From Terrimicrobium sacchariphilum (GTDB lineage Bacteria > Verrucomicrobiota > Verrucomicrobiia > Chthoniobacterales > Terrimicrobiaceae), in the NCBI RefSeq assembly GCF_001613545.1, contig NZ_BDCO01000002.1, positions 3,224,001-3,288,000 of the forward strand: a stretch of 64,000 nucleotides of DNA, given 5' to 3'. How positions within the stretch are numbered: position 1 is the stretch's first letter; each line of letters begins with the position of its first letter. The notes beneath the pieces were generated by a model. It made no database searches. It was not told the DNA's origin and saw only the letters and a list, made by a program, of their open reading frames with translations. The translations under genes were made by a program, and so were the position numbers. Shown piece by piece: positions 1 through 64,000 of this stretch.

Positions 1-96
1 CGCTTGTGTTTCCCGCTCGCCGATCTCGGCTAGCGGCATTCGGCGTTCGATTTCCCCTCGGGTTCGCGCTACGTTATTTCTCCGAAGGGAACCGCC

Positions 97-1311
97 ATGT
101 CCGACACGCCTCAACCCCGGCCACCTGCCGCCTTTGCGACGCGGGCCATTCACGCAGGGGAGCACCCCGATCCCGTCACCGGAGCGTCCGCGCCCAACCT
201 CGTGATGTCGACGACCTTTGTCACCGAGGCGGGGGCTTCATTCTCGGCGGAGGACTTCGGGGAAAACACGCCTTTCATCTACACGCGATGGGGCAATCCC
301 ACCATTGCCCAGCTCGAGCGCAAACTCGCCAATCTGGAGGGTGCGGAGGCCTGCATCGCCTTCGCCAGCGGCATGTCGGCCATCACCAGCCTGCTCCTGC
401 AAACGCTCAAGCCCGGAGATCATTTCATCCTCTCCGACGTGAGTTATGCGGGTACGGCGGAGTTTGCCCGCGACTTCCTGCCCGCCCACGGCGTCGAGGT
501 GTCGCGCGTCGATCTTTCCGATCCCGCGCTGCTGGAGGCAGCCCTCCGTCCCAACACCCGACTCGTCTATGCGGAGACCCCGGCCAACCCGATTCTCAAG
601 CTCACCGACATCGCCGCCGTCGCCGACATGGCCCACCGCGTCGGGGCCAAGCTCGCCGTCGATTCCACCTTTGCCACGCCCATCGCCACCCGACCTCTGG
701 ACCTCGGGGCCGATCTGGTCGTGCATTCGCTGACCAAGTACCTCGGCGGGCATGGTGATGCCGTAGGCGGCGCGGTGCTCGGCAGGACTGATGATCTCGC
801 CCCACTGCGCAAGGGTACCGGCATTCATCTCGGGGGCACCATCAGCCCCTTCAACGCGTGGCTGATCATGCGCGGGCTGGCGACGTTGACGATCCGCATG
901 CGCGCCCATGAAGAGGGAGCTCTCGCCGTGGCAAATGCCCTGGAGAATCATCCCAAGGTGAAACGTGTCATCTATCCCGGCCTCGCCTCGCACCCCCAGA
1001 TGGCGCTCGCCCGGCGGCAAATGAGCAACTTCTCCGGCATGCTGACCTTCCAGATTCACGGAGACGGGGAGGAAGTGGCCCGCCAGCTTTCCGACCGTCT
1101 GCACACGGTTCATTACGCGGTCTCGCTGGGCCACCACCGGAGCCTGATTTTTTACCTCTCCACCTCCGAAATGCTTCGCACGTCCTTCCTGCTCACGCCG
1201 GAACAGGAAGCCGTCTATCGCTCCTTTGCCGGAGATGGGATCTTCCGTCTGTCCGTCGGCCTCGAGGACCCGGGCGATCTTATCGCCGATCTGTCTCAGG
1301 CACTCGGTTAG
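97..1311 (+). CDS. Cys/Met-metabolism PLP-dependent lyase/sulfhydrylase
   Basis: This is a 404-residue protein of the Cys/Met metabolism PLP family (cystathionine gamma-lyase, methionine gamma-lyase, O-acyl-homoserine sulfhydrylase). The PLP-binding lysine is K214 in HSLTKYLGGHGD. The FASGMSAI stretch near residue 90 and YAETPANP near 160 fit the cofactor and substrate pocket. The length matches the family. These enzymes cleave or replace the gamma substituent of homocysteine, methionine or O-acyl-homoserine in the cytosol. The exact substrate cannot be read from sequence. The ATG follows a GAAGGGA ribosome-binding site. The 3' end overlaps the convergent downstream gene by 32 bp. Confidence 0.9.
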   Translation: MSDTPQPRPPAAFATRAIHAGEHPDPVTGASAPNLVMSTTFVTEAGASFSAEDFGENTPFIYTRWGNPTIAQLERKLANLEGAEACIAFASGMSAITSLLLQTLKPGDHFILSDVSYAGTAEFARDFLPAHGVEVSRVDLSDPALLEAALRPNTRLVYAETPANPILKLTDIAAVADMAHRVGAKLAVDSTFATPIATRPLDLGADLVVHSLTKYLGGHGDAVGGAVLGRTDDLAPLRKGTGIHLGGTISPFNAWLIMRGLATLTIRMRAHEEGALAVANALENHPKVKRVIYPGLASHPQMALARRQMSNFSGMLTFQIHGDGEEVARQLSDRLHTVHYAVSLGHHRSLIFYLSTSEMLRTSFLLTPEQEAVYRSFAGDGIFRLSVGLEDPGDLIADLSQALG

Positions 1312-2287
1312 GATTCGCCAGCCGGTAGAGACAGTGCTCCCGCAGCACGTGGCCAGGCGGGACGACGGGATGCTCAAAGGTGGCCTCGCGCTGCATGCCG
1401 AGGCGCTTCATCACCGCCTCGGAGCGGGTATTGACCAGAGCGGTAAAAGACACGATCGAGTCGAGGTCCAGCTCGCGGAAACCGAATTCCAGCGCCCCTC
1501 GCGCACCTTCGGTGGCAAACCCCTTGCCCCACCATTTTCTCGCAAGCCGCCAGCCAATCTCGACACAGGGCATGAACGGAAGCGGCGCCGTCGGAATGTG
1601 CAGGCCGAGGAAACCAATGAACTCGCCCGACTGCTTTTCCTCAGCCGCCCAGAACCCCCAACCACGCTCTGCGATGAGGTCGTGGCATCGCTGCGCATAG
1701 GCGCTGCTTTCCTCCTCGCTCAGGGTGGCGGGGAAATAGCGCATGACCTCGGGATCAGCGGTTAGCGCGGCGAAAGGTGCAAAATCCTCCTCGCGCCACT
1801 GGCGGAGCCGGATGCGGTCGGTCTCGATCTCGCGCGGTATAGGGAAAAACATCACACGGTGCGCCTCCTGCGCATCATCAGCCTCAAGCACCTCAAAAAC
1901 GGTCTGGAGGTTGCGATGGGCGAGATGCGGATAGACCGAAGCAAGCGCAACCTGTAATCGGTCCGCCATGGGAAAGCCGGGACGCCCGAGATTCACCGCG
2001 ATGTGATTCCATTCCGCAATCCGCTCGTTTCGTTCCCCGGAGGAAAGAAACCACTCTGCCACGGCGGCATCGTCCTGCCCGGATGCGGCGAGGATTTCCT
2101 CCCGGGTCAGGTGAAAAAACGCCAGAAAATGCCCGTCAATACCAGTCGGGTGGCAGAACCTCGCAGCAAACTCAGGCGGCAGTGCGCCTGCGGCAAATTG
2201 CCTGGCCTTGAAAATCAGCCGGCACAACCAGACACAGTCGGCCAATCGCTCGACCGGTCTGGGCATGGTTACGACATCACTACTCAT
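1280..2287 (-). CDS. DUF5069-GNAT acetyltransferase fusion
   Basis: This 335-residue protein has two domains. Residues 1 to about 145 resemble DUF5069, a small domain common in Verrucomicrobiota, with a hydrophobic FLAFFHLTREEI segment and a WNHIAVNLGRPGFPM stretch. Residues about 155-330 are a RimJ/RimL-type GNAT N-acetyltransferase: ETDRIRLRQWREEDF start, EIGWRLARKWWGKGFATEGA acetyl-CoA loop, and NTRSEAVMKRLGM. ATG at 2287 is chosen; GTG at 2308 would add seven residues. It ends the minus-strand run that begins with mlaE, 21 bp after mlaA if the GTG is used, so it may be cotranscribed. The acetylated substrate is unknown. Confidence 0.8.
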   Translation of the reverse strand: MSSDVVTMPRPVERLADCVWLCRLIFKARQFAAGALPPEFAARFCHPTGIDGHFLAFFHLTREEILAASGQDDAAVAEWFLSSGERNERIAEWNHIAVNLGRPGFPMADRLQVALASVYPHLAHRNLQTVFEVLEADDAQEAHRVMFFPIPREIETDRIRLRQWREEDFAPFAALTADPEVMRYFPATLSEEESSAYAQRCHDLIAERGWGFWAAEEKQSGEFIGFLGLHIPTAPLPFMPCVEIGWRLARKWWGKGFATEGARGALEFGFRELDLDSIVSFTALVNTRSEAVMKRLGMQREATFEHPVVPPGHVLREHCLYRLANPNRVPETDRR

Positions 2288-2328
2288 CAACCTCTCTGGA
2301 GCCAGCACAAATCACCGGCGCCTCAAGA

Positions 2329-3108
2329 CTAGCGCGAGTTGATTCCGTTCCGATACTGAATGTACGCAGTGCGGGCGGCGAGATAGCGATCGATCGTGTC
2401 CTTCGTAGCCGCATCGTAGGTGTCGATCTGCGCCGGAAGCGAGCGCATCGTGTTCGCCGCGGGCACGGCGATATACCACACCGGCTGGCCCCAGATGTAT
2501 CCGCACCAGGTGATGGGATTCAGCGCCCAGTCACCCGCCAGCCCCACGCCATCGCGCAGGGTGGTAGGACCGATCAGCGGAAGCACGAAATAGAAACCAT
2601 TCGGAATGCCCCATTTGGCAAAGGTCTGGGCGGTGTCTACCGGCGGCAGGTCGGCCAAAGCCGGGATATGCTGGGCCGGACGCCCCAGCCCGCCGATGCC
2701 GACGGTGCTATTCACGAGAAAGGCTCCCGTCTGCTTGCCTGCCCCGGGCAGGTCGGCCTGCAGAAGGTTGTTGGCGAGACGCACGGGGTATTTGACGTTC
2801 TCAAAGGCATTGCCGATCGCCTCGCGTCCCTTCTCGGGAACGATGAACTTGTACCCGATGGAGACGGGCTTGAGGATGTAGCGGTAAACCTGGTGATTGA
2901 TCCAGAAGGTGACGCGATTGACCGGCTGGAGCGGATCAGGCACCTGAGCCACGGTGGCGTAGGTATCGAGGTCATCCGTGGGACCGGCCACGGCCTTGCC
3001 GCCCACGGCGGCTTTGCCGTCGGCAGGGGCTGCGGGCGCTTCTTTCTTGGTGGTCGCACAGCCGACAAACAACGCGGAGGCGAGCGAGAGGCACAGGATC
3101 TTTTTCAT
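2329..3108 (-). CDS. mlaA: MlaA outer-membrane lipoprotein (VacJ)
   Basis: This 259-residue lipoprotein has a signal peptide with lipobox SALFVGC (Cys17). It carries the MlaA/VacJ core: DPLQPVNRVTFWINHQVYRYILKP, then a glycine-rich GIGGLGRPAQ region and GNAFENVKYPVRLANNLLQ. In the Mla system MlaA sits in the outer membrane and removes mislocalised phospholipid from the outer leaflet, passing it to periplasmic MlaC. The start overlaps the stop of mlaC by one base, so the genes are translationally coupled. Having mlaA in the same operon as mlaEFDC differs from E. coli, where it is elsewhere on the chromosome. Confidence 0.92.
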   Translation of the reverse strand: MKKILCLSLASALFVGCATTKKEAPAAPADGKAAVGGKAVAGPTDDLDTYATVAQVPDPLQPVNRVTFWINHQVYRYILKPVSIGYKFIVPEKGREAIGNAFENVKYPVRLANNLLQADLPGAGKQTGAFLVNSTVGIGGLGRPAQHIPALADLPPVDTAQTFAKWGIPNGFYFVLPLIGPTTLRDGVGLAGDWALNPITWCGYIWGQPVWYIAVPAANTMRSLPAQIDTYDAATKDTIDRYLAARTAYIQYRNGINSR

Positions 3109-3686
3109 TAGGGGTTATTCACGGCGTTGGTGAGCGCAGCCAGGACGGCGTTGGCGCCTCCCTTTTGAAACTGTGCGTCAAATTGCGAGCGGTAGTTGCC
3201 CACGAAGCTCACGCCTTCCACCACGACATCGGTGATGCGCCAGTCTTCGCTTTGCTCCAGGCGATAGATGACCTCGTATTTGCTGCCCTTGTAGAGCACC
3301 ACGGTCGGCACCTCGGCGCGACCGGGAGCAGGCGTGGCCGCCGCCTTGTAGGTCACCTCGGGACGCTCGCCGATGGTGTAGCGTCCGGCATAGCGGCGGA
3401 TGATGAGGTCGGTGAAGAGCGAGATGGCTTTCTTCTGCTGGTCGGGAGTAAAGGTCTTCCATCCCGGCCCGATGGCCCGCCGCGTCATGGCAGGAAAGCT
3501 CATGTTTTTTTCCAACACCGGGCGCACTTTTTGCATGAGCACCTCGTTGTTGGGTACTTTCTCGGCAATGGCGATGAGTTCGTCATTGTTTGAGCGCACC
3601 TTTTGCTCCGCTACGCTCTGGGCCATCGCAGGGACGGTCAGCGAGACGAAAGCAGCAAGAAGGAGAAAGAGACGAGGCGTGGTCAT
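3108..3686 (-). CDS. mlaC: MlaC periplasmic phospholipid-binding protein
   Basis: This 192-residue exported protein has a Sec signal peptide (FLLLAAFVSLTVPAMA) and an MlaC/Ttg2D fold. Recognisable parts are FPAMTRRAIGPGWKTFTPDQQKKAI, FTDLIIRRYAGRY and the ending VVVEGVSFVGNYRSQFDAQFQKGGANAVLAAL. MlaC carries single phospholipids across the periplasm between MlaA and the MlaFED complex. It overlaps mlaD by four bases and mlaA by one, consistent with a single transcript. Confidence 0.92.
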   Translation of the reverse strand: MTTPRLFLLLAAFVSLTVPAMAQSVAEQKVRSNNDELIAIAEKVPNNEVLMQKVRPVLEKNMSFPAMTRRAIGPGWKTFTPDQQKKAISLFTDLIIRRYAGRYTIGERPEVTYKAAATPAPGRAEVPTVVLYKGSKYEVIYRLEQSEDWRITDVVVEGVSFVGNYRSQFDAQFQKGGANAVLAALTNAVNNP

Positions 3687-4171
3687 GGTTGTGGTTGAGG
3701 CGTGGGCTGGCCCTCGGCCGGTTTGTCCGCGGAGCCAAAAGCCATTTTTCCGATGAGCGACTCCAGATCCACGGATGATTCGGTCATGGTGATGCGAGTG
3801 CCAGGTTGCAGGTAGGTTTCATCCGCTCCCGGAGAAAGCGCAACAAATTTGTCTCCGATCAACCCAGATGTCTTGATCGACGCCATGGAGTCCGTCGGGA
3901 GGTGCAGGACGGACTGCACCCGCAGGGTCGCGATGGCGCTGAAATCGTTTTTGTCGAGCCGGATATCCTCCACCCGGCCAACGGTCACACCTGAAACCAC
4001 CACGCTGCCACCTTTGTGCAATCCGCCAGCGTTGGAAAAGCGCGCCTCGATCACGTAGGTGTCGCCCGAGGGGAGATTGCCGGCGCCGAGCTTGATCGTG
4101 AGATAAAGCACAGCAGCAAGTCCCATGAGGACAAACACGCCCACGAGGAGCTCAAGACGGGATGGTTTCAT
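3683..4171 (-). CDS. mlaD: MlaD MCE-domain protein
   Basis: This 162-residue protein has one N-terminal transmembrane helix (LELLVGVFVLMGLAAVLYLTI) and one MCE domain (residues about 38-118: YVIEARFSNAGGLHKGGSV, VSGVTVGRVEDI). MlaD forms the hexameric lipid channel on the periplasmic face of the inner-membrane ABC transporter. The length is close to the E. coli protein (183). The C-terminal tail after the MCE domain is short and proline-rich. Start and stop overlap the neighbours by four bases each. Confidence 0.92.
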   Translation of the reverse strand: MKPSRLELLVGVFVLMGLAAVLYLTIKLGAGNLPSGDTYVIEARFSNAGGLHKGGSVVVSGVTVGRVEDIRLDKNDFSAIATLRVQSVLHLPTDSMASIKTSGLIGDKFVALSPGADETYLQPGTRITMTESSVDLESLIGKMAFGSADKPAEGQPTPQPQP

Positions 4172-4947
4172 TTTGGAGAAGTCTGTAATGCAGCAAGAGT
4201 GTTGCCAAGTGCCTCGACACTGTCACGGAATCCTGTGACGACCGGGAGCGTCGAGGAAGAAAAGTCCGCCGGGGTACCGTCGAAGCGAAGCTGTCCGCCC
4301 TCGAGCAGGGCAACGCGGTCGCTGGTAACCAGTGCCTCGGGTACGTCGTGCGTGACGACAAGCGCGGTAAAGGCCAGCTGCCGTTGGTACCGGGCGATCA
4401 TGGCAAAGACGGCATTGCGCCGCAAAGGGTCGAGTCCTGCCGTCGGTTCGTCGAAGAATACCAGCTCGGGCTTGGTGACGATGGCTCGGGCCAGGGCGAG
4501 CCGCTTTTGCATACCACCCGACATCTGGCTCGGGTACCGGCCGGCGAAGGTGTCGATCTCGAGCTGCCGCAGCGCCTCCATGGCCTGCTGGCGGATTTCG
4601 CGATTGGAAAGATCGGTCGTCTGCTCGAGCGGGAGAGCGACGTTTTCCAGCGCCGTGAGGGAGTCAAAGAGAGCGTTGCTCTGGAACAGAAAGCTGCACC
4701 GATGGCGAAAATCCGCCAGCGACGCCGGGTTGGACGCCGAGAGGAGCTTCCCATCGAACCGCACCTCGCCCGCGTCCTGCGTGATCACGCCACCCAGGCA
4801 TTTCAGGAAGACCGATTTCCCCGCGCCGCTGGGGCCGAGAATGGTAAACACCTGCCCGCGCCGGACCTCGAGGTTGATGCCAGATAGCACCTCGTGCGAG
4901 CCGAAGCTCTTGCGTAATCCCGTGACTTGCAGCAGTGGCGCGCTCAT
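4168..4947 (-). CDS. mlaF: MlaF ABC transporter ATPase
   Basis: This is a 259-residue ABC ATPase. It has Walker A GPSGAGKS (residues 38-45), the signature SGGMQKRLALARA, Walker B LVFFDEPTAGLDPL, and the H-loop VVTHD. MlaF powers phospholipid transfer through the MlaE permease. The C-terminal extension (VLEG..FDGTPADFSS..FRDSVEAL) is of the kind that contacts the partner ATPase or MlaB in the family. No STAS-domain mlaB gene is present in this operon. It is spaced 3 bp from mlaE. Confidence 0.93.
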   Translation of the reverse strand: MSAPLLQVTGLRKSFGSHEVLSGINLEVRRGQVFTILGPSGAGKSVFLKCLGGVITQDAGEVRFDGKLLSASNPASLADFRHRCSFLFQSNALFDSLTALENVALPLEQTTDLSNREIRQQAMEALRQLEIDTFAGRYPSQMSGGMQKRLALARAIVTKPELVFFDEPTAGLDPLRRNAVFAMIARYQRQLAFTALVVTHDVPEALVTSDRVALLEGGQLRFDGTPADFSSSTLPVVTGFRDSVEALGNTLAALQTSPK

Positions 4948-4950
4948 GGA

Positions 4951-5727
4951 CTAGACCAGGAATGAGGTGATGGCGTAATCGACCGCCAGCACGACGATGC
5001 TGGACAGCACCACCGCACGAGTGGTGGACGCGCTCACCGCCCGAGCGCCCGTGGCCGTGGAGCAGCGGTGTGCGTTGTAGCCGTAATAGGAGCAGATGGA
5101 AATCGTCAGCAGGCCGAAGGTCGCGGCCTTGATGAAGCACTCGCGCACATCCGCCATCTCGACCGCACGCTCCACCGCCGACCAGTAGATGCCGGGATCG
5201 ACGCCGAGGAGCACGGAACCCGAAAGGCTCCCTCCGTAGAGGCCAATGGCGACGAAAAGGGCGGTTTGAAGAGGAAAAACGACGAGAGCCGCCAGCAGGC
5301 GGGGCGACACGAGATAACCATGGCTGTTGATACCCATGGTCTCGAGCGCCACGATCTGCTCGGAGTTGCGCTGGATGCCCAGCTCAGCCGCGAGGGCCGA
5401 TCCCGCCTGGCCGACAATCATCAGGGCCGCGAGCACCGGAGCCATCTCCCGCACGAGGCTCAGCGAGACCAGCGCTCCCAGCAACCCCTCCGACCCGAAG
5501 CGGCTCAATACGTAGTACCCCTGGAGCCCGAGAACGAGGCCGGTGAAGATGCCAACGATGAGAATGACCGGCAGGCAGAGAGCCCCCTGTTCATAAAAAG
5601 CACGCACAATGCGCCGAGGCAGACGTCGCGAACCAATCGCACCACGAAAGGATGCGATCACAAACAAGGCAAACTCGCCCAAACGGGAAACGAGATCCAA
5701 TGTATTGCGACCGAGCACTCCTACCAC
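4951..5727 (-). CDS. mlaE: MlaE permease
   Basis: This 258-residue inner-membrane permease of the MlaE/YrbE family is the first gene of the mla operon. It has five or six hydrophobic helices and the family signature region LVREMAPVLAALMIVGQAGSALAAELG with a following ETMGI segment. It dimerises and with MlaF and MlaD forms the lipid-transporting complex. The gene order mlaE-F-D-C-A is complete apart from mlaB. The intergenic stretch upstream (5728-5851) would carry the promoter, but no clear -35/-10 pair stands out. Confidence 0.92.
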   Translation of the reverse strand: MVGVLGRNTLDLVSRLGEFALFVIASFRGAIGSRRLPRRIVRAFYEQGALCLPVILIVGIFTGLVLGLQGYYVLSRFGSEGLLGALVSLSLVREMAPVLAALMIVGQAGSALAAELGIQRNSEQIVALETMGINSHGYLVSPRLLAALVVFPLQTALFVAIGLYGGSLSGSVLLGVDPGIYWSAVERAVEMADVRECFIKAATFGLLTISICSYYGYNAHRCSTATGARAVSASTTRAVVLSSIVVLAVDYAITSFLV

Positions 5728-5851
5728 AGGCGTGGATACTTGGCAGGCGGCGGGAAGTTCTGCAATCCGATGTTTCGTTCCAACGAAAAGAACCGACAGG
5801 CTTTTTTAGCCATCCGGTCAACAGGTCTCCTCACCTGCACGGCCAGAGCGC

Positions 5852-7345
5852 CTACTTCGCCGTCGAGGCGGGAGTTTTCAGGTCCTCCGGGGGTGGAGCC
5901 ATGATCGGCGGTCCCCGGAAGGCTGATACGATCGCCCCCACGAGGCCAATCATGGCAGCGAGGTGAAAAGCCGCGCTTTGCCCGCTGGTGTAGATCGCAA
6001 ATACCGCCTCCCTGGCATGCTCCGGGTGATAGCCGGCGAGAAGCTTCCCGGCTCCGGTCCCGGCCACGGTTGCCCCGAGGATAGCCGCCGCCAGCGATAC
6101 ACCGAGGGCCTGGCCGAAATTCCGCGCCATGGCAAAGAACCCATTGGCCGAGCCGAGCATTGATTGTGGGACGGCAGCCAGGACAGAGGTGTTGTTCGGC
6201 GGATGAAAGAGCCCTCCGCCCGCCCCGATGAGGGCGACGATTCCGGCCACGAGCAGGAGTCCCCCCGTCGGCCCGAGGAAGGAAAGAGCCAGCACGCCGC
6301 CCGCCGTACAGAGCAGGCCAAACGACGCCACCACCCGGGCGCTGATGTATTTGGAAAGTCCACCGATGATCTGACTGGTGGTTGTGAGCGCAACCGAAAG
6401 CGGCAGCATCAGCAATCCTGCCTGAAACGGCGTCAGCCCCAGCACCGCCTGCGCGTAGAGCGGCACGAGAAAGTAGCACGATGCCGCTGCCACAAAGTAT
6501 GCCGCCGCCGCGAACGACCCACACACATAGGCGCGCAGCCGAAACACCCGGGGATCGAGCAACGGAGACGCCATGCGGAGTTCCACCACCAGGAAGATCA
6601 CGAGCAGGCCCAGCCCTGCTCCCAGCAGTTCCCAGGGAAAACCCTGCGCAGCCCGCGAAGCCAGCCTCTCGACCAGGAGAAAAGGGATGCCAATCAAGGG
6701 AATCGACAGCATGGCCCCGGCAAGGTCGAAGCGCCCCGCGCGCGAGCAGCTCTGATTCCTCAGGATCAAGGCATCAAGCAGCAGCCCGGCAGAGGAGATA
6801 AGCGCGATGACCAGGAAGATCGACCGCCACCCGAAGGCCCCGATCAAGGCTCCGCCCAGCAACAAGCCGACCACCTGTCCCATGGCCAGCACGGAAGCAT
6901 TGATCGCCATGGCCCGCCGTCGCTCCACCTTGGGAAACACCGCGGTGATTTCCGCCATCACATTGGCCAGCACCAGCGCCCCGCCGATCCCCTGCACCGC
7001 CCGGCAGGCAATGAGCACCGCCAGCGTCGGAGCGAAAAGACAGGCCAGCGAAGCTGCCGCCAGAGCGCCCATGCCGAGAATGGTGACGGTCTTGCGTCCC
7101 AGCCGGTCGCCCAGTCGTCCCGCCACCAACAACGAGGCCGTAAGGGCGATCATGTAAGAAAGCATCACCCACTTCACCTCATGAAGCCCGATGCCAAATT
7201 GCGCCGCCATGGCTGGCAAAGCCAGCGTCACGATGAAGGCGTCCATGTACACGACGAAATTTCCGCACTCGACTGCTCCCAGCACCCACCAGCGGCGGTT
7301 GGGACCGTGTGCCGCCTTTAGTATGGGACGTCCGGGGATATTCAT
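5852..7345 (-). CDS. MFS multidrug exporter, DHA2 (EmrB/QacA) type
   Basis: This 497-residue major facilitator has about 14 hydrophobic segments and the DHA2-type layout. The first-helix region NFVVYMDAFIVTLALPAM, the loop motif GRLGDRLGRKTV, and the motif-C-like region ALVLANVMAEI..GQVVGLLLGGALIGAFGWRSIFLV are all present. The family exports drugs or toxic metabolites by proton antiport. No EmrA-type partner or TetR/MarR regulator adjoins it. Its upstream region holds a GC-rich hairpin and a 50-bp inverted repeat that could control it. Confidence 0.88.
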   Translation of the reverse strand: MNIPGRPILKAAHGPNRRWWVLGAVECGNFVVYMDAFIVTLALPAMAAQFGIGLHEVKWVMLSYMIALTASLLVAGRLGDRLGRKTVTILGMGALAAASLACLFAPTLAVLIACRAVQGIGGALVLANVMAEITAVFPKVERRRAMAINASVLAMGQVVGLLLGGALIGAFGWRSIFLVIALISSAGLLLDALILRNQSCSRAGRFDLAGAMLSIPLIGIPFLLVERLASRAAQGFPWELLGAGLGLLVIFLVVELRMASPLLDPRVFRLRAYVCGSFAAAAYFVAAASCYFLVPLYAQAVLGLTPFQAGLLMLPLSVALTTTSQIIGGLSKYISARVVASFGLLCTAGGVLALSFLGPTGGLLLVAGIVALIGAGGGLFHPPNNTSVLAAVPQSMLGSANGFFAMARNFGQALGVSLAAAILGATVAGTGAGKLLAGYHPEHAREAVFAIYTSGQSAAFHLAAMIGLVGAIVSAFRGPPIMAPPPEDLKTPASTAK

Positions 7346-7388
7346 GATCGGCGTTCTAGGCGGAGAATGGCTGGTTCGTCAAATCGCC

Positions 7389-7419
7389 GGGGCGGAAGAT
7401 TGTAACCGCAATCCGCCCC
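7389..7419. promoter_or_regulatory. GC-rich hairpin upstream of the MFS exporter
   Basis: GGGGCGGA at 7389-7396 pairs with TCCGCCCC at 7412-7419, and TTG (7400-7402) pairs with CAA (7409-7411) across a three-base bulge. On the minus strand this would lie in the 5' leader of the MFS exporter mRNA, about 45-75 bases from its start codon. A role in leader folding or attenuation is inference. Confidence 0.4.
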
Positions 7420-7437
7420 CCTCCAGACCTCCCCGGT

Positions 7438-7487
7438 AATTTCGTTTCATCGTTTCATTCTTAAGAAATGAAACGAGAAACGAAATT
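7438..7487. promoter_or_regulatory. 50-bp imperfect palindrome, four CGTTTC half-sites
   Basis: The left arm and right arm are reverse complements apart from single-base gaps, meeting at a TTCTTAAGAA centre (7458-7467). CGTTTC occurs at 7443-7448 and 7451-7456, and its complement GAAACG at 7470-7475 and 7477-7482. It sits between the divergent MFS exporter (start 7345) and the histidine phosphatase (start about 7556). The symmetry suggests binding of a dimer or pair of dimers. It lacks the GC stem and T-run of an intrinsic terminator. Confidence 0.55.
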
Positions 7488-7555
7488 CACACCATTGGGA
7501 GAGCGTATGTGGCAGGTGTTTTCCGCAAACACCCTAAAGACATTTGGGGGACCTT

Positions 7556-8788
7556 GTGACAATCTCCACGGCCGTGGTTTTTTTACGCTTTGGCATAATC
7601 GGTCTGCTGGTCTCCCTCCTTTCCACCGGCGGGAACACAGCGGAACCGCAGACAACGATTGCGGTTTATGCGCGCCATACCTTCCGCGGTGTTTCCAAGG
7701 CGGTCCCCCCGGAGGTGATCAACCTGCCCGAGATCGGCTTTCAGTTCTCGCCACCCATGTTTGCCTACGGGATGGATGCCATGCCCGAGGGATTGCGCAT
7801 CGCGGAACAGGTCTATCCCCCCGGCTTGCGCGCTGCCGTCGAATTGGCGGGGCAGGCGGTCGGAGCCGGGAAGCTCGACCAGCACTGGGATCTCATCCGT
7901 CCCGATCTCGGCACCTCACGCGATTTTGAAACCGCACTCTCCATCCAGCGCGGGCTGGGAGGCAAGGTTCCGCTGGTCGGGGTCCCTTCGCGCGACACCG
8001 AGGTGAAGGACTTTGTCACCTCCTTCGACCCCAGTGTGCTGGCACCAGAGACGATCGAGGAGTTTCGCCGCAAGATCACCCGGGAGGAAAGTATCGCCAT
8101 CCGCCAGTCGACTGCCGAATTTCTCCAATCCTTCCAGCAGACGGTGATGGGCGCGGTCCATCCGGTTGCGATCCCTGCGGTATTCCCGAATGAAAAGAAG
8201 GAAGCTCCGATCTTCCGTGAAACGGCAAAGCTCGCAGTTTCCTTGGAAATGGCCTCGGCGAAAGGGCCTCCCCTCCGCATCCTCTTTGACAAGGCCCCCG
8301 GGCCAACGGACGTCGGCGCGCTGATCCGCACCGGCCTGAAAGTGAGCGCCGCCCGATGGATGATAATGAATCCCGGTGCCGTCGGCTCCATTCAAGCCTG
8401 GTTCCCCCTTCACCATATCGACCAGCTCCCGCCCGGTTCCCGACAGATTCTCGTCGGCCATGACGTCCAGTTTTTCTTCATCCTTCGCAGCCTGGGGATG
8501 ATTTCCCTGGCAGATGATTTCACCAGTGGCCCGGTCCTCCCACTGGACTCGATCATTTTCGCGTTCCGCGGGGATCGTGTGGCTGCCGTAAGGCTACAGG
8601 TCCAGCTCCGGCGTGATGGCTCGGCGGGAAAATTCCAGCCCGCGCTTCTCTGGCAGGGCAGCCGTAGCGAATGGGAGTCGCGCCTCGCCCATATCCGTAA
8701 ACAGTTGGAAAGCCATCCCGACATCGCCCGGCTGCTCCGTACCTATCGTCAGCCCGAGCCGGTCGTGCTCACGATCGACCAGGAGTAA
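7556..8788 (+). CDS. Agp-like histidine acid phosphatase, secreted
   Basis: This protein of about 410 residues belongs to the histidine phosphatase superfamily, branch 2, closest in style to glucose-1-phosphatase/phytase. The phosphohistidine motif is ARHTFRG near the N terminus (E. coli Agp has RHNLRAP rather than the common RHGxRxP). The proton-donor motif is LVGHDVQ near residue 300. The N terminus has a hydrophobic signal-like segment, so it probably acts in the periplasm on phosphate esters. GTG at 7556 is preferred because GGGGGA lies five bases upstream; TTG at 7544 would add four residues. The 3' end overlaps the convergent CDF gene by 20 bp. Confidence 0.75.
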   Translation: MTISTAVVFLRFGIIGLLVSLLSTGGNTAEPQTTIAVYARHTFRGVSKAVPPEVINLPEIGFQFSPPMFAYGMDAMPEGLRIAEQVYPPGLRAAVELAGQAVGAGKLDQHWDLIRPDLGTSRDFETALSIQRGLGGKVPLVGVPSRDTEVKDFVTSFDPSVLAPETIEEFRRKITREESIAIRQSTAEFLQSFQQTVMGAVHPVAIPAVFPNEKKEAPIFRETAKLAVSLEMASAKGPPLRILFDKAPGPTDVGALIRTGLKVSAARWMIMNPGAVGSIQAWFPLHHIDQLPPGSRQILVGHDVQFFFILRSLGMISLADDFTSGPVLPLDSIIFAFRGDRVAAVRLQVQLRRDGSAGKFQPALLWQGSRSEWESRLAHIRKQLESHPDIARLLRTYRQPEPVVLTIDQE

Positions 8789-9665
8789 GCACAGCCCCAT
8801 CGCAGGGGATCACCGTTACCTCCGCACCGGGAGCCGCCCTCAGGATTCCGGCGCGGATTTTCCCGGCCTGCCGAAGAAAGTCGCCGACCGGGAGCGCGGA
8901 ATCGCACAGAACCTCCACGTCGACAAAAATCCGGTTCCCCGAGTGTCGCGACCGAATCCGCCGCACCGGCCCGCTGAGGTCGCCCGATACACTCAATTCC
9001 TTGTCGATCCGAATCCGAATCGACTCCTCCACCGCCTCGTCGAGCAGGGCCGAGAGCGATTGCCGCAGGAGCAGCAGGGCGCTTTGCACGATGAGGGCCG
9101 CCATCGCCAGGGCACCGACAATGTCGAGATAGGCGCCGGCCGAACCCGCGAGTGCCGCCACTCCGAGCGTCGCGATCGAGAAAAAGGAGGCGCAGGCGGC
9201 GTTGCGATACATCACATACTGCGCATGGATCAGCGGTGACCACTCCGTGCGAAGCAACCCGCGGAAGCGCATGGCCAGAGCGACATTCACGCAGGCAAAC
9301 ACCAGCAATACCACTAGCCCGAATCCCGTGTGCTCGACCGGGCGCGGATCAAACAGGCTCTGCACCGCGCGTATCGCGAGAAAAACCAGACCGACAAACA
9401 TCAGCGGCACATTCACCAGCGACGCGAGATTTTCCCACTTCCCGAGCCCGTACTCAAACTTCCCCACCTGCCTCCGCAGGATACGTGCGCTCACGTAGAG
9501 AGCGAAGAAACTCGCGGGCAGTTCCAATCCCACTCGCAGACAATTTGCCCACAGGGTCAGAGAGTTCGCCACCCATGCTGCCGCCAGCGTACAAACAAAT
9601 GCCACTGACTCGCACCACACCATGACGACCAGGGTGCGATGGCGGTTATGCTCGGTACTGCTCAT
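8769..9665 (-). CDS. Cation diffusion facilitator-like protein, atypical metal site
   Basis: This 298-residue protein has the CDF fold: six hydrophobic helices, the conserved loop KFEYGLGKWENLASLVN after helix 2, the LLDEAVEE end of helix 6, and a C-terminal cytoplasmic ferredoxin-like domain (VRRIRSRHSGNRIFVDVEV). CDF proteins export Zn, Co, Fe or Mn by proton antiport. By eye the four transport-site residues known from YiiP (Asp45, Asp49, His153, Asp157) are not conserved: helix 2 reads ANCLRVGLELPAS and helix 5 VMYRNAACASF. Substrate and activity are therefore uncertain. Confidence 0.8.
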   Translation of the reverse strand: MSSTEHNRHRTLVVMVWCESVAFVCTLAAAWVANSLTLWANCLRVGLELPASFFALYVSARILRRQVGKFEYGLGKWENLASLVNVPLMFVGLVFLAIRAVQSLFDPRPVEHTGFGLVVLLVFACVNVALAMRFRGLLRTEWSPLIHAQYVMYRNAACASFFSIATLGVAALAGSAGAYLDIVGALAMAALIVQSALLLLRQSLSALLDEAVEESIRIRIDKELSVSGDLSGPVRRIRSRHSGNRIFVDVEVLCDSALPVGDFLRQAGKIRAGILRAAPGAEVTVIPCDGAVLTPGRS

Positions 9666-9776
9666 GAATTTTACCTATCTCGATCATGGCACAATAAAAG
9701 CGCCATGATGATATCGCAGCCCGCCGCGGTCGCCGGACGCCCCGCTTTTCACCGACCAGCCCAGCCCCCTCCTCAC

Positions 9777-10232
9777 ATGCCTTTCATCTCGCTATACACA
9801 CGACCTCACGTCCTTTCCCTTTGCCTGCTCGCGATGGGTTGGCTCCTGTCGATGGTTCCAGGCACCCTAGTGGCGGCGGATTTGCGCGGCACCGTTACCG
9901 ATGAGTCTGGCCAGCCAATTCCGGAAGCCCGTGTGCTTATTTCGACCGCGCAAGTGCGGGAGGGCTTCAGTCCCCTTTGCCCATCATGCTACAGCGACTG
10001 CGGGAAAGCGGCGACCACCGACTCGGACGGCCACTTCACCATCGCAAATATCGACGACGCGCTGTTGTTCAATGTCCTCATCGCGGCCAGGAGCTAAAAA
10101 GCTTTCCATTTGGAGGTGAGGCCAACCTTTTTCGTGATCTCACCTGCGGGTGTGATTCTCACAGCGACGCACGACCCGGAGGCAGCGTTGCAATCTCTCG
10201 CGAGCACGCTCGCAGAGACAAACCGCCCGTAG
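9777..10232 (+). pseudogene. Broken carboxypeptidase-regulatory/redoxin-like secreted protein
   Basis: From ATG 9777 the frame encodes a signal peptide (LSLCLLAMGWLLSMVPGTLVAA), then the start of a carboxypeptidase-regulatory-like beta-sandwich (DLRGTVTDESGQPIPEARV, TTDSDGHFTIANI). It stops at TAA 10095-10097. The same frame then continues without interruption to TAG at 10230-10232, encoding KAFHLEVRPTFFVISPAGVI, which looks like the cis-proline region of a thioredoxin/TlpA domain. Most of both domains is missing. I read this as a gene that lost an internal segment, with a stop at or near the junction. The 5' fragment alone would be 106 residues. Confidence 0.6.
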
Positions 10233-10246
10233 CGAAAGACGCTATC

Positions 10247-10468
10247 CTAGCGCCACCAGATGTTGCGCGTGCGCGGATTGCCGGCGGACTCGAAGGAATC
10301 CCCCTCGTCAGCGATGACCTTGTCGAGTTCCTCGATGGTGAAGTCGAAGCCATCCTGCACCGCCGAGGCGACAAACTCCTCCTTCGTCTCGAAGGCATTG
10401 TATTTCGCGCGCAGGTCCTTGTCTTTGCCTCCCGCGAGCAGCAGGCGTTCCACGTTCTCTCTGGACAT
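10247..10468 (-). CDS. Nif11-domain small protein, possible RiPP precursor
   Basis: This 73-residue protein has an N-terminal Nif11-type domain: MSRENVERLLL, LRAKYNAFETKEEFVASA, and DGFDFTIEELDKVI. Nif11 domains are leader peptides of many ribosomally made, modified peptides but also occur as stand-alone proteins of unknown role. After an acidic stretch the protein ends ESAG-NPRTRNIWWR, a short basic, Trp-rich tail after an Ala-Gly pair. No modifying enzyme or peptidase-transporter gene is next to it. A leader function is therefore inference. The gene lies between the broken carboxypeptidase-regulatory gene and an unknown ORF. Confidence 0.65.
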   Translation of the reverse strand: MSRENVERLLLAGGKDKDLRAKYNAFETKEEFVASAVQDGFDFTIEELDKVIADEGDSFESAGNPRTRNIWWR

Positions 10469-10757
10469 AAATGATGATGGACGGAGTTGTGCGCCACTTT
10501 CCGGATGACGTTTGCCACCCCTGAAAACGACACGGTTTGCTTTCGTTCCACCAAGACAGGGCCGCTACCCTCCCAACCGGGAAAATGCCCCTGCACCCAA
10601 GGCGTCTGTTACAACTTTTTGCTAACAGATCACGGGCCTTCTGACAAGACGGCTCGCATGGCTGCCGCGCGATTTCGCCATTTCGCCTCGTCCCTGGCCT
10701 CGCCTCCTGGCAGGATTTCGAGGTTCGCAAAGCTCCCAAAGTTTCTGCTCTCTCCTG
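10469..10757. other. Intergenic stretch, no clear feature
   Basis: This 289-bp gap separates the Nif11 gene (minus) from a small plus-strand gene. It contains no convincing ORF, hairpin or repeat that I could see, and would carry both divergent promoters. Confidence 0.4.
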
Positions 10758-11096
10758 ATGGCCAGACGCCGACTCCTCCAAATCCAGGGCATTACCCGCG
10801 CAGAGCGCCATGCAGTCACCTCGCAGGCCTCCGATGCGGTCATCGCCTGCCGCGGGTACATCCTCGACTACCATCAGTTTTCCAATATGGCGGTGTGCTT
10901 CACCATCGAGATTCCCTCAGCGAGACTGGCGGACCTGCGCATTCATCTCGCAGAGTTGGAGATCGATCTCCAGCCGCCATCTCCGGAGGAACTCACCCTC
11001 TCCACCGCGACCGGGGAGGTCGCCGCCAGCCTGCGAATCGCATTCATCCATAACGAACCTGATTTGCGGATCGAGGTCCCCGCCATCCCTGGCTGA
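10758..11096 (+). CDS. Hypothetical protein (112 aa)
   Basis: A 112-residue cytosolic protein without signal peptide or membrane segment. It contains a stretch with alternating hydrophobic residues (AVIACRGYILDYHQFSNMAVCFTIEIP) and an Arg/Leu/Asp-rich helix (ARLADLRIHLAELEIDLQPPSPEEL), which could form a small alpha/beta fold. I do not recognise a family. The composition is protein-like and no better frame competes on either strand, which supports it being real. Confidence 0.5.
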   Translation: MARRRLLQIQGITRAERHAVTSQASDAVIACRGYILDYHQFSNMAVCFTIEIPSARLADLRIHLAELEIDLQPPSPEELTLSTATGEVAASLRIAFIHNEPDLRIEVPAIPG

Positions 11097-11132
11097 CTGA
11101 AAACGACGATCAGTCCGGCCGCGCAGATCAAC

Positions 11133-11411
11133 TCACATGCGATGCCAATACCCAATTGCTACAATGATGATCGGTAACATCAGCAAAAGCCATCCGCCCG
11201 CGGCAACCAGCCAACCCGGCGTGGTACCGGTGATCGCCCCGCGTCCCGTCATTCCCGTAAACCCACCCATCTCCTCGCCAAACCAGATACAGGCCATCGG
11301 CAAGACCAGGAATATCGCCACCCGCCACACGAGTTCCCAGCCATGGGTGAAATATGCCAGGCAAAGATAGCTGAGTGCCACCCCCAGTGAGAAAAGTCGA
11401 TTAAGGTTCAT
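11133..11411 (-). CDS. Small membrane protein (92 aa)
   Basis: A 92-residue protein with three hydrophobic segments (about residues 5-20, 27-45 and 66-88). A glycine/threonine-rich loop (GGFTGMTGRGAITGTTPGW) lies between segments 2 and 3. No known family recognised. It is convergent with the small gene ending at 11096. Confidence 0.6.
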   Translation of the reverse strand: MNLNRLFSLGVALSYLCLAYFTHGWELVWRVAIFLVLPMACIWFGEEMGGFTGMTGRGAITGTTPGWLVAAGGWLLLMLPIIIVAIGYWHRM

Positions 11412-11777
11412 TCGGTTGAGCCAGGTCGTTCCGGCAAATGTTCTAGAGATTTTCCGAATCCCAGGCTAGCAGGCCACCGAGCAGAAAAAATCGGGAAATC
11501 CATTTTGCAAATCCCAACGATTCTCATGCAGCGCTTTGGCTCCGATCCTCCTCATTTCCGAAAAATCCTTAAAAAGACACGATATTATGAAGAGTTCGTG
11601 AAAACCGATCATCCCTCTCGCATTCAAGGTCCACAGCGCCCGTAACGATCTCACAATCCCCGATGGAGACTCCTCCGTGTGACTCTCTGCTTTCACTCTC
11701 ATCGCATTCCCCGTTACACTCTTCAGGTCGGGTTTACATGAGTATTGGCCGGTAAGTCCCGATGAGTTGTATACCCG
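11412..11777. other. Intergenic stretch upstream of the sensor kinase
   Basis: This 366-bp gap precedes the histidine kinase gene. A 78-residue open frame on the minus strand (11466-11702) looks non-coding. I see no hairpin followed by a T-run and no strong promoter motif. Confidence 0.4.
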
Positions 11778-13466
11778 ATGAACCTCCTCCGTAAATTGTC
11801 GTCGATTTCCCGCTCGCGGCTGCTGTTCTTTCTCGGGGCGATGCTGTTCCTCGGCTTCCTTCTCACCAGCACGATCAGCTATCTCGTGTCGCGCCAGTCA
11901 ATTCGCTCAGCCATCCTCCAGAACGAACTCCCGCTCTCGAGCAACAACATCTACTCGGAGATCCAGCACGACCTTTTCCGCCCGATCCTCATCTCGTCCC
12001 TGATGGCGAATGATACCTTTGTAAAAACCTGGCTGATGCAGGGCGAAAAGGACGAGTCGGCGATCACGGACTATCTCTCCCACATCAAGAAGAGGTACGG
12101 CACAATCACGGCATTCCTCGTCTCGGAAAACACGCGAAAATACTACAACGCGACGGAGGTGCTCAAGGTCGTCCGGGAGGACAATCCCGCGGATGAGTGG
12201 TTTTTCCGCGTCCGGAAGATGACGTCGGATTACGAAATCAACGTCGATCCCGACATGTCGAACAGCAATGCGATGACGATCTTCATCAACTATCGCATCC
12301 TGGGAAACAACGGGGAGTTCCTCGCGGCCACAGGCGTCGGACTCAGCGTTAGCGCGGTGAAATCCCTCATGCAAAAATATCGCGAGCGCTACCATCGCGA
12401 TGTTTATTTCTACGACCTCAAGGGCAATCTCGTCCTCCGCAGCCCCGCCGCACCAGGAACTGCCTCCGAGATCCCTGCTCATGCCGGGGAAAAGGCCATG
12501 CAGACCATTCTCGAGCAGGTCGGCCGGGGCGATACGACCGCGGAGATCTCGGTAGTCGCAAGCAATGGCTCTCTCGCTAGCTACCGCTATATCCCCGAGC
12601 TGAACTGGGTGCTCGTGGTCGAGCAGGCCTCCGACGGCACGGGAGCCATTCTTTACAAGACTTTCGGACTCAACTTCATCGTTTGCCTGCTCGTGGCGGC
12701 CCTGCTTCTCGGCATCTTTCACCAGACCATCATTCGCTATCAGCGCAACCTGGAGGCCAAGAATCTCCAGCTCGAACGCGCCAAGTCCGCCCGGGACCGG
12801 CTTTTCTCCATCATCGGCCATGACCTGCGCGGTCCCGTGGGGAACCTGAAGAGCTCCCTTGAGTTGCTCGGCAACGATTCGCTCGACATGGAAACCTTCA
12901 AGGAGATCCGCGATGACCTCCACCGCGGGGTGGATCACGTCCTCATCGCCCTGAGCAATCTCATGGAGTGGGGCAGCCTCCAGACCAATCCCCTGGAAGC
13001 CAAACCGGAAAGCGTGAACCTCCACACTGCGGCGCATGACGAGATCCAACTCCTCGCTCTCCTTGCCAAGGAAAAGCACATTCGCATCGAGAACGCCATC
13101 CCCGCCGAAGCCTCTCTCTGGGCCGATCCGCGACAGATCAAGTCCGTCATGCGCAACCTGCTGTCAAACGCCATCAAGTTTACCCGGACGGATGGCCATA
13201 TTTCCTTGTCCGCAAAACGGACCGCCAGTCAGTGGACCCTCGCCGTGACCGATGACGGGGTGGGTATGGACTCCGCCCGGAGCCATGCACTCTTTCATAC
13301 CGATGCAGATTCCACTCTCGGCACCAGGGGCGAGCGCGGTCTGGGGCTTGGCCTGCAATTGTGCATGGACTTCGTGCAGGCCAATGGCGGGACGATCTCG
13401 GTGGAAAGCATGCCCGGCAAAGGAACGACCTTCCTCGTCACCCTGCCCGCGGCGCTCGGATCCTGA
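11778..13466 (+). CDS. Membrane sensor histidine kinase, dCache-like sensor
   Basis: A 562-residue hybrid-free histidine kinase. It has transmembrane helix 1 at about residues 15-37, a periplasmic region of about 250 residues that looks like a double Cache sensor, helix 2 at about 298-315, and a short coiled segment. Then come HisKA with H-box FSIIGHDLRGPV (His348) and HATPase_c with N-box NLLSNAIKFT, G1 DDGVGM and G2 GLGLGLQL. The signal sensed is unknown. No response regulator lies next to it, so the kinase is an orphan in this window. Confidence 0.92.
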   Translation: MNLLRKLSSISRSRLLFFLGAMLFLGFLLTSTISYLVSRQSIRSAILQNELPLSSNNIYSEIQHDLFRPILISSLMANDTFVKTWLMQGEKDESAITDYLSHIKKRYGTITAFLVSENTRKYYNATEVLKVVREDNPADEWFFRVRKMTSDYEINVDPDMSNSNAMTIFINYRILGNNGEFLAATGVGLSVSAVKSLMQKYRERYHRDVYFYDLKGNLVLRSPAAPGTASEIPAHAGEKAMQTILEQVGRGDTTAEISVVASNGSLASYRYIPELNWVLVVEQASDGTGAILYKTFGLNFIVCLLVAALLLGIFHQTIIRYQRNLEAKNLQLERAKSARDRLFSIIGHDLRGPVGNLKSSLELLGNDSLDMETFKEIRDDLHRGVDHVLIALSNLMEWGSLQTNPLEAKPESVNLHTAAHDEIQLLALLAKEKHIRIENAIPAEASLWADPRQIKSVMRNLLSNAIKFTRTDGHISLSAKRTASQWTLAVTDDGVGMDSARSHALFHTDADSTLGTRGERGLGLGLQLCMDFVQANGGTISVESMPGKGTTFLVTLPAALGS

Positions 13467-13530
13467 GGGCTTCGCCCCACCGGCGAAGCAGCATTGGCGA
13501 GGGGGTTGTTTTGTGTTACCTCCTCTCACC

Positions 13531-15024
13531 ATGGTTACCGCACCCCCGTCAAGCCGCGCCTCCCGCCGGCGTACGCGTCCCTTCGCCGGTGCAGCACAGA
13601 GACACGCGATGCCCTGCGCCTGCTGCAGCCCGGCCGTACAGGCCATCCTCCAGCGGGTGATGAATGCCGGCATCGCCTCGCCGGAAACCGGCGTGCCTCT
13701 CGCCGAGGTCTCCCCTCATATCGAGAAGCCCCCAGTCGGACACGACACGCTCACCGCATCGGTCCGCCAACCGGTGCTGTTTTCCAACGTACGCCTTTTT
13801 GACGGCATCAAGCTCGAGGTACAAACCGGCCTCAAAGTCCTCATCGAGGGCGATCGCGTCTCAGCCATTCTCGGCGCAGGGGAAAAGGTCGCCGATGCGC
13901 AGGTAATCGATGGTCGTGGCGCGCTGCTGATGCCGGGCCTCATCGACGCCCACTGGCATTCCACGCTTTGCGCCATCCCTCAGATGGTGGCGATGACCGC
14001 CGATCCCGGCTACATCCATCTCGTGGCGGCTCGCGAGGCTGGTCGCACCCTGCTGCGGGGCTTTACCACCATTCGCGACGCGGGAGGACCCTCCTTTGCC
14101 CTCAAGCGAGCCATCGACGAGGGTATCACCTCAGGGCCGCGCATCTTTCCCTCCGGCGCAATGATTTCCCAGACCTCGGGCCATGGAGATTTCCGCCTGC
14201 GAGGTGAAATCCCCCGTCCTCCCGGAGGATCGCTCAGCCACGCCGAAGCCCTGGGAGCGGCCATGATAGCGGACGGCGAGACAGAGGTGTTGCGGCGGGT
14301 GCGCGAGCAACTCATGCTCGGAGCGACCCAGATCAAGCTCATGGCCGGGGGCGGCGTCACCTCCGCCTACGATCCCCTCGACAGCCTGCAATACACGGAC
14401 AAGGAATTACGTGCCGGAGTCGCCGCAGCGTCCGACTGGGGCACCTACGTGATGGTGCACGTCTACACACCGGATGGAATCCAGCGAGCCGTCCGAGCCG
14501 GGGTCCGTTCCATCGAGCACGGCCAACTGGCCGATGAGGAAACCGCTCGCATCATGGCTGACGAAGGCGTCTGGTGGAGCCTTCAGCCGTTCTTTGGCGA
14601 TGAGGACGCCAATGCACACGACGCCGCGGGCCACGCCAAGCAGCGCCTCGTCGCCGAGGGTACCGCTCGCGCGTACGAACTCGCAAAACACTACAAGATC
14701 AAGACCGCATGGGGCACCGACATCCTCTTTTCCCCAGCCAACCTACCCAACCACGCCCGACAGCTCGCCAAGCTCACGCGCTTCTATGATCCCCTCGAGC
14801 TTCTGCGTATGGCGACGGGTTCCAACGGGGAGCTTTTGAAAATGTCTGGTGCGCGCAGCACCTACGGCGGCGATCTGGGAGTCATCACGCCCGGCGCGAT
14901 GGCCGACCTCCTGCTCGTCGATGGCGATCCCACAAAGGACCTCGATTTCCTCACCGATGCCGACAACCTCCATGTCATCATGAAAGGCGGCGTGCGCGTG
15001 AAAGACACCCTCCCGGCGCTTTGA
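13531..15024 (+). CDS. Metal-dependent amidohydrolase (imidazolonepropionase/prolidase-like)
   Basis: From ATG 13531 the product is 497 residues. The amidohydrolase core shows the metal ligands in order: HxH in LIDAHWHS, the bridging Lys candidate in IKLMAGGG, His in MVHVYTP, His in IEHG, and Asp in GTDI. It ends with the urease-type small beta domain (GVITPGAMADLLLVDGDP). It hydrolyses a cyclic or linear amide or ester; the substrate is unclear. The first 80 or so residues are unusual, with an Arg-rich stretch and MPCACCSPAVQAILQRVM before the usual VLFSNVRLFDG. ATG 13609 is a possible later start. The frame continues upstream into the kinase gene without a likely start. Confidence 0.85.
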   Translation: MVTAPPSSRASRRRTRPFAGAAQRHAMPCACCSPAVQAILQRVMNAGIASPETGVPLAEVSPHIEKPPVGHDTLTASVRQPVLFSNVRLFDGIKLEVQTGLKVLIEGDRVSAILGAGEKVADAQVIDGRGALLMPGLIDAHWHSTLCAIPQMVAMTADPGYIHLVAAREAGRTLLRGFTTIRDAGGPSFALKRAIDEGITSGPRIFPSGAMISQTSGHGDFRLRGEIPRPPGGSLSHAEALGAAMIADGETEVLRRVREQLMLGATQIKLMAGGGVTSAYDPLDSLQYTDKELRAGVAAASDWGTYVMVHVYTPDGIQRAVRAGVRSIEHGQLADEETARIMADEGVWWSLQPFFGDEDANAHDAAGHAKQRLVAEGTARAYELAKHYKIKTAWGTDILFSPANLPNHARQLAKLTRFYDPLELLRMATGSNGELLKMSGARSTYGGDLGVITPGAMADLLLVDGDPTKDLDFLTDADNLHVIMKGGVRVKDTLPAL

Positions 15025-15057
15025 CACCGGGAGGATGCACTTCCCCCCAGGAAATAC

Positions 15058-17133
15058 TCACTGGCACATCTGCAAAACCTCGGCAGGGCTGAGGGCGCGA
15101 TTGTGAATCGTCACCTGGTCCAGCAATCCCACCAGTGATTCCGTCGTCGAGGTCTGGTCGAGCCGCGTGCCGAGAACGAGTGCGCCACTGCCGACCTTGA
15201 TTTGCGCCAGCGCGGCGGTCGGCACGTTGGAATCAGCCACGCCATCGACATAAAATCGCACGGTGGCCGTACCACCATTGATCTCCACCACGGCCGCCAC
15301 ATGCGTCCACACATTCAGCGGCACGACCTGTGTGCCATTGAACTGGGTCGGCGAGGATGACCCGTTGCCAACCAGGAGATTGAGAGTCCCATTGGTGTTG
15401 AAGCGCAGCCGGTAGCCGTTGTTAAAGCTCTTCGCAATCAGATTGGGTCGCGCGGTGAAGGATGAGGACTGCACCTTTACAAAGGCCCCCATGGTCAACG
15501 CGGTCGTCATGCGCAGCGACGGACTGTCGGGAATGACCATGCGGGCCCCCGCTCCATCGTACATCCCGGCAAGACCTCCCTCCACTGCATCGCTGGAATA
15601 GCCCGCCCCGGCCAGGGCTGTTCCATTATTGCCTGCTCCCGAGGCATCCGAGACGTTTTGCTCCAGCCCGTAATAGCCGACGAGTCCGCTGGTGGGAAAA
15701 AGCGACTCGGGAGGCAGCCCCTGGTGAAGCAGGGATTCCCACTGGATGTGATAATACTGCTGCCCCCACAACCCGGAGGCAAAAATTCCCGCGGGAGCCG
15801 CCGTGCGATACCAGAGTTCGCTCCGGATCACGGGGAGGAGCTGCTCGAGCTTTGGCAGCGCCACCCCCAGGTTGTCATGGAAGCGATCGTAGGCGATCTC
15901 AAAGGGCGCGGCCATGCCATCACCCGCATTCAGCACGCCCGAGGAGGCAAGGGCGGCGGGCAAGGGCTCGGAAAGACGAAAGCCCGCATGCAACTCGAGG
16001 AATTTCGCGATGCGGTCCTGATATCCCGAGTAAAGATCAATACCCTGGCGCCAGGCGATCTCGGCAACATTCATCGCCGCGGTGAAGCCAAACTCCACAT
16101 GCCCCAGATCGCGAAATGTCTCGCCACAAAGCCCGTCCACGAATGCCGGGACAGGATTGACGATGCTATTACGATTTGCCCCCATATACCACTGATCCAT
16201 CAGCGTGTATCCGCTGGCGGCGGGCATGAGCATCATTGTCTTGTCATCGCCCTTGCCGGCAAAGGGATAGTTCGGATATCCGCTGTTGTAGGTGTACAGC
16301 CAGTCGGCTGACGATCCCATCGTCGGATAGAGGTCCTGATGCATGGCCCAGAGCGTATTGGCATCGGGCTGGGTAATGAAATAATCCGCCTGGATGGGAG
16401 TCGCCCCGTCGGAGGCGAGATAGAAGTAACACGGGACATAGCTAACCCATTGGTGCAAACCCATGTAGAGCGCAGCGCGGTCATCGTTGAAAATACCAAT
16501 CGCCACCAGCGCATTGCAGACCGACAGCTCGCGGTTTCCATAAGCATAGCGAAACTTGAGTACAGGCAAAAATGCCCGGCTAAACATCGCCTGCACACTC
16601 GCCGTGTCGGCAGCCGTCCAGCCAGACCCCGGGGTATTGCGCAGCAACTCGGCTGCAGGAGCAAATACGGATGCCGCCCAGGCGGGGGCCAGATACCAGT
16701 TTGCCCCGACCTGTCCGAAGTTTTGTACCGTGGAGGCCCAGGCCAGGATCAGCGTCCGGGCGTTCTGGGCGTACTGGACGTCGCCGGTAAAATAAAAAAT
16801 CAATGCCTGGTTGTAGGCCGCATACGAGTCTCCCAGGAAACCCGACTGGGTCGTCGGCTCAGCCACGGCCTGCGGAGTGCGGGTCAGCTTGGAATGTCCG
16901 CTTTTCGTCAGGTTCGTGTAATATGTTTTCCACGGCTCGGTGTTGCTCTGGATCTTGCCTTTGATGAAATCCAGCTCGGCTTTGGAGTTCATCATGCTGC
17001 CGTCGTGCACGATGGTCAGGTTTTGCACATAGCTCTTCACCGCGGGAAGATCAGCCGTTCCGGTAACGACTATTCCCAGGGAAGATGCTGCTGCCAGCGA
17101 AAAGGCGCAGAGCGCCGCAAGGAGGATTTTCAT
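15058..17133 (-). CDS. Secreted alginate lyase-family protein with LamG domain
   Basis: From ATG 17133 the product is 691 residues with a Sec signal peptide (MKILLAALCAFSLAAASS). Residues about 50-400 resemble the alpha-toroid alginate lyase family (PF05426 type), with ANWYLAPAWAASVFAPAAELL, ELSVCNALVAIGIFNDD and ETFRDLGHVEFGFTAAMNVAEIAW. The final ~170 residues are a LamG/concanavalin-like domain (GLVGYYGLEQNVSDASG, VQSSSFTARPNLIAK, HNRALSPAEVLQMCQ), typical of Verrucomicrobiota polysaccharide-degrading enzymes. The likely role is extracellular or periplasmic depolymerisation of a uronic acid polymer. ATG 17238 would add 35 residues that do not look like a signal peptide. Confidence 0.8.
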   Translation of the reverse strand: MKILLAALCAFSLAAASSLGIVVTGTADLPAVKSYVQNLTIVHDGSMMNSKAELDFIKGKIQSNTEPWKTYYTNLTKSGHSKLTRTPQAVAEPTTQSGFLGDSYAAYNQALIFYFTGDVQYAQNARTLILAWASTVQNFGQVGANWYLAPAWAASVFAPAAELLRNTPGSGWTAADTASVQAMFSRAFLPVLKFRYAYGNRELSVCNALVAIGIFNDDRAALYMGLHQWVSYVPCYFYLASDGATPIQADYFITQPDANTLWAMHQDLYPTMGSSADWLYTYNSGYPNYPFAGKGDDKTMMLMPAASGYTLMDQWYMGANRNSIVNPVPAFVDGLCGETFRDLGHVEFGFTAAMNVAEIAWRQGIDLYSGYQDRIAKFLELHAGFRLSEPLPAALASSGVLNAGDGMAAPFEIAYDRFHDNLGVALPKLEQLLPVIRSELWYRTAAPAGIFASGLWGQQYYHIQWESLLHQGLPPESLFPTSGLVGYYGLEQNVSDASGAGNNGTALAGAGYSSDAVEGGLAGMYDGAGARMVIPDSPSLRMTTALTMGAFVKVQSSSFTARPNLIAKSFNNGYRLRFNTNGTLNLLVGNGSSSPTQFNGTQVVPLNVWTHVAAVVEINGGTATVRFYVDGVADSNVPTAALAQIKVGSGALVLGTRLDQTSTTESLVGLLDQVTIHNRALSPAEVLQMCQ

Positions 17134-17351
17134 GATTCGAGGGGAGGTGATCGACGAACGGCTGTTTTCGCCGCCCGTCTGCATGTTTTCACCAGCAGGC
17201 TTCAACGCGCCGATCAATCGACTGCGGCGCATTCTCACCGTTGCCGAGACTCGGGCATCCGCCCACTGGCGGGGGGATTTCCGTCATGCCTAATACGATC
17301 CCCCATGCACGACAAGAACCTCGATTGTCTCCCTGTAGAAGCAACCAGATG

Positions 17352-17364
17352 CGTGACATATCTC
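17352..17364 (+). repeat. 13-bp direct repeat CGTGACATATCTC, copy 1
   Basis: Identical to 17882-17894. The two copies flank the cytosine deaminase gene. This copy runs straight into a perfect 10-bp palindrome CTCCCGGGAG (17364-17373), 55 bases before the start codon. Confidence 0.5.
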
Positions 17365-17428
17365 TCCCGGGAGGGGGCCAACTGCATACTGGAAACGGAG
17401 AATCACCCGCGTTACCCTCCTTGCCACC

Positions 17429-17869
17429 ATGCGCGATCCGTTTCTCCAAGCCGCCATCGATGAAGCCCGCCAGGGACTGGCCGAGGGTGGCATTCCGATT
17501 GGCTCCGTCATTGTCCATCAGGGCCGCATCATCGGCCGCGGCCACAACATGCGCGTCCAGAAAGGCGACCCGCTTCTCCATGGCGAGATGAGCGCCTTTC
17601 AACAAGCCGGGCGCCAGCCGGCCTCCGTTTATCGCGAGTGCGTCCTCTATACCACCCTCTCACCGTGTCCGATGTGCAGTGGCACTTCGCTCCTCTACAA
17701 GGTCCCGAAAATCGTTATCGGGGAAAACGTGACCTTCCTCGGAGCCGAGGACTGGCTTAAGTCGCAGGGAGTCAAACTCGTCGTCGCCCAAGATGAGGAG
17801 TGCATCTCCATGATGCGCCAGTTCATCGCCGACCGACCGGAACTCTGGAACGAAGACATCGCCGTCTAG
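17429..17869 (+). CDS. Cytosine deaminase, fungal FCY1 type
   Basis: A 146-residue zinc-dependent deaminase of the CDA fold. Ligands and catalytic residues are HGE (His51, Glu53) and PCPMC (Cys80, Cys83). Several stretches follow the yeast cytosine deaminase Fcy1 closely: GRGHNMRVQKG, the LYTTLSPC segment, and the ending MMRQFIADRPELWNEDIAV. It would convert cytosine to uracil (and possibly related pyrimidines) for salvage. Bacterial cytosine deaminases are usually the unrelated amidohydrolase CodA. It is monocistronic, between two divergently placed genes. Confidence 0.85.
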   Translation: MRDPFLQAAIDEARQGLAEGGIPIGSVIVHQGRIIGRGHNMRVQKGDPLLHGEMSAFQQAGRQPASVYRECVLYTTLSPCPMCSGTSLLYKVPKIVIGENVTFLGAEDWLKSQGVKLVVAQDEECISMMRQFIADRPELWNEDIAV

Positions 17870-17881
17870 ACGGGCTGTCCC

Positions 17882-17894
17882 CGTGACATATCTC
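17882..17894 (+). repeat. 13-bp direct repeat CGTGACATATCTC, copy 2
   Basis: Second copy of the 13-mer at 17352-17364, lying 12 bases after the cytosine deaminase stop codon and running into a hairpin. Confidence 0.5.
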
Positions 17895-17909
17895 GGAGCA
17901 TAGCTCCGA
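17893..17909. terminator. Hairpin between convergent genes, no T-run
   Basis: TCGGAGC (17893-17899) and GCTCCGA (17903-17909) form a perfect 7-bp stem with an ATA loop. It lies between the convergent cytosine deaminase and DUF309 genes. A bidirectional transcription stop is plausible, but neither side has the T-run expected of an intrinsic terminator. Confidence 0.35.
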
Positions 17910-17920
17910 AAGGTGAAATC

Positions 17921-18400
17921 TCAGGACGCCACGCCCTTCCTCTCCCGGCTGCCGGGCACCTTCAGCACCGGGGCATCCTCGGGGACCCAGGGGTTGCGCG
18001 TATAGTCACTCTCCTTGATCGCACCGACATGACGGTGAATGAGCGCCAGTACCTCATCGAGATCGAGGCCCAGGTGTCGACGTCCATAAGGCAGCAGGTT
18101 TCCCTCGGCCAGGGCGAAAAGCCGCACCGCGGGGTGCATGCGACGGCCGTCCTTGGGATGCCATGGGCGGGCGTGTTGCTTCTTCAGATGAACGAACGCC
18201 CCAGCCAGCTGGATGAGCCCCTTGTAAAACGCATAATCCCCGTCCCGCACCCCAAGCCAAAGATGCTCGAGCACATCGTGCGCCTCGTAGTAGTCCTGCG
18301 CATTGAAGCACCCGAAGTACGCCAGATAGCAAGGGTCGTACTGAGAACCTTCCAGCCCCAGCGACCGCACATACGCCTCGATCCGCTCCCCCTTGCTCAT
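17921..18400 (-). CDS. DUF309 domain protein
   Basis: A 159-residue protein with the DUF309 helical bundle. The hallmark is FNAQDYYEAHDVLEHLW followed by FYKGLIQLAGAFVHLKK, with His residues that could bind a metal. The C-terminal part (RLFALAEGNLLPYGRRHLGLDL) completes the usual fold. No biochemical role is established for the family. A short basic tail ends the protein. It is convergent with the cytosine deaminase gene. Confidence 0.85.
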   Translation of the reverse strand: MSKGERIEAYVRSLGLEGSQYDPCYLAYFGCFNAQDYYEAHDVLEHLWLGVRDGDYAFYKGLIQLAGAFVHLKKQHARPWHPKDGRRMHPAVRLFALAEGNLLPYGRRHLGLDLDEVLALIHRHVGAIKESDYTRNPWVPEDAPVLKVPGSRERKGVAS

Positions 18401-18520
18401 TTCTCCTTATCCATTAACCCGCTCCGGCCGTTTGTCCAGCACGGCAACCCTGACCCCGCTATAATGCTAAGAAAAAGTCCACCATTTACGTGAGCCCGCG
18501 TATCCGCTAAAGGCGGAGCC

Positions 18521-19894
18521 ATGCACTACGGGCGTTGGGTACTCGGCCTTCTCACGGCGGTTCTGTTCACGGGCTGCATCACTCCGCCCACCCCGCCGCG
18601 CATCAAGCGCAACAACCTGGGAGCCAAGCCCGAGACCGGTCCTTTTTGGTGGGGCATCTCGTCGAGCGCCTTCCAGACCGAGGACCGCGGCGAGAAGCCC
18701 GGTTCGCCGAATTACTTCAAGACCGACTGGGATCTCTTCGCCGAGGCCGGGCGCGTCCCGCCCAAGGGCGACGACGCCACGTTCAGCTGGAGCCAGTTTG
18801 ACAAGGACCTCGAGGCGCTCAAGAAGATCGGCGTGAATCACTACCGCTTCGGCGTCGAGTGGGCCCGCATCGAGCCGCACCCAGGCCAGTACAATGAAGC
18901 CGCCCTCCGACGCTACGTCGACTTTGCCCGGAGGCTCAAGGCCGCTGGCATCGAACCAGTCGTCACCCTCTGGCACTTCACGTTCCCCGACTGGATGGTC
19001 GTGAAGGGCAAGCCCGGCCGTTCCCGCTGGCTCAGCCCGTACTACCGCGAACGCTGGCCGCTCTTTGTCGACAAGGTCACCCGCGCCATGTCGCCCTACG
19101 TGCGCACCTACGTGCCGCAGAATGAACCCAACGGCGACCTAGCCCTCGGCTATATCAGCTCCGTCTGGCCGCCGGGTATGTTCCTCGACTTCAACATGCA
19201 CGCCCGCGCCCTCACCCAAAGCACCTGGGGATTCCGCGAGGCGGCGAAAATCATCAAGCAGAACCGCAAGGATGCCCTCGTCATGGCCGTCGTCGCCCTG
19301 CCCTACTGGATTCGCACCTTCTGGGACCCCACCAGCGCATATTACAACTTTATGCAGCGCATCAACTTCGCGCACCTCGACCGCACCTACGACGTGTGTG
19401 ACCTCATCGGCTTCAACTACTACTATACCGAGTATGCCGACTTCACCGCCCTCCTCGCCCTCAAGGCCCGGCGCGGCCGCAACTACAGCCTCCTCGGCTG
19501 GGTCATCCAGCCCCACTCGCTCTACAAGCAGATCAACATCGTCGCCAAGCGCTACGGCAAACCCATAGTCATCACTGAGAACGGTATTGCCACCTCCCGC
19601 GACATCAAGCGCGTGCGTTATCTCTTCAACCACATGCTGGAGGTGAAGGAAGCCATGGCCGACGGAGCGGACGTGCGCGGGTATTTCGTCTGGACGCTCG
19701 TCGACAACTACGAGTGGCACCATGGCTACAAGGCCCCCTTCGGCATGTCGCGCATGGACCCGGTGACGAAGCGCCGCCTCCTCCGTCCCTCCGCGCTCTT
19801 CTACAAGGGCATCATATCCACTTCCGAGGAATCCAGCCTCCTCGACGAGGTCTCCAGCCAGCCCGAGCTGCCGCAAGGCTTCATCGAGCGGTAG
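18521..19894 (+). CDS. GH1 family beta-glycosidase, lipoprotein
   Basis: A 457-residue glycoside hydrolase family 1 protein. It has a lipoprotein signal peptide with lipobox VLFTGC (Cys19). The acid/base is Glu202 in PQNEPN (family consensus TFNEP), and the nucleophile is Glu353 in ITENG. The GHYRF-like strand NHYRFGVEWARIEP and the aglycone region DNYEWHHGYKAPFG are also present. It probably removes terminal beta-linked sugars at the cell envelope. GH1 enzymes are usually cytosolic, so lipidation is notable. Divergent from the DUF309 gene. Confidence 0.88.
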   Translation: MHYGRWVLGLLTAVLFTGCITPPTPPRIKRNNLGAKPETGPFWWGISSSAFQTEDRGEKPGSPNYFKTDWDLFAEAGRVPPKGDDATFSWSQFDKDLEALKKIGVNHYRFGVEWARIEPHPGQYNEAALRRYVDFARRLKAAGIEPVVTLWHFTFPDWMVVKGKPGRSRWLSPYYRERWPLFVDKVTRAMSPYVRTYVPQNEPNGDLALGYISSVWPPGMFLDFNMHARALTQSTWGFREAAKIIKQNRKDALVMAVVALPYWIRTFWDPTSAYYNFMQRINFAHLDRTYDVCDLIGFNYYYTEYADFTALLALKARRGRNYSLLGWVIQPHSLYKQINIVAKRYGKPIVITENGIATSRDIKRVRYLFNHMLEVKEAMADGADVRGYFVWTLVDNYEWHHGYKAPFGMSRMDPVTKRRLLRPSALFYKGIISTSEESSLLDEVSSQPELPQGFIER

Positions 19895-20014
19895 GACTGT
19901 TGGCAGAGACGAGGCACTTCCTTAACTAAGCAATCCGGCGTGGCGGGACGCCAGATTGACACGCCCCGCCCCTCTGCTCAGGATAGGGGTGACAAAGCTT
20001 AGCGCTTCATCGTC

Positions 20015-21046
20015 ATGCGTCCGCTCCTCACCTCTCTCCTGATCGCAACCTCCTGCGCCCTCGCGGATACATCGTTTCCCATGGAACCGACCTCGCCGGT
20101 CGGGCCCAACGAAGTCCGCGTCCAGCGCATGGATGTGGGAAAATCCTCTGCGACATTGATTATCATGATGTCGCTCCGAGAAACGACCGTGGCTTTCCAC
20201 GACGATAAAGCACCCTACATGCGGACCCTTTCCGTGACACTCACGGACAACGACAAAGAAAAGATCGAGCAATCCATCGTGATCCTGGGCGACACACCCG
20301 TACTCAGCTTGGTCACAACAGCTCCCCACAACGCACAAGATTATCGGATAACAGCCTACGAGCCGAATGGCACGTTGCGAGGGAGCGCCCTGAGGAAATT
20401 CCGTTCCGGAAAAATGGAGGAAACCCTCTTCAACGCAGACGGAAAACCTGCCCCTCCAGACCAGCGCTCGCGGATTCTGGATATGACGCCGCCCGAGCCA
20501 GTCGACCTCGCAAAGATGCCGCTGCAAAAGCAGCCCATCCACGGCGACGTTACAAAATCGGACATCTTGCAAAACCCGAATGAAATTCGCGTCGAGTATT
20601 TCGAACTCGGAAACGGAATCGGGCAGGCGATCTACACCCCGAATCTCTGTGAGGACCGCTACTTTGAAAACGACGGCAAAACCCTTCGTGCCCGAACCGT
20701 TACCGCTACTCTCCTAGACAACGACACGGAGCGAGTTTTCCAGTCTTACTTCATCCGCAAAAACATCGTCGCTTTCACGCAAACCACTCGCCTCAATAAA
20801 AAGACGAACGAACTCACGGACACCTACTACACGCCCAAGGGCAACCTCCTCTACTCCCAACGCATCATTCCAGGGAAGATCCGCAAGATAACAGATAGCG
20901 CAGGTAATACAATCACCCTGCAGCAAGCCGACCAACTCCTCCATACCCCCAACCCCGACCAGATCGACATCGACAAGGTGCCCTTGCAGGATATGACCAA
21001 GCCCGGCAAGGCCCCGGCCTCAACCCCCACCCCTCAGGCCGAATAA
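20015..21046 (+). CDS. Secreted protein of two internal repeats
   Basis: A 343-residue exported protein (signal MRPLLTSLLIATSCALA). It consists of two divergent copies of one module of about 150 residues. Copy 1 begins PNEVRVQRMDVG and ends DLAKMPLQ; copy 2 begins PNEIRVEYFELG and ends DIDKVPLQ. Each has an S/TVTLTDND or TVTATLLDND strand and a YEPNGTL or YTPKGNL stretch. No known family recognised. Base composition is lower in GC than the flanking genes. Confidence 0.7.
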   Translation: MRPLLTSLLIATSCALADTSFPMEPTSPVGPNEVRVQRMDVGKSSATLIIMMSLRETTVAFHDDKAPYMRTLSVTLTDNDKEKIEQSIVILGDTPVLSLVTTAPHNAQDYRITAYEPNGTLRGSALRKFRSGKMEETLFNADGKPAPPDQRSRILDMTPPEPVDLAKMPLQKQPIHGDVTKSDILQNPNEIRVEYFELGNGIGQAIYTPNLCEDRYFENDGKTLRARTVTATLLDNDTERVFQSYFIRKNIVAFTQTTRLNKKTNELTDTYYTPKGNLLYSQRIIPGKIRKITDSAGNTITLQQADQLLHTPNPDQIDIDKVPLQDMTKPGKAPASTPTPQAE

Positions 21047-21339
21047 ATTCCGGGGCGGAAACTTCGCCGATCCACGGCCCGAGTCCTGTTCCCCGCCGGC
21101 GCTCGCTTCCTCCGCACGCAAACCAGCCCCCCCTCGCGCACACGCCCGTCCGACAATCCTCATTCAGCGCATCACTTGCGGAAATTCAGTCTCATTATCA
21201 TTAGGCTGACCCGGATCATCTTTAGCCATCATTCCTCCCGGCTAGACACAGTCGCCGCCAGATGCCCCGAGCATTCTTGACGTCTCACTAAGCATAAGCT
21301 ATATGCTAACGGGCAAGAACCTTTCCGGTTCCTCCCCAA
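21047..21339. other. Intergenic stretch
   Basis: This 293-bp gap shows only a short inverted repeat, AGCATA-AGCTA-TATGCT (about 21291-21307), some 33 bases before the start of the next gene. It could be an operator. No ORF or terminator is evident. Confidence 0.35.
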
Positions 21340-22314
21340 ATGAAAATCCCCCCTGCGAAGTCCCTCCTGTTCGGCGCGCTTCTGCTTCTTTCGGGCTCTG
21401 CCCACTCTCTGGCGTGCACATGGTTTGAATTCACCAACGACCTCGGCCACCCCTTCGTCGGGCGGACGATGGAATGGCCAGGAGACCTGCACGGAGAGAT
21501 CACCCTCGTGCCGCGCAACTACGACCTGGGCTACACCAAAACCCAGTATGGCTTTGTCGGCATGAGCCACGGCGGCCTGTTCAGCGATGGACTCAACGAG
21601 CATGGACTCGCCGTCAGCGCGCTCTGGCTGTCAGCCAGCGCCTATCCCGCCAAGGGCAAGACGACAACCCCCATCTCCGAACTGCTGGGTCACCTCCTCG
21701 GTAATACCCGCACGGTCGATGAGGCCAGGGCGTTCATCCAGAAGACAACCTTCCACACCTCCGACACCGCGGTGACTCCCGGCCTCCCGCTGGCGCTGCA
21801 CTTTGCCATCTCAGACCCGAGCGGACGCTCGATCGTCGTGGAGTTTCTCAAGGGCAAGACGAAGATCTACGAAAACAAGGTCGGCGTCATGACCAACGAT
21901 CCTCCGTACGAGCAGCAACTTGCCATCTGGTCAAAATATCGCGGCAAGACATTCAACGAGGATACATTTGAGGCATTTGACTATTCCCCGGAGGGTCGCT
22001 TCTGCCGCATGGCCGCCATCAACGCCACCCAGGCCAAGGTGCCCAGCGATCTCGCAGCGGTAAACCGCGCGTGGTCGATGATCAATACCGTCGATATCCC
22101 GCAGGGCATCCTCTATTGGAAATGGGTGAGCGAACACCCGCAGTTCACCTCGTACGCCATCGTCGCCGACCTGAAGAACCGCATCTATTACTTCCGCACC
22201 TACGACAACTACGACATCCGCAAGGTCGACCTGAGCAAGATCAACTTCGCCCGCGCCAAATACCGCTCCGCCCCGCTCTTCGGCCACGCGAACTACAAGG
22301 AGTTCAAGTTCTAG
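21340..22314 (+). CDS. Choloylglycine hydrolase/penicillin V acylase family amidase
   Basis: A 324-residue Ntn-hydrolase of the linear amide C-N hydrolase family. The signal peptide (SLLFGALLLLSGSAHSLA) ends so that Cys26 of ACTWFEF would become the N-terminal nucleophile after cleavage. Downstream come GRTMEWPG (Arg/Glu region), SDGLNEHGLAVSALWL and the VVEFLKGKTKIYENKVGVMTNDP segment typical of the family. Members hydrolyse bile-salt, penicillin V or acyl-homoserine lactone amides. In a soil bacterium an AHL or penicillin substrate is more likely than bile salts, but this is inference. A strong terminator follows. Confidence 0.88.
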   Translation: MKIPPAKSLLFGALLLLSGSAHSLACTWFEFTNDLGHPFVGRTMEWPGDLHGEITLVPRNYDLGYTKTQYGFVGMSHGGLFSDGLNEHGLAVSALWLSASAYPAKGKTTTPISELLGHLLGNTRTVDEARAFIQKTTFHTSDTAVTPGLPLALHFAISDPSGRSIVVEFLKGKTKIYENKVGVMTNDPPYEQQLAIWSKYRGKTFNEDTFEAFDYSPEGRFCRMAAINATQAKVPSDLAAVNRAWSMINTVDIPQGILYWKWVSEHPQFTSYAIVADLKNRIYYFRTYDNYDIRKVDLSKINFARAKYRSAPLFGHANYKEFKF

Positions 22315-22326
22315 AGTGATCTCAAG

Positions 22327-22360
22327 ATGGAGTCGCCGAACGGCGGCTCCATATCTTTTT
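22327..22360 (+). terminator. Intrinsic terminator of the Ntn-amidase gene
   Basis: ATGGAGTCGCCG (22327-22338) and CGGCGGCTCCAT (22341-22352) form a 12-bp stem with a two-base loop, followed by ATC and TTTTT (22356-22360). It sits 13 bases after the stop codon at 22314. Confidence 0.85.
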
Positions 22361-22437
22361 AATTTGCTCCAGGCACCGATGCGCTAGATGTCCGGGCACC
22401 TGCTGCCGATTCTCAGGAATTCGTCGAGCCGGGACAC

Positions 22438-22470
22438 AAAAAAAGGGCGGGAATCTACCCGCCCTCTTTT
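22438..22470 (-). terminator. Intrinsic terminator, end of the hpf-scpAB-chorismate mutase operon
   Basis: AGGGCGGG (22444-22451) and CCCGCCCT (22458-22465) form an 8-bp GC stem with a six-base loop. On the minus strand it is followed by a run of seven T residues. It also has TTTT on the plus side, so it may act in both directions. Confidence 0.85.
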
Positions 22471-22493
22471 CCGAGAGATACTGACGCTCCTGG

Positions 22494-23339
22494 TCAGACT
22501 TCCGACGACGCGGCTTTCGGAAAACTGCCGAGGACCTTCACGGCGCGGCAGCGCTTGGAGAGCTCGCGGAAAAGGTCGACCATTTGCAGGTCTCGGGTGT
22601 GCCCCGCAGCCTCGACGAAGAAAAACACGTCGTTGCTGCCCTTGGCCGCGTGGCGGCTCGCGAAGTGGCTCAGGTTGATGTTCAGCGTCTTGAAAGGCTC
22701 CAATGCGGAAACGAGCGCGCCCGGCTTGTCCTCGATGCGCAGGAGCAGCATCGTACAATCGTTGCCGGAGGGAGGGTTCGTGTTCTTGCCGATGACGAAG
22801 AAACGCGCTGCCGCCACGTTGCTGTCAGAGTTCTCCGTCTGCAGGGCGATCTGCGCGCAGACCACAAGGTCGGACTCCGCCAGCTGGTCGAGAGTGGAAT
22901 TGGCTACTCCGTGATCGGGATCGTCGATCGGCACCACGCCGCAATCCGCCTCATCCTTGCGCACCTCGCGGAAGACATCCGCCACATCGCTGAGGAAGAG
23001 ATACCGTACGCTGGAGCCAAATTTGCTCTTCGCCGCCTGGTGCGAGTTGCTTCCCGCCGGGCCGAGACACGCGATGGCGACGTCCTTTTCCAGCGCGAGC
23101 GAGGCCGACATGATCTCGCAGTAAATGGCGCGGATCGCCTCGGGCCTCAGCGGCCCCTGGCTCTTCTGGACGAGACTGCGCAGCACCTTGTCCTCGCGCT
23201 CGGGCGAGTATATGGGCAGGCCTTCACGGTTCTTGATCGTACCGATTTCCTTGGCCACCTCGGCGCGCTCGTTGAGGAGGCGCACGAGTTCCGTGTCGAT
23301 GGCGTCGATCTTGTCACGCAGGCTGGCGAGGTCGTTCAT
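22494..23339 (-). CDS. Chorismate mutase with degenerate PDT and ACT domain
   Basis: 281 residues from the ATG that overlaps the scpB stop codon (TGATG). Residues 1 to about 88 are an AroQ chorismate mutase: LRDKIDAIDTELVRLLNERA, YSPERED, and EIMSASLALEK. A prephenate dehydratase domain starts normally (ACLGPAGSNSHQAAKSKF). About 80 residues that usually form its second lobe are missing, and the catalytic TRF motif reads ARFFVIG. An ACT domain follows (LLRIEDKPGALVSALEPF). Normal P-proteins are about 360 residues. I infer an active mutase, with a prephenate dehydratase domain that cannot work. Confidence 0.8.
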   Translation of the reverse strand: MNDLASLRDKIDAIDTELVRLLNERAEVAKEIGTIKNREGLPIYSPEREDKVLRSLVQKSQGPLRPEAIRAIYCEIMSASLALEKDVAIACLGPAGSNSHQAAKSKFGSSVRYLFLSDVADVFREVRKDEADCGVVPIDDPDHGVANSTLDQLAESDLVVCAQIALQTENSDSNVAAARFFVIGKNTNPPSGNDCTMLLLRIEDKPGALVSALEPFKTLNINLSHFASRHAAKGSNDVFFFVEAAGHTRDLQMVDLFRELSKRCRAVKVLGSFPKAASSEV

Positions 23340-24682
23340 CACTTTTGAGATTCAGAGTCGGTATCGTTGAAAGATTCGGTTTCGTCAACGGAGGCCTCGC
23401 TGGGGGCTTCCGCTTCCGCGACCTCGACGACAGGCTGGTCGCTCTCCACAGCATCGGTGGGAGCGGGCTCGGATGCAACCTCTCCCGCGTCGGAAATTTC
23501 CGCCTCCGGCTCCGAGGGATCGACGGGCTCGGGCGATGCCTCCGGCGTTTCGCCAGCGGGCACCGTGGCAGCCGCCTCGGTTTCCACCATGGCCGGTGCC
23601 TCCTGGGCAACCTCGCTGGCAGCCACCGCCGCAACGGCCGGAGCCTCGGGCGCAGGGGTTTCCGTTGCCGCAGGGGTCTCGGCCGGCTTCGCGCCGGGAG
23701 CCTCGGGAATCGGCGCGGTCGGGAGCGCGATTTTGCGCAACTCACCCGCGTTGGGCAGGTCGTCGAGATTCTTCAGGCCAAAATGCTCCATGAACCCGGA
23801 TGTCGTCTCGTACAGGAGCGGACGACCGGGAATCTCCGCGCGGCCGGCGATCTTCACCAGTCCACGGTCGAGGAGGGTCTGCATCACGCCGTCGACAGCC
23901 ACGCCGCGCACGGCCTCGATGTCGGCGCGGGTGATCGGCTGGCGGTAGGCGATGATGGCGAGCGTCTCGAGCGCCGGGGCGCTCAGGCGCGCCGGACGGT
24001 TCTCCGGGAAGAGCTGGCGGAGCCACGGAGCGTACTCCGGCTTCGTCACGAGCTGCCATCCGGCCGCGCTCTCACGCACCTCGTAGGCGTTTTGCGGATC
24101 GGCGCACCGGTTTTCCAGCACCTCGATGGCTTCGCGCAGCTGGTCTTCCTTCACTTTTGCGAAGGCCTTCACCGAAAGGTTTTCCTCCTCGGCCTCGGCT
24201 GCGCCTTTCAAAATATTGCGGAGTTCCTTCGGGGACACCGGCTTCTGCGAGGCGAAAAGGATCGCCTGCACGACTTGCGCCAGTTCCCACTTCGGTCCCA
24301 GCGGAGCATCCGTCTCAGCGACTTCGCCTTCCACGGCCTCGCCCTCGGCGACAGTCTCACCCTCGGTTGGCTCGGCTTCGGTTTCGGCAGCGTTTTCTTC
24401 CGCCGGAGCGGCTTCCGCTGCCTCACCTTCGGCAGACTCTTCCCCCTCGGCCACAGGAGCTTCCTCGCCGGGCGGGTTTTCGGATTCGTCAATCTGCTCG
24501 GCCTCGGCCGGAGCCACGCCATCTTCGGCGGCCACGACAGCCTCATCGGCCGCCCCGTCCACCGGGGTATCACTCAAGGGCTGCGGCTCGGCAGGGGCCT
24601 CGGCGGTGGTCTCGGGCGCAACGACTGCTTCCTCCGGGGCCGGTTTGGCCTCGGTTTTCTTCTTTCGTTTGGCTTTGCTCAT
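23339..24682 (-). CDS. scpB: Segregation and condensation protein B, long acidic tails
   Basis: A 447-residue protein whose core (about 130-325) is ScpB: two winged-helix domains, with KWELAQVVQAILFASQKPVSPKELR and LSAPALETLAIIAYRQPITRADIEAVRGVAVDG. ScpB with ScpA forms the kleisin part of the SMC condensin that compacts and segregates the chromosome. Typical ScpB is about 190-250 residues. Here it is flanked by about 125 residues upstream and about 120 downstream, made almost only of Ala, Glu, Pro, Val and Thr and predicted disordered. It overlaps scpA by four bases. Confidence 0.9.
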   Translation of the reverse strand: MSKAKRKKKTEAKPAPEEAVVAPETTAEAPAEPQPLSDTPVDGAADEAVVAAEDGVAPAEAEQIDESENPPGEEAPVAEGEESAEGEAAEAAPAEENAAETEAEPTEGETVAEGEAVEGEVAETDAPLGPKWELAQVVQAILFASQKPVSPKELRNILKGAAEAEEENLSVKAFAKVKEDQLREAIEVLENRCADPQNAYEVRESAAGWQLVTKPEYAPWLRQLFPENRPARLSAPALETLAIIAYRQPITRADIEAVRGVAVDGVMQTLLDRGLVKIAGRAEIPGRPLLYETTSGFMEHFGLKNLDDLPNAGELRKIALPTAPIPEAPGAKPAETPAATETPAPEAPAVAAVAASEVAQEAPAMVETEAAATVPAGETPEASPEPVDPSEPEAEISDAGEVASEPAPTDAVESDQPVVEVAEAEAPSEASVDETESFNDTDSESQK

Positions 24683-25443
24683 GCGACGGCTTCTTCAGGC
24701 TCCGGGGCAGGAGTATTCACGGGCACGATCCAGATCTCGGCAAGCGCATTTTCCTGCCGCACCTTGAGCTGCTTCATGCGGATCAGCTCGAGCATGGCGA
24801 GGAACGTCACGACGATCTCGCCGCGCGTCGCGGCCTCGGCGAAGCACTCCTCGAAGCGCATCGGCACTCCCGCCGACATCACCTTGAGCAGGTACTCCAT
24901 CTTGTCGGAGACCGTGAAGTTCTCCGCAAAGATCTCGCGCAGGTCCTCCTGCTTGTTCTGCTTCTCCAGCCGCTTGAGGATCTTCTGGAAGGCATTGATC
25001 AGGTCAAAAATGCCCACCTCGTCGACCATCAGCGACTCCGCCGGCGCCAGCTCCGGCGTGGCCGGGAAGCGCGGGAACATCTGCTCCTGCATCGCCTCCA
25101 GCCCGCGCAGACGCGACGCGGCTTCCTTGAATTTCTTGTACTCGATGAGCTGGCGGATCAGCTCCCACCTCGGATCATCCTCCTCGGCGTCCTCCTCCGC
25201 CATCTGCTGGTCTTTCGGCAGCAGCGTGCGACTCTTGATGTACAGCAGATTTGCCGCCATCACGATAAACTCGCCCGCCAGCTCGATATTCAGAACCTGA
25301 AAGGCGTCCATGTACTCGAGGTACTGCTTCGTGATGCGCTCGATGGATATGTCGTAGATGTCCACCTCATCGCGCTTGATGAGATAGAGCAACAAATCCA
25401 GCGGGCCCTCGAAGACCTCGAGTTTGACCTTGTAATCTACCAC
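24679..25443 (-). CDS. scpA: Segregation and condensation protein A (kleisin)
   Basis: A 254-residue kleisin. The N-terminal SMC-neck-binding part shows VKLEVFEGPLDLLLYLIKRDEVDIYDISI and FIVMAANLLYIKSRTLLP. The C-terminal winged helix ends GEIVVTFLAMLELIRMKQL. It bridges the SMC heads and binds ScpB. The stop overlaps the scpB start, giving translational coupling. The gene lies 30 bp downstream of hpf. Confidence 0.93.
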   Translation of the reverse strand: MVDYKVKLEVFEGPLDLLLYLIKRDEVDIYDISIERITKQYLEYMDAFQVLNIELAGEFIVMAANLLYIKSRTLLPKDQQMAEEDAEEDDPRWELIRQLIEYKKFKEAASRLRGLEAMQEQMFPRFPATPELAPAESLMVDEVGIFDLINAFQKILKRLEKQNKQEDLREIFAENFTVSDKMEYLLKVMSAGVPMRFEECFAEAATRGEIVVTFLAMLELIRMKQLKVRQENALAEIWIVPVNTPAPEPEEAVA

Positions 25444-25473
25444 CCTCTTTGGATGCCCTGGTCTGGCTGCCGG

Positions 25474-25827
25474 TTAGCGACGGGTGTACCCGCGCTTCTT
25501 GCTTTCGGTGGCGAGCTGCGTGCGATGCTTCTTCGCATCGCGAGTGCGCGTCTTGCGCTTGCGCAGCTGCTGCGCCAGCTTGTCGGTCACAAGGTCGATT
25601 GCCGAGTAAAGATCGTCCGATGCCTGCTCTGCATGCACGTCCGGGCCGGGCAGGCCGACGTGGACCTTGACGATGAATTTCTTCGTCTTGGTTTCGTCAT
25701 GGAGCAGGACCACGTGCGCACCCAGGATGTTGTCAGCCAGCGTCTCAAGATGGTTCATCTTGTCGGCGACATGGCCATGGATGGCTGCGGTCAGGGTCAG
25801 GTGTCTCGGGCTCAGGTGGATTTGCAT
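25474..25827 (-). CDS. hpf: Ribosome hibernation promoting factor, short form
   Basis: A 117-residue RaiA/HPF/YfiA family protein: MQIHLSPRHLTLTAAIHGHVADKMNHLE, then KKFIVKVHVGLPGPDVHAEQASDDLYSAIDLVTDKLAQQLRKRK. It lacks the C-terminal dimerisation domain of long HPF and has instead a basic tail of about 25 residues. Family members bind the 30S decoding centre and inactivate ribosomes in stationary phase. First gene of the scpA-scpB run. Confidence 0.9.
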   Translation of the reverse strand: MQIHLSPRHLTLTAAIHGHVADKMNHLETLADNILGAHVVLLHDETKTKKFIVKVHVGLPGPDVHAEQASDDLYSAIDLVTDKLAQQLRKRKTRTRDAKKHRTQLATESKKRGYTRR

Positions 25828-25883
25828 ACAACTACAGTAACAATTTCAGGGGAACTCGCTAGGGAAGAAATCTACCCGTTGGT

Positions 25884-26669
25884 TTATCGGGCGCGCGGAA
25901 CTATGGCGAGGTAATTTCGCACCGGACCGAAGGACGGAATCTGTACGACAGGCGCCCCATTTTCCAGCGCAATCAGCGACGTGGACGAGCCTCCGTCTAG
26001 GTTCAGCGCCCTCTGGATTTTCCAGTCTCCTGCGAGGTGCGGCACGGTCAAAAGCGCACCCGTCTGCGCTAGCGTCAGCGGGGAAAAAATCACCAGTGCC
26101 CACTCGCCTTTTCCATTCGTCGCCACGGCGGTGCGACGGGCGAGTTTTTCCGCATTCAGGGTGGCACCCGCCACGCCATTCTCCACCAGCCACGGCCCGG
26201 CCTGCACGGCCTCGCGCAGCCCGTCGGTCTTGCCCAGGGCGAAGGAGCGTACCAACTCCATCGACCCATGGCCGCGCGCGGCGAAGACACCGCTCAGGAG
26301 CTTTGCCGTTTCAAAAGCGTGGATCGTTTTGCCCTCGCTCACGACGAGGCCGAGCGGACGGTAATCCTCGTGGAAATAACTCGCGTTCACCCCCGCGATG
26401 GCACCCGCTCCGCGCAGCAGGTCGAGGAATCCCGTGCGGGCGTCGGGCGGATTATCCAGTACGCGCAGGGTGGCATTGGCCGAGGAAAACGACACGCCGG
26501 TGATGATGGCGCGCATCGAGCCGTCGCGGGCCTCGACCTCCCACGCCACCGCGCCCGCCGCCAGCCGTCCCAGCTCACGGCGCTCACCCAGCATCCATTC
26601 GCCGCGGCTCGACGCCACGACACCCAGGCAGACAATGGTACGGATCAGCCAGCGCAACATGCCCGCCAT
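25884..26669 (-). CDS. Phosphodiester glycosidase family protein (NAGPA domain)
   Basis: A 261-residue exported protein with an N-terminal hydrophobic signal (LIRTIVCLGVVASSRG). The NAGPA-type domain shows GAIAGVNASYFHEDYRPLGLVVSEG, VQAGPWLVENG, RRTAVATNGKGEWALVI and the hallmark ALNLDGGSSTSLI. The family is named for the enzyme that uncovers mannose-6-phosphate; in bacteria it is thought to hydrolyse sugar phosphodiesters in the envelope. A second, divergent member lies at 34.2 kb. TTG at 26672 is a possible alternative start. Divergent from the DUF58 gene. Confidence 0.82.
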   Translation of the reverse strand: MAGMLRWLIRTIVCLGVVASSRGEWMLGERRELGRLAAGAVAWEVEARDGSMRAIITGVSFSSANATLRVLDNPPDARTGFLDLLRGAGAIAGVNASYFHEDYRPLGLVVSEGKTIHAFETAKLLSGVFAARGHGSMELVRSFALGKTDGLREAVQAGPWLVENGVAGATLNAEKLARRTAVATNGKGEWALVIFSPLTLAQTGALLTVPHLAGDWKIQRALNLDGGSSTSLIALENGAPVVQIPSFGPVRNYLAIVPRAR

Positions 26670-26743
26670 CAAATCCCGGCCCGCCAGCCTGTCGAGGATA
26701 AACGCTTTTCACCGCCGCCGTCCCGGCTATCGTTTCCCCTCAG

Positions 26744-27646
26744 ATGGCCGAGGCTGAACTGACCGAAGTATTCGACGCCGCGTTCCTGCGCCGCCTCGAG
26801 AACCTGCACCTGCAAGTCCGCAAGGTGCTCTCCGGCAGCCTCCGCGCCGAGCGCCGCTCGCGCAAGACCGGCTCCAGCCTGGAATTCGCCGACTACCGCA
26901 ACTACGCCCCCGGCGACGACCTCCGCCGCGTGGACTGGAGCATCTACGCCCGCATCGACCGCCTCATGACGAAGCTCTATGAGGAGGAGGAGGACCTCGA
27001 GGTCGCCATCCTCCTCGACGCCAGCACCTCCATGCGCTGGCAGGCGGATTCGCAAAAGTGGACCCTCGCCCGCGAGCTGGCCGCCTCGCTCGCCTATCTC
27101 GGCCTCACCGGGCTGGATCGCGTGGGCCTCTGGGTCTTCGACTCCTCCCTCCGCGCCGAGAGCGGCATCTTTCGCGGACGCTCCGATTTTCACAGCGTCA
27201 TCCGGTTCCTGCGAAACTACCGGCCCGACTCACGCACCGCCACCGACCTCGGCGAAAGCCTCACGCGCTTTGCCCGCATGAAGCGCCGCCCCGGCCTCGC
27301 CATCGTGCTCACCGATTGCCTCGACCCCGCCGGGTACGAGCGCGGCTTCTCGGCCATCCTTGGCCGCCACTTTGCCCTCCACGTCATCCAGCTCATGGAC
27401 CCCGCCGAGACCACCCTGGGCGAAACGGGAGACCTGAAGCTCCGCGACAGCGAGACCGGCGAGGAGATCGCCGTCACCGCCAGCCCCGCCCTCCTGCGCG
27501 CCTACGCCGCCGAAGTCGAGCGCTTCCGCGACGGGGTGAAAACCTGGTGCCAGCGCGCGGGCGCGGGCTATTCCTTCATCGACACCCGCCAGACCTTTGA
27601 GGATGTCGTGCTGCGGCTCTTCCGCCGCGACGGCTTGCTGCGATGA
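26744..27646 (+). CDS. DUF58 domain protein (vWA-like)
   Basis: A 300-residue DUF58 protein: FRKTGSSLEFADYRNYAPGDDLRRVDWSIYAR, followed by a vWA-like fold with an intact MIDAS start LLDASTSMRW (DxSxS). Such genes usually follow a MoxR-type AAA ATPase and precede BatA/BatB genes, forming a chaperone-like or envelope stress module. No moxR is next to it here; the upstream gene is divergent. The stop overlaps the next gene's start by four bases. Confidence 0.88.
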   Translation: MAEAELTEVFDAAFLRRLENLHLQVRKVLSGSLRAERRSRKTGSSLEFADYRNYAPGDDLRRVDWSIYARIDRLMTKLYEEEEDLEVAILLDASTSMRWQADSQKWTLARELAASLAYLGLTGLDRVGLWVFDSSLRAESGIFRGRSDFHSVIRFLRNYRPDSRTATDLGESLTRFARMKRRPGLAIVLTDCLDPAGYERGFSAILGRHFALHVIQLMDPAETTLGETGDLKLRDSETGEEIAVTASPALLRAYAAEVERFRDGVKTWCQRAGAGYSFIDTRQTFEDVVLRLFRRDGLLR

Positions 27647-29463
27647 ATTTCCTCTTCCCCGCCGCCTTTTTCCTCGCCGTCCTCATCCCGGCCATCATCG
27701 CGCTGTATCTCCAGCGCCCGCGCCAGCGGCTCCGCGAGGTGCCCTCCCTCATGCTCTGGCAGCGCGTGCTGGAGCGCGAACCCCGCCGCCGCTTCCTCGG
27801 TCGCCTCCGCCGCTGGCTCTCGCTCCTCCTCCAGCTCCTGATTTTCCTGCTCCTCCTCCTCGCCCTCGCCCGGCCCGATTTCTTCCACCCGCGCGGCCAG
27901 CGCTCCACTGTCATCGTCCTCGACCTCCGCGCGCGCATGCAGGCGGGAAATGCCTTCTTCGACGCCATTGCCGCCGCCCGCCAGGCCTCCGCCGGGGCCG
28001 GACCGGATGAACAGATCGCCATCCTCGGCGCAGCCGGGACGCCGCGCATCATCTCGCCGTTTTCCTGCGATCCCATCCAGCTCCGCCAGAGCCTCGCCAG
28101 CCTCACACCCTCCGATGGCGGCGGTTCACTCGACGAAACCCTCGGTCTCGCCCGCGACCTCCTGGCCGGACGCCCCGGCGCGACCCGCCTCCTCGTCATC
28201 ACCGACCGCCCGTTGCCGGAAAACTCGACAACGCCCGCAGGCTCCTCCGCCAACGCCCACGCGACTCAAGTCATCCTCACCGGCTCGCCGCTCGACAACG
28301 CCGCCATCCTCGAGCTCGCCCAGGCCCCGCTCCCCGCCAGCCCGCAGTCCGCCGAGGTTTTCGTCAAGGTCGCCAACTTCGCCGCCGCCCCCCGCGACAT
28401 CGAGTGGGAACTCCGCCTCGACGGCCGCACCATCGACCTCCAGTCGCAAAAACTCGCCCCCGGCGAACAGCGCGACTTTTCCTCCATCGTTCCCGCCGAA
28501 TCGCTCCAGAGCCTCACCGGATTCCTCGAGGCCCGCCTCACCTCCGGCGACAAATTCCCCGTCGACGACACCGCCCGCACATGGCTCCCCGTGCAGCGCC
28601 GCACGCCCGTCCTCCTCATCTCCGCAGGTAATCCCTACCTCGAGGGCGCTCTGAAGGCCGATCCGTCGATCGCACTGGAAATCCTCACCCCCGACGCGTG
28701 GCGCGCCTCGCTTGCCGCCAGCTTCCGCGTCGTGGTCTTCGACGACTGGCTCCCCGCCGACCTCACCCTGGCAAACCTCCCCGCCTCCGGCGTCCTCTTC
28801 TTTGGCAAGGTGCCCGGCGAAACCGGCCAGCCGCTCCCCATCGCCGATCTCACCGCCGATCCGCGCAGCCCGTTGCTGTGGAATGTCGACTTCACCACCA
28901 CGCGCTTCGCCAACGCCACACCGCTCCCGCCCGCCCCCGCCGGATGGCGCGCAACCCCCGCCGTCACCTCCGCCTCCGGCCCGCTCGTCCTCGCGCTGGA
29001 ATCCCCCGAGGGCCGCCGCGTCGTCGCCACCGCCTTCCCTGTCGCCGGGTCCAATTTCCCGCTGAAAGCCGCCTTCCCGCTCTTCATCAGCAACACCGTC
29101 CACTGGCTCGCCGCCGGACCCGCCGCACTGCCCAATCTCCGCGCCGGACAGGTCTACATCCCCGCCGAAGGCGAATCCGTCGCCACCACCCCCGGCGAAA
29201 AACACGACGCCTGGAGCACCACGCCCACGCTCCTCGACCGCGTCGGCTTCTACGAACGCACCGACGCCCACTCGTCCTCCTGGCTGTCAGTCAATACCGC
29301 CGACGCCGCCGAATCCGACCTCCGCACCGCCACCGGCTCCGGCGGCCTCCTCCTCTCCGCCGCCCGCTTCGCCGGTTTCCAGCTCTGGCAATGGCTCGCC
29401 CTCGCCGCCGCCACCCTCATCCTCCTCGAATGGTGGCTCCACCACCGGCGGATGACGGAATAG
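27643..29463 (+). CDS. BatA-domain membrane protein with degenerate vWA
   Basis: A 606-residue protein. The N terminus is a BatA (aerotolerance) domain with two hydrophobic helices (FLFPAAFFLAVLIPAIIALYL and LSLLLQLLIFLLLLLALARP). A vWA-like region follows, with VIVLDLRARMQAG where DxSxS is expected, so the metal-binding site looks lost. The rest is a beta-rich periplasmic region, and a C-terminal helix (LWQWLALAAATLILLEWWLHH) closes the protein. It is coupled to DUF58. The role is unproven; family links are to oxygen tolerance and envelope integrity. A C-family repeat starts four bases after the stop codon. Confidence 0.82.
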   Translation: MNFLFPAAFFLAVLIPAIIALYLQRPRQRLREVPSLMLWQRVLEREPRRRFLGRLRRWLSLLLQLLIFLLLLLALARPDFFHPRGQRSTVIVLDLRARMQAGNAFFDAIAAARQASAGAGPDEQIAILGAAGTPRIISPFSCDPIQLRQSLASLTPSDGGGSLDETLGLARDLLAGRPGATRLLVITDRPLPENSTTPAGSSANAHATQVILTGSPLDNAAILELAQAPLPASPQSAEVFVKVANFAAAPRDIEWELRLDGRTIDLQSQKLAPGEQRDFSSIVPAESLQSLTGFLEARLTSGDKFPVDDTARTWLPVQRRTPVLLISAGNPYLEGALKADPSIALEILTPDAWRASLAASFRVVVFDDWLPADLTLANLPASGVLFFGKVPGETGQPLPIADLTADPRSPLLWNVDFTTTRFANATPLPPAPAGWRATPAVTSASGPLVLALESPEGRRVVATAFPVAGSNFPLKAAFPLFISNTVHWLAAGPAALPNLRAGQVYIPAEGESVATTPGEKHDAWSTTPTLLDRVGFYERTDAHSSSWLSVNTADAAESDLRTATGSGGLLLSAARFAGFQLWQWLALAAATLILLEWWLHHRRMTE

Positions 29464-29467
29464 GCCA

Positions 29468-29498
29468 AAGTCGGATTTCGGAACGGGGAAGTCGGAAA
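29468..29498 (+). repeat. C-family repeat directly after a stop codon
   Basis: AAGTCGGATTTCGGAACGGGGAAGTCGG-type sequence beginning four bases after the BatA-gene stop. It matches, with a short deletion, the repeats at 48876-48909 and 63561-63594 read in gene direction. Confidence 0.55.
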
Positions 29499-29549
29499 CC
29501 AAACCCCTGGCCCTTATAAACGCGCCAAATCCAAAGAACTGCCATGCGA

Positions 29550-29573
29550 ACTCCTTTTTCTATAAAAAGGAGT
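29550..29573. repeat. 10-bp perfect inverted repeat at AT-rich island edge
   Basis: ACTCCTTTTT (29550-29559) and AAAAAGGAGT (29564-29573) with a CTAT loop. It lies 13 bases beyond the stop of the zinc-ribbon membrane gene and may terminate it, or mark the edge of the AT-rich segment. Confidence 0.5.
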
Positions 29574-29586
29574 ATACCAGCCGCCA

Positions 29587-30093
29587 CTACTCGCCCCACA
29601 CCATCAACAGAACCAGAATGGTGCCAAAAATCAAAGAAAGCCCGATCACTCCAACAGCACTAACCCTCACCGCATAGCCAGCTCTCGCCTGATGTAAACG
29701 ATGTATATAATCAGCATCGCGGGTCCTACAAATCGAACTAAAAACTAAGCTCCCCTTAGCGAGCACGAAAGCAAATGTCGCCGCGCCAAAAACAATACCG
29801 ATTGAGCGTATTGATAAATCGGCATACACTGAAGCAGCAACCCACCCACACACCCCGGCGCAAAAACACCCAAAACCAATTCCAAACAACACTATATTAC
29901 AGACATATAGAATCTTGTGCCACCAACTTAGGAACACCCACTCAATCCTCCATCCGGACACAGATTCCTTTTTGCACTTAGAACAAAAAAGCAACGGCGA
30001 ACCAACAACAACCCCGAATGGAGGCGTAAAGCTATTAAGGACCTTTCCACAGCCCGGACACTTTTCTGAACCGACAGATAAAAGAAAAATCAT
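29587..30093 (-). CDS. Zinc-ribbon membrane protein (168 aa)
   Basis: A 168-residue protein with a short N-terminal hydrophobic start, two CxxC pairs forming a possible zinc ribbon (CPGC near residue 12 and CSKC near 38), and three transmembrane helices (about 55-80, 90-112 and 140-165). No named family recognised. Its codons are much richer in A and T than the rest of the window, as are those of the upstream HTH gene. This suggests recent joint acquisition. Confidence 0.65.
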   Translation of the reverse strand: MIFLLSVGSEKCPGCGKVLNSFTPPFGVVVGSPLLFCSKCKKESVSGWRIEWVFLSWWHKILYVCNIVLFGIGFGCFCAGVCGWVAASVYADLSIRSIGIVFGAATFAFVLAKGSLVFSSICRTRDADYIHRLHQARAGYAVRVSAVGVIGLSLIFGTILVLLMVWGE

Positions 30094-30227
30094 AAATTCT
30101 TCCCCTCAAACCCAAAGCATTCTCAACACCGAACCTCAATTACAAAAAAGCAATTCCTTCAAGATGAGAACATTCAACAAAAACGCCTTCACCTCGAGTG
30201 AGACACACGTCAACACGACAAGCGAAT
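30094..30227. other. AT-rich gap between the two island genes
   Basis: 134 bp, strongly A/T-rich, no ORF or hairpin evident. Spacing permits either cotranscription or a separate promoter for the zinc-ribbon gene. Confidence 0.3.
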
Positions 30228-30665
30228 TTATCTCAGCAATATCTCCGACACACCCAATTCCTCGCAAACCAAAAAGAGGCAATCGAGATTCCAGTTTAAC
30301 ACATCTTCATTGGTCAACCCATCTGAGGAGAGATCATATCCGACACGCGTGGAGAATTCCGAAAAGCTCATGCCCGATTCATTTAGCTGAGTCAGAATAA
30401 GGCCGGGCAGGTCATTCAGAAGAACCTTCCTTCCATCCGCGTTCTCCGAATCATGAAAGCGAGCAATCGCCTCCTCCTTTAGCACCTTGGAAAGCAGGAT
30501 GATTTTGTCCAAGCTTACGGCCTGCCGGAAATCGGCAGCGAACGTCTCAAGATCAAAATACGCCGCCGAAGATATTCCAACCATTCGAGCAACGTCCTGA
30601 GCCGAAAGCTCCAGCGCCTCCCTCCGCGCCTTCAGAATGCCCGGCATATTTTCGACATCGAACAT
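30228..30665 (-). CDS. Double-HTH XRE-like regulator
   Basis: A 145-residue protein. Residues about 8-60 are an XRE-type helix-turn-helix (ILKARREALELSAQDVARMVGISSAAYFDLE). Residues about 85-143 look like a second, diverged HTH (LILTQLNESGMSFSEFSTRVGYDLSS, then LFLVCEELGVSEILL). It probably binds DNA as a small regulator. It is the upstream member of an AT-rich pair with the zinc-ribbon membrane protein. Confidence 0.65.
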   Translation of the reverse strand: MFDVENMPGILKARREALELSAQDVARMVGISSAAYFDLETFAADFRQAVSLDKIILLSKVLKEEAIARFHDSENADGRKVLLNDLPGLILTQLNESGMSFSEFSTRVGYDLSSDGLTNEDVLNWNLDCLFLVCEELGVSEILLR

Positions 30666-30789
30666 GCTGCCAAGATAGGACAGCCATCCTCCCCGCGGTC
30701 AACCCTCCACCACAACAAAGGGACAAGACTCAAGGCACCGCGACAGCCCCGCCATCCCGCCATAAAAACCAGTCTCCCCGACGAACCCA

Positions 30790-30823
30790 ACTTCCCACTT
30801 CCGCGATCCCACTTCCGACTTCG
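30790..30823 (-). repeat. C-family repeat, intergenic copy
   Basis: On the minus strand: CGAAGTCGGAAGTGGGATCG followed by CGGAAGTGGGAAGT. Unlike the other copies it does not follow a gene's stop codon; it lies 47 bases before the MgtC-family start. Confidence 0.55.
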
Positions 30824-30869
30824 TCGGATTTTTCACGCCTTCGCCCCGCAAATCCGCTAGAGTAGCCCC

Positions 30870-32105
30870 GTGACCCCCGACGTCATCCTCCAGCTCGCCG
30901 TCGCCTTCGGGCTCGGCCTCCTCCTCGGCCTCGAACGCGAGCGCAAGGAGGACCCCATCGCGGGCATCCGCACCTTTCCGCTCATCGCCCTCTTTGGCAC
31001 CGTCTGCGCGCAATTGAGCCGCCCCCTCGGCGGGTGGATCGTCGCCGTCGGGCTCGCCGCCCTTTCCGCCGTCCTCATCCTGGCAAACCTCGCAAAGAAC
31101 AAAACCGGCGAGCCCGATCCCGGCATCACCACCGAGGTCGCCGCCCTGCTCCTCTTTGCCATCGGCGCGCTGCTCGTCGTGGTCAACATCACCACCGGAG
31201 TCGTGCTCGCGGGCGTGATGGTCATCGTCCTGCACATGAAGGAGCCGCTGCACCGCTTCGCCGGGGCGGTCGGGCAAAAGGACATGCATGCCATCATGCA
31301 GTTCGTCCTCCTCAGCCTCGTCATCCTCCCCGTGCTGCCCAATGCGAACTACGGCCCCTACGGCGTGTGGAATCCCTTCAAGCTCTGGCTCATGGTCGTG
31401 CTCATCGTCGGCATCAGCCTCGGCGGTTATGTCGCGTACAAGATCTTCGGCAGCCGCGCGGGCACGCTCCTCGGCGGCGTTATCGGCGGGCTCATCTCCA
31501 GCACCGCCACCACGGTAAGCTTTGCTAAGCGCGGCGCGCAGCCCCACCTCGCGGGCCTCGCCGCCGTGGTCATCCTCACCGCCTCGTGCGTCTCGCTCGG
31601 CCGCGTCCTCGTCGAGATCGCCGTCATGGCCCCCGCGCAATTCCCGCAAATTGCCGCGCCCATCGCCCTCCTCGCCGCCGCCACCTGCGCCGTCACCGCC
31701 GTCTTTTACCTCCGCGGCAGCCACGCCACGGAACGCCTCCCCGCCCAGAAAAACCCCGCCGAACTCAAGTCCGCCCTCGTCTTTGGCGGCCTGTATGCCC
31801 TCGTCCTCGTCGCCGTCGCCTTCTCGAAGGAACAGCTCGGCGACGCCGGGCTCTACGCCGTGGCCCTCATCTCCGGCCTCACCGACATGGACGCCATCAC
31901 GCTCTCCTCCGCCCAGCTCGCGGCCAGGGGCCAGCTCGACGCCTCCACCGCCTGGCGCGCCATCCTCATCGCCGCGCTGGCAAATTTCCTCTTTAAGTTC
32001 CTCATCGTCGCCGGAGTCCGCTCCCCCCGTCTCACCCGCAGCGTCGCCGCAGGCTTCGGCCTTATCGCCCTCGCCGGAGCCGCCCTGCTCGTCCTTTGGG
32101 ATTGA
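30870..32105 (+). CDS. MgtC/SapB-DUF4010 membrane protein
   Basis: A 411-residue membrane protein. The N-terminal MgtC/SapB-type domain shows AVAFGLGLLLGLERERKED and IAGIRTFPLIALFGTVCA. The larger C-terminal DUF4010 part has LGGVIGGLISSTATTVSFAKR and GLTDMDAITLSSAQLA. About twelve hydrophobic helices are present. A transport or stress role at the inner membrane is assumed for the family but not established. The start is GTG. Confidence 0.85.
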   Translation: MTPDVILQLAVAFGLGLLLGLERERKEDPIAGIRTFPLIALFGTVCAQLSRPLGGWIVAVGLAALSAVLILANLAKNKTGEPDPGITTEVAALLLFAIGALLVVVNITTGVVLAGVMVIVLHMKEPLHRFAGAVGQKDMHAIMQFVLLSLVILPVLPNANYGPYGVWNPFKLWLMVVLIVGISLGGYVAYKIFGSRAGTLLGGVIGGLISSTATTVSFAKRGAQPHLAGLAAVVILTASCVSLGRVLVEIAVMAPAQFPQIAAPIALLAAATCAVTAVFYLRGSHATERLPAQKNPAELKSALVFGGLYALVLVAVAFSKEQLGDAGLYAVALISGLTDMDAITLSSAQLAARGQLDASTAWRAILIAALANFLFKFLIVAGVRSPRLTRSVAAGFGLIALAGAALLVLWD

Positions 32106-32167
32106 TCTTTCTGCGATATAGAGACTGTCTCGAAATCGACATCAGAGAATCCTTTGCCAGCCAACCT

Positions 32168-32749
32168 ATGAGCAACATCCCCGAGCAGTTATTCGACGCA
32201 GCATGGAACGGGCGACTGCAGGACATTGCCGACATCCTGAATTCCGGCGCGGAAATCCCACCGCGCGAGATTGGCCGCGCCCTTGAGGCGGCAGCGTACA
32301 ACGCGCAGCCCGACGCCTGCGACCTCCTCCTGAAGCTCGGCGCCGATCCCAACACCTTTCACGAACCCACTGGCGAAACCGTCCTCCATCAAGTCATCAC
32401 CAAAACAACCTCCGCCCCGGAACGCACCCGGATCGTAAAAAGCCTGATCGCCCACGGAGCCGACGTGAACCGGGCGACCATCCCTGGAGTGCCGACAGAA
32501 TGTTTCATGCGAGACATCCGCACCCGTGGCGAAACTCCGCTCCACCGCGCCGCAGCCTACGGCGATTTCGAAATGGTCTCGGCATTGATCGAGGCCGGAG
32601 CAGACAAAACCGCTAAAGACATAAACGGTGACTCACCCTTGACGTGGGGAAGCTGGCATCTCCGCCCCTCGGAAATCCTCGCCCTTCTGCTCTACGGCAA
32701 CATCCCCGGCTGGCATGGATCCCCCAATCCCAATCTGACGAGCACGTAA
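32168..32749 (+). CDS. Ankyrin-repeat protein
   Basis: A 193-residue protein with four to five ankyrin-like repeats: LFDAAWNGRLQDIADILNSGAEI, ALEAAAYNAQPDACDLLLKLGADPN, VLHQVITKTTS..IVKSLIAHGADVN, and TPLHRAAAYGDFEMVSALIEAGAD. Ankyrin repeats bind protein partners; none can be named here. ATG 32168 is chosen because the repeats begin at once. No signal peptide. Confidence 0.85.
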   Translation: MSNIPEQLFDAAWNGRLQDIADILNSGAEIPPREIGRALEAAAYNAQPDACDLLLKLGADPNTFHEPTGETVLHQVITKTTSAPERTRIVKSLIAHGADVNRATIPGVPTECFMRDIRTRGETPLHRAAAYGDFEMVSALIEAGADKTAKDINGDSPLTWGSWHLRPSEILALLLYGNIPGWHGSPNPNLTST

Positions 32750-32780
32750 GAACCCTAGGGGGACAATCCGATAATCTACC

Positions 32781-33458
32781 CTACCGCAAACTCGGATGAA
32801 ACCGCGCCAGCAGCGCCCTTTGCCATCCGGCCAGCGGGCGGGCTTGTTCAAAGGTGTAGCCAAACTCGGCGATGTCCTTTGCGTAGTAGGAGGCCACGAG
32901 GTCGCGGGAGGCTTCGTCGTAGTAGTGGGAATAGTGCAGATGAAACTTGCGCTTTTTGGAGGGAAGCTTCACGCGGGGAATGCCGACCCGGTCGCAGATC
33001 ACGTCCATGTCGGCGGCGAGCGTCTCGATGCGGCCGACGTAGTCCATCATGTTCTCGCCGTCGATCGAGATCCAGTCGTACTGAGGGCTCCAGCGATGAA
33101 TCGTCGACGAGGTCGACCCACCCCAACATCGGGAATCCGTCGGCACCGGGCCGCCGAGCACGAGCCGCACCCATTCGCCAAAAGGGCGCTGCCTCCCCCG
33201 GTGGTCATAGACATGGAGCCGGTCCGCGCTGCGGCTGCTCTTCTGGAGCTGAAAGTTATAATCCGACAGCAGCCGCGCCCAGGGATTCCGCACGATGGCA
33301 AATTTGAAATACGTCAGGAACTGCTCCGAGGGCAGTTCCCGCCGGTAGCGGCGGATGTCCTTGTGATTCTGCCATTCACAGCCGAGCGCCTCGCCGAGAC
33401 TGCTGCCCGCCGTTTTCGGGATATGCACGAAGAGGAACCGTCGCTCGTGGCAGATCAT
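32781..33458 (-). CDS. Sulfotransferase family protein
   Basis: 225 residues from ATG 33458. The PAPS 5'-phosphosulfate loop is FVHIPKTAGSSLGEA near residue 10. The 3'-phosphate region is FAIVRNPWARLLSDYNF near 60. The layout is that of Sulfotransfer_2 carbohydrate sulfotransferases. It ends with a KDIAEFGYTFE segment typical of the family. It would transfer sulfate from PAPS to a glycan or other hydroxyl acceptor. The open frame extends 80 codons upstream without protein-like character. Confidence 0.8.
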   Translation of the reverse strand: MICHERRFLFVHIPKTAGSSLGEALGCEWQNHKDIRRYRRELPSEQFLTYFKFAIVRNPWARLLSDYNFQLQKSSRSADRLHVYDHRGRQRPFGEWVRLVLGGPVPTDSRCWGGSTSSTIHRWSPQYDWISIDGENMMDYVGRIETLAADMDVICDRVGIPRVKLPSKKRKFHLHYSHYYDEASRDLVASYYAKDIAEFGYTFEQARPLAGWQRALLARFHPSLR

Positions 33459-33640
33459 TCGCGCACAAGGAATCAGGGAAGGCAACTGGGCGCGAGAATT
33501 TCTTGCCTGCTTATCGTATAAAATTGTCCCCGGTTTTTTGAGAATAATGCCTATTGCCTGAAACAAGCCCTTCGTTCGTTTCTCCCCAAGTCCGAGCCGC
33601 ACGCAGAGCCCAGCATGCCCGCCGAAAATTCCGCGTCGCC

Positions 33641-34150
33641 TTACTTCACCTGGAAGGAATCCACATGCTTGCGCAACACCGCAGACACTGTGCTCCATTG
33701 CGTTTCCTTCGCGGTGCCGGTCACCAGATAGACCTTGCCGGATTTTGAAATCGCACGCGCGTAAAAGTGGAGGTTCGCGCCCTGGGTAGCGCCGGTATAC
33801 TCAACCATCCACTCGTTGCCGCTCACCTGCTTTTCCGAAATGAGAGTCCATTTCATCGACTCAAACTGCCCCTTCGACATCGCGGCGTAGCTCGCAATAT
33901 TCCCCGGGTAAGGCTGGATGTTCACGTTGACATTCGGAGCAAATCCGTCCGAAGGCGGCAGAAAAGTGATCAGCGCCGTCGTGGCCGCCACGCCGGATGG
34001 AGCCGCATCGAGAGCGTCGATGGAAAATCCATATTGCGGCAGGTCGACAGTCGCAGCATTGACCGACGCAAGAAATTGCCCGCCCAGGAACACTGCACCC
34101 ACGAGGGCTGCCGACGCATTTCGCAGGAAGCAATTCGAGTCAAGTTTCAT
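33641..34150 (-). CDS. Secreted hypothetical protein (169 aa)
   Basis: From ATG 34150 the protein is 169 residues with a signal peptide ending near ASVNAATVDL. The mature part (PQYGFSIDALDAAPSG, VNVNIQPYPGNIASYAAMSKGQFESMKWTLIS, VYLVTGTAKETQWSTVSAVLRKHVDSFQ) resembles small secreted lipid- or outer-membrane-associated beta proteins in pattern, but no family is named with confidence. Divergent from the second phosphodiester glycosidase. Confidence 0.65.
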   Translation of the reverse strand: MKLDSNCFLRNASAALVGAVFLGGQFLASVNAATVDLPQYGFSIDALDAAPSGVAATTALITFLPPSDGFAPNVNVNIQPYPGNIASYAAMSKGQFESMKWTLISEKQVSGNEWMVEYTGATQGANLHFYARAISKSGKVYLVTGTAKETQWSTVSAVLRKHVDSFQVK

Positions 34151-34241
34151 AGGAGGCCAAAATCTGCCCCTTCCCGGCGATCTTCGCGAGTGTCTTTTGC
34201 CCGCAGGCTGATACGATGCGACCAGCCTGAGTTTCCCGCCC

Positions 34242-34985
34242 ATGCGCACATTTGTCCTCGCTCTCCTCCTGCTCGCCACCGCCCCGCTCGTCTCCGCCCA
34301 GCAGCGCATCGAGCGCGGCGGCACCGTCTTCCTCACCTACGAGACAAAGCCCGCCGAGATCGACCTCTTCTGGAAGGATGCATCGGGCGAGCGATTCGGG
34401 CAGTTCAGCAAACTCCAGGAGCACCTACGCGCCGAGGGTCGGCGGGTGGCCTTCATCATGAACGCCGGAATCTTCGAGGAGGGCGGCGTGCCGTCGGGAC
34501 TTTGCATCATCGATGGCAAGATCCTCCATCCCCTCAATCTCTCGCCCGGCGCGGGGAATTTCTTCCTCAAGCCCAATGGCGTCTTTTACATCGACGCCCG
34601 AGGCGCACACGTCGTGACCTCCGAGGAATACGCCAAGCTCAAACCGCACGCCCGCCTCGCCATCCAGTCCGGCCCGCTCCTGCTGCGCAACGGCAAGGTC
34701 CACCCGGCCTTCCGTGCCGACTCCAAAAACTACCTCCACCGCAATGGCGTCGGCGTACGCCCGGACGGCACCGTCGTCTTTGCCATCACGGAGTTTGGCC
34801 AGCCGCGCTATGCGAATCTCCACGAGTTCGCCGAGTTCTTCCGCTCGCAGGGCTGCCCGGATGCCCTCTTCCTCGATGGCGACATCAGCCGCATGTTCGT
34901 AAACCCTGGAGACATCCCGCCGAGCAATTACTTCGGCGCCATCTTTGCCATCGCGCCGAAAGTGGGCGATGCCCCATCGCGCTAG
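34242..34985 (+). CDS. Phosphodiester glycosidase family protein (DUF2233 type)
   Basis: A 247-residue exported protein (signal FVLALLLLATAPLVSAQ). It belongs to the DUF2233/NAGPA-like fold: VAFIMNAGIFEEGGVPSGLCIIDG, PHARLAIQSGPLLLRNGKVHPAF, VGVRPDGTVVFAITEF and CPDALFLDGDISRMF. The DGD motif replaces the DGGGS of the other paralogue at 25.9 kb. Likely acts in the periplasm; substrate unknown. Confidence 0.78.
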   Translation: MRTFVLALLLLATAPLVSAQQRIERGGTVFLTYETKPAEIDLFWKDASGERFGQFSKLQEHLRAEGRRVAFIMNAGIFEEGGVPSGLCIIDGKILHPLNLSPGAGNFFLKPNGVFYIDARGAHVVTSEEYAKLKPHARLAIQSGPLLLRNGKVHPAFRADSKNYLHRNGVGVRPDGTVVFAITEFGQPRYANLHEFAEFFRSQGCPDALFLDGDISRMFVNPGDIPPSNYFGAIFAIAPKVGDAPSR

Positions 34986-35196
34986 CCCTTTTTTTGACCT
35001 CTGGAATCCGCGCTCTGCCGGTCCATTTTCCACGCCCCAACGAAAACCGACCCGCTTTTTGCCCCAAAAAGGGCTGAAATGTCGGATTTTCACCTATTTT
35101 AGGTCGGTCATTAATTCACGCTTCGGAGGAATCCGGGAGTAGAGTCGCGTCGTTACGTAGAAAGACGTACCAAGTGCCCTCCATCCCCCCGCAGCA
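34986..35196. other. Upstream region of the PEP-CTERM-like gene
   Basis: 211 bp. A run of eight T residues follows the stop of the preceding gene, without a clear GC stem before it. A short CTTTTTGCCCCAAAAAG inverted repeat lies near 35056-35072. No promoter motif is obvious. Confidence 0.35.
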
Positions 35197-36084
35197 ATGA
35201 TCCCCTCAAAATCCCTCCCGGCAAAATCCCTCCTGCGCCGCCCCGGCCTCGCATTCTGTCTCCTGCTTGCGATGGCAGGGGCCCTCTCCTCAGCCAGCGC
35301 CCAGACGCTGCTGAGTTACTGGAATTTCAACAACGTCAGCCCCGCCTTTTCCGGCAGTACCATCGGGTCGTTCAAAACCACCGCCGCAGCCTACGGCGAA
35401 GCCTATAACCAGACCGCAAACTCGGTGCCCGGCACTCTGGCCAGCAACTCCGCCAACGGCACCATCTTTCATGGCTCGTCGATCTACATCGACTTTACCA
35501 ACTACGGCACGATCTCGGGTGGTCTGATCAATGGCAAGCAGGCCACAACCTATACCGTTCAGGGATCGACGAGCGGCCCGGCGGGCTACGGAGTCTTCAC
35601 CGACTCCACGGTGAACCGCGCCAGCACCGACTCCACCACCGGCGGCTCGCTCCTGCTCCTCAACAGCGGTGGCAACGCGATCAACAAGTATATTACCTTT
35701 TCCCTCAGCAGTGCTGGCTACGACTCGCTGTCGCTCAGCTATTCCACCCGCCTGACCAGCGGCGTCGTCTCCTCGCAAGCCTGGACCTACAGCCTCGATG
35801 GCACGAATTACTTCGCCCTCACGACCCTCAATCCGGCGGCAGACAGCGCGTTTCACACCCAAAGCCTGAATCTCTCCACCCTCAGCGGCTCGGCCCTTAA
35901 TAATCTGTCGTCCTTTTACCTGCGCATGACGTACACGACGTCAAACATCCAGGGCAGCCAGTCGCTGGATAATATCCAGCTCACCGGCATATCCAGCGTC
36001 CCGGAGGCAAACCCCACCGCGCTGGCCTTCTGCGGCCTGGCCGTGACGGCGTATTATTTCCGCCGCCGCATGCGCCGCTTCTGA
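35197..36084 (+). CDS. PEP-CTERM-like surface protein
   Basis: A 295-residue secreted protein. It has a signal peptide (LAFCLLLAMAGALSSASA) directly followed by QTLLSYWNFNN, common in Verrucomicrobiota surface proteins. A Ser/Thr/Asn/Gly-rich beta domain follows. It ends with a VPEANPTALAF-type sorting signal, a hydrophobic helix and basic RRRMRRF. PEP-CTERM tails direct processing by exosortase and anchoring or export to the envelope. The motif here is VPEA rather than VPEP. Function of the mature domain is unknown. Confidence 0.8.
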   Translation: MIPSKSLPAKSLLRRPGLAFCLLLAMAGALSSASAQTLLSYWNFNNVSPAFSGSTIGSFKTTAAAYGEAYNQTANSVPGTLASNSANGTIFHGSSIYIDFTNYGTISGGLINGKQATTYTVQGSTSGPAGYGVFTDSTVNRASTDSTTGGSLLLLNSGGNAINKYITFSLSSAGYDSLSLSYSTRLTSGVVSSQAWTYSLDGTNYFALTTLNPAADSAFHTQSLNLSTLSGSALNNLSSFYLRMTYTTSNIQGSQSLDNIQLTGISSVPEANPTALAFCGLAVTAYYFRRRMRRF

Positions 36085-36270
36085 AGCAGCCGATCGCACC
36101 CCGACGCGGAATGGGGGTGTAGCGAGATCGATGGCTAAAGCAGGCCAGCCACCCATGGTCCCCTAGCCCGCCACGCCCGGCGAACGCTGCGATTTCCCGC
36201 GTTCCCTTATTTCCGAGGAGTCCCAAACGGGACTTGCCGCCCGGCGGCTCCGCCCTACCATCGGCGGCGC

Positions 36271-37524
36271 ATGGATAAGGAGAGCCTGGAACTGGCAAAG
36301 GTCTTTTTCGCCGTCGGCTCGATCATCCTGCTCGCCCGGCTTTTCGGCGACCCGCTGCGCAAGATCGGCGTAGCCCCGCTCGTCTCGGAGATCCTCCTCG
36401 GCGTCCTGCTCGGCCCGAGCATCCTGGGGCATTTCTTTCCGCAGTTGACGCAGGCGATGTACCCCGCGGCAGGTGGAGCGGGGGACATGATGCGCGTGCT
36501 GGTGCAGATCTCCATCGTTCTGCTCATGTTTGCCGCCGGGCTGGAAATCGACCTCCGCACCGTCATTAGCAATCGCATCGCCGCGCTGAAGATCGGCGCC
36601 TTTGGCATCACCATTCCCGTCCTCGCGGGCTTTGCCGCCGCCTATTTCGTTCCGCGTATCCTCGGAGAAAGCTCCGCACACCCGCAGCCGCTCGCCTTTG
36701 CCCTGTTCTTCAGCACCGCGCTGGCAATCTCAGCCCTTTCGGTCACCGTGCGCACCTTCCTCGATACCGGCCTGCTGCGCACCCGCTTTGGCATGATCGT
36801 TGTCTCCTCCTCGATGCTCGACGACATCGTCGGCTGGCTGCTCTTTGCCGTCACCGTCGGCCTCATTCACGGACGGCTGGAGGGCAATGTCTTCCTCAAT
36901 CTCGCCGGGGCTGTCGTCTTTGCCGTCTTCATGCTCACCGTCGTGCGCCTCGCGGCGAATCGCCTCTTCCCCCTCGTCAACCGACACCTGAACTGGCCCG
37001 CCAGCTTCCTCGGTCTCGCCACCGGCTTTGGCCTCGTCGCCGCCGCATTGACTCAGCTCCTCGGGCTGGAGGCCGTCTTTGGCGCGTTCGTCGCGGGTGT
37101 CGCGCTGGGCGATTCGCACGTCGTGACCAAGGAACTCAAGGAGCAGTTCCTGCAATTTATCTCCTCCATCTTCGCCCCGCTCTTCTTCGTCGCCATCGGG
37201 CTGAAGGTGAATTTCATCTCCAATTTCCACCTCCCGCTGGTCGCCCTCGTCTTTGCTCTCGCCATCGGCAGCAAGCTCCTCGGCGGCACCCTCGGCGCTT
37301 CCTGGGCGGGGCTGACGCGGCGCCAATCCTTCGCCACCGGCTTCAGCCTCACCGCGCGCGGCGGCCAAGAGATCGTCCTCGGTACGATCGCCCTCGGCAC
37401 CGGCCTCATCTCGGAGCCCATCTTCGTCGCCGTCGTCCTCCTCGCTGTCGTGACAAGCCTCCTCCTCGGCCCCGTCATTCAAGTCCTCCACCGCCGGTGG
37501 CAGCTGAGTGGGGAGGAGAGTTAG
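36271..37524 (+). CDS. CPA2 family cation:proton antiporter
   Basis: A 417-residue antiporter of the CPA2/KefB type with about twelve helices. Recognisable regions are LVSEILLGVLLGPSILG, VLVQISIVLLMFAAGLEIDL, SSMLDDIVGWLLFA (the double helix-break region) and ARGGQEIVLGTIALG. It exchanges K+ or Na+ for protons across the inner membrane. It lacks the C-terminal RCK/TrkA-N regulatory domain of KefB/KefC. Its stop overlaps by four bases the end of a convergent 58-residue gene. Confidence 0.9.
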   Translation: MDKESLELAKVFFAVGSIILLARLFGDPLRKIGVAPLVSEILLGVLLGPSILGHFFPQLTQAMYPAAGGAGDMMRVLVQISIVLLMFAAGLEIDLRTVISNRIAALKIGAFGITIPVLAGFAAAYFVPRILGESSAHPQPLAFALFFSTALAISALSVTVRTFLDTGLLRTRFGMIVVSSSMLDDIVGWLLFAVTVGLIHGRLEGNVFLNLAGAVVFAVFMLTVVRLAANRLFPLVNRHLNWPASFLGLATGFGLVAAALTQLLGLEAVFGAFVAGVALGDSHVVTKELKEQFLQFISSIFAPLFFVAIGLKVNFISNFHLPLVALVFALAIGSKLLGGTLGASWAGLTRRQSFATGFSLTARGGQEIVLGTIALGTGLISEPIFVAVVLLAVVTSLLLGPVIQVLHRRWQLSGEES

Positions 37525-37697
37525 CTGTCCGCAAGTTTGCGGAAGAGCGTCTCGTGTTTAGCGAAGACCCTGGCCGCAGCTTCTTCAAATGATGGACCGG
37601 CATCCTCGCCCATCAGCGTTTGGACAAATTCCTCCACGAGCCTGCGCTTTTCGACGGGCAGCGACTCGATCTTGCACAGCAGTTCGTCCGATGTCAT
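37521..37697 (-). CDS. 58-residue small protein coupled to uvrC
   Basis: The minus strand encodes MTSDELLCKIESLPVEKRRL and continues to AKHETLFRKLADS, 58 residues in all. It starts at ATG 37697, overlapping the uvrC stop region in an ATGA arrangement, and its stop (37521-37523) overlaps the convergent antiporter gene's end. The helical, charged sequence resembles small antitoxin-like or DUF2281-like proteins, but no toxin gene is next to it. The four-base overlap supports real translation. Confidence 0.65.
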   Translation of the reverse strand: MTSDELLCKIESLPVEKRRLVEEFVQTLMGEDAGPSFEEAAARVFAKHETLFRKLADS

Positions 37698-39247
37698 GAG
37701 CCCCGCGAGAAATACTCCGCGATCTGCTCGCCGAGGCGCGGGCCGATGCCGGTCACGGCGGCGATGTCGTCGGGAGCCGCTTTCTTGATCCGGTCGACAG
37801 AGCCGAAGGCGGCAAGCAGCGCCTTTTTACGGGACTCGCTCACGCCGGGGATGTCGTCGAGCACGCTTTCGCTGATGCGCTTTTTCAGGAGCAGGCTGTG
37901 GTAGCCATTGGCGAAGCGGTGGGCCTCGTCCCGGATGCGCTGGAGCAGCTTCAGCGCGCCGCTGTCCTCGGGGAGTTGCAGCGGGAGCGGACGCCCGGGG
38001 CGGTAGATTTCCTCAAATTCCTTGGCCAGCCCGATGATCGGCTGGTCGTACATGCCGAGCCGCTGGAGCTCCTTGCACGCGCTGGAGAGCTGGCCCTTGC
38101 CGCCATCCACGATGATGAGCGAGGGCAGCGAAACGAAGCGATTCCCGCGTGCGGCGGTGGCGCGTTCCATCGCCTCCATCTGCGGCTCCTGCGAATACTC
38201 CGCATCGGGGTCCGCCGCCGCGCCGTCGATGAGCAGCCGGCTGTAACGCCGCCGCACCACCTCGGCCATGCTGGCAAAGTCGTCCTGCCCCTCCGTGCCG
38301 CGAATGCGATATCGGCGGTAGTTCGCGCGATCTGGCACGCCGTCCTTGAACCGCACCATGCTCGCGACGATGTGCGTGTTGGAGATGTTGGAAATGTCAA
38401 AACACTCCATCGTCTGCGGCGGAGCCTTCAGCCCGAGCGCATCGGCCAGGGCGGCGAGGTCTTCCTCAGGGTTGATCGTCGTCGGCAGCGTCTTGCGGGT
38501 AAAGCGCGTCATCGGCTTCGTCGTCTGCTTCAGATCCTCCAGCAGATTGCGCAATTGGGCAGCCTTTTCAAAATCCAGCTTCTCCGCCGCCGCCTTCATC
38601 TCAGCCTCAACCTGCTCCATCATGTGCCGCGACTCGCCATCGAGGAAATCGCACGCCTCCGCCACCTTCGCGAGATAGGCATCCCGCGTGATGCGCGCGA
38701 TGCACGGCGCGGTGCAGTTTTTGATCACATGATCGAGACAATGCTTGTAGTCGCGTTCGTTCGGCTCCGGCGGACGGCACGATCGCAGGCCGAAGCGCTT
38801 GCGCACCGCGTTCAGCGTCGACCGCAACGCACCGGAATGCGCAAAGGGGCCGAAGTATTTCGCCCCGTCGTCCTTGCGCAGACGCGTGAGCTGAAACCTC
38901 GGCCACGGCTCGTTCATGTTCACCCGCACGAGGAGGAACCGCTTGTCGTCGCGGAAGCTGATGTTGTACTTGGGCCGGAATTCCTTGATCAGCCGCCCCT
39001 CGTACAGCACCGCCTCGGCATCGCTGCGCACGATGTGCCACTCAAAATCCCAGATGCTCTCGATGAGCGCACGCGTCTTCAGATCGGCCTTGTTTTGCCG
39101 CGAGGGCGTAAAGTAATTCGCCAGCCGACGGCGCAGGTCGCGCGCCTTCCCGACGTAGATCACCTTTTTGAAACGATCCCGCATCACATACACGCCCGGC
39201 TTGTGCGGCACGTCGCGGAGTTTGAGCTGGTGGTCGGGCTGGGTCAT
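37694..39247 (-). CDS. uvrC: Excinuclease ABC subunit C
   Basis: A 517-residue UvrC. It has an N-terminal GIY-YIG nuclease (HKPGVYVMRDRFKKVIYVGKARDLRRR), a Cys-containing region, a UVR helix pair (KAAAEKLDFEKAAQLRNLLEDL), an RNase H-like endonuclease domain (METFDISN-type ECFDISNISN, LIIVDGGKGQLSSA, RDEAHRFANGYH) and a C-terminal helix-hairpin-helix pair (LDDIPGVSESRKKALLAAFGS, AAVTGIGPRLGEQIAEYF). It makes both incisions in nucleotide excision repair. It is shorter than the E. coli protein (610). Confidence 0.95.
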   Translation of the reverse strand: MTQPDHQLKLRDVPHKPGVYVMRDRFKKVIYVGKARDLRRRLANYFTPSRQNKADLKTRALIESIWDFEWHIVRSDAEAVLYEGRLIKEFRPKYNISFRDDKRFLLVRVNMNEPWPRFQLTRLRKDDGAKYFGPFAHSGALRSTLNAVRKRFGLRSCRPPEPNERDYKHCLDHVIKNCTAPCIARITRDAYLAKVAEACDFLDGESRHMMEQVEAEMKAAAEKLDFEKAAQLRNLLEDLKQTTKPMTRFTRKTLPTTINPEEDLAALADALGLKAPPQTMECFDISNISNTHIVASMVRFKDGVPDRANYRRYRIRGTEGQDDFASMAEVVRRRYSRLLIDGAAADPDAEYSQEPQMEAMERATAARGNRFVSLPSLIIVDGGKGQLSSACKELQRLGMYDQPIIGLAKEFEEIYRPGRPLPLQLPEDSGALKLLQRIRDEAHRFANGYHSLLLKKRISESVLDDIPGVSESRKKALLAAFGSVDRIKKAAPDDIAAVTGIGPRLGEQIAEYFSRGS

Positions 39248-39692
39248 CGGAGGAGAAACAGCATATCACACCCGGCGAACGATTTCCTCCGGGAAAACGC
39301 GGGGAACGGGGGCATTTTACAGAAGGCCGCAAAGGTCACAAAGGGTTGGGTCGGTTGACGTTGATCCCGCTACGCCCCGAACTCAATCGGGCGACTGCGT
39401 GGCGACGGCCTGGAAGGCAGATTGAACAGAAGGCAGCGAAGGAAACAAAGGGAAAACCGGAGGAGGTTGCCAAGATAGAGCCGCGAGAAGCTGAAAAAGA
39501 CAGCCTTCTTCACCCAGGAAAAATCGCTAAGATGTCTATCGTTGCCCTTTCCACGCAAGACCCGCTGCCTGCCACGTAGGGCCGGCATCTTGCCGGCCCA
39601 CTCGGAGGGTTCATTGAAACCACAAGGCACCCTCCTGCAAACCCACCGTCTTTCTCGCAGGTCGGCGGGACGCCGACCCTACGTCCACCAAA
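39248..39692. repeat. Intergenic repeat cluster (families A and B)
   Basis: 445 bp without a gene, between uvrC and livF. Family A copies: 39319-39348 (CAGAAGGCCGCAAAGG form) and 39425-39455 (AACAGAAGGCAGCGAAGG form, 31 bases identical to 48598-48628). Family B copies: GTAGGGCCGGCATCTTGCCG at 39576 to 39600, and its inverse ending CGCCGACCCTAC at 39657-39682. The two B copies face each other around a unique middle, making a 107-bp inverted unit. No protein is encoded. Confidence 0.7.
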
Positions 39693-40400
39693 TCAGGCGC
39701 CGAGGTACGCCGCCTGCACGCGCGGATCGCTGAGGAGTTCCGCACCGGTACCGATCAGCGAGATCGACCCGGTTTCAAGAACCGCCGCACTGTGGGCGAT
39801 CTTGAGGGCAAGATTGGCATTTTGCTCGACGAGTACGATCGTCACGCCCTGGGCGTTGATCTCGCGCACCACGCGGTAGATGTCCTGCACCAGCTTCGGG
39901 GCGAGGCCCATGGAGGGCTCGTCGAGGAGGAGTGTCTTTGGGCGGCTCATCAAGGCGCGCGCCACTGCGAGCATCTGCTGCTCGCCGCCGGAAAGCGTGC
40001 CTGCCGCCTGGTCCTTGCGCTCGCGCAGGCGGGGGAAAGCCGTCAGCCCTCGCTCCAGGTCCTCGGCCACACCGGACTTGTCCTTGCGCAGCCACGCGCC
40101 GAGCTTGAGATTTTCCATCACGGTCAGGTTGCCGAAGATGCCGCGACCCTCCGGCACATGCGCGAGGCCGAGACCCACGCGCTTGTCCGCCGCGATGGCG
40201 TCGATCTCCGTTCCCTCGTAAACCACCCGGCCGCCGTATTTCAGCATGCCCGAGAGCGCGCGCAGCGTGGAGGTTTTGCCTGCTCCGTTGGCTCCAATGA
40301 GGGTGAAAATCTCGCCCTGCTTCACTGTGAAGGAAATCCCCTTCACCGCGCGGATGTCTCCGTAGGAAACGGTCAGGTCGTGGACTTCGAGCGCATTCAT
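39693..40400 (-). CDS. livF: Branched-chain amino acid ABC transporter ATPase LivF
   Basis: 235 residues from ATG 40400, which overlaps the livG stop by four bases. Walker A is GANGAGKTS, the signature is LSGGEQQMLAVARALM, and Walker B is LLLDEPSMGLAP, all in the LivF pattern (the MGLAP ending is typical). It powers uptake of branched-chain or related amino acids with LivG. Last gene of livJHMGF. Confidence 0.93.
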   Translation of the reverse strand: MNALEVHDLTVSYGDIRAVKGISFTVKQGEIFTLIGANGAGKTSTLRALSGMLKYGGRVVYEGTEIDAIAADKRVGLGLAHVPEGRGIFGNLTVMENLKLGAWLRKDKSGVAEDLERGLTAFPRLRERKDQAAGTLSGGEQQMLAVARALMSRPKTLLLDEPSMGLAPKLVQDIYRVVREINAQGVTIVLVEQNANLALKIAHSAAVLETGSISLIGTGAELLSDPRVQAAYLGA

Positions 40401-41167
40401 TCTTCCTCGGCTCCTAGATAAGCTTCGATCACGCGCTTGTTGCCCCGGATCTCCTCCGGCGTGCCCTCGGCGATCTTTTGTCCAAAATCCAGTACCGTGA
40501 TGCGGTCGCACAGGCCCATCACGAGGTGCATGTGATGCTCGATGAGGAGCAGCGTCACCTTGTACTCCGTGCGCACCCAGCGCAGGAATTCCGTCAGCGC
40601 CGCCGTCTCGCCGGAGTTCAACCCCGCCGCCGGTTCGTCCAGCAGGAGCAGGCGCGGTTTCAAGGCGATGGCGCGCGCGATCTCCAGCTTGCGCTGCAAG
40701 CCATACGGCAGGTCGCCCGCCAGACTGTCACTCAGCGCTCCGAGCCCGAAGGCCTCCAGCAGCGCGCTGCTTTTCGCGATGGACTCCGCCTCGTTGCGCC
40801 CCATGCGCGGCAGCGTGATCAGAGCCTCGAGCGGCGAATAGTGCAGTTGGGAATCATACGCGATGCGCACATTTTCCAGCACCGTGAGCTGCTTGAAGAG
40901 CCGGATGTTTTGAAAAGTCCGCCCGATGCCCTTGAGCGCAATGCGGCTCGGACGCATTCCGTCGAGACGCTCGCCAGCGAAGACGATCTCGCCCGCCGTC
41001 GGCTTGTAGATGCCCGTGATGAGATTGAAGAGCGTCGTCTTGCCTGCTCCATTCGGCCCAATAATGCCATGTGCATGGCCTTCGGTCACCGAGAAGTCGC
41101 ACCCCGAGATCGCCTTCAGCCCGCCAAAGTGCCGACTGACATTTCGCACCTCCAGCAGCGCGCTCAT
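40397..41167 (-). CDS. livG: Branched-chain amino acid ABC transporter ATPase LivG
   Basis: 256 residues from ATG 41167. Walker A is GPNGAGKTT, the LivG-type loop is GIGRTFQNIRLFKQLTVLENV, Walker B is LLLLDEPAAGLNSGE, and the H-loop is IEHHMHLVMGLCDR. Start and stop overlap livM and livF by four bases each. Confidence 0.93.
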   Translation of the reverse strand: MSALLEVRNVSRHFGGLKAISGCDFSVTEGHAHGIIGPNGAGKTTLFNLITGIYKPTAGEIVFAGERLDGMRPSRIALKGIGRTFQNIRLFKQLTVLENVRIAYDSQLHYSPLEALITLPRMGRNEAESIAKSSALLEAFGLGALSDSLAGDLPYGLQRKLEIARAIALKPRLLLLDEPAAGLNSGETAALTEFLRWVRTEYKVTLLLIEHHMHLVMGLCDRITVLDFGQKIAEGTPEEIRGNKRVIEAYLGAEEE

Positions 41168-42144
41168 GAGTCCTTCCTCCTCGCCTCGCGCTTCGGCAGG
41201 AACCACGGCAGCTCACGGAAGCCCATGATGCCCTTGGGCCGGAACAGCATCAACAGCACGAGGATCAGCGGCATGATCACCATGCGCCAAGTGCCGAGCG
41301 GCTGGAGCCAGTTCGAGAGCAGCGTGTAGATCACGGCTCCGATAATCGATCCCGCCAGCGAACCAATGCCGCCAAGGTAAACCATCACCAGCATCTCCGT
41401 GGATTTCAAAATATCGAAGGAGGACGGATTGATGAAAACCAGCAGGTGGGCAAAGAGCGCCCCCGCCACGCCAGCAAAGAACGACGAGACCGAGAAGGCC
41501 AGGATCTTCGCCTCGCGCACGCGCACGCCCATGGAGTTCGCCGCGATCTCATCCTCGCGGATCGCCGCGATGGCCCGGCCAAACTTTGAGTACAGCAGAT
41601 TGCGTAGCACCCAGATCGTCACGACCACCCAGAAGAATGCCCACGCCATCGTGGTGAGCTTGGGGATGCCCAGCATGCCGCGGGGCCCGCCGACATACGG
41701 GATGTTTTCCAGTGCCGACTTTACGATCATCAGAAACGCCAGCGTGATGATGGCGAGATAGTCGCCGCGGGTTTTAAAAGAAAGCAGCGCGAGAAGAAAC
41801 CCCGCCAGCGCCGCCACCAGCCCGCCCACGATCACAGGGAGGAAGAAAAACGCATCAGGCAGATCGGGCAGGAGCTTCACTGTCAGCACCGAGGACGCAT
41901 AAGCCCCAAGGCTCATGAAACCCGCGTGGCCCACGCTGAACTCGCCCATGTAGCCATTCACCAGGTTCAGGCTCGCACTCAGGATGATGTTGATCCCGAT
42001 CATGATCAGGACGAACTGCACATAACCATTGAGCAGGCCAAACTGCGGGATCACGAGGCTCAGCACAAATCCCGCCGCCAGCAACACCGGCAGCGCGTAG
42101 CGATTCGCGCCGAGTTTCTTGAAAAATGCCACCACCGCCGCCAT
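41164..42144 (-). CDS. livM: Branched-chain amino acid ABC permease LivM
   Basis: A 326-residue inner-membrane permease with about nine helices and the LivM signature region YMGEFSVGHAGFMSLGAY. IRAIREDEIAANSMGV appears here as IAAIREDEIAANSMGVRVREAKILAF, followed by GGIGSLAGSIIGA. It pairs with LivH. Spaced 3 bp from livH. Confidence 0.93.
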   Translation of the reverse strand: MAAVVAFFKKLGANRYALPVLLAAGFVLSLVIPQFGLLNGYVQFVLIMIGINIILSASLNLVNGYMGEFSVGHAGFMSLGAYASSVLTVKLLPDLPDAFFFLPVIVGGLVAALAGFLLALLSFKTRGDYLAIITLAFLMIVKSALENIPYVGGPRGMLGIPKLTTMAWAFFWVVVTIWVLRNLLYSKFGRAIAAIREDEIAANSMGVRVREAKILAFSVSSFFAGVAGALFAHLLVFINPSSFDILKSTEMLVMVYLGGIGSLAGSIIGAVIYTLLSNWLQPLGTWRMVIMPLILVLLMLFRPKGIMGFRELPWFLPKREARRKDS

Positions 42145-42147
42145 GCG

Positions 42148-43023
42148 CTATACTTTCTGGTTCGGCGCCTTGCCAAGCAGGCCGTAGGGTTTGAAAATCA
42201 GGATGACCAGCAGCAAGGAATACGCCACGAGGTCCCGATACGTGGAGGGCAGGAAAGCGACCGTCATCACCTCGACCGTGCCGAGAATATACCCTCCCAG
42301 TACTGCACCCCGAATGCTCCCGATACCGCCGACCACTGCCGCGACAAAGGCTTTCCACCCGACCAGAATGCCCATCGAGGCCGCTATCACCGGATACGCC
42401 TGCCCGTAGAGCATGCCCGCCGCGCCGCCAAGTCCCGCACCAATGAGAAAGGTCACGGAGATGATGAGGTTCAACGGGATCCCCAGGAGCGGCACTGTCT
42501 TGGCATCAAAGGAAATCGCCCGCATCGCCATGCCAAAGGACGTGCGGCGGATCAGGAAATCCAGTCCCACCATCAGAGCGATCGACACGCCGATGATCAT
42601 GAGCTGCAGAGTGGAAACCGATAGTCCTCCGATATGATAGCCCGTCACGGTGAAGAGCGGCGGCATCGGTTTCGCATAGGGCGAAAGGCTCAGGACCACA
42701 TTCTCAATCACCAGACCGCAGCCCAGTGCCGTAATGATCGCCGACACGCGTGGCGCATTGCGCAGCGGACGGTAGGCGAGACGTTCGAGGAGCGCTCCGA
42801 GGAACCCCGTCGCCAGCATCACGAGGATCAGAATGACGATGAAGGGGAGCGGGAAAAACGACGCGATGAGCAGGCAGGCAAACGCCCCCACCATGAACAG
42901 GTCGCCGTGGGCGAAGTTGATCATGGTCAGCACGCCATAGACCATGCTGTACCCGAGCGCGATCAGCGCATAGATCGATCCCTGCTGGATCGCATTGATC
43001 GCCTGCTGTGCGAAGTAATCCAT
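42148..43023 (-). CDS. livH: Branched-chain amino acid ABC permease LivH
   Basis: A 291-residue permease with about eight helices: GSIYALIALGYSMVYGVLTMINFAHGD near the N terminus, ERLAYRPLRNAP, and AFVAAVVGGIGSIRGAVLGG near the end, all characteristic of LivH. It lies 24 bp after the binding-protein gene. Confidence 0.93.
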   Translation of the reverse strand: MDYFAQQAINAIQQGSIYALIALGYSMVYGVLTMINFAHGDLFMVGAFACLLIASFFPLPFIVILILVMLATGFLGALLERLAYRPLRNAPRVSAIITALGCGLVIENVVLSLSPYAKPMPPLFTVTGYHIGGLSVSTLQLMIIGVSIALMVGLDFLIRRTSFGMAMRAISFDAKTVPLLGIPLNLIISVTFLIGAGLGGAAGMLYGQAYPVIAASMGILVGWKAFVAAVVGGIGSIRGAVLGGYILGTVEVMTVAFLPSTYRDLVAYSLLLVILIFKPYGLLGKAPNQKV

Positions 43024-43047
43024 CCGAGCGCGCCGCCGTTCCTTCGA

Positions 43048-44202
43048 TTACGGCGTGGCGTTGGCCACCCAGACAAACTTGCCGTCCTTGATCTGGAGAA
43101 TCACCGCGCTCTTCATCGGATCGCCCGTGCCTTCAAATTTGAAGGAACCCGTCACACCGTTGTAAGCCGAGATTTTCGCCAGCGCATCGCGCACGGCCTG
43201 CCGATCGAGCTTGCCAGCGGCCTTGATTGCCTCGGTCAGAATGCCAAAGGAGTCGTAGGTCAGCGCCGCGATATCGTCGGGGTCCTGGCCATACTTGGCC
43301 TTATAGTCGGTCATGAACTTCTGCGCCACGTCGGTCGCGATCTGCGTCGAGTAGTGGTTGCAGAAGTACGAGCCATTGATCTCGTCGCCGCCGAGCTTGA
43401 TGATCTCCGGCGTGCTCCAGGTGTCGCTGCCGACGAAATCCGCCGTGATGCCCAGCCGACGCGCCTGCTGAACGATGAGCGGCACGTCATTATAATAGCA
43501 CGGGAGAAAGATCACCTCCGGGTTCGCCGCCTTGATCTTGGTCAGTTGCGCGGAGAAATCGCGGTCGCCCGTCGTGTAGGTTTCAAAGGCCACCATCTTG
43601 CCGCCATTAGTCTCAAAGGTCTCGCGGAAGAGATTCGCCTGGCCATTCGGAGCCTCAGACGCCACGTCATAAAGAGCCGCAGCCGTGGTCTTCTTCAGAT
43701 TGTTAAGAACAAATTTCGCCAGCACTCGAGCTTGGAAGGTGTCGGTGAAACAGGCCCGGAAGACATATTCCTTCGGCTTGCCCGTGGTCACGTCGACCGT
43801 CGTTTTCGGATTCGTCGACCACGGCGAGATCATCGGGCACTTCAGGGCCTCGGCGATTTCCGAGGCGGGAATGGCGCAGGCGCTCGCGTCCGGACCGACC
43901 ATCGCGATTACATTGTCCTGGGCGATGAGTTTGTTGGCCACCGAGGCAGCCTGGTCGGCTTTGGCGGCATTGTCGCCAATCACGAGTTCGAGAGGCACCT
44001 TCTGGTCGCCAATCGGAATCCCGCCCGCAGCGTTTTGTTGACTAATAAACAACTCCGCCGCGTTCTTCGCCGATGCACCGACCGCCGGCATTTCCCCGGT
44101 CAGTTCGACGTTAAGTCCGATCTTTGCCGAGGGAGCGCCGCTCCCGCAGCCTGCGAGCAACCCGATCAACGGCACGATCCCGGCGAAGCGCAAAATTTTC
44201 AT
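43048..44202 (-). CDS. livJ: Branched-chain amino acid binding lipoprotein
   Basis: A 384-residue Leu/Ile/Val-binding protein family member and first gene of the operon. The lipobox LLAGC makes it a lipoprotein. The mature part begins KIGLNVELTGEMPAVGASAKNAAELFI, followed by IGDNAAKADQAASVANKLIAQDNVIAMVGPDASACAIPASEIAE and CFTDTFQARVLAKFV. It delivers the ligand to LivHM. The ligand could be branched-chain amino acids, amides or related compounds. Confidence 0.92.
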   Translation of the reverse strand: MKILRFAGIVPLIGLLAGCGSGAPSAKIGLNVELTGEMPAVGASAKNAAELFISQQNAAGGIPIGDQKVPLELVIGDNAAKADQAASVANKLIAQDNVIAMVGPDASACAIPASEIAEALKCPMISPWSTNPKTTVDVTTGKPKEYVFRACFTDTFQARVLAKFVLNNLKKTTAAALYDVASEAPNGQANLFRETFETNGGKMVAFETYTTGDRDFSAQLTKIKAANPEVIFLPCYYNDVPLIVQQARRLGITADFVGSDTWSTPEIIKLGGDEINGSYFCNHYSTQIATDVAQKFMTDYKAKYGQDPDDIAALTYDSFGILTEAIKAAGKLDRQAVRDALAKISAYNGVTGSFKFEGTGDPMKSAVILQIKDGKFVWVANATP

Positions 44203-44392
44203 AGCGGTTCATGGGAATGAAGAATTTAGGCCCCTCGCGCAAGCTTTGGTTTCGCGAGTTTGACGATTCCCGGGCGAGCGGATCACCCGGGCGAGAGCGA
44301 TTTGCGCCCTTTCTCCAGCCCTCAGCCCCTCTCCAGGCAGCCCGGCGGGGCATGTTAACCTCCGCCGTTTCGGTAGTTGTTACTAATGGCTG

Positions 44393-44935
44393 CTAGAGCC
44401 CGAGCAAGGCTCGCAGTGCATCGCGCCGCTTTTCGTGCTCCTCGTCGCTCAGCACGGAGACGAGGGCGCTGCCGTCGAGGTCCGGCAGGTCGAGCCACGA
44501 CCGGCAGCCGCCGTACTTCTTCTCGTTTTTCAGCTTCAGCACGGGTTCCAGGCGGTAAATGCGCACAAAGGCGACATGCACGCCCTTCAGGTCGTCGTAG
44601 TGAAACCGCTCCTCGAGCACATTTTCCTGCCAGATATGGTAATCCTTGAGCCGCTGCACCAGGGACCAGTCGGTGACGAGCTGCGTCCACTCGACGGTCG
44701 CGAGATAGCGGATTTCCAAATCCTCGCCCGGTTCGTCGGGAATCGGTGATCCGGCGGGCAAGGTCGTCTTGCCCAGTTGTTCGTGGAACCAGGTGGGAAA
44801 AAGCAGAAACTCGTTGAAGCGGAAGGCAAATCCCTCCCGCCCCTCGGCGATACCACCCTTGCGGATGATCACGCTCTGGCGTCCGCTGCCGAGGGCCTCA
44901 CACACCACGGCCCATTCTTTGAAGGCTGCGCTCAT
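44393..44935 (-). CDS. DUF1802 protein
   Basis: 180 residues from ATG 44935 (ATG 44968 would add 11). The family pattern is visible: FKEWAVVCEALGSGRQSVIIRKGGI, then FNEFLLFPTWFHEQ and ARFHYDDL-like FHYDDLKGVHVAFVRIYRL. Function is unknown for the family. Divergent from the PHP phosphoesterase gene with only 60 bp between starts. Confidence 0.78.
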   Translation of the reverse strand: MSAAFKEWAVVCEALGSGRQSVIIRKGGIAEGREGFAFRFNEFLLFPTWFHEQLGKTTLPAGSPIPDEPGEDLEIRYLATVEWTQLVTDWSLVQRLKDYHIWQENVLEERFHYDDLKGVHVAFVRIYRLEPVLKLKNEKKYGGCRSWLDLPDLDGSALVSVLSDEEHEKRRDALRALLGL

Positions 44936-44995
44936 ATACTTGGGATATTCATGCTTTACAGTGTGCATCCGTCAAAACGAAATGATATTTGTCCT

Positions 44996-45700
44996 ATGCG
45001 CTACCGCTTCGACCTCCACTGCCACTCGTTCTACTCCGCCGACGCCGCGGACGCGCCCGAGGACCTGATCGCCAAGGCCAAAGCTCGCGGCCTGAGCGGC
45101 ATCGCCATCACCGACCACGATTCCTGCGAGGTTCATAAATACCTTCGCGAAAAAGGCTTGGAGCGCGCCGACGGCCAGCCCGTGGACGGCTTTCTCGTCG
45201 TTCCAGGGGTCGAGGTCTCCACCGCCGACGGGCATCTGCTTTGCATCGGCGCGATCTTGCCAAAGCTCCAGGGCCAGCCCGCCGTCGCTGTCGCCGCCGC
45301 GATTCATGACATGGGCGGCATCGCCATCCCGGCCCATCCCTATGACCGCTGGCGCAGCGGCATTCGGACGGAGGTGCTCGATACGATGGATATCCACGCT
45401 ATCGAGGTCTTCAATGCCGCCGTATCGTCGCGCAAATACAACGACCATGCGTCCGCCTACGCCACCAATCGCGGCCTTTCCATGACCGCTGCCAGCGACG
45501 CTCACCACGCTTCGGCTGTCGGAGTCAGTTGCACGGCGTTTGAAATGGACGAGCTAAGCGTGCCCGCCTTGCTCGCTGCGATCCGCCAGGGCGGCGTGCC
45601 CGAGGGCCGATATCTGAGCTTCACCGAGGCGCTTAAGAAGCACTTCGGAAACTTCTTCCGTGCCGCGAACAAGCGCCCTCTGCCACGTATCGACACGTAA
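44996..45700 (+). CDS. PHP-domain phosphoesterase
   Basis: 234 residues from ATG 44996. PHP metal ligands appear in order: DLHCHSFYSADA, ITDHDS, PGVEVST, PAHPYDR and TAASDAHHA. The layout matches the TrpH/YciV group (RNase AM or 3',5'-nucleotide phosphatase). The insert of other PHP polymerases is absent. Substrate could be RNA 5' ends or small phosphoesters. Confidence 0.88.
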   Translation: MRYRFDLHCHSFYSADAADAPEDLIAKAKARGLSGIAITDHDSCEVHKYLREKGLERADGQPVDGFLVVPGVEVSTADGHLLCIGAILPKLQGQPAVAVAAAIHDMGGIAIPAHPYDRWRSGIRTEVLDTMDIHAIEVFNAAVSSRKYNDHASAYATNRGLSMTAASDAHHASAVGVSCTAFEMDELSVPALLAAIRQGGVPEGRYLSFTEALKKHFGNFFRAANKRPLPRIDT

Positions 45701-45967
45701 GAGGGCCTGTTAGGCATAATCATCTATCCTCAATAGGGAATAGCGCTCTGTAACAGGTTTCGTAAGTCGTTTCACCGCTCCTCCACGCAAAGAGGATAAT
45801 TCCCCATTCCGCCGCCGAGCCTGATAAAATCAGCCCTCAAGCTGTCCCGGACCCCAGAGACATTTATTTTCGAAAATAACGGCAAAAAGACATCCTTCCT
45901 TCCCGGCAGGCTCGAACACGAGGAAAGAACCGCTAGCAACGGGAACAAATATCCGTATAAACGCGCC
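45701..45967. other. Intergenic stretch before the H1-like gene
   Basis: 267 bp. The only feature seen is the 16-bp perfect palindrome at 45864-45879, listed separately. No protein-coding frame stands out. Confidence 0.4.
45864..45879. promoter_or_regulatory. 16-bp perfect palindrome TTATTTTCGAAAATAA
   Basis: A perfect AT-rich palindrome 89 bases upstream of the H1-like gene, in otherwise GC-rich DNA. It could be an operator or a preferred site of a nucleoid protein, including the product of the next gene. Confidence 0.4.
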
Positions 45968-46492
45968 ATGCCAACACCATCAGTCGCAACGCTCCGCCAG
46001 CTAATTGTCCTGGCCGAGAAACGTGAAAAGCTAACCGCAGAGTTGGAAGCCATTGAAGCCCGTCTCAGCGCCGCTCTCAGGACCAACCCATCCGCCGCCA
46101 GTGTCGCAGGCGTCTCGAGCAAGCCGGGCCGCAAGGCTTCCGTCAAGGTCGGTCGCCCGGCCAAAGCCGCGAGCGGCAAGCGCGGAGCTATCAAAGGCTT
46201 CATCCTCGACACGCTCCAGGCCGCCGGTGAGGCCGGCGTCGCAGTGAAAGACCTCGCCTCCAGCCTTGGCGTCAAGCCTGGCAACATCCACGTCTGGTTT
46301 GCCACCACCGGCAAGACGATCAAGGAAATCCAAAAGGTCGGTCCCGGCATCTTCCGCCTCAACGGCCACAATGGCACCAAGCCCGAGGTTGCCCCCACCG
46401 CCGAATCCGCCCCTACTCCGAAGGCAGGAAAGCGCGCCACCCGTACGCCCAAGGCCAAAAAAGCCGCCAAAGCCCGCGCCAAGAAGAAATAA
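45968..46492 (+). CDS. Histone H1-like DNA-binding protein
   Basis: A 174-residue basic protein in three parts. An N-terminal coiled coil (ATLRQLIVLAEKREKLTAELEAIEARLSAAL) is followed by a Lys/Ala-rich linker. A winged-helix-like middle (KRGAIKGFILDTLQAAGEAGVAVKDLASSLGVKPGNIHVWFATTGKTI) comes next. The C-terminal tail is like eukaryotic H1 (KAGKRATRTPKAKKAAKARAKKK). It likely binds DNA non-specifically as a nucleoid-associated protein. A strong terminator follows. Confidence 0.8.
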   Translation: MPTPSVATLRQLIVLAEKREKLTAELEAIEARLSAALRTNPSAASVAGVSSKPGRKASVKVGRPAKAASGKRGAIKGFILDTLQAAGEAGVAVKDLASSLGVKPGNIHVWFATTGKTIKEIQKVGPGIFRLNGHNGTKPEVAPTAESAPTPKAGKRATRTPKAKKAAKARAKKK

Positions 46493-46515
46493 CCTCGCAC
46501 GAAAGCCAAGCTCTC

Positions 46516-46557
46516 AAGCCCTGCGGGTTGCCAACGCGACCCGCGGGCTTTTTTTTT
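46516..46557 (+). terminator. Intrinsic terminator of the H1-like gene
   Basis: AGCCCTGCGGGT (46517-46528) pairs with ACCCGCGGGCT (46539-46549) with one bulged T, followed by a nine-T run (46549-46557). It lies 24 bases after the stop codon. Confidence 0.9.
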
Positions 46558-46650
46558 GCCCTCATACCAGGACCTCCTGATCAGAGGGGGCAATAAGCCA
46601 TTGAATGCCCGCCGTCCGGCAACAAATGTTATCGATCGAATCGAGATCGC

Positions 46651-47106
46651 TTAACTCTGCCGCCGCACCGGCACAACAATAACCGGACAGATCGCGCGCT
46701 TGAGCACACCCGTCACCACACTGCCGCTGAAGAGATGAAATAGTGCTCCATGGCCATGAGAGCCCAGCACGATATAATCCGCCTTTTCCACCGCGGCCTG
46801 GTCGAGAATATCGTCGACGGCGAGACCCGAGATAGCCTTGCCATCGGCTTGCAAGCCCCTGGCCCTCAAATCCGATACAAATGCATCAATCCGCTCCTGC
46901 AACACTGAAACATCGATCACCTCGGTCGCAGGAGGTGTTGGTGTCAGCACATCCATGGAGGCGCCTACGGGCACATATGAGGCCATCGGCTCAGTCACGT
47001 GCAGCAGCACAATACGCCCGCCCAACTCTCCCGCGATAGCCGCTGCTTTTTCAACCAAGAGTTTCGTCGACTCACTGAAATCAACCGGCACCAGGAGGGT
47101 TTTCAT
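46651..47106 (-). CDS. Universal stress protein, UspA family
   Basis: A 151-residue UspA-domain protein. It starts MKTLLVPVDFSESTKLLVEKAA and ends with the ATP-binding motif GSHGHGALFHLFSGSVVTGVLKRAICPVIVVPV (G-2x-G-9x-G-S/T), so it is of the nucleotide-binding type. Members help survival under starvation and envelope stress. Single-gene unit. Confidence 0.92.
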   Translation of the reverse strand: MKTLLVPVDFSESTKLLVEKAAAIAGELGGRIVLLHVTEPMASYVPVGASMDVLTPTPPATEVIDVSVLQERIDAFVSDLRARGLQADGKAISGLAVDDILDQAAVEKADYIVLGSHGHGALFHLFSGSVVTGVLKRAICPVIVVPVRRQS

Positions 47107-47227
47107 AAGGCAAGGAGTTATCAGGTTTTCAGGGGTTCCTCACCATTTTTCGCATTCTGGCTCCTCCCTGCGCGTCTTGTCGCACGCGATCTGCTGTTGA
47201 GCTTGGGCGGTTTTGTTATAGTGGGGC

Positions 47228-48574
47228 ATGGACGACCTTTTCCGGACAGAGCCCGAGACGCAGGCGAGTCCGATCGACGCACCGCTCGCCACCCGCATGC
47301 GGCCGCGGGGATTGGATGACTACGTCGGGCAGCGGCATATCCTCGGCGAGGGCAAGCTCCTGCGCCGCGCCATCGAGGCCGACCGCATCAGCTCCGTCAT
47401 CCTCTATGGCCCTCCCGGAGTAGGCAAAACCAGCCTCGCCCAGATCATCGCCGCGTCGACGAACTCCCACTTTGAGCGGCTCAGCGGCGTGGAGAGCAAT
47501 GTCGGCGACATCCGCCGCGTCGTCGCCACCGCCGGGAACCGCCTGCGCAATGGCGGCGCGAAGACCATCCTCTTCATCGACGAGATCCACCGCTTCAACA
47601 AGGCCCAGCAGGACGTGCTGCTCCCCGACGTCGAGAGCGGCCTGCTCCGCCTCATCGGCGCGACCACGCACAATCCCTTCTTCTACGTCAACAGTCCGCT
47701 CGTCTCGCGCTCGCAGGTCTTTCAACTGGAGCCGCTGAATTCCGACGACCTGCTCGAGATGATGCAGCGCGCGCTGAAGGACGAGCGCGGCCTTGGCACA
47801 TTCAATGTCCGCCTCGATGAGAACGCCGCCCGCCACCTCGCCACCGTGAGCGATGGCGATGGCCGCAAGTGCCTCAACGCCCTCGAGATCGCCGCCCGCA
47901 CCACCCCGCCGGGCCCGGACGGCGTCATTCACATCACCCTGCCCGTCGCGGAGGAGAGCATTCAGAAAAAAGCCGTCGTCTACGATGGCGACGGCGACGC
48001 GCACTACGACACGATCAGCGCCTTTATCAAGAGTATGCGGGGGTCCGATCCCGACGCCGCCCTCTACTGGCTCGCGAAAATGCTCCACGCCGGGGAGGAC
48101 ATCCGCTTCATCGCCCGCCGCCTCATCATCTGCGCCAGCGAGGACGTCGGCATGGCGGATTCCAATGCCCTCGTGGTCGCCACGTCTGCGCTCCAGGCCA
48201 TCGAATTCGTCGGCCTCCCCGAGGCGCAGCTCATCCTTTCCCACGCCACCATCTACGTCGCCACCGCGCCGAAGAGCAACCGCTGCACCACTGCCATCGG
48301 CAAGGCGCTCACCGAGGTCCGCGAAGGCCGCACCCTCGCTGTCCCCACCCACCTGCGCGACGCCCATTACAAAGGCGCAAAAAACCTCGGCCACGGCGAA
48401 GGCTACAAATACAGCCACGATTACGAAGGCGCCTACGTCCCGCAAGCCTACCTCCCCGAGGGCCGCACCTACTACGAACCCACCGAGAACGGCCTGGAAA
48501 AACGCATCAAGGAACGCCTCGACTACTGGCGCTCCCTCTACGAAACCGCCCAAAAGAAGGACTCACCCGAATAA
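47228..48574 (+). CDS. rarA: Replication-associated recombination protein A
   Basis: A 448-residue AAA+ ATPase of the RarA/MgsA/WRNIP1 family. It begins with RPRGLDDYVGQRHILGEGKLLRRAIEADRISSVILYGPPGVGKTSLA (Walker A), then TILFIDEIHRFNKAQQDVLLP (Walker B), and the C-terminal MgsA domain with DVGMADSNALVVATSALQA and YKYSHDYEGAYVPQAYLPE. It acts at stalled replication forks. Confidence 0.95.
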   Translation: MDDLFRTEPETQASPIDAPLATRMRPRGLDDYVGQRHILGEGKLLRRAIEADRISSVILYGPPGVGKTSLAQIIAASTNSHFERLSGVESNVGDIRRVVATAGNRLRNGGAKTILFIDEIHRFNKAQQDVLLPDVESGLLRLIGATTHNPFFYVNSPLVSRSQVFQLEPLNSDDLLEMMQRALKDERGLGTFNVRLDENAARHLATVSDGDGRKCLNALEIAARTTPPGPDGVIHITLPVAEESIQKKAVVYDGDGDAHYDTISAFIKSMRGSDPDAALYWLAKMLHAGEDIRFIARRLIICASEDVGMADSNALVVATSALQAIEFVGLPEAQLILSHATIYVATAPKSNRCTTAIGKALTEVREGRTLAVPTHLRDAHYKGAKNLGHGEGYKYSHDYEGAYVPQAYLPEGRTYYEPTENGLEKRIKERLDYWRSLYETAQKKDSPE

Positions 48575-48597
48575 CCAACACGGACGAAACCTTTTTC

Positions 48598-48909
48598 AAC
48601 AGAAGGCAGCGAAGGAAACAAAGGGAAAGGCAAAAGTCCTTTAGCAGAAGGTCGCAAAGGACACGAAGGTCTGCCTCACGCGCTGAAAAGCGGCTGTTTT
48701 ACGACAAAGGCGTTCGCGCTGCGGCGTAGGGCGGGCGTCCCGCCCGCCTGCAAGTCCGGCGCGGAATTCCAGGGGAGGCAGTTTTCCTTTTCAGTTCCTC
48801 TCGCGAACAGGTCGGCGGGACGCCGACCCTACGCCTTGAGGCGCGCCTCGCCCGCAAAAATGGGCCGAAGCCATTACTTCCGACTTCCGGCCTCCCACTT
48901 CCGACTTCG
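48598..48909. repeat. Intergenic repeat cluster (families A, B and C)
   Basis: Family A at 48598-48628 (31 bases identical to 39425-39455) and a diverged copy at 48645-48672. Family B as a facing pair, 48726-48751 (GTAGGGCGGGCGTCCCGCCC) and 48808-48832 (inverse, ending CGCCGACCCTAC), again about 107 bp across. Family C at 48876-48909, ending two bases before the stop codon of the M29 aminopeptidase on the minus strand. The order A-A-B-B matches the cluster at 39.3-39.7 kb. Confidence 0.7.
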
Positions 48910-48911
48910 CC

Positions 48912-50024
48912 TCACTTCCCGAGGTACTCGGGATTCAGCTTCTTCAGCGCGGGCACGACGAAGAGCCCGTCCTTGCGGATCAGCTTGCCGTCGAACCACA
49001 CCTCGCCACCGCCGTAGTCCGGGCGCTGGATGTTCACCATGTCCCAGTGGATGCGGCTCTTGTTCCCGTTGCCGCCGACCTCATAGGCCTGGCCCGGGGT
49101 GAAGTGGAAGGAACCGGCGATCTTCTCGTCAAAGAGGATGTCGCGCATCGGGTGCAGGATGTACGGATTGAACCCAAGCGAAAACTCGCCGATGTAGCGC
49201 GCGCCCTCGTCGCTATCGAGGATCTCGTTCAGCTTCTCCGGATTGTTGCCCGTCGCCTTCACGATCTTGCCGCGCTCGAAGTCGAGCCGGATGTTGTCAA
49301 ACGCCGTCCCCTGGTAAATCGTCGGCGCGTTAAAGGTCACATGACCCTCCACGCTGTGCTTCGTCGGGCAGGAGAAAACCTCGCCGTCCGGGATGTTGCG
49401 ATCACCGCCGCAGACCACCGCGCCGATGCCCTTGATCGAGAAGCGCAGATCGGTGCCCGGCCCCTTCAGGTGCACGCGATCCGTGCGGTCCATCAGGTCT
49501 TTCAGCGCCTTCATGCCCGGGATCATCCGGCCATAGTCCAGCGTACATACCTTGAAATAATAATCCTCAAAGGCCTCCGTGCTCATCTGCGCCTGCTGCG
49601 CCATCGACGAGGTCGGCCAGCGAAGCACCACCCACTTCGTCTTGTTGATGCGCCAGTCCATCACCGGACGCATCTTCCCGGCCACGAGGCGCATCTTGTC
49701 CTCCGGCACATCGGAGAGTTCCGTGATGTTGTGGCTGCCGCGCAGGGCGATGTAGGCCTGCATTTTCTTCATGCGGGCCAGCTCCACGCCGCTCGTGACC
49801 GTGAGCTGGTCCTCCGTCGCGCCCATGGCAATCTCGCGCGAGAGCTTCGCGTGATGAATCCCCACGAACGGCACCCCGCCCACCTCACGCACCGCGCGCA
49901 CCAGCGCCACGCCCATCTCGTCCGGCACGTCAAAGAGCTCGATCAGCACGCGCTCTCCCTTCTGCAATTTGGTGGAGTGACCGATCAGGACCTTGGCGAG
50001 CTTGTCAAAACGAGGATCGTGCAT
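48912..50024 (-). CDS. M29 family aminopeptidase
   Basis: 370 residues from ATG 50024 ([20 protein letters not shown]). It is a thermophilic metalloprotease (M29) type aminopeptidase: [32 protein letters not shown], then [72 protein letters not shown] and SRIHWDMV, which hold the Glu, His and Asp metal ligands. It removes N-terminal residues from peptides in the cytosol. The operator-like palindrome lies about 90 bases upstream. Confidence 0.88.
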
Positions 50025-50114
50025 GGGTAGTACCGGGGAATTAATCACATCCCGCCGGAAAATTCCATGCCCGCGATTTTCCTCTCCTCTCGCACCTTGT
50101 GCCTTTACAAAGAT

Positions 50115-50132
50115 ACATACCGGTCGGTATGT
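50115..50132. promoter_or_regulatory. TetR-type operator ACATACCGGTCGGTATGT
   Basis: Arms ACATACC and GGTATGT around a GGTC centre. The form is typical of operators of TetR-family repressors (ATACC..GGTAT). It sits between the divergent M29 aminopeptidase and SnoaL-like genes and would overlap the promoter of the latter. No tetR gene is in this window. Confidence 0.55.
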
Positions 50133-50155
50133 TGAGGGAAATTCTCCACAACCTC

Positions 50156-50584
50156 ATGTCCACACACCCCATCGATCCCACACTCCAGCAGGCTTTCGGG
50201 CTTTGGAAAGACGCCTTTCTCCGACGCGACCTCGCCAGCCTCATGGCCACCTACGCACCCGACGCAGTGATGTACGACGTGAAGCCGCCGTTCCAGATTC
50301 GCGGCCTCGACAACATCCGCGCCGTGTGGGAGGAGGCATTCTCCTGCTTCCCGCCGGGAATTACCTACTCCGCCATCGACGAAAAAATTGAGTCGAGCGG
50401 CGACCTGGCTGTGATGCACCGCGTGCAGCGCTTCGATGGCGCGCCCGCCGGGCACCCGATGGAGAATCTCCACATCCGCCTCACCGTCACACTGCGCCGC
50501 GAACACGGCCGCTGGCTCGTCACCCACGAGCACGTCTCCCTCCCCTTCAATCCCGAGACCGGCATCGTGGTGGGAACGCCCTGA
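50156..50584 (+). CDS. SnoaL-like/NTF2-fold protein
   Basis: 142 residues from ATG 50156 (GTG 50099 would add 19 residues and run across the operator). The NTF2-like cone fold shows FGLWKDAFLRRDLASLMATYAPDAVMYDV, IRGLDNIRAVWEEAF, SSGDLAVMHRVQRF and RLTVTLRREHGRWLVTHEHVSLPF. It is close to the SgcJ/YybH type. Such proteins act as small-molecule isomerases or ligand binders; the ligand is unknown. Confidence 0.8.
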   Translation: MSTHPIDPTLQQAFGLWKDAFLRRDLASLMATYAPDAVMYDVKPPFQIRGLDNIRAVWEEAFSCFPPGITYSAIDEKIESSGDLAVMHRVQRFDGAPAGHPMENLHIRLTVTLRREHGRWLVTHEHVSLPFNPETGIVVGTP

Positions 50585-50594
50585 CGCGAGGCGG

Positions 50595-51242
50595 CTAGCC
50601 CCGCGCCGCCCAGAGCAACCCGCGCCGGGTGATCTCGCGCACCTCGGGAATTTCAAACTCCTTCGCCGTGTGGCCGATGGAGGAATAGAACACCCGGCCG
50701 AGGCCGTACCGCCGTTTCCACACCACCGGCATCACCGTACCATCCACCCAGGGATCGCTCTTCGGGTGAAACACCGTCGTGGCCAGCACTTCGTTCGATG
50801 GATCGACGTGCATGTAATATTGCTCGGAGTGCACGGCAAAATCCGCCAGCCCCGCCACGATCGGGTCGGAGGGCTTGGTGATCTGCACCGTGTAGTCCGT
50901 GATATTGTCAGGATGAGCCACCCACTGGCCGCCCACCGCGTATTGATACGTGGGGTTGCCGCGAAAGGCATCGCCCATGCCGCCATGGAAACCGCCCAGC
51001 CCGACGCCGGACTTGATCGCCCCCAGCAGGGCATTCTCCTGGCTGTCCGTCAGGCTTCCCATCGTCCAGTTGGGTACGATCAGATCGTAAGCCTGCAATG
51101 CCTCGGCATCTGCCAGCACCTCCAGCGTGGTGGAGAGCTCGACAGCAAACTCCGCCGCCCGCAGATCCTCCGCCGCGATCGCCGCGGTCTTCTCCGGTTC
51201 ATGGCCTTCCCAGCCTCCGTAAATAATCAAAGCGCGTTTCAT
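50595..51242 (-). CDS. ThuA-like protein
   Basis: A 215-residue protein of the ThuA (trehalose utilisation) class I glutamine-amidotransferase-like fold: [74 protein letters not shown] and [19 protein letters not shown]. The usual active-site Cys is replaced by FHGG. In ThuA/ThuB systems it takes part in disaccharide breakdown. It is downstream of, and 6 bp from, the oxidoreductase gene, forming an operon. Confidence 0.85.
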
Positions 51243-51248
51243 AATTCG

Positions 51249-52370
51249 TTATTTGAGTTCTCCCAAGGCGAGCCCCGCCGGGATTGCCGCCGGCTGGCGG
51301 CAGGTGGTTTTCAGCGTGATCGCGCGCCCGGTCTCGCCGGAACGCAGGATCGACTCCATGATGTCCACAACATGCAGGGCGAGTTCGCCGCTGGCGCGAT
51401 GAAGCCGCTCCTTCGTGATGGCCACCGCCATCTCCGCGACTCCGTACCCGCGCCCCACCTTGTCTTCAAAGGCCAGCGGGACATCGCTCCAGTCCTCATC
51501 CCCTTTGCGGAAGACCCGCACCGCTCCGCCGAAGGTGTTCGGGTCCGGACACGAGAGGGAACCCTCCGTGCCGTAAACCTCCATCAGCGGCAGGCTGTGC
51601 TTCCACACGTCAAAGCTCATCGTCAGCGTCACCTGCACGCCGCTGGCAAACTCCAGCAGGCCGGTGATGTGCGTCGGGGTCTCCACCTTGATCTTTTTGC
51701 CCTGTAGCGGCTGGCTCGTGATCACGCGCTCCCTGAAGCCGGTCAGCGAAAATCCCGCCACCCTCTTGACTGCTCCCAGCATCGTCACCAGCGCCGTGAG
51801 GTAATACGGCCCCATGTCAAACAGCGGCCCGCCGCCCTTGTGGTAGTAAAAGGCCGGACTGGGGTGCCAGCTCTCATGCCCATGGCACACCATGTTGGCC
51901 GTCGCGGCCAGCGGCCTTCCGATCTCGCCGTCTGCGATCAGTTTCCGGCAGGTCTGAATGCCTCCGCCCAGCACGGTATCCGGAGCGCAGCCCACGTAGA
52001 GCCTGAGCTTCCGCGCCTCCTCGAGCACCTTGCGCCCCTCTGCCGTCGTGAGCGAAAAAGGCTTCTCGCAATAGACATGCTTTCCCGCCCGTAACGAGGC
52101 GAAGTTGATCTCCACATGAGCCTGCGGGATCGTAAGATTCAGCACGAGATCGACCTCGTCATCGTCCAGCAGCTCCGCCACGGAACAGACCTTCGCCACG
52201 CCATGCTTCTCCGCCTTCGCCGCCGCCTGTTTCGGATTCAGGTCCGCGCAGGCAACAATGCGCGCGTAACTCGCATAGGGAGCCATGTTGGCAAAGTACG
52301 CATCGCTGATCGCCCCGCACCCGATGAGGCCGATACGGATGGGAAGTTTGGAGGAGATTATTTTCGCCAT
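51249..52370 (-). CDS. Gfo/Idh/MocA family oxidoreductase
   Basis: A 373-residue NAD(P)-dependent sugar dehydrogenase type protein. The Rossmann motif is IGLIGCGAISDAYF, the Asp region CADLNPKQA, and the EKP motif HVYCEKPF (catalytic Lys). A C-terminal alpha/beta substrate domain is present (GGPLFDMGPYYLTALVTMLG). It oxidises a sugar or inositol-like hydroxyl group. It is the first gene of a two-gene unit with thuA, divergent from an AraC regulator that probably controls it. Confidence 0.9.
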   Translation of the reverse strand: MAKIISSKLPIRIGLIGCGAISDAYFANMAPYASYARIVACADLNPKQAAAKAEKHGVAKVCSVAELLDDDEVDLVLNLTIPQAHVEINFASLRAGKHVYCEKPFSLTTAEGRKVLEEARKLRLYVGCAPDTVLGGGIQTCRKLIADGEIGRPLAATANMVCHGHESWHPSPAFYYHKGGGPLFDMGPYYLTALVTMLGAVKRVAGFSLTGFRERVITSQPLQGKKIKVETPTHITGLLEFASGVQVTLTMSFDVWKHSLPLMEVYGTEGSLSCPDPNTFGGAVRVFRKGDEDWSDVPLAFEDKVGRGYGVAEMAVAITKERLHRASGELALHVVDIMESILRSGETGRAITLKTTCRQPAAIPAGLALGELK

Positions 52371-52444
52371 CGCCTGTATTTTGATTATTTTTCCATCCTA
52401 GCCGATCCAATCACCACCATGGAATAGACCGGATTTCCGAAAAT
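52371..52444. promoter_or_regulatory. Divergent promoter region, oxidoreductase/AraC regulator
   Basis: 74 bp between opposite start codons, more A/T-rich than the surroundings. It holds TTCCAT and ATGGAA inverted half-sites around 52392 and 52421, a likely place for regulator binding. Confidence 0.45.
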
Positions 52445-53266
52445 ATGGACTTAATTACCATGCACTGGGCTGCCTATCCGCGGCAGTTTCCATCCTCCAT
52501 TCCCGTGCAAAACACCGGCTATTTCCCGGCCAAGACCAGTTGGATCGATCTCGCGTTCCCCTCGTGCAACTTCTCCCTCATCCTCTCGGGTACGGGCGAG
52601 TTTCACCGCAAGGGAGCACGCCACGAGGTCCTCGCCCCCTGCGTAATCACGCAGTGGCCCGGCGAGCATGTGCATTACGGCCCCGCTCCGGGCTCCACCT
52701 GGGAGGAGTTTTATCTCATCTATGGCCCGGAGCACATGGCGGCATTTCGTCGCATGGGATTTGTCCATACACCGCGACCGGTCTGGCCGATCCGCAACCT
52801 CGGGGAGGTGCGCCTCCAGGTCGATAAACTCGGTGCCCTGATGAAATCTCCCGAACCGGAGACCGAGGTCGATCGCGCGGACAGGGCCTGCGAGCGCCTC
52901 GTGCTGGAGACCCTGGTCGGGCCGGGCCCCACGGACGACACCGTGGTCGAGAAAATCATCCGGCACTTGAAAAAGGATCTCGCGCAGCCGTGCGACTTCG
53001 GCGCGGTCGCCCGCCGCCACGGCATGTCCGCCTCCACCCTGCGACGCCGCTGGTTCGAGACCACCGGCGAATCTCCCGGCCGCTACCTTCTCAATCTCCG
53101 CATCCGCCAGGCCTGCCGCCTCCTCGCCGAGACCCGCCTCTCCATCGGCGAAATCGCCGCGCAAACCGGCTTCGAGGATGCGATGTATTTCTCCCGCCGC
53201 TTCCGCATCGAGACGCACACCACCCCGTCGGACTATCGCAGGCGCAACGCCTCCGGTATGCACTGA
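52445..53266 (+). CDS. AraC family transcriptional regulator
   Basis: A 273-residue regulator. The N-terminal part is a cupin-like sensing domain (FPSCNFSLILSGTGEFHRKGARHEVLAPCVIT). The C-terminal part has two AraC HTH motifs (DFGAVARRHGMSASTLRRRWFETTGESPGRYLLNLRIRQACRLL, then LSIGEIAAQTGFEDAMYFSRRFR). It likely activates the divergent oxidoreductase-thuA unit in response to a sugar. Confidence 0.9.
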   Translation: MDLITMHWAAYPRQFPSSIPVQNTGYFPAKTSWIDLAFPSCNFSLILSGTGEFHRKGARHEVLAPCVITQWPGEHVHYGPAPGSTWEEFYLIYGPEHMAAFRRMGFVHTPRPVWPIRNLGEVRLQVDKLGALMKSPEPETEVDRADRACERLVLETLVGPGPTDDTVVEKIIRHLKKDLAQPCDFGAVARRHGMSASTLRRRWFETTGESPGRYLLNLRIRQACRLLAETRLSIGEIAAQTGFEDAMYFSRRFRIETHTTPSDYRRRNASGMH

Positions 53267-53426
53267 TCCCAACGCCATTCGGCCAACCCACTGAAGCGAA
53301 AATCCGCTGTGTTACGCAGCTTCAAGTGGCGGAAATTCAAAAAACACGTCTTTTCTTCCCTTTCAATTCTGAGGTCAGACTGGATTTAGAAATCCCGAAG
53401 ACTCAAGAAAAACTTCCGAGAACCTC

Positions 53427-54290
53427 CTAAAAGCGGTTGTTCCAAAAAATTGATTTCGCAAGCACTGCAAGCGCAAGAACACCCAATCCGATTAGCCCGA
53501 ACACCCAGAACAGATGGGTGACGTTGCCACCACCACTCCAGGCGGCTCCCATACCTGCCAGCACTACTATGAACCCCGCACTGACAAAAAAGAGGAGCCC
53601 TGCCAACAAAAACAGAGGAATCGCGAACCTCCATCGTATCCTGCTTGATGCCGTAAAGCCGAGAACAAGCATCCCAAGAAACGCCGGACCGAAAAGGCTC
53701 ATTCCAAATGATGAACCCCAGGCCAGCGTGTAAGTGACGTCTGGATCGTAAAATATCTGATATCCGTAAGTTCCATTTTTCTGGAGATCATTTCCCTGGA
53801 GCAGAATTGATTTCAGATAATAATCCGAACGACCTTGTTCTGCGGCACTCCGGTATAAGCTATACTGTATTGAGGAATTCTGAACTGCCTGATTCTCGTG
53901 ATCGTGCCACGCGCGGCCGTCCGACTTGTAACCAAAAGACGCATACTCGGTCGTCCGCACATCGACTGGATAGTTTTTCTCGGTCCACTGAACAGGACGC
54001 TCTAGTTGTCCGGATTTCCAATGAATGGTGTTAAATTTCTGCGGCTGATACCACGCTCTGGTTTGAGAAGCTCCGTCAGCTAGAGCTACAAGATCCACAA
54101 CAAACCATCGATCTTTAGCCTGAAGGATCAGGTATCTCCGATCAAGAGATACAGATCCTGCAGAAATACTGAAATCCTCTTTCTCCTCTGCTGAACTGGG
54201 TCCGACAAACTGCCTATCAAAGCGTACGGTCGTGCATAAAACAAAAACGAGGCAAAGAACGATCGCTATGAAAACTCGAACAAACTTCAT
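53427..54290 (-). CDS. Membrane protein of unknown function (287 aa)
   Basis: A 287-residue protein with an N-terminal hydrophobic helix (VFIAIVLCLVFVLCT), a soluble region of about 160 residues containing YLILQAKDRWFVVDLV, and three C-terminal transmembrane helices (about 195-215, 222-245, 258-280). No named family recognised. It is only one base from the end of rlpA. Its GC content is clearly lower than its neighbours', which hints at later insertion. Confidence 0.65.
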   Translation of the reverse strand: MKFVRVFIAIVLCLVFVLCTTVRFDRQFVGPSSAEEKEDFSISAGSVSLDRRYLILQAKDRWFVVDLVALADGASQTRAWYQPQKFNTIHWKSGQLERPVQWTEKNYPVDVRTTEYASFGYKSDGRAWHDHENQAVQNSSIQYSLYRSAAEQGRSDYYLKSILLQGNDLQKNGTYGYQIFYDPDVTYTLAWGSSFGMSLFGPAFLGMLVLGFTASSRIRWRFAIPLFLLAGLLFFVSAGFIVVLAGMGAAWSGGGNVTHLFWVFGLIGLGVLALAVLAKSIFWNNRF

Positions 54291-54291
54291 T

Positions 54292-54789
54292 TCACCGTAT
54301 TACCTGCCGCGGCGTGGGCGAGTCGGATTCGGCGTATTCATCCACGCGCATGGGCTTCCAGTGGAGGTTGGGCTTGTCCATGATCGGGATTTCCTTGAGC
54401 ACCTCGAGGCGCACCTTGGCGATGCCCCGGTCGTACATCCCGAGGCGGCGGGCCGCGCCGATGGAGAGGTCAATGACCCGTCCCCTCTTGTAGGGGCCAC
54501 GATCGTTGATGCGCACGATGATGGATTTGTTGGTCTTCAGGTCGACGACCTTCACCTTCGTGCCAAAGGGGAGCTTTTTGTGCGCGGCGGTCAGTGCATT
54601 GACATCAAACCTCTCGCCGCTCGCGGTGCGTTTGTCCTTGTACCACGAGGCGATCCCCGTCTCCACCTTGACCGGTTTCGAGTCGTACAGCGTCGTCTTG
54701 AGATGACGACTTGCCGGTGGCTGCGTCGGCAGCGTGGAGCACGACGCGAGCAGCAATACGGCCAGAGTGGGGAATACCAGTCGTAGCAT
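54292..54789 (-). CDS. rlpA: RlpA-like lipoprotein
   Basis: A 165-residue lipoprotein (lipobox LLLASC) with a double-psi beta-barrel: GIASWYKDKRTASGERFDVNALTAAHKKLPFGTKVKV, NKSIIVRINDRGPYKRGRVIDLSIGAARRLGM and VRLEVL. The Asp in NDRGP and the surrounding residues are those of the septal-ring lytic transglycosylase RlpA, which cuts naked glycan strands. It lacks the SPOR domain of the E. coli protein. It lies 15 bp after hflX. Confidence 0.88.
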   Translation of the reverse strand: MLRLVFPTLAVLLLASCSTLPTQPPASRHLKTTLYDSKPVKVETGIASWYKDKRTASGERFDVNALTAAHKKLPFGTKVKVVDLKTNKSIIVRINDRGPYKRGRVIDLSIGAARRLGMYDRGIAKVRLEVLKEIPIMDKPNLHWKPMRVDEYAESDSPTPRQVIR

Positions 54790-54804
54790 GGGGGGGATAG
54801 GGGA

Positions 54805-56088
54805 TCAGACTGACGGCGAGGTTTCAATATCATACGGAGCCAGCCGGAATTTCAATTCCGGAGGCACATGCGCCGTCACCAGCGCCTCGTCCCCCTCGTA
54901 TTCCATCGAGAGCACATGGCCCACCCGGTGAAGCTCCGCCAATACCGCCGACTCCGTATTCGGAATGCGGAACCTCGCCCGCATCCGCCAGGAGGAAAGC
55001 CGCAACTCCAGCTCCTGGAAAAACTCGTCCATGCCCTCGCCCGTCCGGGCCGAGATGGCCACGCTGCCGGGGTAAAACCGCAGGTAACCCTCGATCACCT
55101 CGCGGTCCCCGATCGCGTCGATCTTGTTAAAGACGACGAGCGTCTGCTTCCCGTGCGCCCCCAGCTCCGCAATCGTTGCATCGACTGCCGCCATTTGCTC
55201 GCGGCATTGCGGGTGGCTCAGGTCGACGACGTGAATGAGCAAATCCGCGAGCTGCACCTCCTCCAGCGTCGCCTTGAAGGACTCGATCACCGTGTGCGGG
55301 AGCTTGCGGATGAAGCCCACCGTATCGGTCAATAAGATGCGCTGCCGGTTGGGCAGCATCATCTGGCGCGTCGTCGGGTCGAGCGTGGCGAAGAGCTTGT
55401 CCTCGGAGAGCACGCCTGCATTGGTCAGGCGGTTGAGGAGCGACGATTTGCCCGCATTCGTATAGCCGACGAGCGCGGCCACGGGCCAGTTGCGCCGCAA
55501 TCGCCCCTCGCGCTGCACCGTGCGATGACGGCGAACCTCCTTCAAATCCCGCTCCAGCCGCGCGATGCGCTCCTGCACCCGGCGGCGGTCGACCTCGAGC
55601 TGCGTCTCGCCCGGGCCGCGCGTACCGATGCCGCCGGACTGCCGGGAAAGGTGCGTCCACATGCGGGTGAGGCGAGGGAGCAGGTATTGCAGTTGCGCGA
55701 GCTCGATCTGCAAGCGCCCCTCGCGGGTCCGCGCCCGACGGGCGAAGATGTCGAGGATGAGTTGCGTGCGGTCGAGCACCTTGCGGCTCGTGAGCATCTC
55801 GAGGTTGCGCCCCTGCGCGGGCGAGAGTTCGTCATCAAAGATCAGCGCGGTCACCTGCGCCTCGCCGCACTTGCGGGCCACCTCCTCGGCCTTGCCCTTG
55901 CCGATGTAGTAGGGCGCGGTGGGGCGGTCGAGTTTCTGGACGACGGTGTCGACGACCTGCGCTCCCGCCGTAGCCGCGAGCTGGCGGAGTTCCGTGAGCG
56001 AATCCTCCACGTCCCAGCGCGTCACGCCCTCACGCTCCAAGCCGACCAGGATCGTCTTTTCGTGAGGAGAGCGCCGGGAATCTGTCAT
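54805..56088 (-). CDS. hflX: GTPase HflX
   Basis: A 427-residue GTPase. The N-terminal HflX domain shows GKGKAEEVARKCGEAQVTALIFDDELSPAQGRNLE, followed by a coiled-coil (QLEVDRRRVQERIARLERDLKEVRR). The G domain has G1 GYTNAGKSS, G3 DTVGF and G4 NKID. HflX binds and splits stalled 70S ribosomes under stress. It overlaps miaA by four bases, as in many bacteria where miaA and hflX are neighbours. Confidence 0.94.
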   Translation of the reverse strand: MTDSRRSPHEKTILVGLEREGVTRWDVEDSLTELRQLAATAGAQVVDTVVQKLDRPTAPYYIGKGKAEEVARKCGEAQVTALIFDDELSPAQGRNLEMLTSRKVLDRTQLILDIFARRARTREGRLQIELAQLQYLLPRLTRMWTHLSRQSGGIGTRGPGETQLEVDRRRVQERIARLERDLKEVRRHRTVQREGRLRRNWPVAALVGYTNAGKSSLLNRLTNAGVLSEDKLFATLDPTTRQMMLPNRQRILLTDTVGFIRKLPHTVIESFKATLEEVQLADLLIHVVDLSHPQCREQMAAVDATIAELGAHGKQTLVVFNKIDAIGDREVIEGYLRFYPGSVAISARTGEGMDEFFQELELRLSSWRMRARFRIPNTESAVLAELHRVGHVLSMEYEGDEALVTAHVPPELKFRLAPYDIETSPSV

Positions 56089-57077
56089 GCGCTCGCGCCC
56101 AACGCCTGGCGGGCGAGGGATAGGGACTCGGACATGGGGAGGGAACCGGTCAAATCGATGTGAGGAAAGCTAAACTGGTTCCGAAACCAGGTCAACTGGC
56201 GCTTGGCATACCGCCGGGTCGAGAGAACCATCGCCTCCTTGCACTCCGCCTCGGTCATTTCGCCCCGCAGCATCGCCTGGATTTCACGCAGCCCGATGGT
56301 CATCTGCGCCGTCGGACCCACCGGCCCGAGCGCCCGCACCTCGTCCACCGCGCCTCGGGCAAACATCGCGTCCACCGTGGCCCGGATACGCGCCTCCAGT
56401 TCCCCGCGCTCGCGTTCGAGGATGATGCCTCGGAAACCGGGTGCCTCGGGATTCTGCCATTCCTTGCGCAGTTCCGCCGCCGAGCGCCCGGTCAGCAGGA
56501 AAATTTCCAGCGCCCGCACCACCCGGCGCGGGTTTTTCAAATCAATGCTCGCTGCCGCCGTCGGATCGGCTTTTTCCAGCCGCTCGCGTAAAACCTCCAG
56601 CGGAAGGGCGTCGAGTTCCTGGCGCAATGCGGGATCGGGAGCCGGCAGGTCGGCGATGCCGTGCGTAAGGGCCTTGATATAAAGCCCCGATCCGCCGCAG
56701 ATGACGGGGATCTTTCCCCGGGCGGTGATTCCCACCATCGTCTCCCGCGCCAGCTGCACAAAGCGCGCGGCGTCAAAGGGTTCCAAGACCGGGAGGAATC
56801 CGAAAAGATGATGCGGCGCGCGCTCACGCGTCTCCGCATCGGGCTGGCTCGTCAGCACCGCCAGGCCGTCATAGACCTGAAAGGCATCCGCACCAACAAT
56901 TTCGCCGCCGAACTGGTGAGCCAGCTCGGCGGCGAGAAGAGTTTTGCCGACCGCAGTAGGGCCGGCGACGATTATGGGTAAATTACTGCTCAGGCTGACG
57001 CTGGCGCTCGGGGCGCTTTTCGTCGACTGCCTTGGCTCCGCTGACCACGAGCTTGCGGCCCATGTACTCCTTGTCAT
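56085..57077 (-). CDS. miaA: tRNA dimethylallyltransferase MiaA
   Basis: The enzyme adds a dimethylallyl group to A37 of tRNAs reading UNN codons. It has Walker A GPTAVGKT, ADAFQVYDGL, TSQPDAETRERAPHHLFG, GGSGLYIKALTHG and KNPRRVVRALEIF. The conserved part begins at SNLPIIVAGP. The only ATG in frame, at 57077, adds about 30 unlike residues and overlaps the upstream RRM gene by 95 bases. A CTG codon at 56993 would fit the family length better. The start is therefore unresolved; the rest is clear. Confidence 0.85.
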   Translation of the reverse strand: MTRSTWAASSWSAEPRQSTKSAPSASVSLSSNLPIIVAGPTAVGKTLLAAELAHQFGGEIVGADAFQVYDGLAVLTSQPDAETRERAPHHLFGFLPVLEPFDAARFVQLARETMVGITARGKIPVICGGSGLYIKALTHGIADLPAPDPALRQELDALPLEVLRERLEKADPTAAASIDLKNPRRVVRALEIFLLTGRSAAELRKEWQNPEAPGFRGIILERERGELEARIRATVDAMFARGAVDEVRALGPVGPTAQMTIGLREIQAMLRGEMTEAECKEAMVLSTRRYAKRQLTWFRNQFSFPHIDLTGSLPMSESLSLARQALGASA

Positions 57078-57588
57078 GCAGCTCGGCGACGGCGCGCTTG
57101 GCCTCGTCGACGCTCTGCATCTGGATGAATGCGAAGCCCTTGGACTTCATGGTGTACTTGTTTGCCACCACTTCGACGTTTTGGACGGAACCAACGCCAT
57201 TGAAGAGCTCGAACAGGTCGCTCTCCGACGCATCAAACGACAGGTTACCGACGTAGATGCGGGCGCTGGTGACCTCGACGACCTCCGGCTTGCGGAAGCC
57301 GCTGGGACGTTCGACGGGCTGCTTCGCGGCCCTCGCCGGACGCTCGCTCTTCGCGGGGGCCGTGCTGGCGCTGCTGCTGCCGGTGCTCGTCGTACTGCGG
57401 CTCGAGGCTGGCTTCTTCGCCGAGTCTCCGCCGGTAAAAAAGCCGACGATCTTCTGCCACAGGGTTTTCTTCTGGGGTTTCGCTGGGGTTTCCTGGCGCG
57501 GACGGGAGCCGCCACGATTGCGGCTGGACCGGCGATCGCCTCGCCGAGGAGAACGGCGACCGCGGGTGGGTGTGTATTCGGATGACAT
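56983..57588 (-). CDS. RRM RNA-binding protein
   Basis: A 201-residue protein. Residues 1 to about 105 are a basic, disordered region rich in Arg, Ser, Pro and Lys. Residues about 109-187 are one RRM domain with RNP2 IYVGNL and RNP1 KGFAFIQM. Small RRM proteins occur in cyanobacteria and Verrucomicrobiota and bind RNA, often in the cold. The long disordered Arg/Ser-rich extension is unusual. Its 3' end overlaps or abuts miaA. Confidence 0.88.
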   Translation of the reverse strand: MSSEYTPTRGRRSPRRGDRRSSRNRGGSRPRQETPAKPQKKTLWQKIVGFFTGGDSAKKPASSRSTTSTGSSSASTAPAKSERPARAAKQPVERPSGFRKPEVVEVTSARIYVGNLSFDASESDLFELFNGVGSVQNVEVVANKYTMKSKGFAFIQMQSVDEAKRAVAELHDKEYMGRKLVVSGAKAVDEKRPERQRQPEQ

Positions 57589-57913
57589 TACTATGTTTTG
57601 TTACGTGGGAGGACGCCGTCCCGGGATTTTTCATCTCCCGGATGCGGGGTCCATCTGTTGGGGCCTCCGGCGGGGCTGTTTTTTCCACACGCACCCGCAA
57701 AAAACGGGCAGCGGAAAACAAAAAGACAGCCATGCACAAAGCGCCACCCATGAGTAACTTCCAGATACAGGGGGCGATTCCTTGTTGCATTTCGCTAGAC
57801 GCCTGAGGCTTGCGTAAGCTGTCGTAGATTGCCTCCCTTGGCAAGAGGCATTTCTCCTCCGCAACCATCGAAAAACCTCGCAACTTACTCCCTCATAGGA
57901 GGTTTATTCCTCG
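57589..57913. other. Intergenic stretch between divergent genes
   Basis: 325 bp between the RRM gene and the secretin-domain-like gene. A minus-strand frame here encodes a hydrophobic segment but runs on through the RRM gene in another frame and is probably not real. A good ribosome-binding site, TAGGAGG, lies at 57896-57902 for the next gene. Confidence 0.45.
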
Positions 57914-59170
57914 ATGCTCACTCGCCAGAATGCCCTCGCCGCCCTCATCGTTGTGATCGCCGGGATTATCGTCTGGCGAGTTTTCTTCGTTCACGATGGC
58001 GTCACCCTTGATTTTGACAATGTTCCAGCCGCCAAGGTCGTAAAATCCCTGGAGCACCAGACGGGAATCACGCTCGTCACCAATGCCGACCTGACCAAAC
58101 CGATGTCGATCCACATCCACAAGGCGCCCACCTTCGAAGCGATCAATACCGTCGCCATCCGTCTGGGCGGCGATGCCCGTCTCGCCTATATTGCCGCGCC
58201 GGACTCCCGCAAGATTACCGAGGCCATCGCCTCTTATCAGACAAGCAGTAATCCTGGAGGCTGGACCGCATTTACCGGATTCGGAGGTGGTGGTCCACGG
58301 GGCCAGCAACCTGACGGCGCTCAACCTGGGAATCCTCCCTCAGCCGATCAGGCTGGAGGCAACCGCCCGCCTCGCGGCAATCGCAATGGCGGCGGCCAGA
58401 ACGATACCGCAGGAGCACAACCGGGCGGGGGAAATCCCGGCGGCGGCGGACCCGCAGGAGGAAACTTCGGCGGCGGATTCGGTGGAATGGCGGGCCTGAC
58501 CGATGGCATGATTGATCCCCGTCTTGTCCTGTGGAAATACACCGTCGAAGACGACACGAGCCTGCAGTCGACTCTTTTTCAGGGTTCGGTAAAAACGGGA
58601 GCCCTCTTCGCCTCGCCCGTCGACTGGAATCCTCCAGTGAATGGACTCCCCTCCAGCGCCAAGGTCACCGACATGGCCCGTGCCATTGCCAAGGCCTCGA
58701 AGGGCAAGGTCGAGGAGGTTTTCCTCGTTTATGTCCGCCCCGACGCTCCTCCAGGAGGCGATGAGGAAGGCGGCCCTCGGTGGCGTCCGCCGGTCACCAT
58801 TTTTTCCCCTGCTCCGGGAGGCCCGGTCGGCCCCGCCCGACCTTTCCGCCAAGAGTGGATCGCCGAGCGCACGGAGAACCAAATCGCCCTTCTCCCTCCC
58901 GACCAGAAAGCACAGGTCCAGAAGGACATGGAGGAAATGCGCGCTTTCCGGGAAAGTCTGCGGGGCCTTTCCGAGGATGAGCGCCGGGCCAAGATGGAAG
59001 AGTTCTTTAATCGACCGGACGTTCAGGAACGCATTGATGAACGCATGTCCCAGAGGGAATCCCAGAGTTCCCCCCAGCAGCGCGAAGCCCGTTTTCGCAA
59101 CTACGTCCAGCGCCGCGAAGCCGCCAAGACCGCAAACAATCAGGGAGCGAACAATCAAGGCAATCGATAA
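57914..59170 (+). CDS. Secretin-N-domain-like membrane protein, Gly-rich
   Basis: A 418-residue protein with one N-terminal transmembrane helix (NALAALIVVIAGIIVWRVFFV). A short domain follows that resembles the secretin and TonB N-terminal (STN) fold (LDFDNVPAAKVVKSLEHQTGITLVTN). Then comes a low-complexity part of about 100 residues rich in Gly, Pro, Asn and Gln, a beta-rich region, and a charged C-terminal coiled region (Glu/Arg-rich). The stop abuts the start of the pseudopilin gene, so the two are cotranscribed. A role near a type II-like secretion machine is inference. Confidence 0.65.
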   Translation: MLTRQNALAALIVVIAGIIVWRVFFVHDGVTLDFDNVPAAKVVKSLEHQTGITLVTNADLTKPMSIHIHKAPTFEAINTVAIRLGGDARLAYIAAPDSRKITEAIASYQTSSNPGGWTAFTGFGGGGPRGQQPDGAQPGNPPSADQAGGNRPPRGNRNGGGQNDTAGAQPGGGNPGGGGPAGGNFGGGFGGMAGLTDGMIDPRLVLWKYTVEDDTSLQSTLFQGSVKTGALFASPVDWNPPVNGLPSSAKVTDMARAIAKASKGKVEEVFLVYVRPDAPPGGDEEGGPRWRPPVTIFSPAPGGPVGPARPFRQEWIAERTENQIALLPPDQKAQVQKDMEEMRAFRESLRGLSEDERRAKMEEFFNRPDVQERIDERMSQRESQSSPQQREARFRNYVQRREAAKTANNQGANNQGNR

Positions 59171-59704
59171 ATGCACCACCGCACCGCACTGAACTCCGGT
59201 TTCACCCTTGTCGAGCTGATCGTAGTAATCGCCATCATCGCCCTGCTCGCCACGCTTATGATGCCGGAGGTGGAAAAAATGACCGAGCGCGCACGTAGCG
59301 TCGCATGCATGGGCAACCTCCGCTCCATCGGCACTTCGGTGAATACCTACGTCATCGAGAATGACCAGACCTTTCCCTTTATCGAACCCAACCCGAACGA
59401 CCCCGTCTATACCGGTGAAGTCGAGGCCAAACCGATGCTCGCCGAACTCGAACCCTACGGTGTGACCTCGAAAGTGCTCAAATGCCCCGATGACCGCACC
59501 TACTTTGCTGCCACCGGTTCCAGCTACCAGTGGGTTCCCATCATCGATGGCGAAAGCAAGATCAACCCCCAGGTCTACGGACGCCGCGGCGCTCGCCGCG
59601 TAAACCCCGCCCGCATGCGCCTATGCATCGACTTTGAGGCTGTCCACTTCAACCGCTGCAACCGCCTCTATGCCGACGGCCATGCCGTCGCCACCCTGAA
59701 GTAA
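59171..59704 (+). CDS. Type II secretion-like pseudopilin
   Basis: A 177-residue protein with a type III signal: SGFTLVELIVVIAIIALLATLMMPEV, cleaved before Phe. After the helix come ARSVACMGNLRSIGTSVNTYVIENDQTFPF and the ending NRLYADGHAVATLK, a pattern found in Planctomycetota/Verrucomicrobiota DUF1559-type pseudopilins. It would assemble into a short pseudopilus. No assembly ATPase or platform gene is nearby; those may be elsewhere. Confidence 0.85.
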   Translation: MHHRTALNSGFTLVELIVVIAIIALLATLMMPEVEKMTERARSVACMGNLRSIGTSVNTYVIENDQTFPFIEPNPNDPVYTGEVEAKPMLAELEPYGVTSKVLKCPDDRTYFAATGSSYQWVPIIDGESKINPQVYGRRGARRVNPARMRLCIDFEAVHFNRCNRLYADGHAVATLK

Positions 59705-59750
59705 CACGCTCAGCTTTCCTTCACTGGGGGATTTTGCCAGTCTCCCGGGC

Positions 59751-60665
59751 GTGAAATCCCCTCGCATCGCCGTCGTTGGCAGTTCCAATACCGATCTCGT
59801 CATCACCTGCGCCCGCCTCCCGCAGCCGGGCGAAACCCTCCTCGGCGGTGACCTCCACCGCTACGCCGGAGGCAAGGGGGCCAACCAGGCTGTCGCCGCC
59901 GCCCGTGCCGGGGCCAAAGTCTCCTTCATCGGCGGGCATGGCGCTGATGACTTTGGGCGTGCGGCCAAGGCTGGCCTCCGCGCCGAGGGCATCGATGTCC
60001 GCCACTTCCGCTCCTCGGAAAAACTCCCCTCCGGCGTCGCCCTCATCCTTCTCGGCAAAAAGGACCGCCAGAACCAGATCGTCGTCGCGGACTCCGCCAA
60101 CGCCATCACGCCCGCCGACATTGATCTCGCCGCTCCCGACTTGCAAAAGGCCGACGTCATCGTCGCCCAGCTCGAGACGCCCATTCCCTCCGTACGCCGT
60201 GCCGCCGAGATCGCCCGCGAGGCTGGGATTCCCTTCGTCCTCAACCCCGCCCCCGCCTTCCCGCTGCTTGCAGCGCTTTACCGTCTCGTCGACACGCTTA
60301 CGCCCAACGAACACGAGGCCGCCCTCCTCACCGGCCTGACTGATCCCGAGCAGGCCGCCCTCGCCCTGCGCAAGAAAGGCTGCCGCCGCGTCGTCATCAC
60401 CCTGGGCACCCGCGGCGCTCTCCTCTGCGATGAGGACGGGTTTTTCCATGTTCCCGTGCCGAAGGTGAAACCCCGCGACACCGTGGGCGCGGGCGACTGC
60501 CTCAATGCCTGGCTCGCCGTCGGTATTGCCGAATCCCTCCCCATCCGGGAAGCCCTTCGCCGCGCCGTCCACGCCGCCAGCCTCAAGGTGACCCGCCTCG
60601 GCGCGCAGCCCGGCATGCCACCCCGTGCCGATGTCGAGGCCTTCCTCCGCCGCAAGTCGCGCTAA
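59751..60665 (+). CDS. rbsK: Ribokinase
   Basis: A 304-residue PfkB-family kinase: VVGSSNTDLVITCARLPQPGETLLGGDLHRYAGGKGANQAVAAARAG, LNPAPAFPL, LTPNEHEAA and the anion-hole and catalytic motif RDTVGAGDCLNAWLA. It phosphorylates D-ribose at O5. GTG is the start. It is not next to a ribose transporter. Confidence 0.9.
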   Translation: MKSPRIAVVGSSNTDLVITCARLPQPGETLLGGDLHRYAGGKGANQAVAAARAGAKVSFIGGHGADDFGRAAKAGLRAEGIDVRHFRSSEKLPSGVALILLGKKDRQNQIVVADSANAITPADIDLAAPDLQKADVIVAQLETPIPSVRRAAEIAREAGIPFVLNPAPAFPLLAALYRLVDTLTPNEHEAALLTGLTDPEQAALALRKKGCRRVVITLGTRGALLCDEDGFFHVPVPKVKPRDTVGAGDCLNAWLAVGIAESLPIREALRRAVHAASLKVTRLGAQPGMPPRADVEAFLRRKSR

Positions 60666-60911
60666 GGCTCCCCGGCGCGGTTAACTCCCTGTCCGGGATC
60701 AGGTAGCACAAGCAGTTCGCCTTCATTTTTCCGACCTTCGCGAAATCTCGATAATAAGACCCCGTCTCATTTGCTAGCATTAGCAAACTCTGCCTTGCGT
60801 TGACTAAGCAACAGGCCCTAGGTTCCCGCAGCCCATGTCACCGCTCCGACCAGCAGCGGCTTTTTCACCGGTCGTATTGACGACCCTCAACCTCACACTC
60901 GGGAGCTGAGA
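60666..60911. other. Intergenic stretch with inverted repeat
   Basis: 246 bp before the P-type ATPase gene. It contains TTTGCTA (60770-60776) and TAGCAAA (60781-60787) around GCAT, a perfect 7-bp inverted repeat, and TTGACT at 60800-60805 that could be a -35 box. An operator for metal control is possible. Confidence 0.4.
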
Positions 60912-63272
60912 ATGATTCGCAAATCCAATTCCTCCGAAAACCCCGCACCGTCCCACCATTCCATCACCGACCACGAAGGCATCGTCGAGGTCGTGCCCCG
61001 CGACGCTGGCCGGGTCGAGATCGCGTTTGATCCCGCCCGCCTTTCCGAAACCGACGTCCGCAACATCGCACTTGAGCACATCCAGCCGGATGCGTCGTTG
61101 CAGCGGTTCGCCCTGCGCCTCGACGGGCAGGCCTGCGAGGCTGCCGCCGCCAAGCTGGAGCGCCGCATCGAGAATGTCCCCGGTGTCCGCCGCGCCACCG
61201 CCACCTACATCGGACGTGTGCTCTGCCTCACCTTTGACAAATCCCTCGCCAGCGAAGCCTCCGTCCTCGCCGGAGCCCGCGCCGCCGGGGCCGACGTGCG
61301 CCCGCTGGAGCCCCGCCGCGCCGCAAAGCCCACCCTCTGGCAGCGCGCGAAGTCCGGCGATCTGAACGAGGAAATCTCCTGCGCCATCGGCCTCGTCTTT
61401 CTCATCGCCTCCTTCATCGTCGAGCGTGCGGTGGCGAAGCACGGGCTCGCCGACTGGCTCTACCTCGGCGCTTACATTTTCTGCGGTCAATACGGCGTGC
61501 GCTCCGCCATCGCCTCGCTGCGCGAGAAGACGCTCGACGTCGACGTGCTCATGGTGCTCGCCGCGCTCGGTGCGGCGGCGGTCGGCTCGCCTTTCGAGGG
61601 CGCGCTGCTCCTCTTTCTCTTTAGCTTCTCCAATGTCCTCCAGCGCCACGCGCTCGAGCGCACGCAGAATGCCATCGAGTCCCTCCTCACCCTCCGCCCC
61701 GAGACCGCCCTGCGCAAAACCGGCTCCGCCACCGAGAGCGTCCCGGTGGATTCGCTCCAGGTCGGCGATATCGTCATCGTACGCCCCGGGGAGCTGATTC
61801 CCATCGACGGCGACGTGGTCGAGGGCTCGAGCAATATCGACGAGTCCAGCCTCACGGGAGAGTCCATACCCGTGCCGAAAACCGCCGGTTCGCCCGTCTT
61901 TGGCGGCACGCTCAACCAGTCGGGCGCGATCGAGATTCGTGTGAACCACCGCGCGGAGGATTCCACCCTCGCCCGTATGGTGCGCCTTGTCGCCGAGGCC
62001 CAGGCGGAGAAGTCCAACACCCAGCGCTTCCTGGAGAAAGCCGAGCAGGGCTACGCCGCAGGCGTCATCGCCTTCACCGCGCTCGTGCTCCTGGTTCCGT
62101 GGCTGCTCTGGCACGAGGACTTCGCCTCCTCGTTCTACCGCGCCATGACCGTGATGGTCGTCGCCTCCCCCTGCGCGCTCGTCATCAGCACCCCGGCAAC
62201 CGTCCTTTCCGCCATCGGCGGCGCGGCCCGGCGCGGCGTGCTCATCAAAGGCGGCGCACACCTGGAGACCGCCACCCGCGTCGACATCGTCTGCCTCGAC
62301 AAGACCGGTACGCTCACCGTGGGCAAGCCGACCGTCACCGACATCGTCACGGTGGGCGGCAGCCATTTTGCCCTGACCGCCCCGCTCCCCGCCGCAGGCG
62401 AACAGCTCCTCGCCACCTGCGCGAGCCTGGAGGCGAAGTCCGAGCACCCGCTCGCCACCGCCGTCGTCCACGCCGCGCAAAAGGCGGACCTCACGCTCTC
62501 GCCCGCCCTCGATTTCCAATCCTCGCCCGGTCGCGGCGCGGATGCCCTCATCGACGGCGTACGCTACGTCGTCGGCAGCGAGCGCCTTTTTGCGGAATCC
62601 TCCGCCTCCGGCATGGACGCGCTACGCGCCGCCTCGCTCGAGCTGCAATCCTCCGGCAAATCCTGCATCTGGCTGGGCCGCCGTCTCGCCGATGATTCGC
62701 TCGCCGTGGAGGCCATCTTCGGCCTCGCCGACACGCTTCGCCCCGAGGGCCGCGAGATCGTCCGCAAGCTCCACGCCCTCGGCGTGCGCAAGGTCGTCAT
62801 GCTCACCGGCGACCAGCAGCCCGTCGCCGCCGCCATCGCGAAGGAAGCGGGTATTGACGAATTCCACGCCGCCCTCCTTCCCGCCGACAAGGTCGCGGCC
62901 ATCCGGCAGTTGAAAACCGAGGGCACCGTGATGATGGTCGGCGATGGCGTGAACGACGCGCCCGCCCTCGCCACCGCCCATCTCGGCGTGGCCATGGGTG
63001 CCGCCGGGACGGACATCGCGATGGAAACGGCCGACATCGTCCTCATGGGCGACCGCCTCGACAACATCCCGCTCCTCGTCGGCATCGCCCGCCATTCCCG
63101 CCGTGTCCTGATCCAGAATCTCACCTTCGCCTCCGGCGTCATCCTCGTCCTCCTCGCCGCCAGCCTCGGCTTCGCCCTGCCCCTGCCATTGGGCGTCGTC
63201 GGCCACGAAGGCAGCACCGTCCTCGTCTGCCTCAACGGCCTGCGCCTCCTGGTATACAAAGGAAAAAGCTAG
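60912..63272 (+). CDS. P1B-4-like heavy-metal transporting ATPase
   Basis: A 786-residue P-type ATPase. It has the phosphorylation motif DKTGTLT, the actuator motif TGES, SEHPLA, and GDGVNDAPALATAHLGVAMG. The transmembrane metal motif is SPC (ASPCALVIS) and the C-terminal helix has HEGSTVLVCLNGLRLL. These define the P1B-4 (CoaT/Co-Zn-Fe exporting) group. The N-terminal part has a degenerate heavy-metal domain without CxxC (GQACEAAAAKLERRIENVPGV). It probably exports Co, Zn or Fe. A C-family repeat starts one base after the stop. Confidence 0.9.
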   Translation: MIRKSNSSENPAPSHHSITDHEGIVEVVPRDAGRVEIAFDPARLSETDVRNIALEHIQPDASLQRFALRLDGQACEAAAAKLERRIENVPGVRRATATYIGRVLCLTFDKSLASEASVLAGARAAGADVRPLEPRRAAKPTLWQRAKSGDLNEEISCAIGLVFLIASFIVERAVAKHGLADWLYLGAYIFCGQYGVRSAIASLREKTLDVDVLMVLAALGAAAVGSPFEGALLLFLFSFSNVLQRHALERTQNAIESLLTLRPETALRKTGSATESVPVDSLQVGDIVIVRPGELIPIDGDVVEGSSNIDESSLTGESIPVPKTAGSPVFGGTLNQSGAIEIRVNHRAEDSTLARMVRLVAEAQAEKSNTQRFLEKAEQGYAAGVIAFTALVLLVPWLLWHEDFASSFYRAMTVMVVASPCALVISTPATVLSAIGGAARRGVLIKGGAHLETATRVDIVCLDKTGTLTVGKPTVTDIVTVGGSHFALTAPLPAAGEQLLATCASLEAKSEHPLATAVVHAAQKADLTLSPALDFQSSPGRGADALIDGVRYVVGSERLFAESSASGMDALRAASLELQSSGKSCIWLGRRLADDSLAVEAIFGLADTLRPEGREIVRKLHALGVRKVVMLTGDQQPVAAAIAKEAGIDEFHAALLPADKVAAIRQLKTEGTVMMVGDGVNDAPALATAHLGVAMGAAGTDIAMETADIVLMGDRLDNIPLLVGIARHSRRVLIQNLTFASGVILVLLAASLGFALPLPLGVVGHEGSTVLVCLNGLRLLVYKGKS

Positions 63273-63596
63273 CCGAAGTCGGAACGAACAGCTCCACGCT
63301 TACTTGCACAGAAGTACGAAGACAGAAGTTAAACAGAAGGAAGCAAAGGAATCGAAGGGCTGAAGACCTCTACCAAAGCTCGCAAAGGCTTGGTATCGGG
63401 TGTTAAAGCGGCGTTTTTAGAAGGAGAGGCGCCCGAGAAGAGACGTAGGGCCGGCATCCTGCCGGCCTGCGAGTTCGGCTGCGTAGTCACGGCGCATGAC
63501 AGTGCAAATGCGAAAAAGGTCTCTCCGGCATCCTCACACAAAATGCGCGGAAGCAAAAAAACTTCCGACTTCCGAAATCCCACTTCCGACTTCGCA
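63273..63596. repeat. Intergenic repeat cluster (families A, B and C)
   Basis: CCGAAGTCGG directly after the ATPase stop (63273-63290, partial C). Family A at 63331-63360 (CAGAAGGAAGCAAAGG form) and a remnant near 63375. A single B copy at 63445-63470 (GTAGGGCCGGCATCCTGCCG). Family C at 63561-63594, ending two bases before the stop of the permease gene on the minus strand. Same element order as at 48.6-48.9 kb but with one B copy missing. Confidence 0.7.
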
Positions 63597-64000
63597 TCAG
63601 TCGAGCGTCCGCCGGTACCGCATCGCGCCAAAGGCCATCACCACGACGCCGAAGGCGAGGATCGGCCACAAGTCGGGCCAGATATCAGCAAAGCCGTTGC
63701 CCTTGAGCAGGATGCCGCGCAGCACGCGGAGGAAGTGCGTGAGCGGCAGCATCTGGCCCAGCGTCTGCGCCCACTCCGGCATACCCCGGAAGGGAAACAT
63801 GAAACCCGAGAGCAGCAGCGAGGGCAGGAAGAAGAAAAACGACATCTGCATGGCCTGAAGCTGGTTCGTCGCCAGGGTGGAGATGGTAATACCAACCGCC
63901 AGCGTGGCCGCGATGAAGCACAGCGCGCCGAGATAAAGCAGCCCGAGATTTCCCACCATCGGCACCTGGAACAACACCCGCGCCGCCAGCAGGATCACCG
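63597..64000 (-). CDS. ABC-2 type transporter permease, C-terminal part
   Basis: About 134 residues are visible; the gene continues beyond the window. The sequence has the ABC-2 permease C-terminal pattern: LGALCFIAATLAVGITISTLA, QAMQMSFFFFLPSLLLSGFMFPFRGMP, and LPLTHFLRVLRGILLKG. It is close to the YhhJ/YhiN drug or polysaccharide exporter type. The 5' end is outside the window. Confidence 0.85.
   Translation of the reverse strand, partial: VILLAARVLFQVPMVGNLGLLYLGALCFIAATLAVGITISTLATNQLQAMQMSFFFFLPSLLLSGFMFPFRGMPEWAQTLGQMLPLTHFLRVLRGILLKGNGFADIWPDLWPILAFGVVVMAFGAMRYRRTLD

Follow-up and report, generated by a model that had tools for sequence, protein, structure and literature searches.

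Introduction

The intervening sequence (IVS) of Coxiella burnetii has a 28-bp terminal stem and an S23p open reading frame (ORF), which is preceded by three tandem heptamers, GACAGAT (PMC4990558). According to the same source, no function is known for S23p/four-helix-bundle proteins (PMC4990558). Dispersed heptamer repeats have also been described in Nostoc, GGGGA(C/T)T, and Xanthomonas, GGGAATC, and were interpreted as G-quadruplex repeats (PMC4692102). The Xanthomonas sites include 70 and 75 cases of convergent two-site pairs and reportedly change less than control intergenic regions, 10% as against about 30% (PMC4692102). The terms "four helix," "S23," and "transposase" are absent from the main text of that paper (PMC4692102). 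Another group of short repeats, the REPs linked to RAYT, bears the mark GTAG, and a REP/REPIN-RAYT system is present in the verrucomicrobium Opitutus terrae (PMC3733652).

Within the open-access literature covered, we found no paper that links heptamer arms facing each other with four-helix-bundle genes located elsewhere than in rRNA. Here we describe a locus of Terrimicrobium sacchariphilum NM-5 and set it beside these systems.

An AT-Rich Island and Its Two Genes

The window, meaning the whole stretch of 64,000 nucleotides analyzed here, lies on the second of the three contigs (C2:3224001-3288000) that make up the 4,751,807-base NM-5 genome. It was compared with two congeners, Spartobacteria bacterium LR76 (G002) and the MAG SCN18_30_10_14_R3_B_61_17 (G001; hereafter the MAG). 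A preliminary description had singled out an AT-rich island bordered by copies of a "C repeat," and this island is real: positions 29500-30680 have 47.3% GC, as compared to 61.7% for the window, and include its lowest-GC 1.2 kb. Across the 64 kb, 1.2-kb segments have a mean GC of 0.616 (sd 0.036), and the lowest value outside the island is 0.4975, near 53,200. Codon-position GC is atypical in the island genes (0.47/0.46/0.46 in the membrane-protein gene and 0.57/0.34/0.59 in the HTH gene); at position 3 the two flanking genes have 0.87 and 0.90. The island DNA is thus compositionally foreign, and it is strain-specific. There is another AT-rich, strain-specific block at 53270-54290, where 1.2-kb GC falls to 0.4975. 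It has no C repeat and holds a 287-aa minus-strand ORF without a Pfam match, and its counterpart measures 19 bp in the MAG and 1,403 bp in LR76.

To the left of the island, a plus-strand gene at 27643-29463 encodes a BatA/VWA-domain membrane protein (606 aa; Pfam BatA 3e-13, VWA_2 2e-7), with orthologs 97% identical in both the MAG and LR76. On the right, also on the plus strand, 30870-32105 encodes an MgtC/DUF4010 membrane protein (411 aa; Pfam DUF4010 4.6e-61, MgtC 8.2e-20), whose orthologs are 98% identical in LR76 and 91% in the MAG. The two island genes share one strand, as had been stated; it is the minus strand, with 134 bp between the genes and the HTH gene upstream.

This upstream gene (30228-30665, minus strand) encodes an XRE-type HTH protein of 145 aa, in which Pfam HTH_3 matches residues 11-63 (E = 2.1e-5; 24.9 bits, above the curated cut-off of 23). 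Its earlier designation as a double-HTH protein lacks support, as Pfam gives this one HTH_3 and its second half matches no HTH family there; BLASTP of the two halves against each other likewise gave no alignment. Matches elsewhere were to generic regulators only (PHROGs), to weakly similar HTH domains only, in capH (E = 3.2e-4) and control proteins (PADLOC), and to nothing beyond generic HTH (NCBIfam). The downstream gene (29587-30093, minus strand) encodes a 168-aa membrane protein, described here from its translation and hydropathy. The CxxC pair attributed to it is seen in the translation at residues 12-15 and 37-40, and it has three hydrophobic segments, with peaks at 61-79, 100-118, and 147-165. 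No PADLOC (E ≤ 1), PHROGs, NCBIfam, or above-cut-off Pfam match was found for it. Single-sequence structure models of each protein alone were poor, with mean pLDDT of 42.4 (HTH) and 58.0 (membrane).

A search of 117 relatives for both genes returned only the genome of origin. Among 387 genomes of the phylum, the membrane protein had eight matches at E ≤ 0.01, its own genome included (the other seven at E 0.001-0.0095), and the HTH protein had four, again with its own, the remaining three being weak (E 0.001-0.0095). Plasmids, phages, and viral contigs yielded no relative of either gene, and neither did GTDB contigs, scanned with the HTH protein alone. When weak hits were re-examined in a search of ten short loci, L068 aligned with most of the HTH protein (25% identity, E 1e-5) and L061 with 30 residues of the membrane protein (50% identity, E 3e-4). 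Both are at most possible distant relatives of the island proteins, although the L068 match in particular may be a true one, and in the collections covered neither gene gained a convincing relative. The preliminary description had named a lack of co-occurrence elsewhere as counting against its reading; such a lack is indeed seen, in the weak sense that neither gene has a second copy in these searches. Judging tentatively from the HTH match and gene order, the HTH protein would repress the two-gene operon to which it belongs, with the zinc-ribbon membrane protein as a membrane-located effector or sensor under HTH control.

The perfect 10-bp inverted repeat reported at the left side of the island is present (29550-29559/29564-29573). 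Its two halves enclose a 4-nt loop, and the whole (29550-29573) lies 13 bp beyond the membrane-gene stop codon. When the island was simulated 1000 times with a first-order Markov model, 0.4% of the sequences contained such a perfect repeat, and there are two in the whole 64-kb window, the second at 7450-7476 with a 7-nt loop. The repeat at 29550-29573 is a possible 3' hairpin; it has no T-run, and a consensus terminator scan gives no call there. The scan does call a plus-strand terminator-like stem followed by a T-run at 30814-30828, overlapping the right arm described below, although the two terminator-like sites found, versus 2.6 expected in shuffles, are no excess over chance. An Rfam scan of 29300-30950 gave no family match, and a tRNA scan was empty.

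One Slot, Three Contents

Both congeners keep the BatA/VWA and MgtC/DUF4010 flanks and lack the island at this place, an absence that the preliminary description had proposed looking for in close relatives. The slot is about 2.05 kb long in LR76, where it holds a 597-aa NACHT protein (Pfam 6.5e-7), and about 2.2 kb in the MAG, with four ORFs of 130-179 aa, one of them DUF4279. None of the three pairings has any interior sequence in common (0%), and the slot between these two genes therefore holds three unrelated contents in three congeners.

C repeats do flank the island and face each other, as had been described, but their strength is unequal. The left arm (29465-29497, plus strand) is degenerate and starts directly behind the left gene's stop codon, scoring 13.6 bits over 29468-29497 with a model of the repeat, R1 (E = 0.0046, 80 kb searched). 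The right arm (30789-30823, minus strand) scores 47.7 bits. Both are also present in the MAG; in LR76 the left arm is absent and the right arm is a degenerate remnant. In NM-5 and the MAG, the slot thus has a facing heptamer arm on either side. Homology between these two continues across the left arm as far as 29497 and returns at 30755, inside the right arm, where the spacer 30755-30788 is still alignable with the MAG. Since this homology takes in both arms, the arm pair predates the divergence of the contents. Homology between NM-5 and LR76 runs up to 29462 and resumes from 30808.

By DNA search of 26 family genomes each, the contents of LR76 and the MAG were found nowhere else, except for one 59-base match in G003 (E = 7.4e-4). 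A shuttling of cargo among sites was rejected on this result.

NACHT proteins are a class with known defence members. The occupation of the same slot by a NACHT protein in LR76 is one reason to consider the earlier suggestion that the island pair is a phage-defence or immunity cassette, in which the XRE regulator would serve a membrane effector; others are the weak capH match of the HTH protein (3.2e-4) and the character of the pair itself, AT-rich and strain-specific with a membrane partner. Database evidence does not bear the suggestion out. PADLOC gives weak generic HTH matches for the regulator and none for the membrane protein, the capH match spans the generic HTH only, and the membrane protein also lacks a PHROGs, NCBIfam, or above-cut-off Pfam match. 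The pair has no relatives among the phages, plasmids, and viral contigs searched, the occupants of the MAG slot have no PADLOC match, and none of these searches gave the pair a defence link. We thus regard a defence cassette as unlikely.

A Dispersed Heptamer Repeat

The arms belong to a repeat whose consensus over 36 copies, GCGAAGTCGGAAGTGGGATTGCGGAAGTCGGAAGTTTTT, is heptamer-periodic, with units of the form GANNNNN (GAAGTCG-type). Model R1 finds at least 20 copies in NM-5, at least 28 in the MAG, and at least 23 in LR76, these counts being lower bounds because 150 candidates were scored per genome. Elsewhere in the family there are at least 27 and at least seven copies in two genomes of another genus and at least two in a third genus, with none among the candidates scored in four others. 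In GTDB contigs, a set from which the NM-5 genome may be missing, a stricter exact pattern was found in LR76 and the MAG only.

Where neighboring repeats lie less than 2.6 kb apart in the Terrimicrobium loci covered, 22 of 32 pairs point inward, four outward, and six along the same strand; the 32 are not independent cases, since orthologous pairs are counted per species. Eight loci of the other genus comprise five short facing hairpins with 5-38 bp between the arms, two same-strand series, and one locus (L102) to which we return below. The short hairpins measure about 100-125 bp and occur in both Terrimicrobium and the other genus. The two same-strand series, L108 and L109, have a regular spacing of about 166-200 bp and near-identical spacers.

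Dispersed, mainly intergenic repeats that form facing doublets and short hairpins recall REP/REPIN elements that owe their mobility to a RAYT (Y1) transposase, and Y1_Tnp genes are indeed present in all three Terrimicrobium genomes (one, two, and three matches). However, no arm match surrounds five of the six Y1_Tnp genes of the genus (the sixth, G002:C16:162669, lies outside the sample), the consensus of 36 copies has no GTAG tag and, by eye, no palindrome of its own, and the genes with which the arms do go together are those of PF05635. The link of these repeats to RAYT was rejected for want of any arm match at the five loci, and it is very improbable that the arms are a system of this kind.

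Facing Arms and Four-Helix-Bundle Genes

At one Terrimicrobium repeat site, S2, the interior between the arms is a PF05635 gene (8.5e-19; 23S_rRNA_IVP) that adjoins a GTPase gene in all three Terrimicrobium genomes (L031 4263-4782, L040, and L052). The same arrangement, 57% identical, is found in the other genus at L102, with a PF05635 gene between arms and an adjoining GTPase gene. In both S2 and L102, the right arm is readable in the GTPase frame.

We assessed this association in 29 records with PF05635-type genes: 23 plasmid records (one place per record, 23 of 25 places), two phage records, and four viral contigs. The latter were found by an alignment-based viral scan, which gave four matches, where a scan with a single four-helix-bundle protein had given nothing. 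Arms were measured as the best local alignment of the left flank with the reverse-complemented right flank. With a threshold of 14, chosen after seeing an earlier control of 35 other genes, 26 of the 29 records scored at or above it (the 29 include the near-duplicate rows L115/L142/L143, L127/L129/L141, and L136/L137), as compared to none of 493 random same-length intervals from the same loci, whose maximum was 13.0. The single gene to reach 14 in the earlier control was a cas1 gene adjacent to an element. The strongest self-repeat of the best arm fell at lag 7 in 26 of 29 records, and lag-7 identity was at least 0.57 in 25; L126 has strong arms that are barely heptameric. The three that fell short on arm score were both phage records and Anabaena L132. 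Conversely, where four viral contigs carry exact fourfold heptamer arrays, the stretch examined had no four-helix-bundle match.

Besides Verrucomicrobiota, hosts of arm-bearing genes belong to Cyanobacteriota, Chloroflexota, Bacteroidota, and Spirochaetota. The heptamer unit varies by host, and in Nostoc commune SO-36 it is GAAGTCG, as in Terrimicrobium. On plasmids, the four-helix-bundle genes are often flanked on both sides by genes with a defence or DNA-modification annotation (L116, L118, L119, L122, L125, L132, L133, L134, L142, and L143), the neighbors being drmD and PglX or MmeI, DUF1156 and Swt1-HEPN, cas2 and cas1, csx2 and cas1, or helicase and methylase.

Nostoc plasmids offer same-site comparisons. 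In strain C052, a 422-bp block of arms and gene on pC052_A stands against 188 bp of other DNA on pC052_D, and the flanks are 91.8% and 99.7% identical; the edges are the same in p057_A, which comes from another strain. Among three plasmids without the element, the interiors are 89-95% alike, so that it is the state without the element that is conserved. At the other site, a 466-bp block in Nostoc ATCC 53789 and N6 stands against 328 bp in pC052_C that belong to a gene for a DNA cytosine methyltransferase. The blocks are sharp-edged, homology being lost no more than about 10 bp from where the arms end on the outside. From these alignments we read the blocks as insertion with replacement of target DNA; an insertion plus a deletion, a rare double event, is a less likely course.

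Content Change at Repeat Sites

Gaps of at least 60 bp were counted between NM-5 and LR76 over the window, and between NM-5 and the MAG over 17380-64000. Repeats lie at three of 17 gaps in the first comparison and at two of 12 in the second, leaving 14 and 10, respectively, without a repeat. Seen from the other side, the window's three repeat sites all fall in LR76 gaps and two of them in MAG gaps, among roughly 44 intergenic regions (from a rough ORF set). Repeat sites are enriched among the changed places, in a tiny sample, and most changes are repeat-free. As most nearby indels are repeat-free, repeats are unnecessary for gene turnover here, and the differing content of LR76 in the absence of an arm pair (arm score 7.0) indicates that arms are unnecessary for turnover at the slot as well.

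Nine orthologous repeat sites were compared across the genus, with the one-arm site S8 and the copies in L042, L044, L048, L057-L060, and L094-L098, which lacked matched loci, left aside. Little or nothing is common between species at S0, S3, S6, S7, and S9, where, at S3, S6, S7, and S9, at least one genome is without a full arm pair and the interval edge was set by the homology break. The interior of S4 is common to two of three species, that of S5 is mostly shared, and those of S1 and S2 are shared completely or almost completely among alignable pairs. Contents at these sites include unknown ORFs. S4 (L033 3908-4664, L054 3726-4463, and L043 3476-3932) contains an arm-bounded barstar-family gene in NM-5 and LR76; in the MAG this gene is missing, and the interval is non-coding with nested arms. 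At S7, LR76 has an IS481-type transposase between facing arms (L049 3744-5395), NM-5 an unknown ORF of 146 aa, and the MAG a short non-coding spacer.

We did not adopt a general rule that arms cause variability, because most gaps are repeat-free, some arm sites are stable, and the Xanthomonas report is the opposite. That report of stable sites speaks against any general rule of variable slots, although the nine Terrimicrobium sites, taken alone, hint at more frequent content change in arm-bounded intergenic regions.

Origin of the Island Arms

Given that facing arms are typical of PF05635 genes elsewhere, the island arms are probably the ends of such an element. The arm score of the NM-5 island, 15.0, exceeds the 13.0 maximum of the 493 controls, while the LR76 slot, without an arm pair, scores 7.0. 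S2 and L102, with a PF05635 gene between such arms, are the complete version. The arms at 29465-29497 and 30789-30823 would be the old ends of an element of the intervening-sequence type that the common ancestor of NM-5 and the MAG already carried and whose interior has since been exchanged, such that the arms now bound an accessory-gene slot. Against this stand the weakness of the left arm (13.6 bits), the lack of a PF05635 gene, neither island protein matching PF05635 in Pfam, and the stability of arm sites S1, S2, and, mostly, S5, as well as the different LR76 content without an arm pair, the repeat-free majority of nearby gaps, the Xanthomonas report, and the viral heptamer arrays that lack a four-helix-bundle match. 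On balance, we lean slightly toward an old intervening-sequence-like element with a later exchanged interior.

Plain horizontal acquisition, by illegitimate or flank-mediated recombination at a tolerated intergenic position, would leave the arms as unrelated neighbors. It accounts for the repeat-free majority of congener gaps in the window (14/17, 10/12), for the similar AT-rich insert at 53270-54290 (19 bp in the MAG, no repeat), and for the new content that LR76 has at the slot without an arm pair. Against it, NM-5 and the MAG cease to be homologous at the left arm's inner edge and about 34 bp to the inside of the right one, and repeat sites often lie in gaps (3/3 versus LR76 and 2/3 versus the MAG, where 17 gaps fall among roughly 44 intergenic regions). 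We consider it a credible second reading, with a probability well short of even.

More broadly, it is conceivable, and we put it forward with less confidence than not, that facing degenerate-heptamer arrays are the ends of a widespread, unrecognized class of intervening sequences outside rRNA. In such a class, the S23p/PF05635 protein would act on the arms and target DNA would be replaced, and leftover Terrimicrobium arm pairs would have become slots taking accessory genes (the HTH/zinc-ribbon pair, NACHT, barstar, and the IS481-type transposase). If true, a single explanation would cover the dispersed heptamer repeats of unrelated bacteria and a role for S23p. The Xanthomonas and Nostoc heptamer repeats are, in the passages that describe them, tied to no mobile gene (PMC4692102). 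If the arms are termini of one element type across phyla, S23p function and repeat origin become testable together, and the same-site plasmid pairs of Nostoc, of which one comes from the same strain, are natural controls with and without the element. The island itself is of value as a delimited slot for which the three congeners provide three alternative contents. More was learned from the C repeats, in which the preliminary description had seen no more than borders.

Comparison With Described Systems

The arm-bounded PF05635 genes resemble the 23S rRNA IVS, which RNase III excises, in having an inverted-repeat stem around an S23p/four-helix-bundle ORF, and differ from it in their location, which is in or between ordinary genes and not in rRNA, and in having a heptamer arm at either end. 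The island shares with the 23S rRNA IVS the inverted-repeat arms at both ends, whereas the S23p gene is absent and the slot lies between two protein genes rather than in 23S rRNA. Lacking a four-helix-bundle gene, it does not belong among S23p elements, and its ends may still be of the same kind. The HTH protein is like XRE-family regulators (HTH_3) over residues 11-63, while its second half and its gene partner match no family searched.

As with REP/REPIN systems, the repeats are short, dispersed, and arranged in inverted doublets, but they consist of heptamer arms without GTAG and without linkage to RAYT. The likeness to the Xanthomonas and Nostoc repeats described in PMC4692102 lies in dispersed heptamer arrays, which in Xanthomonas also form convergent pairs; a point of difference is that the Xanthomonas sites are reported there to be more stable than controls.
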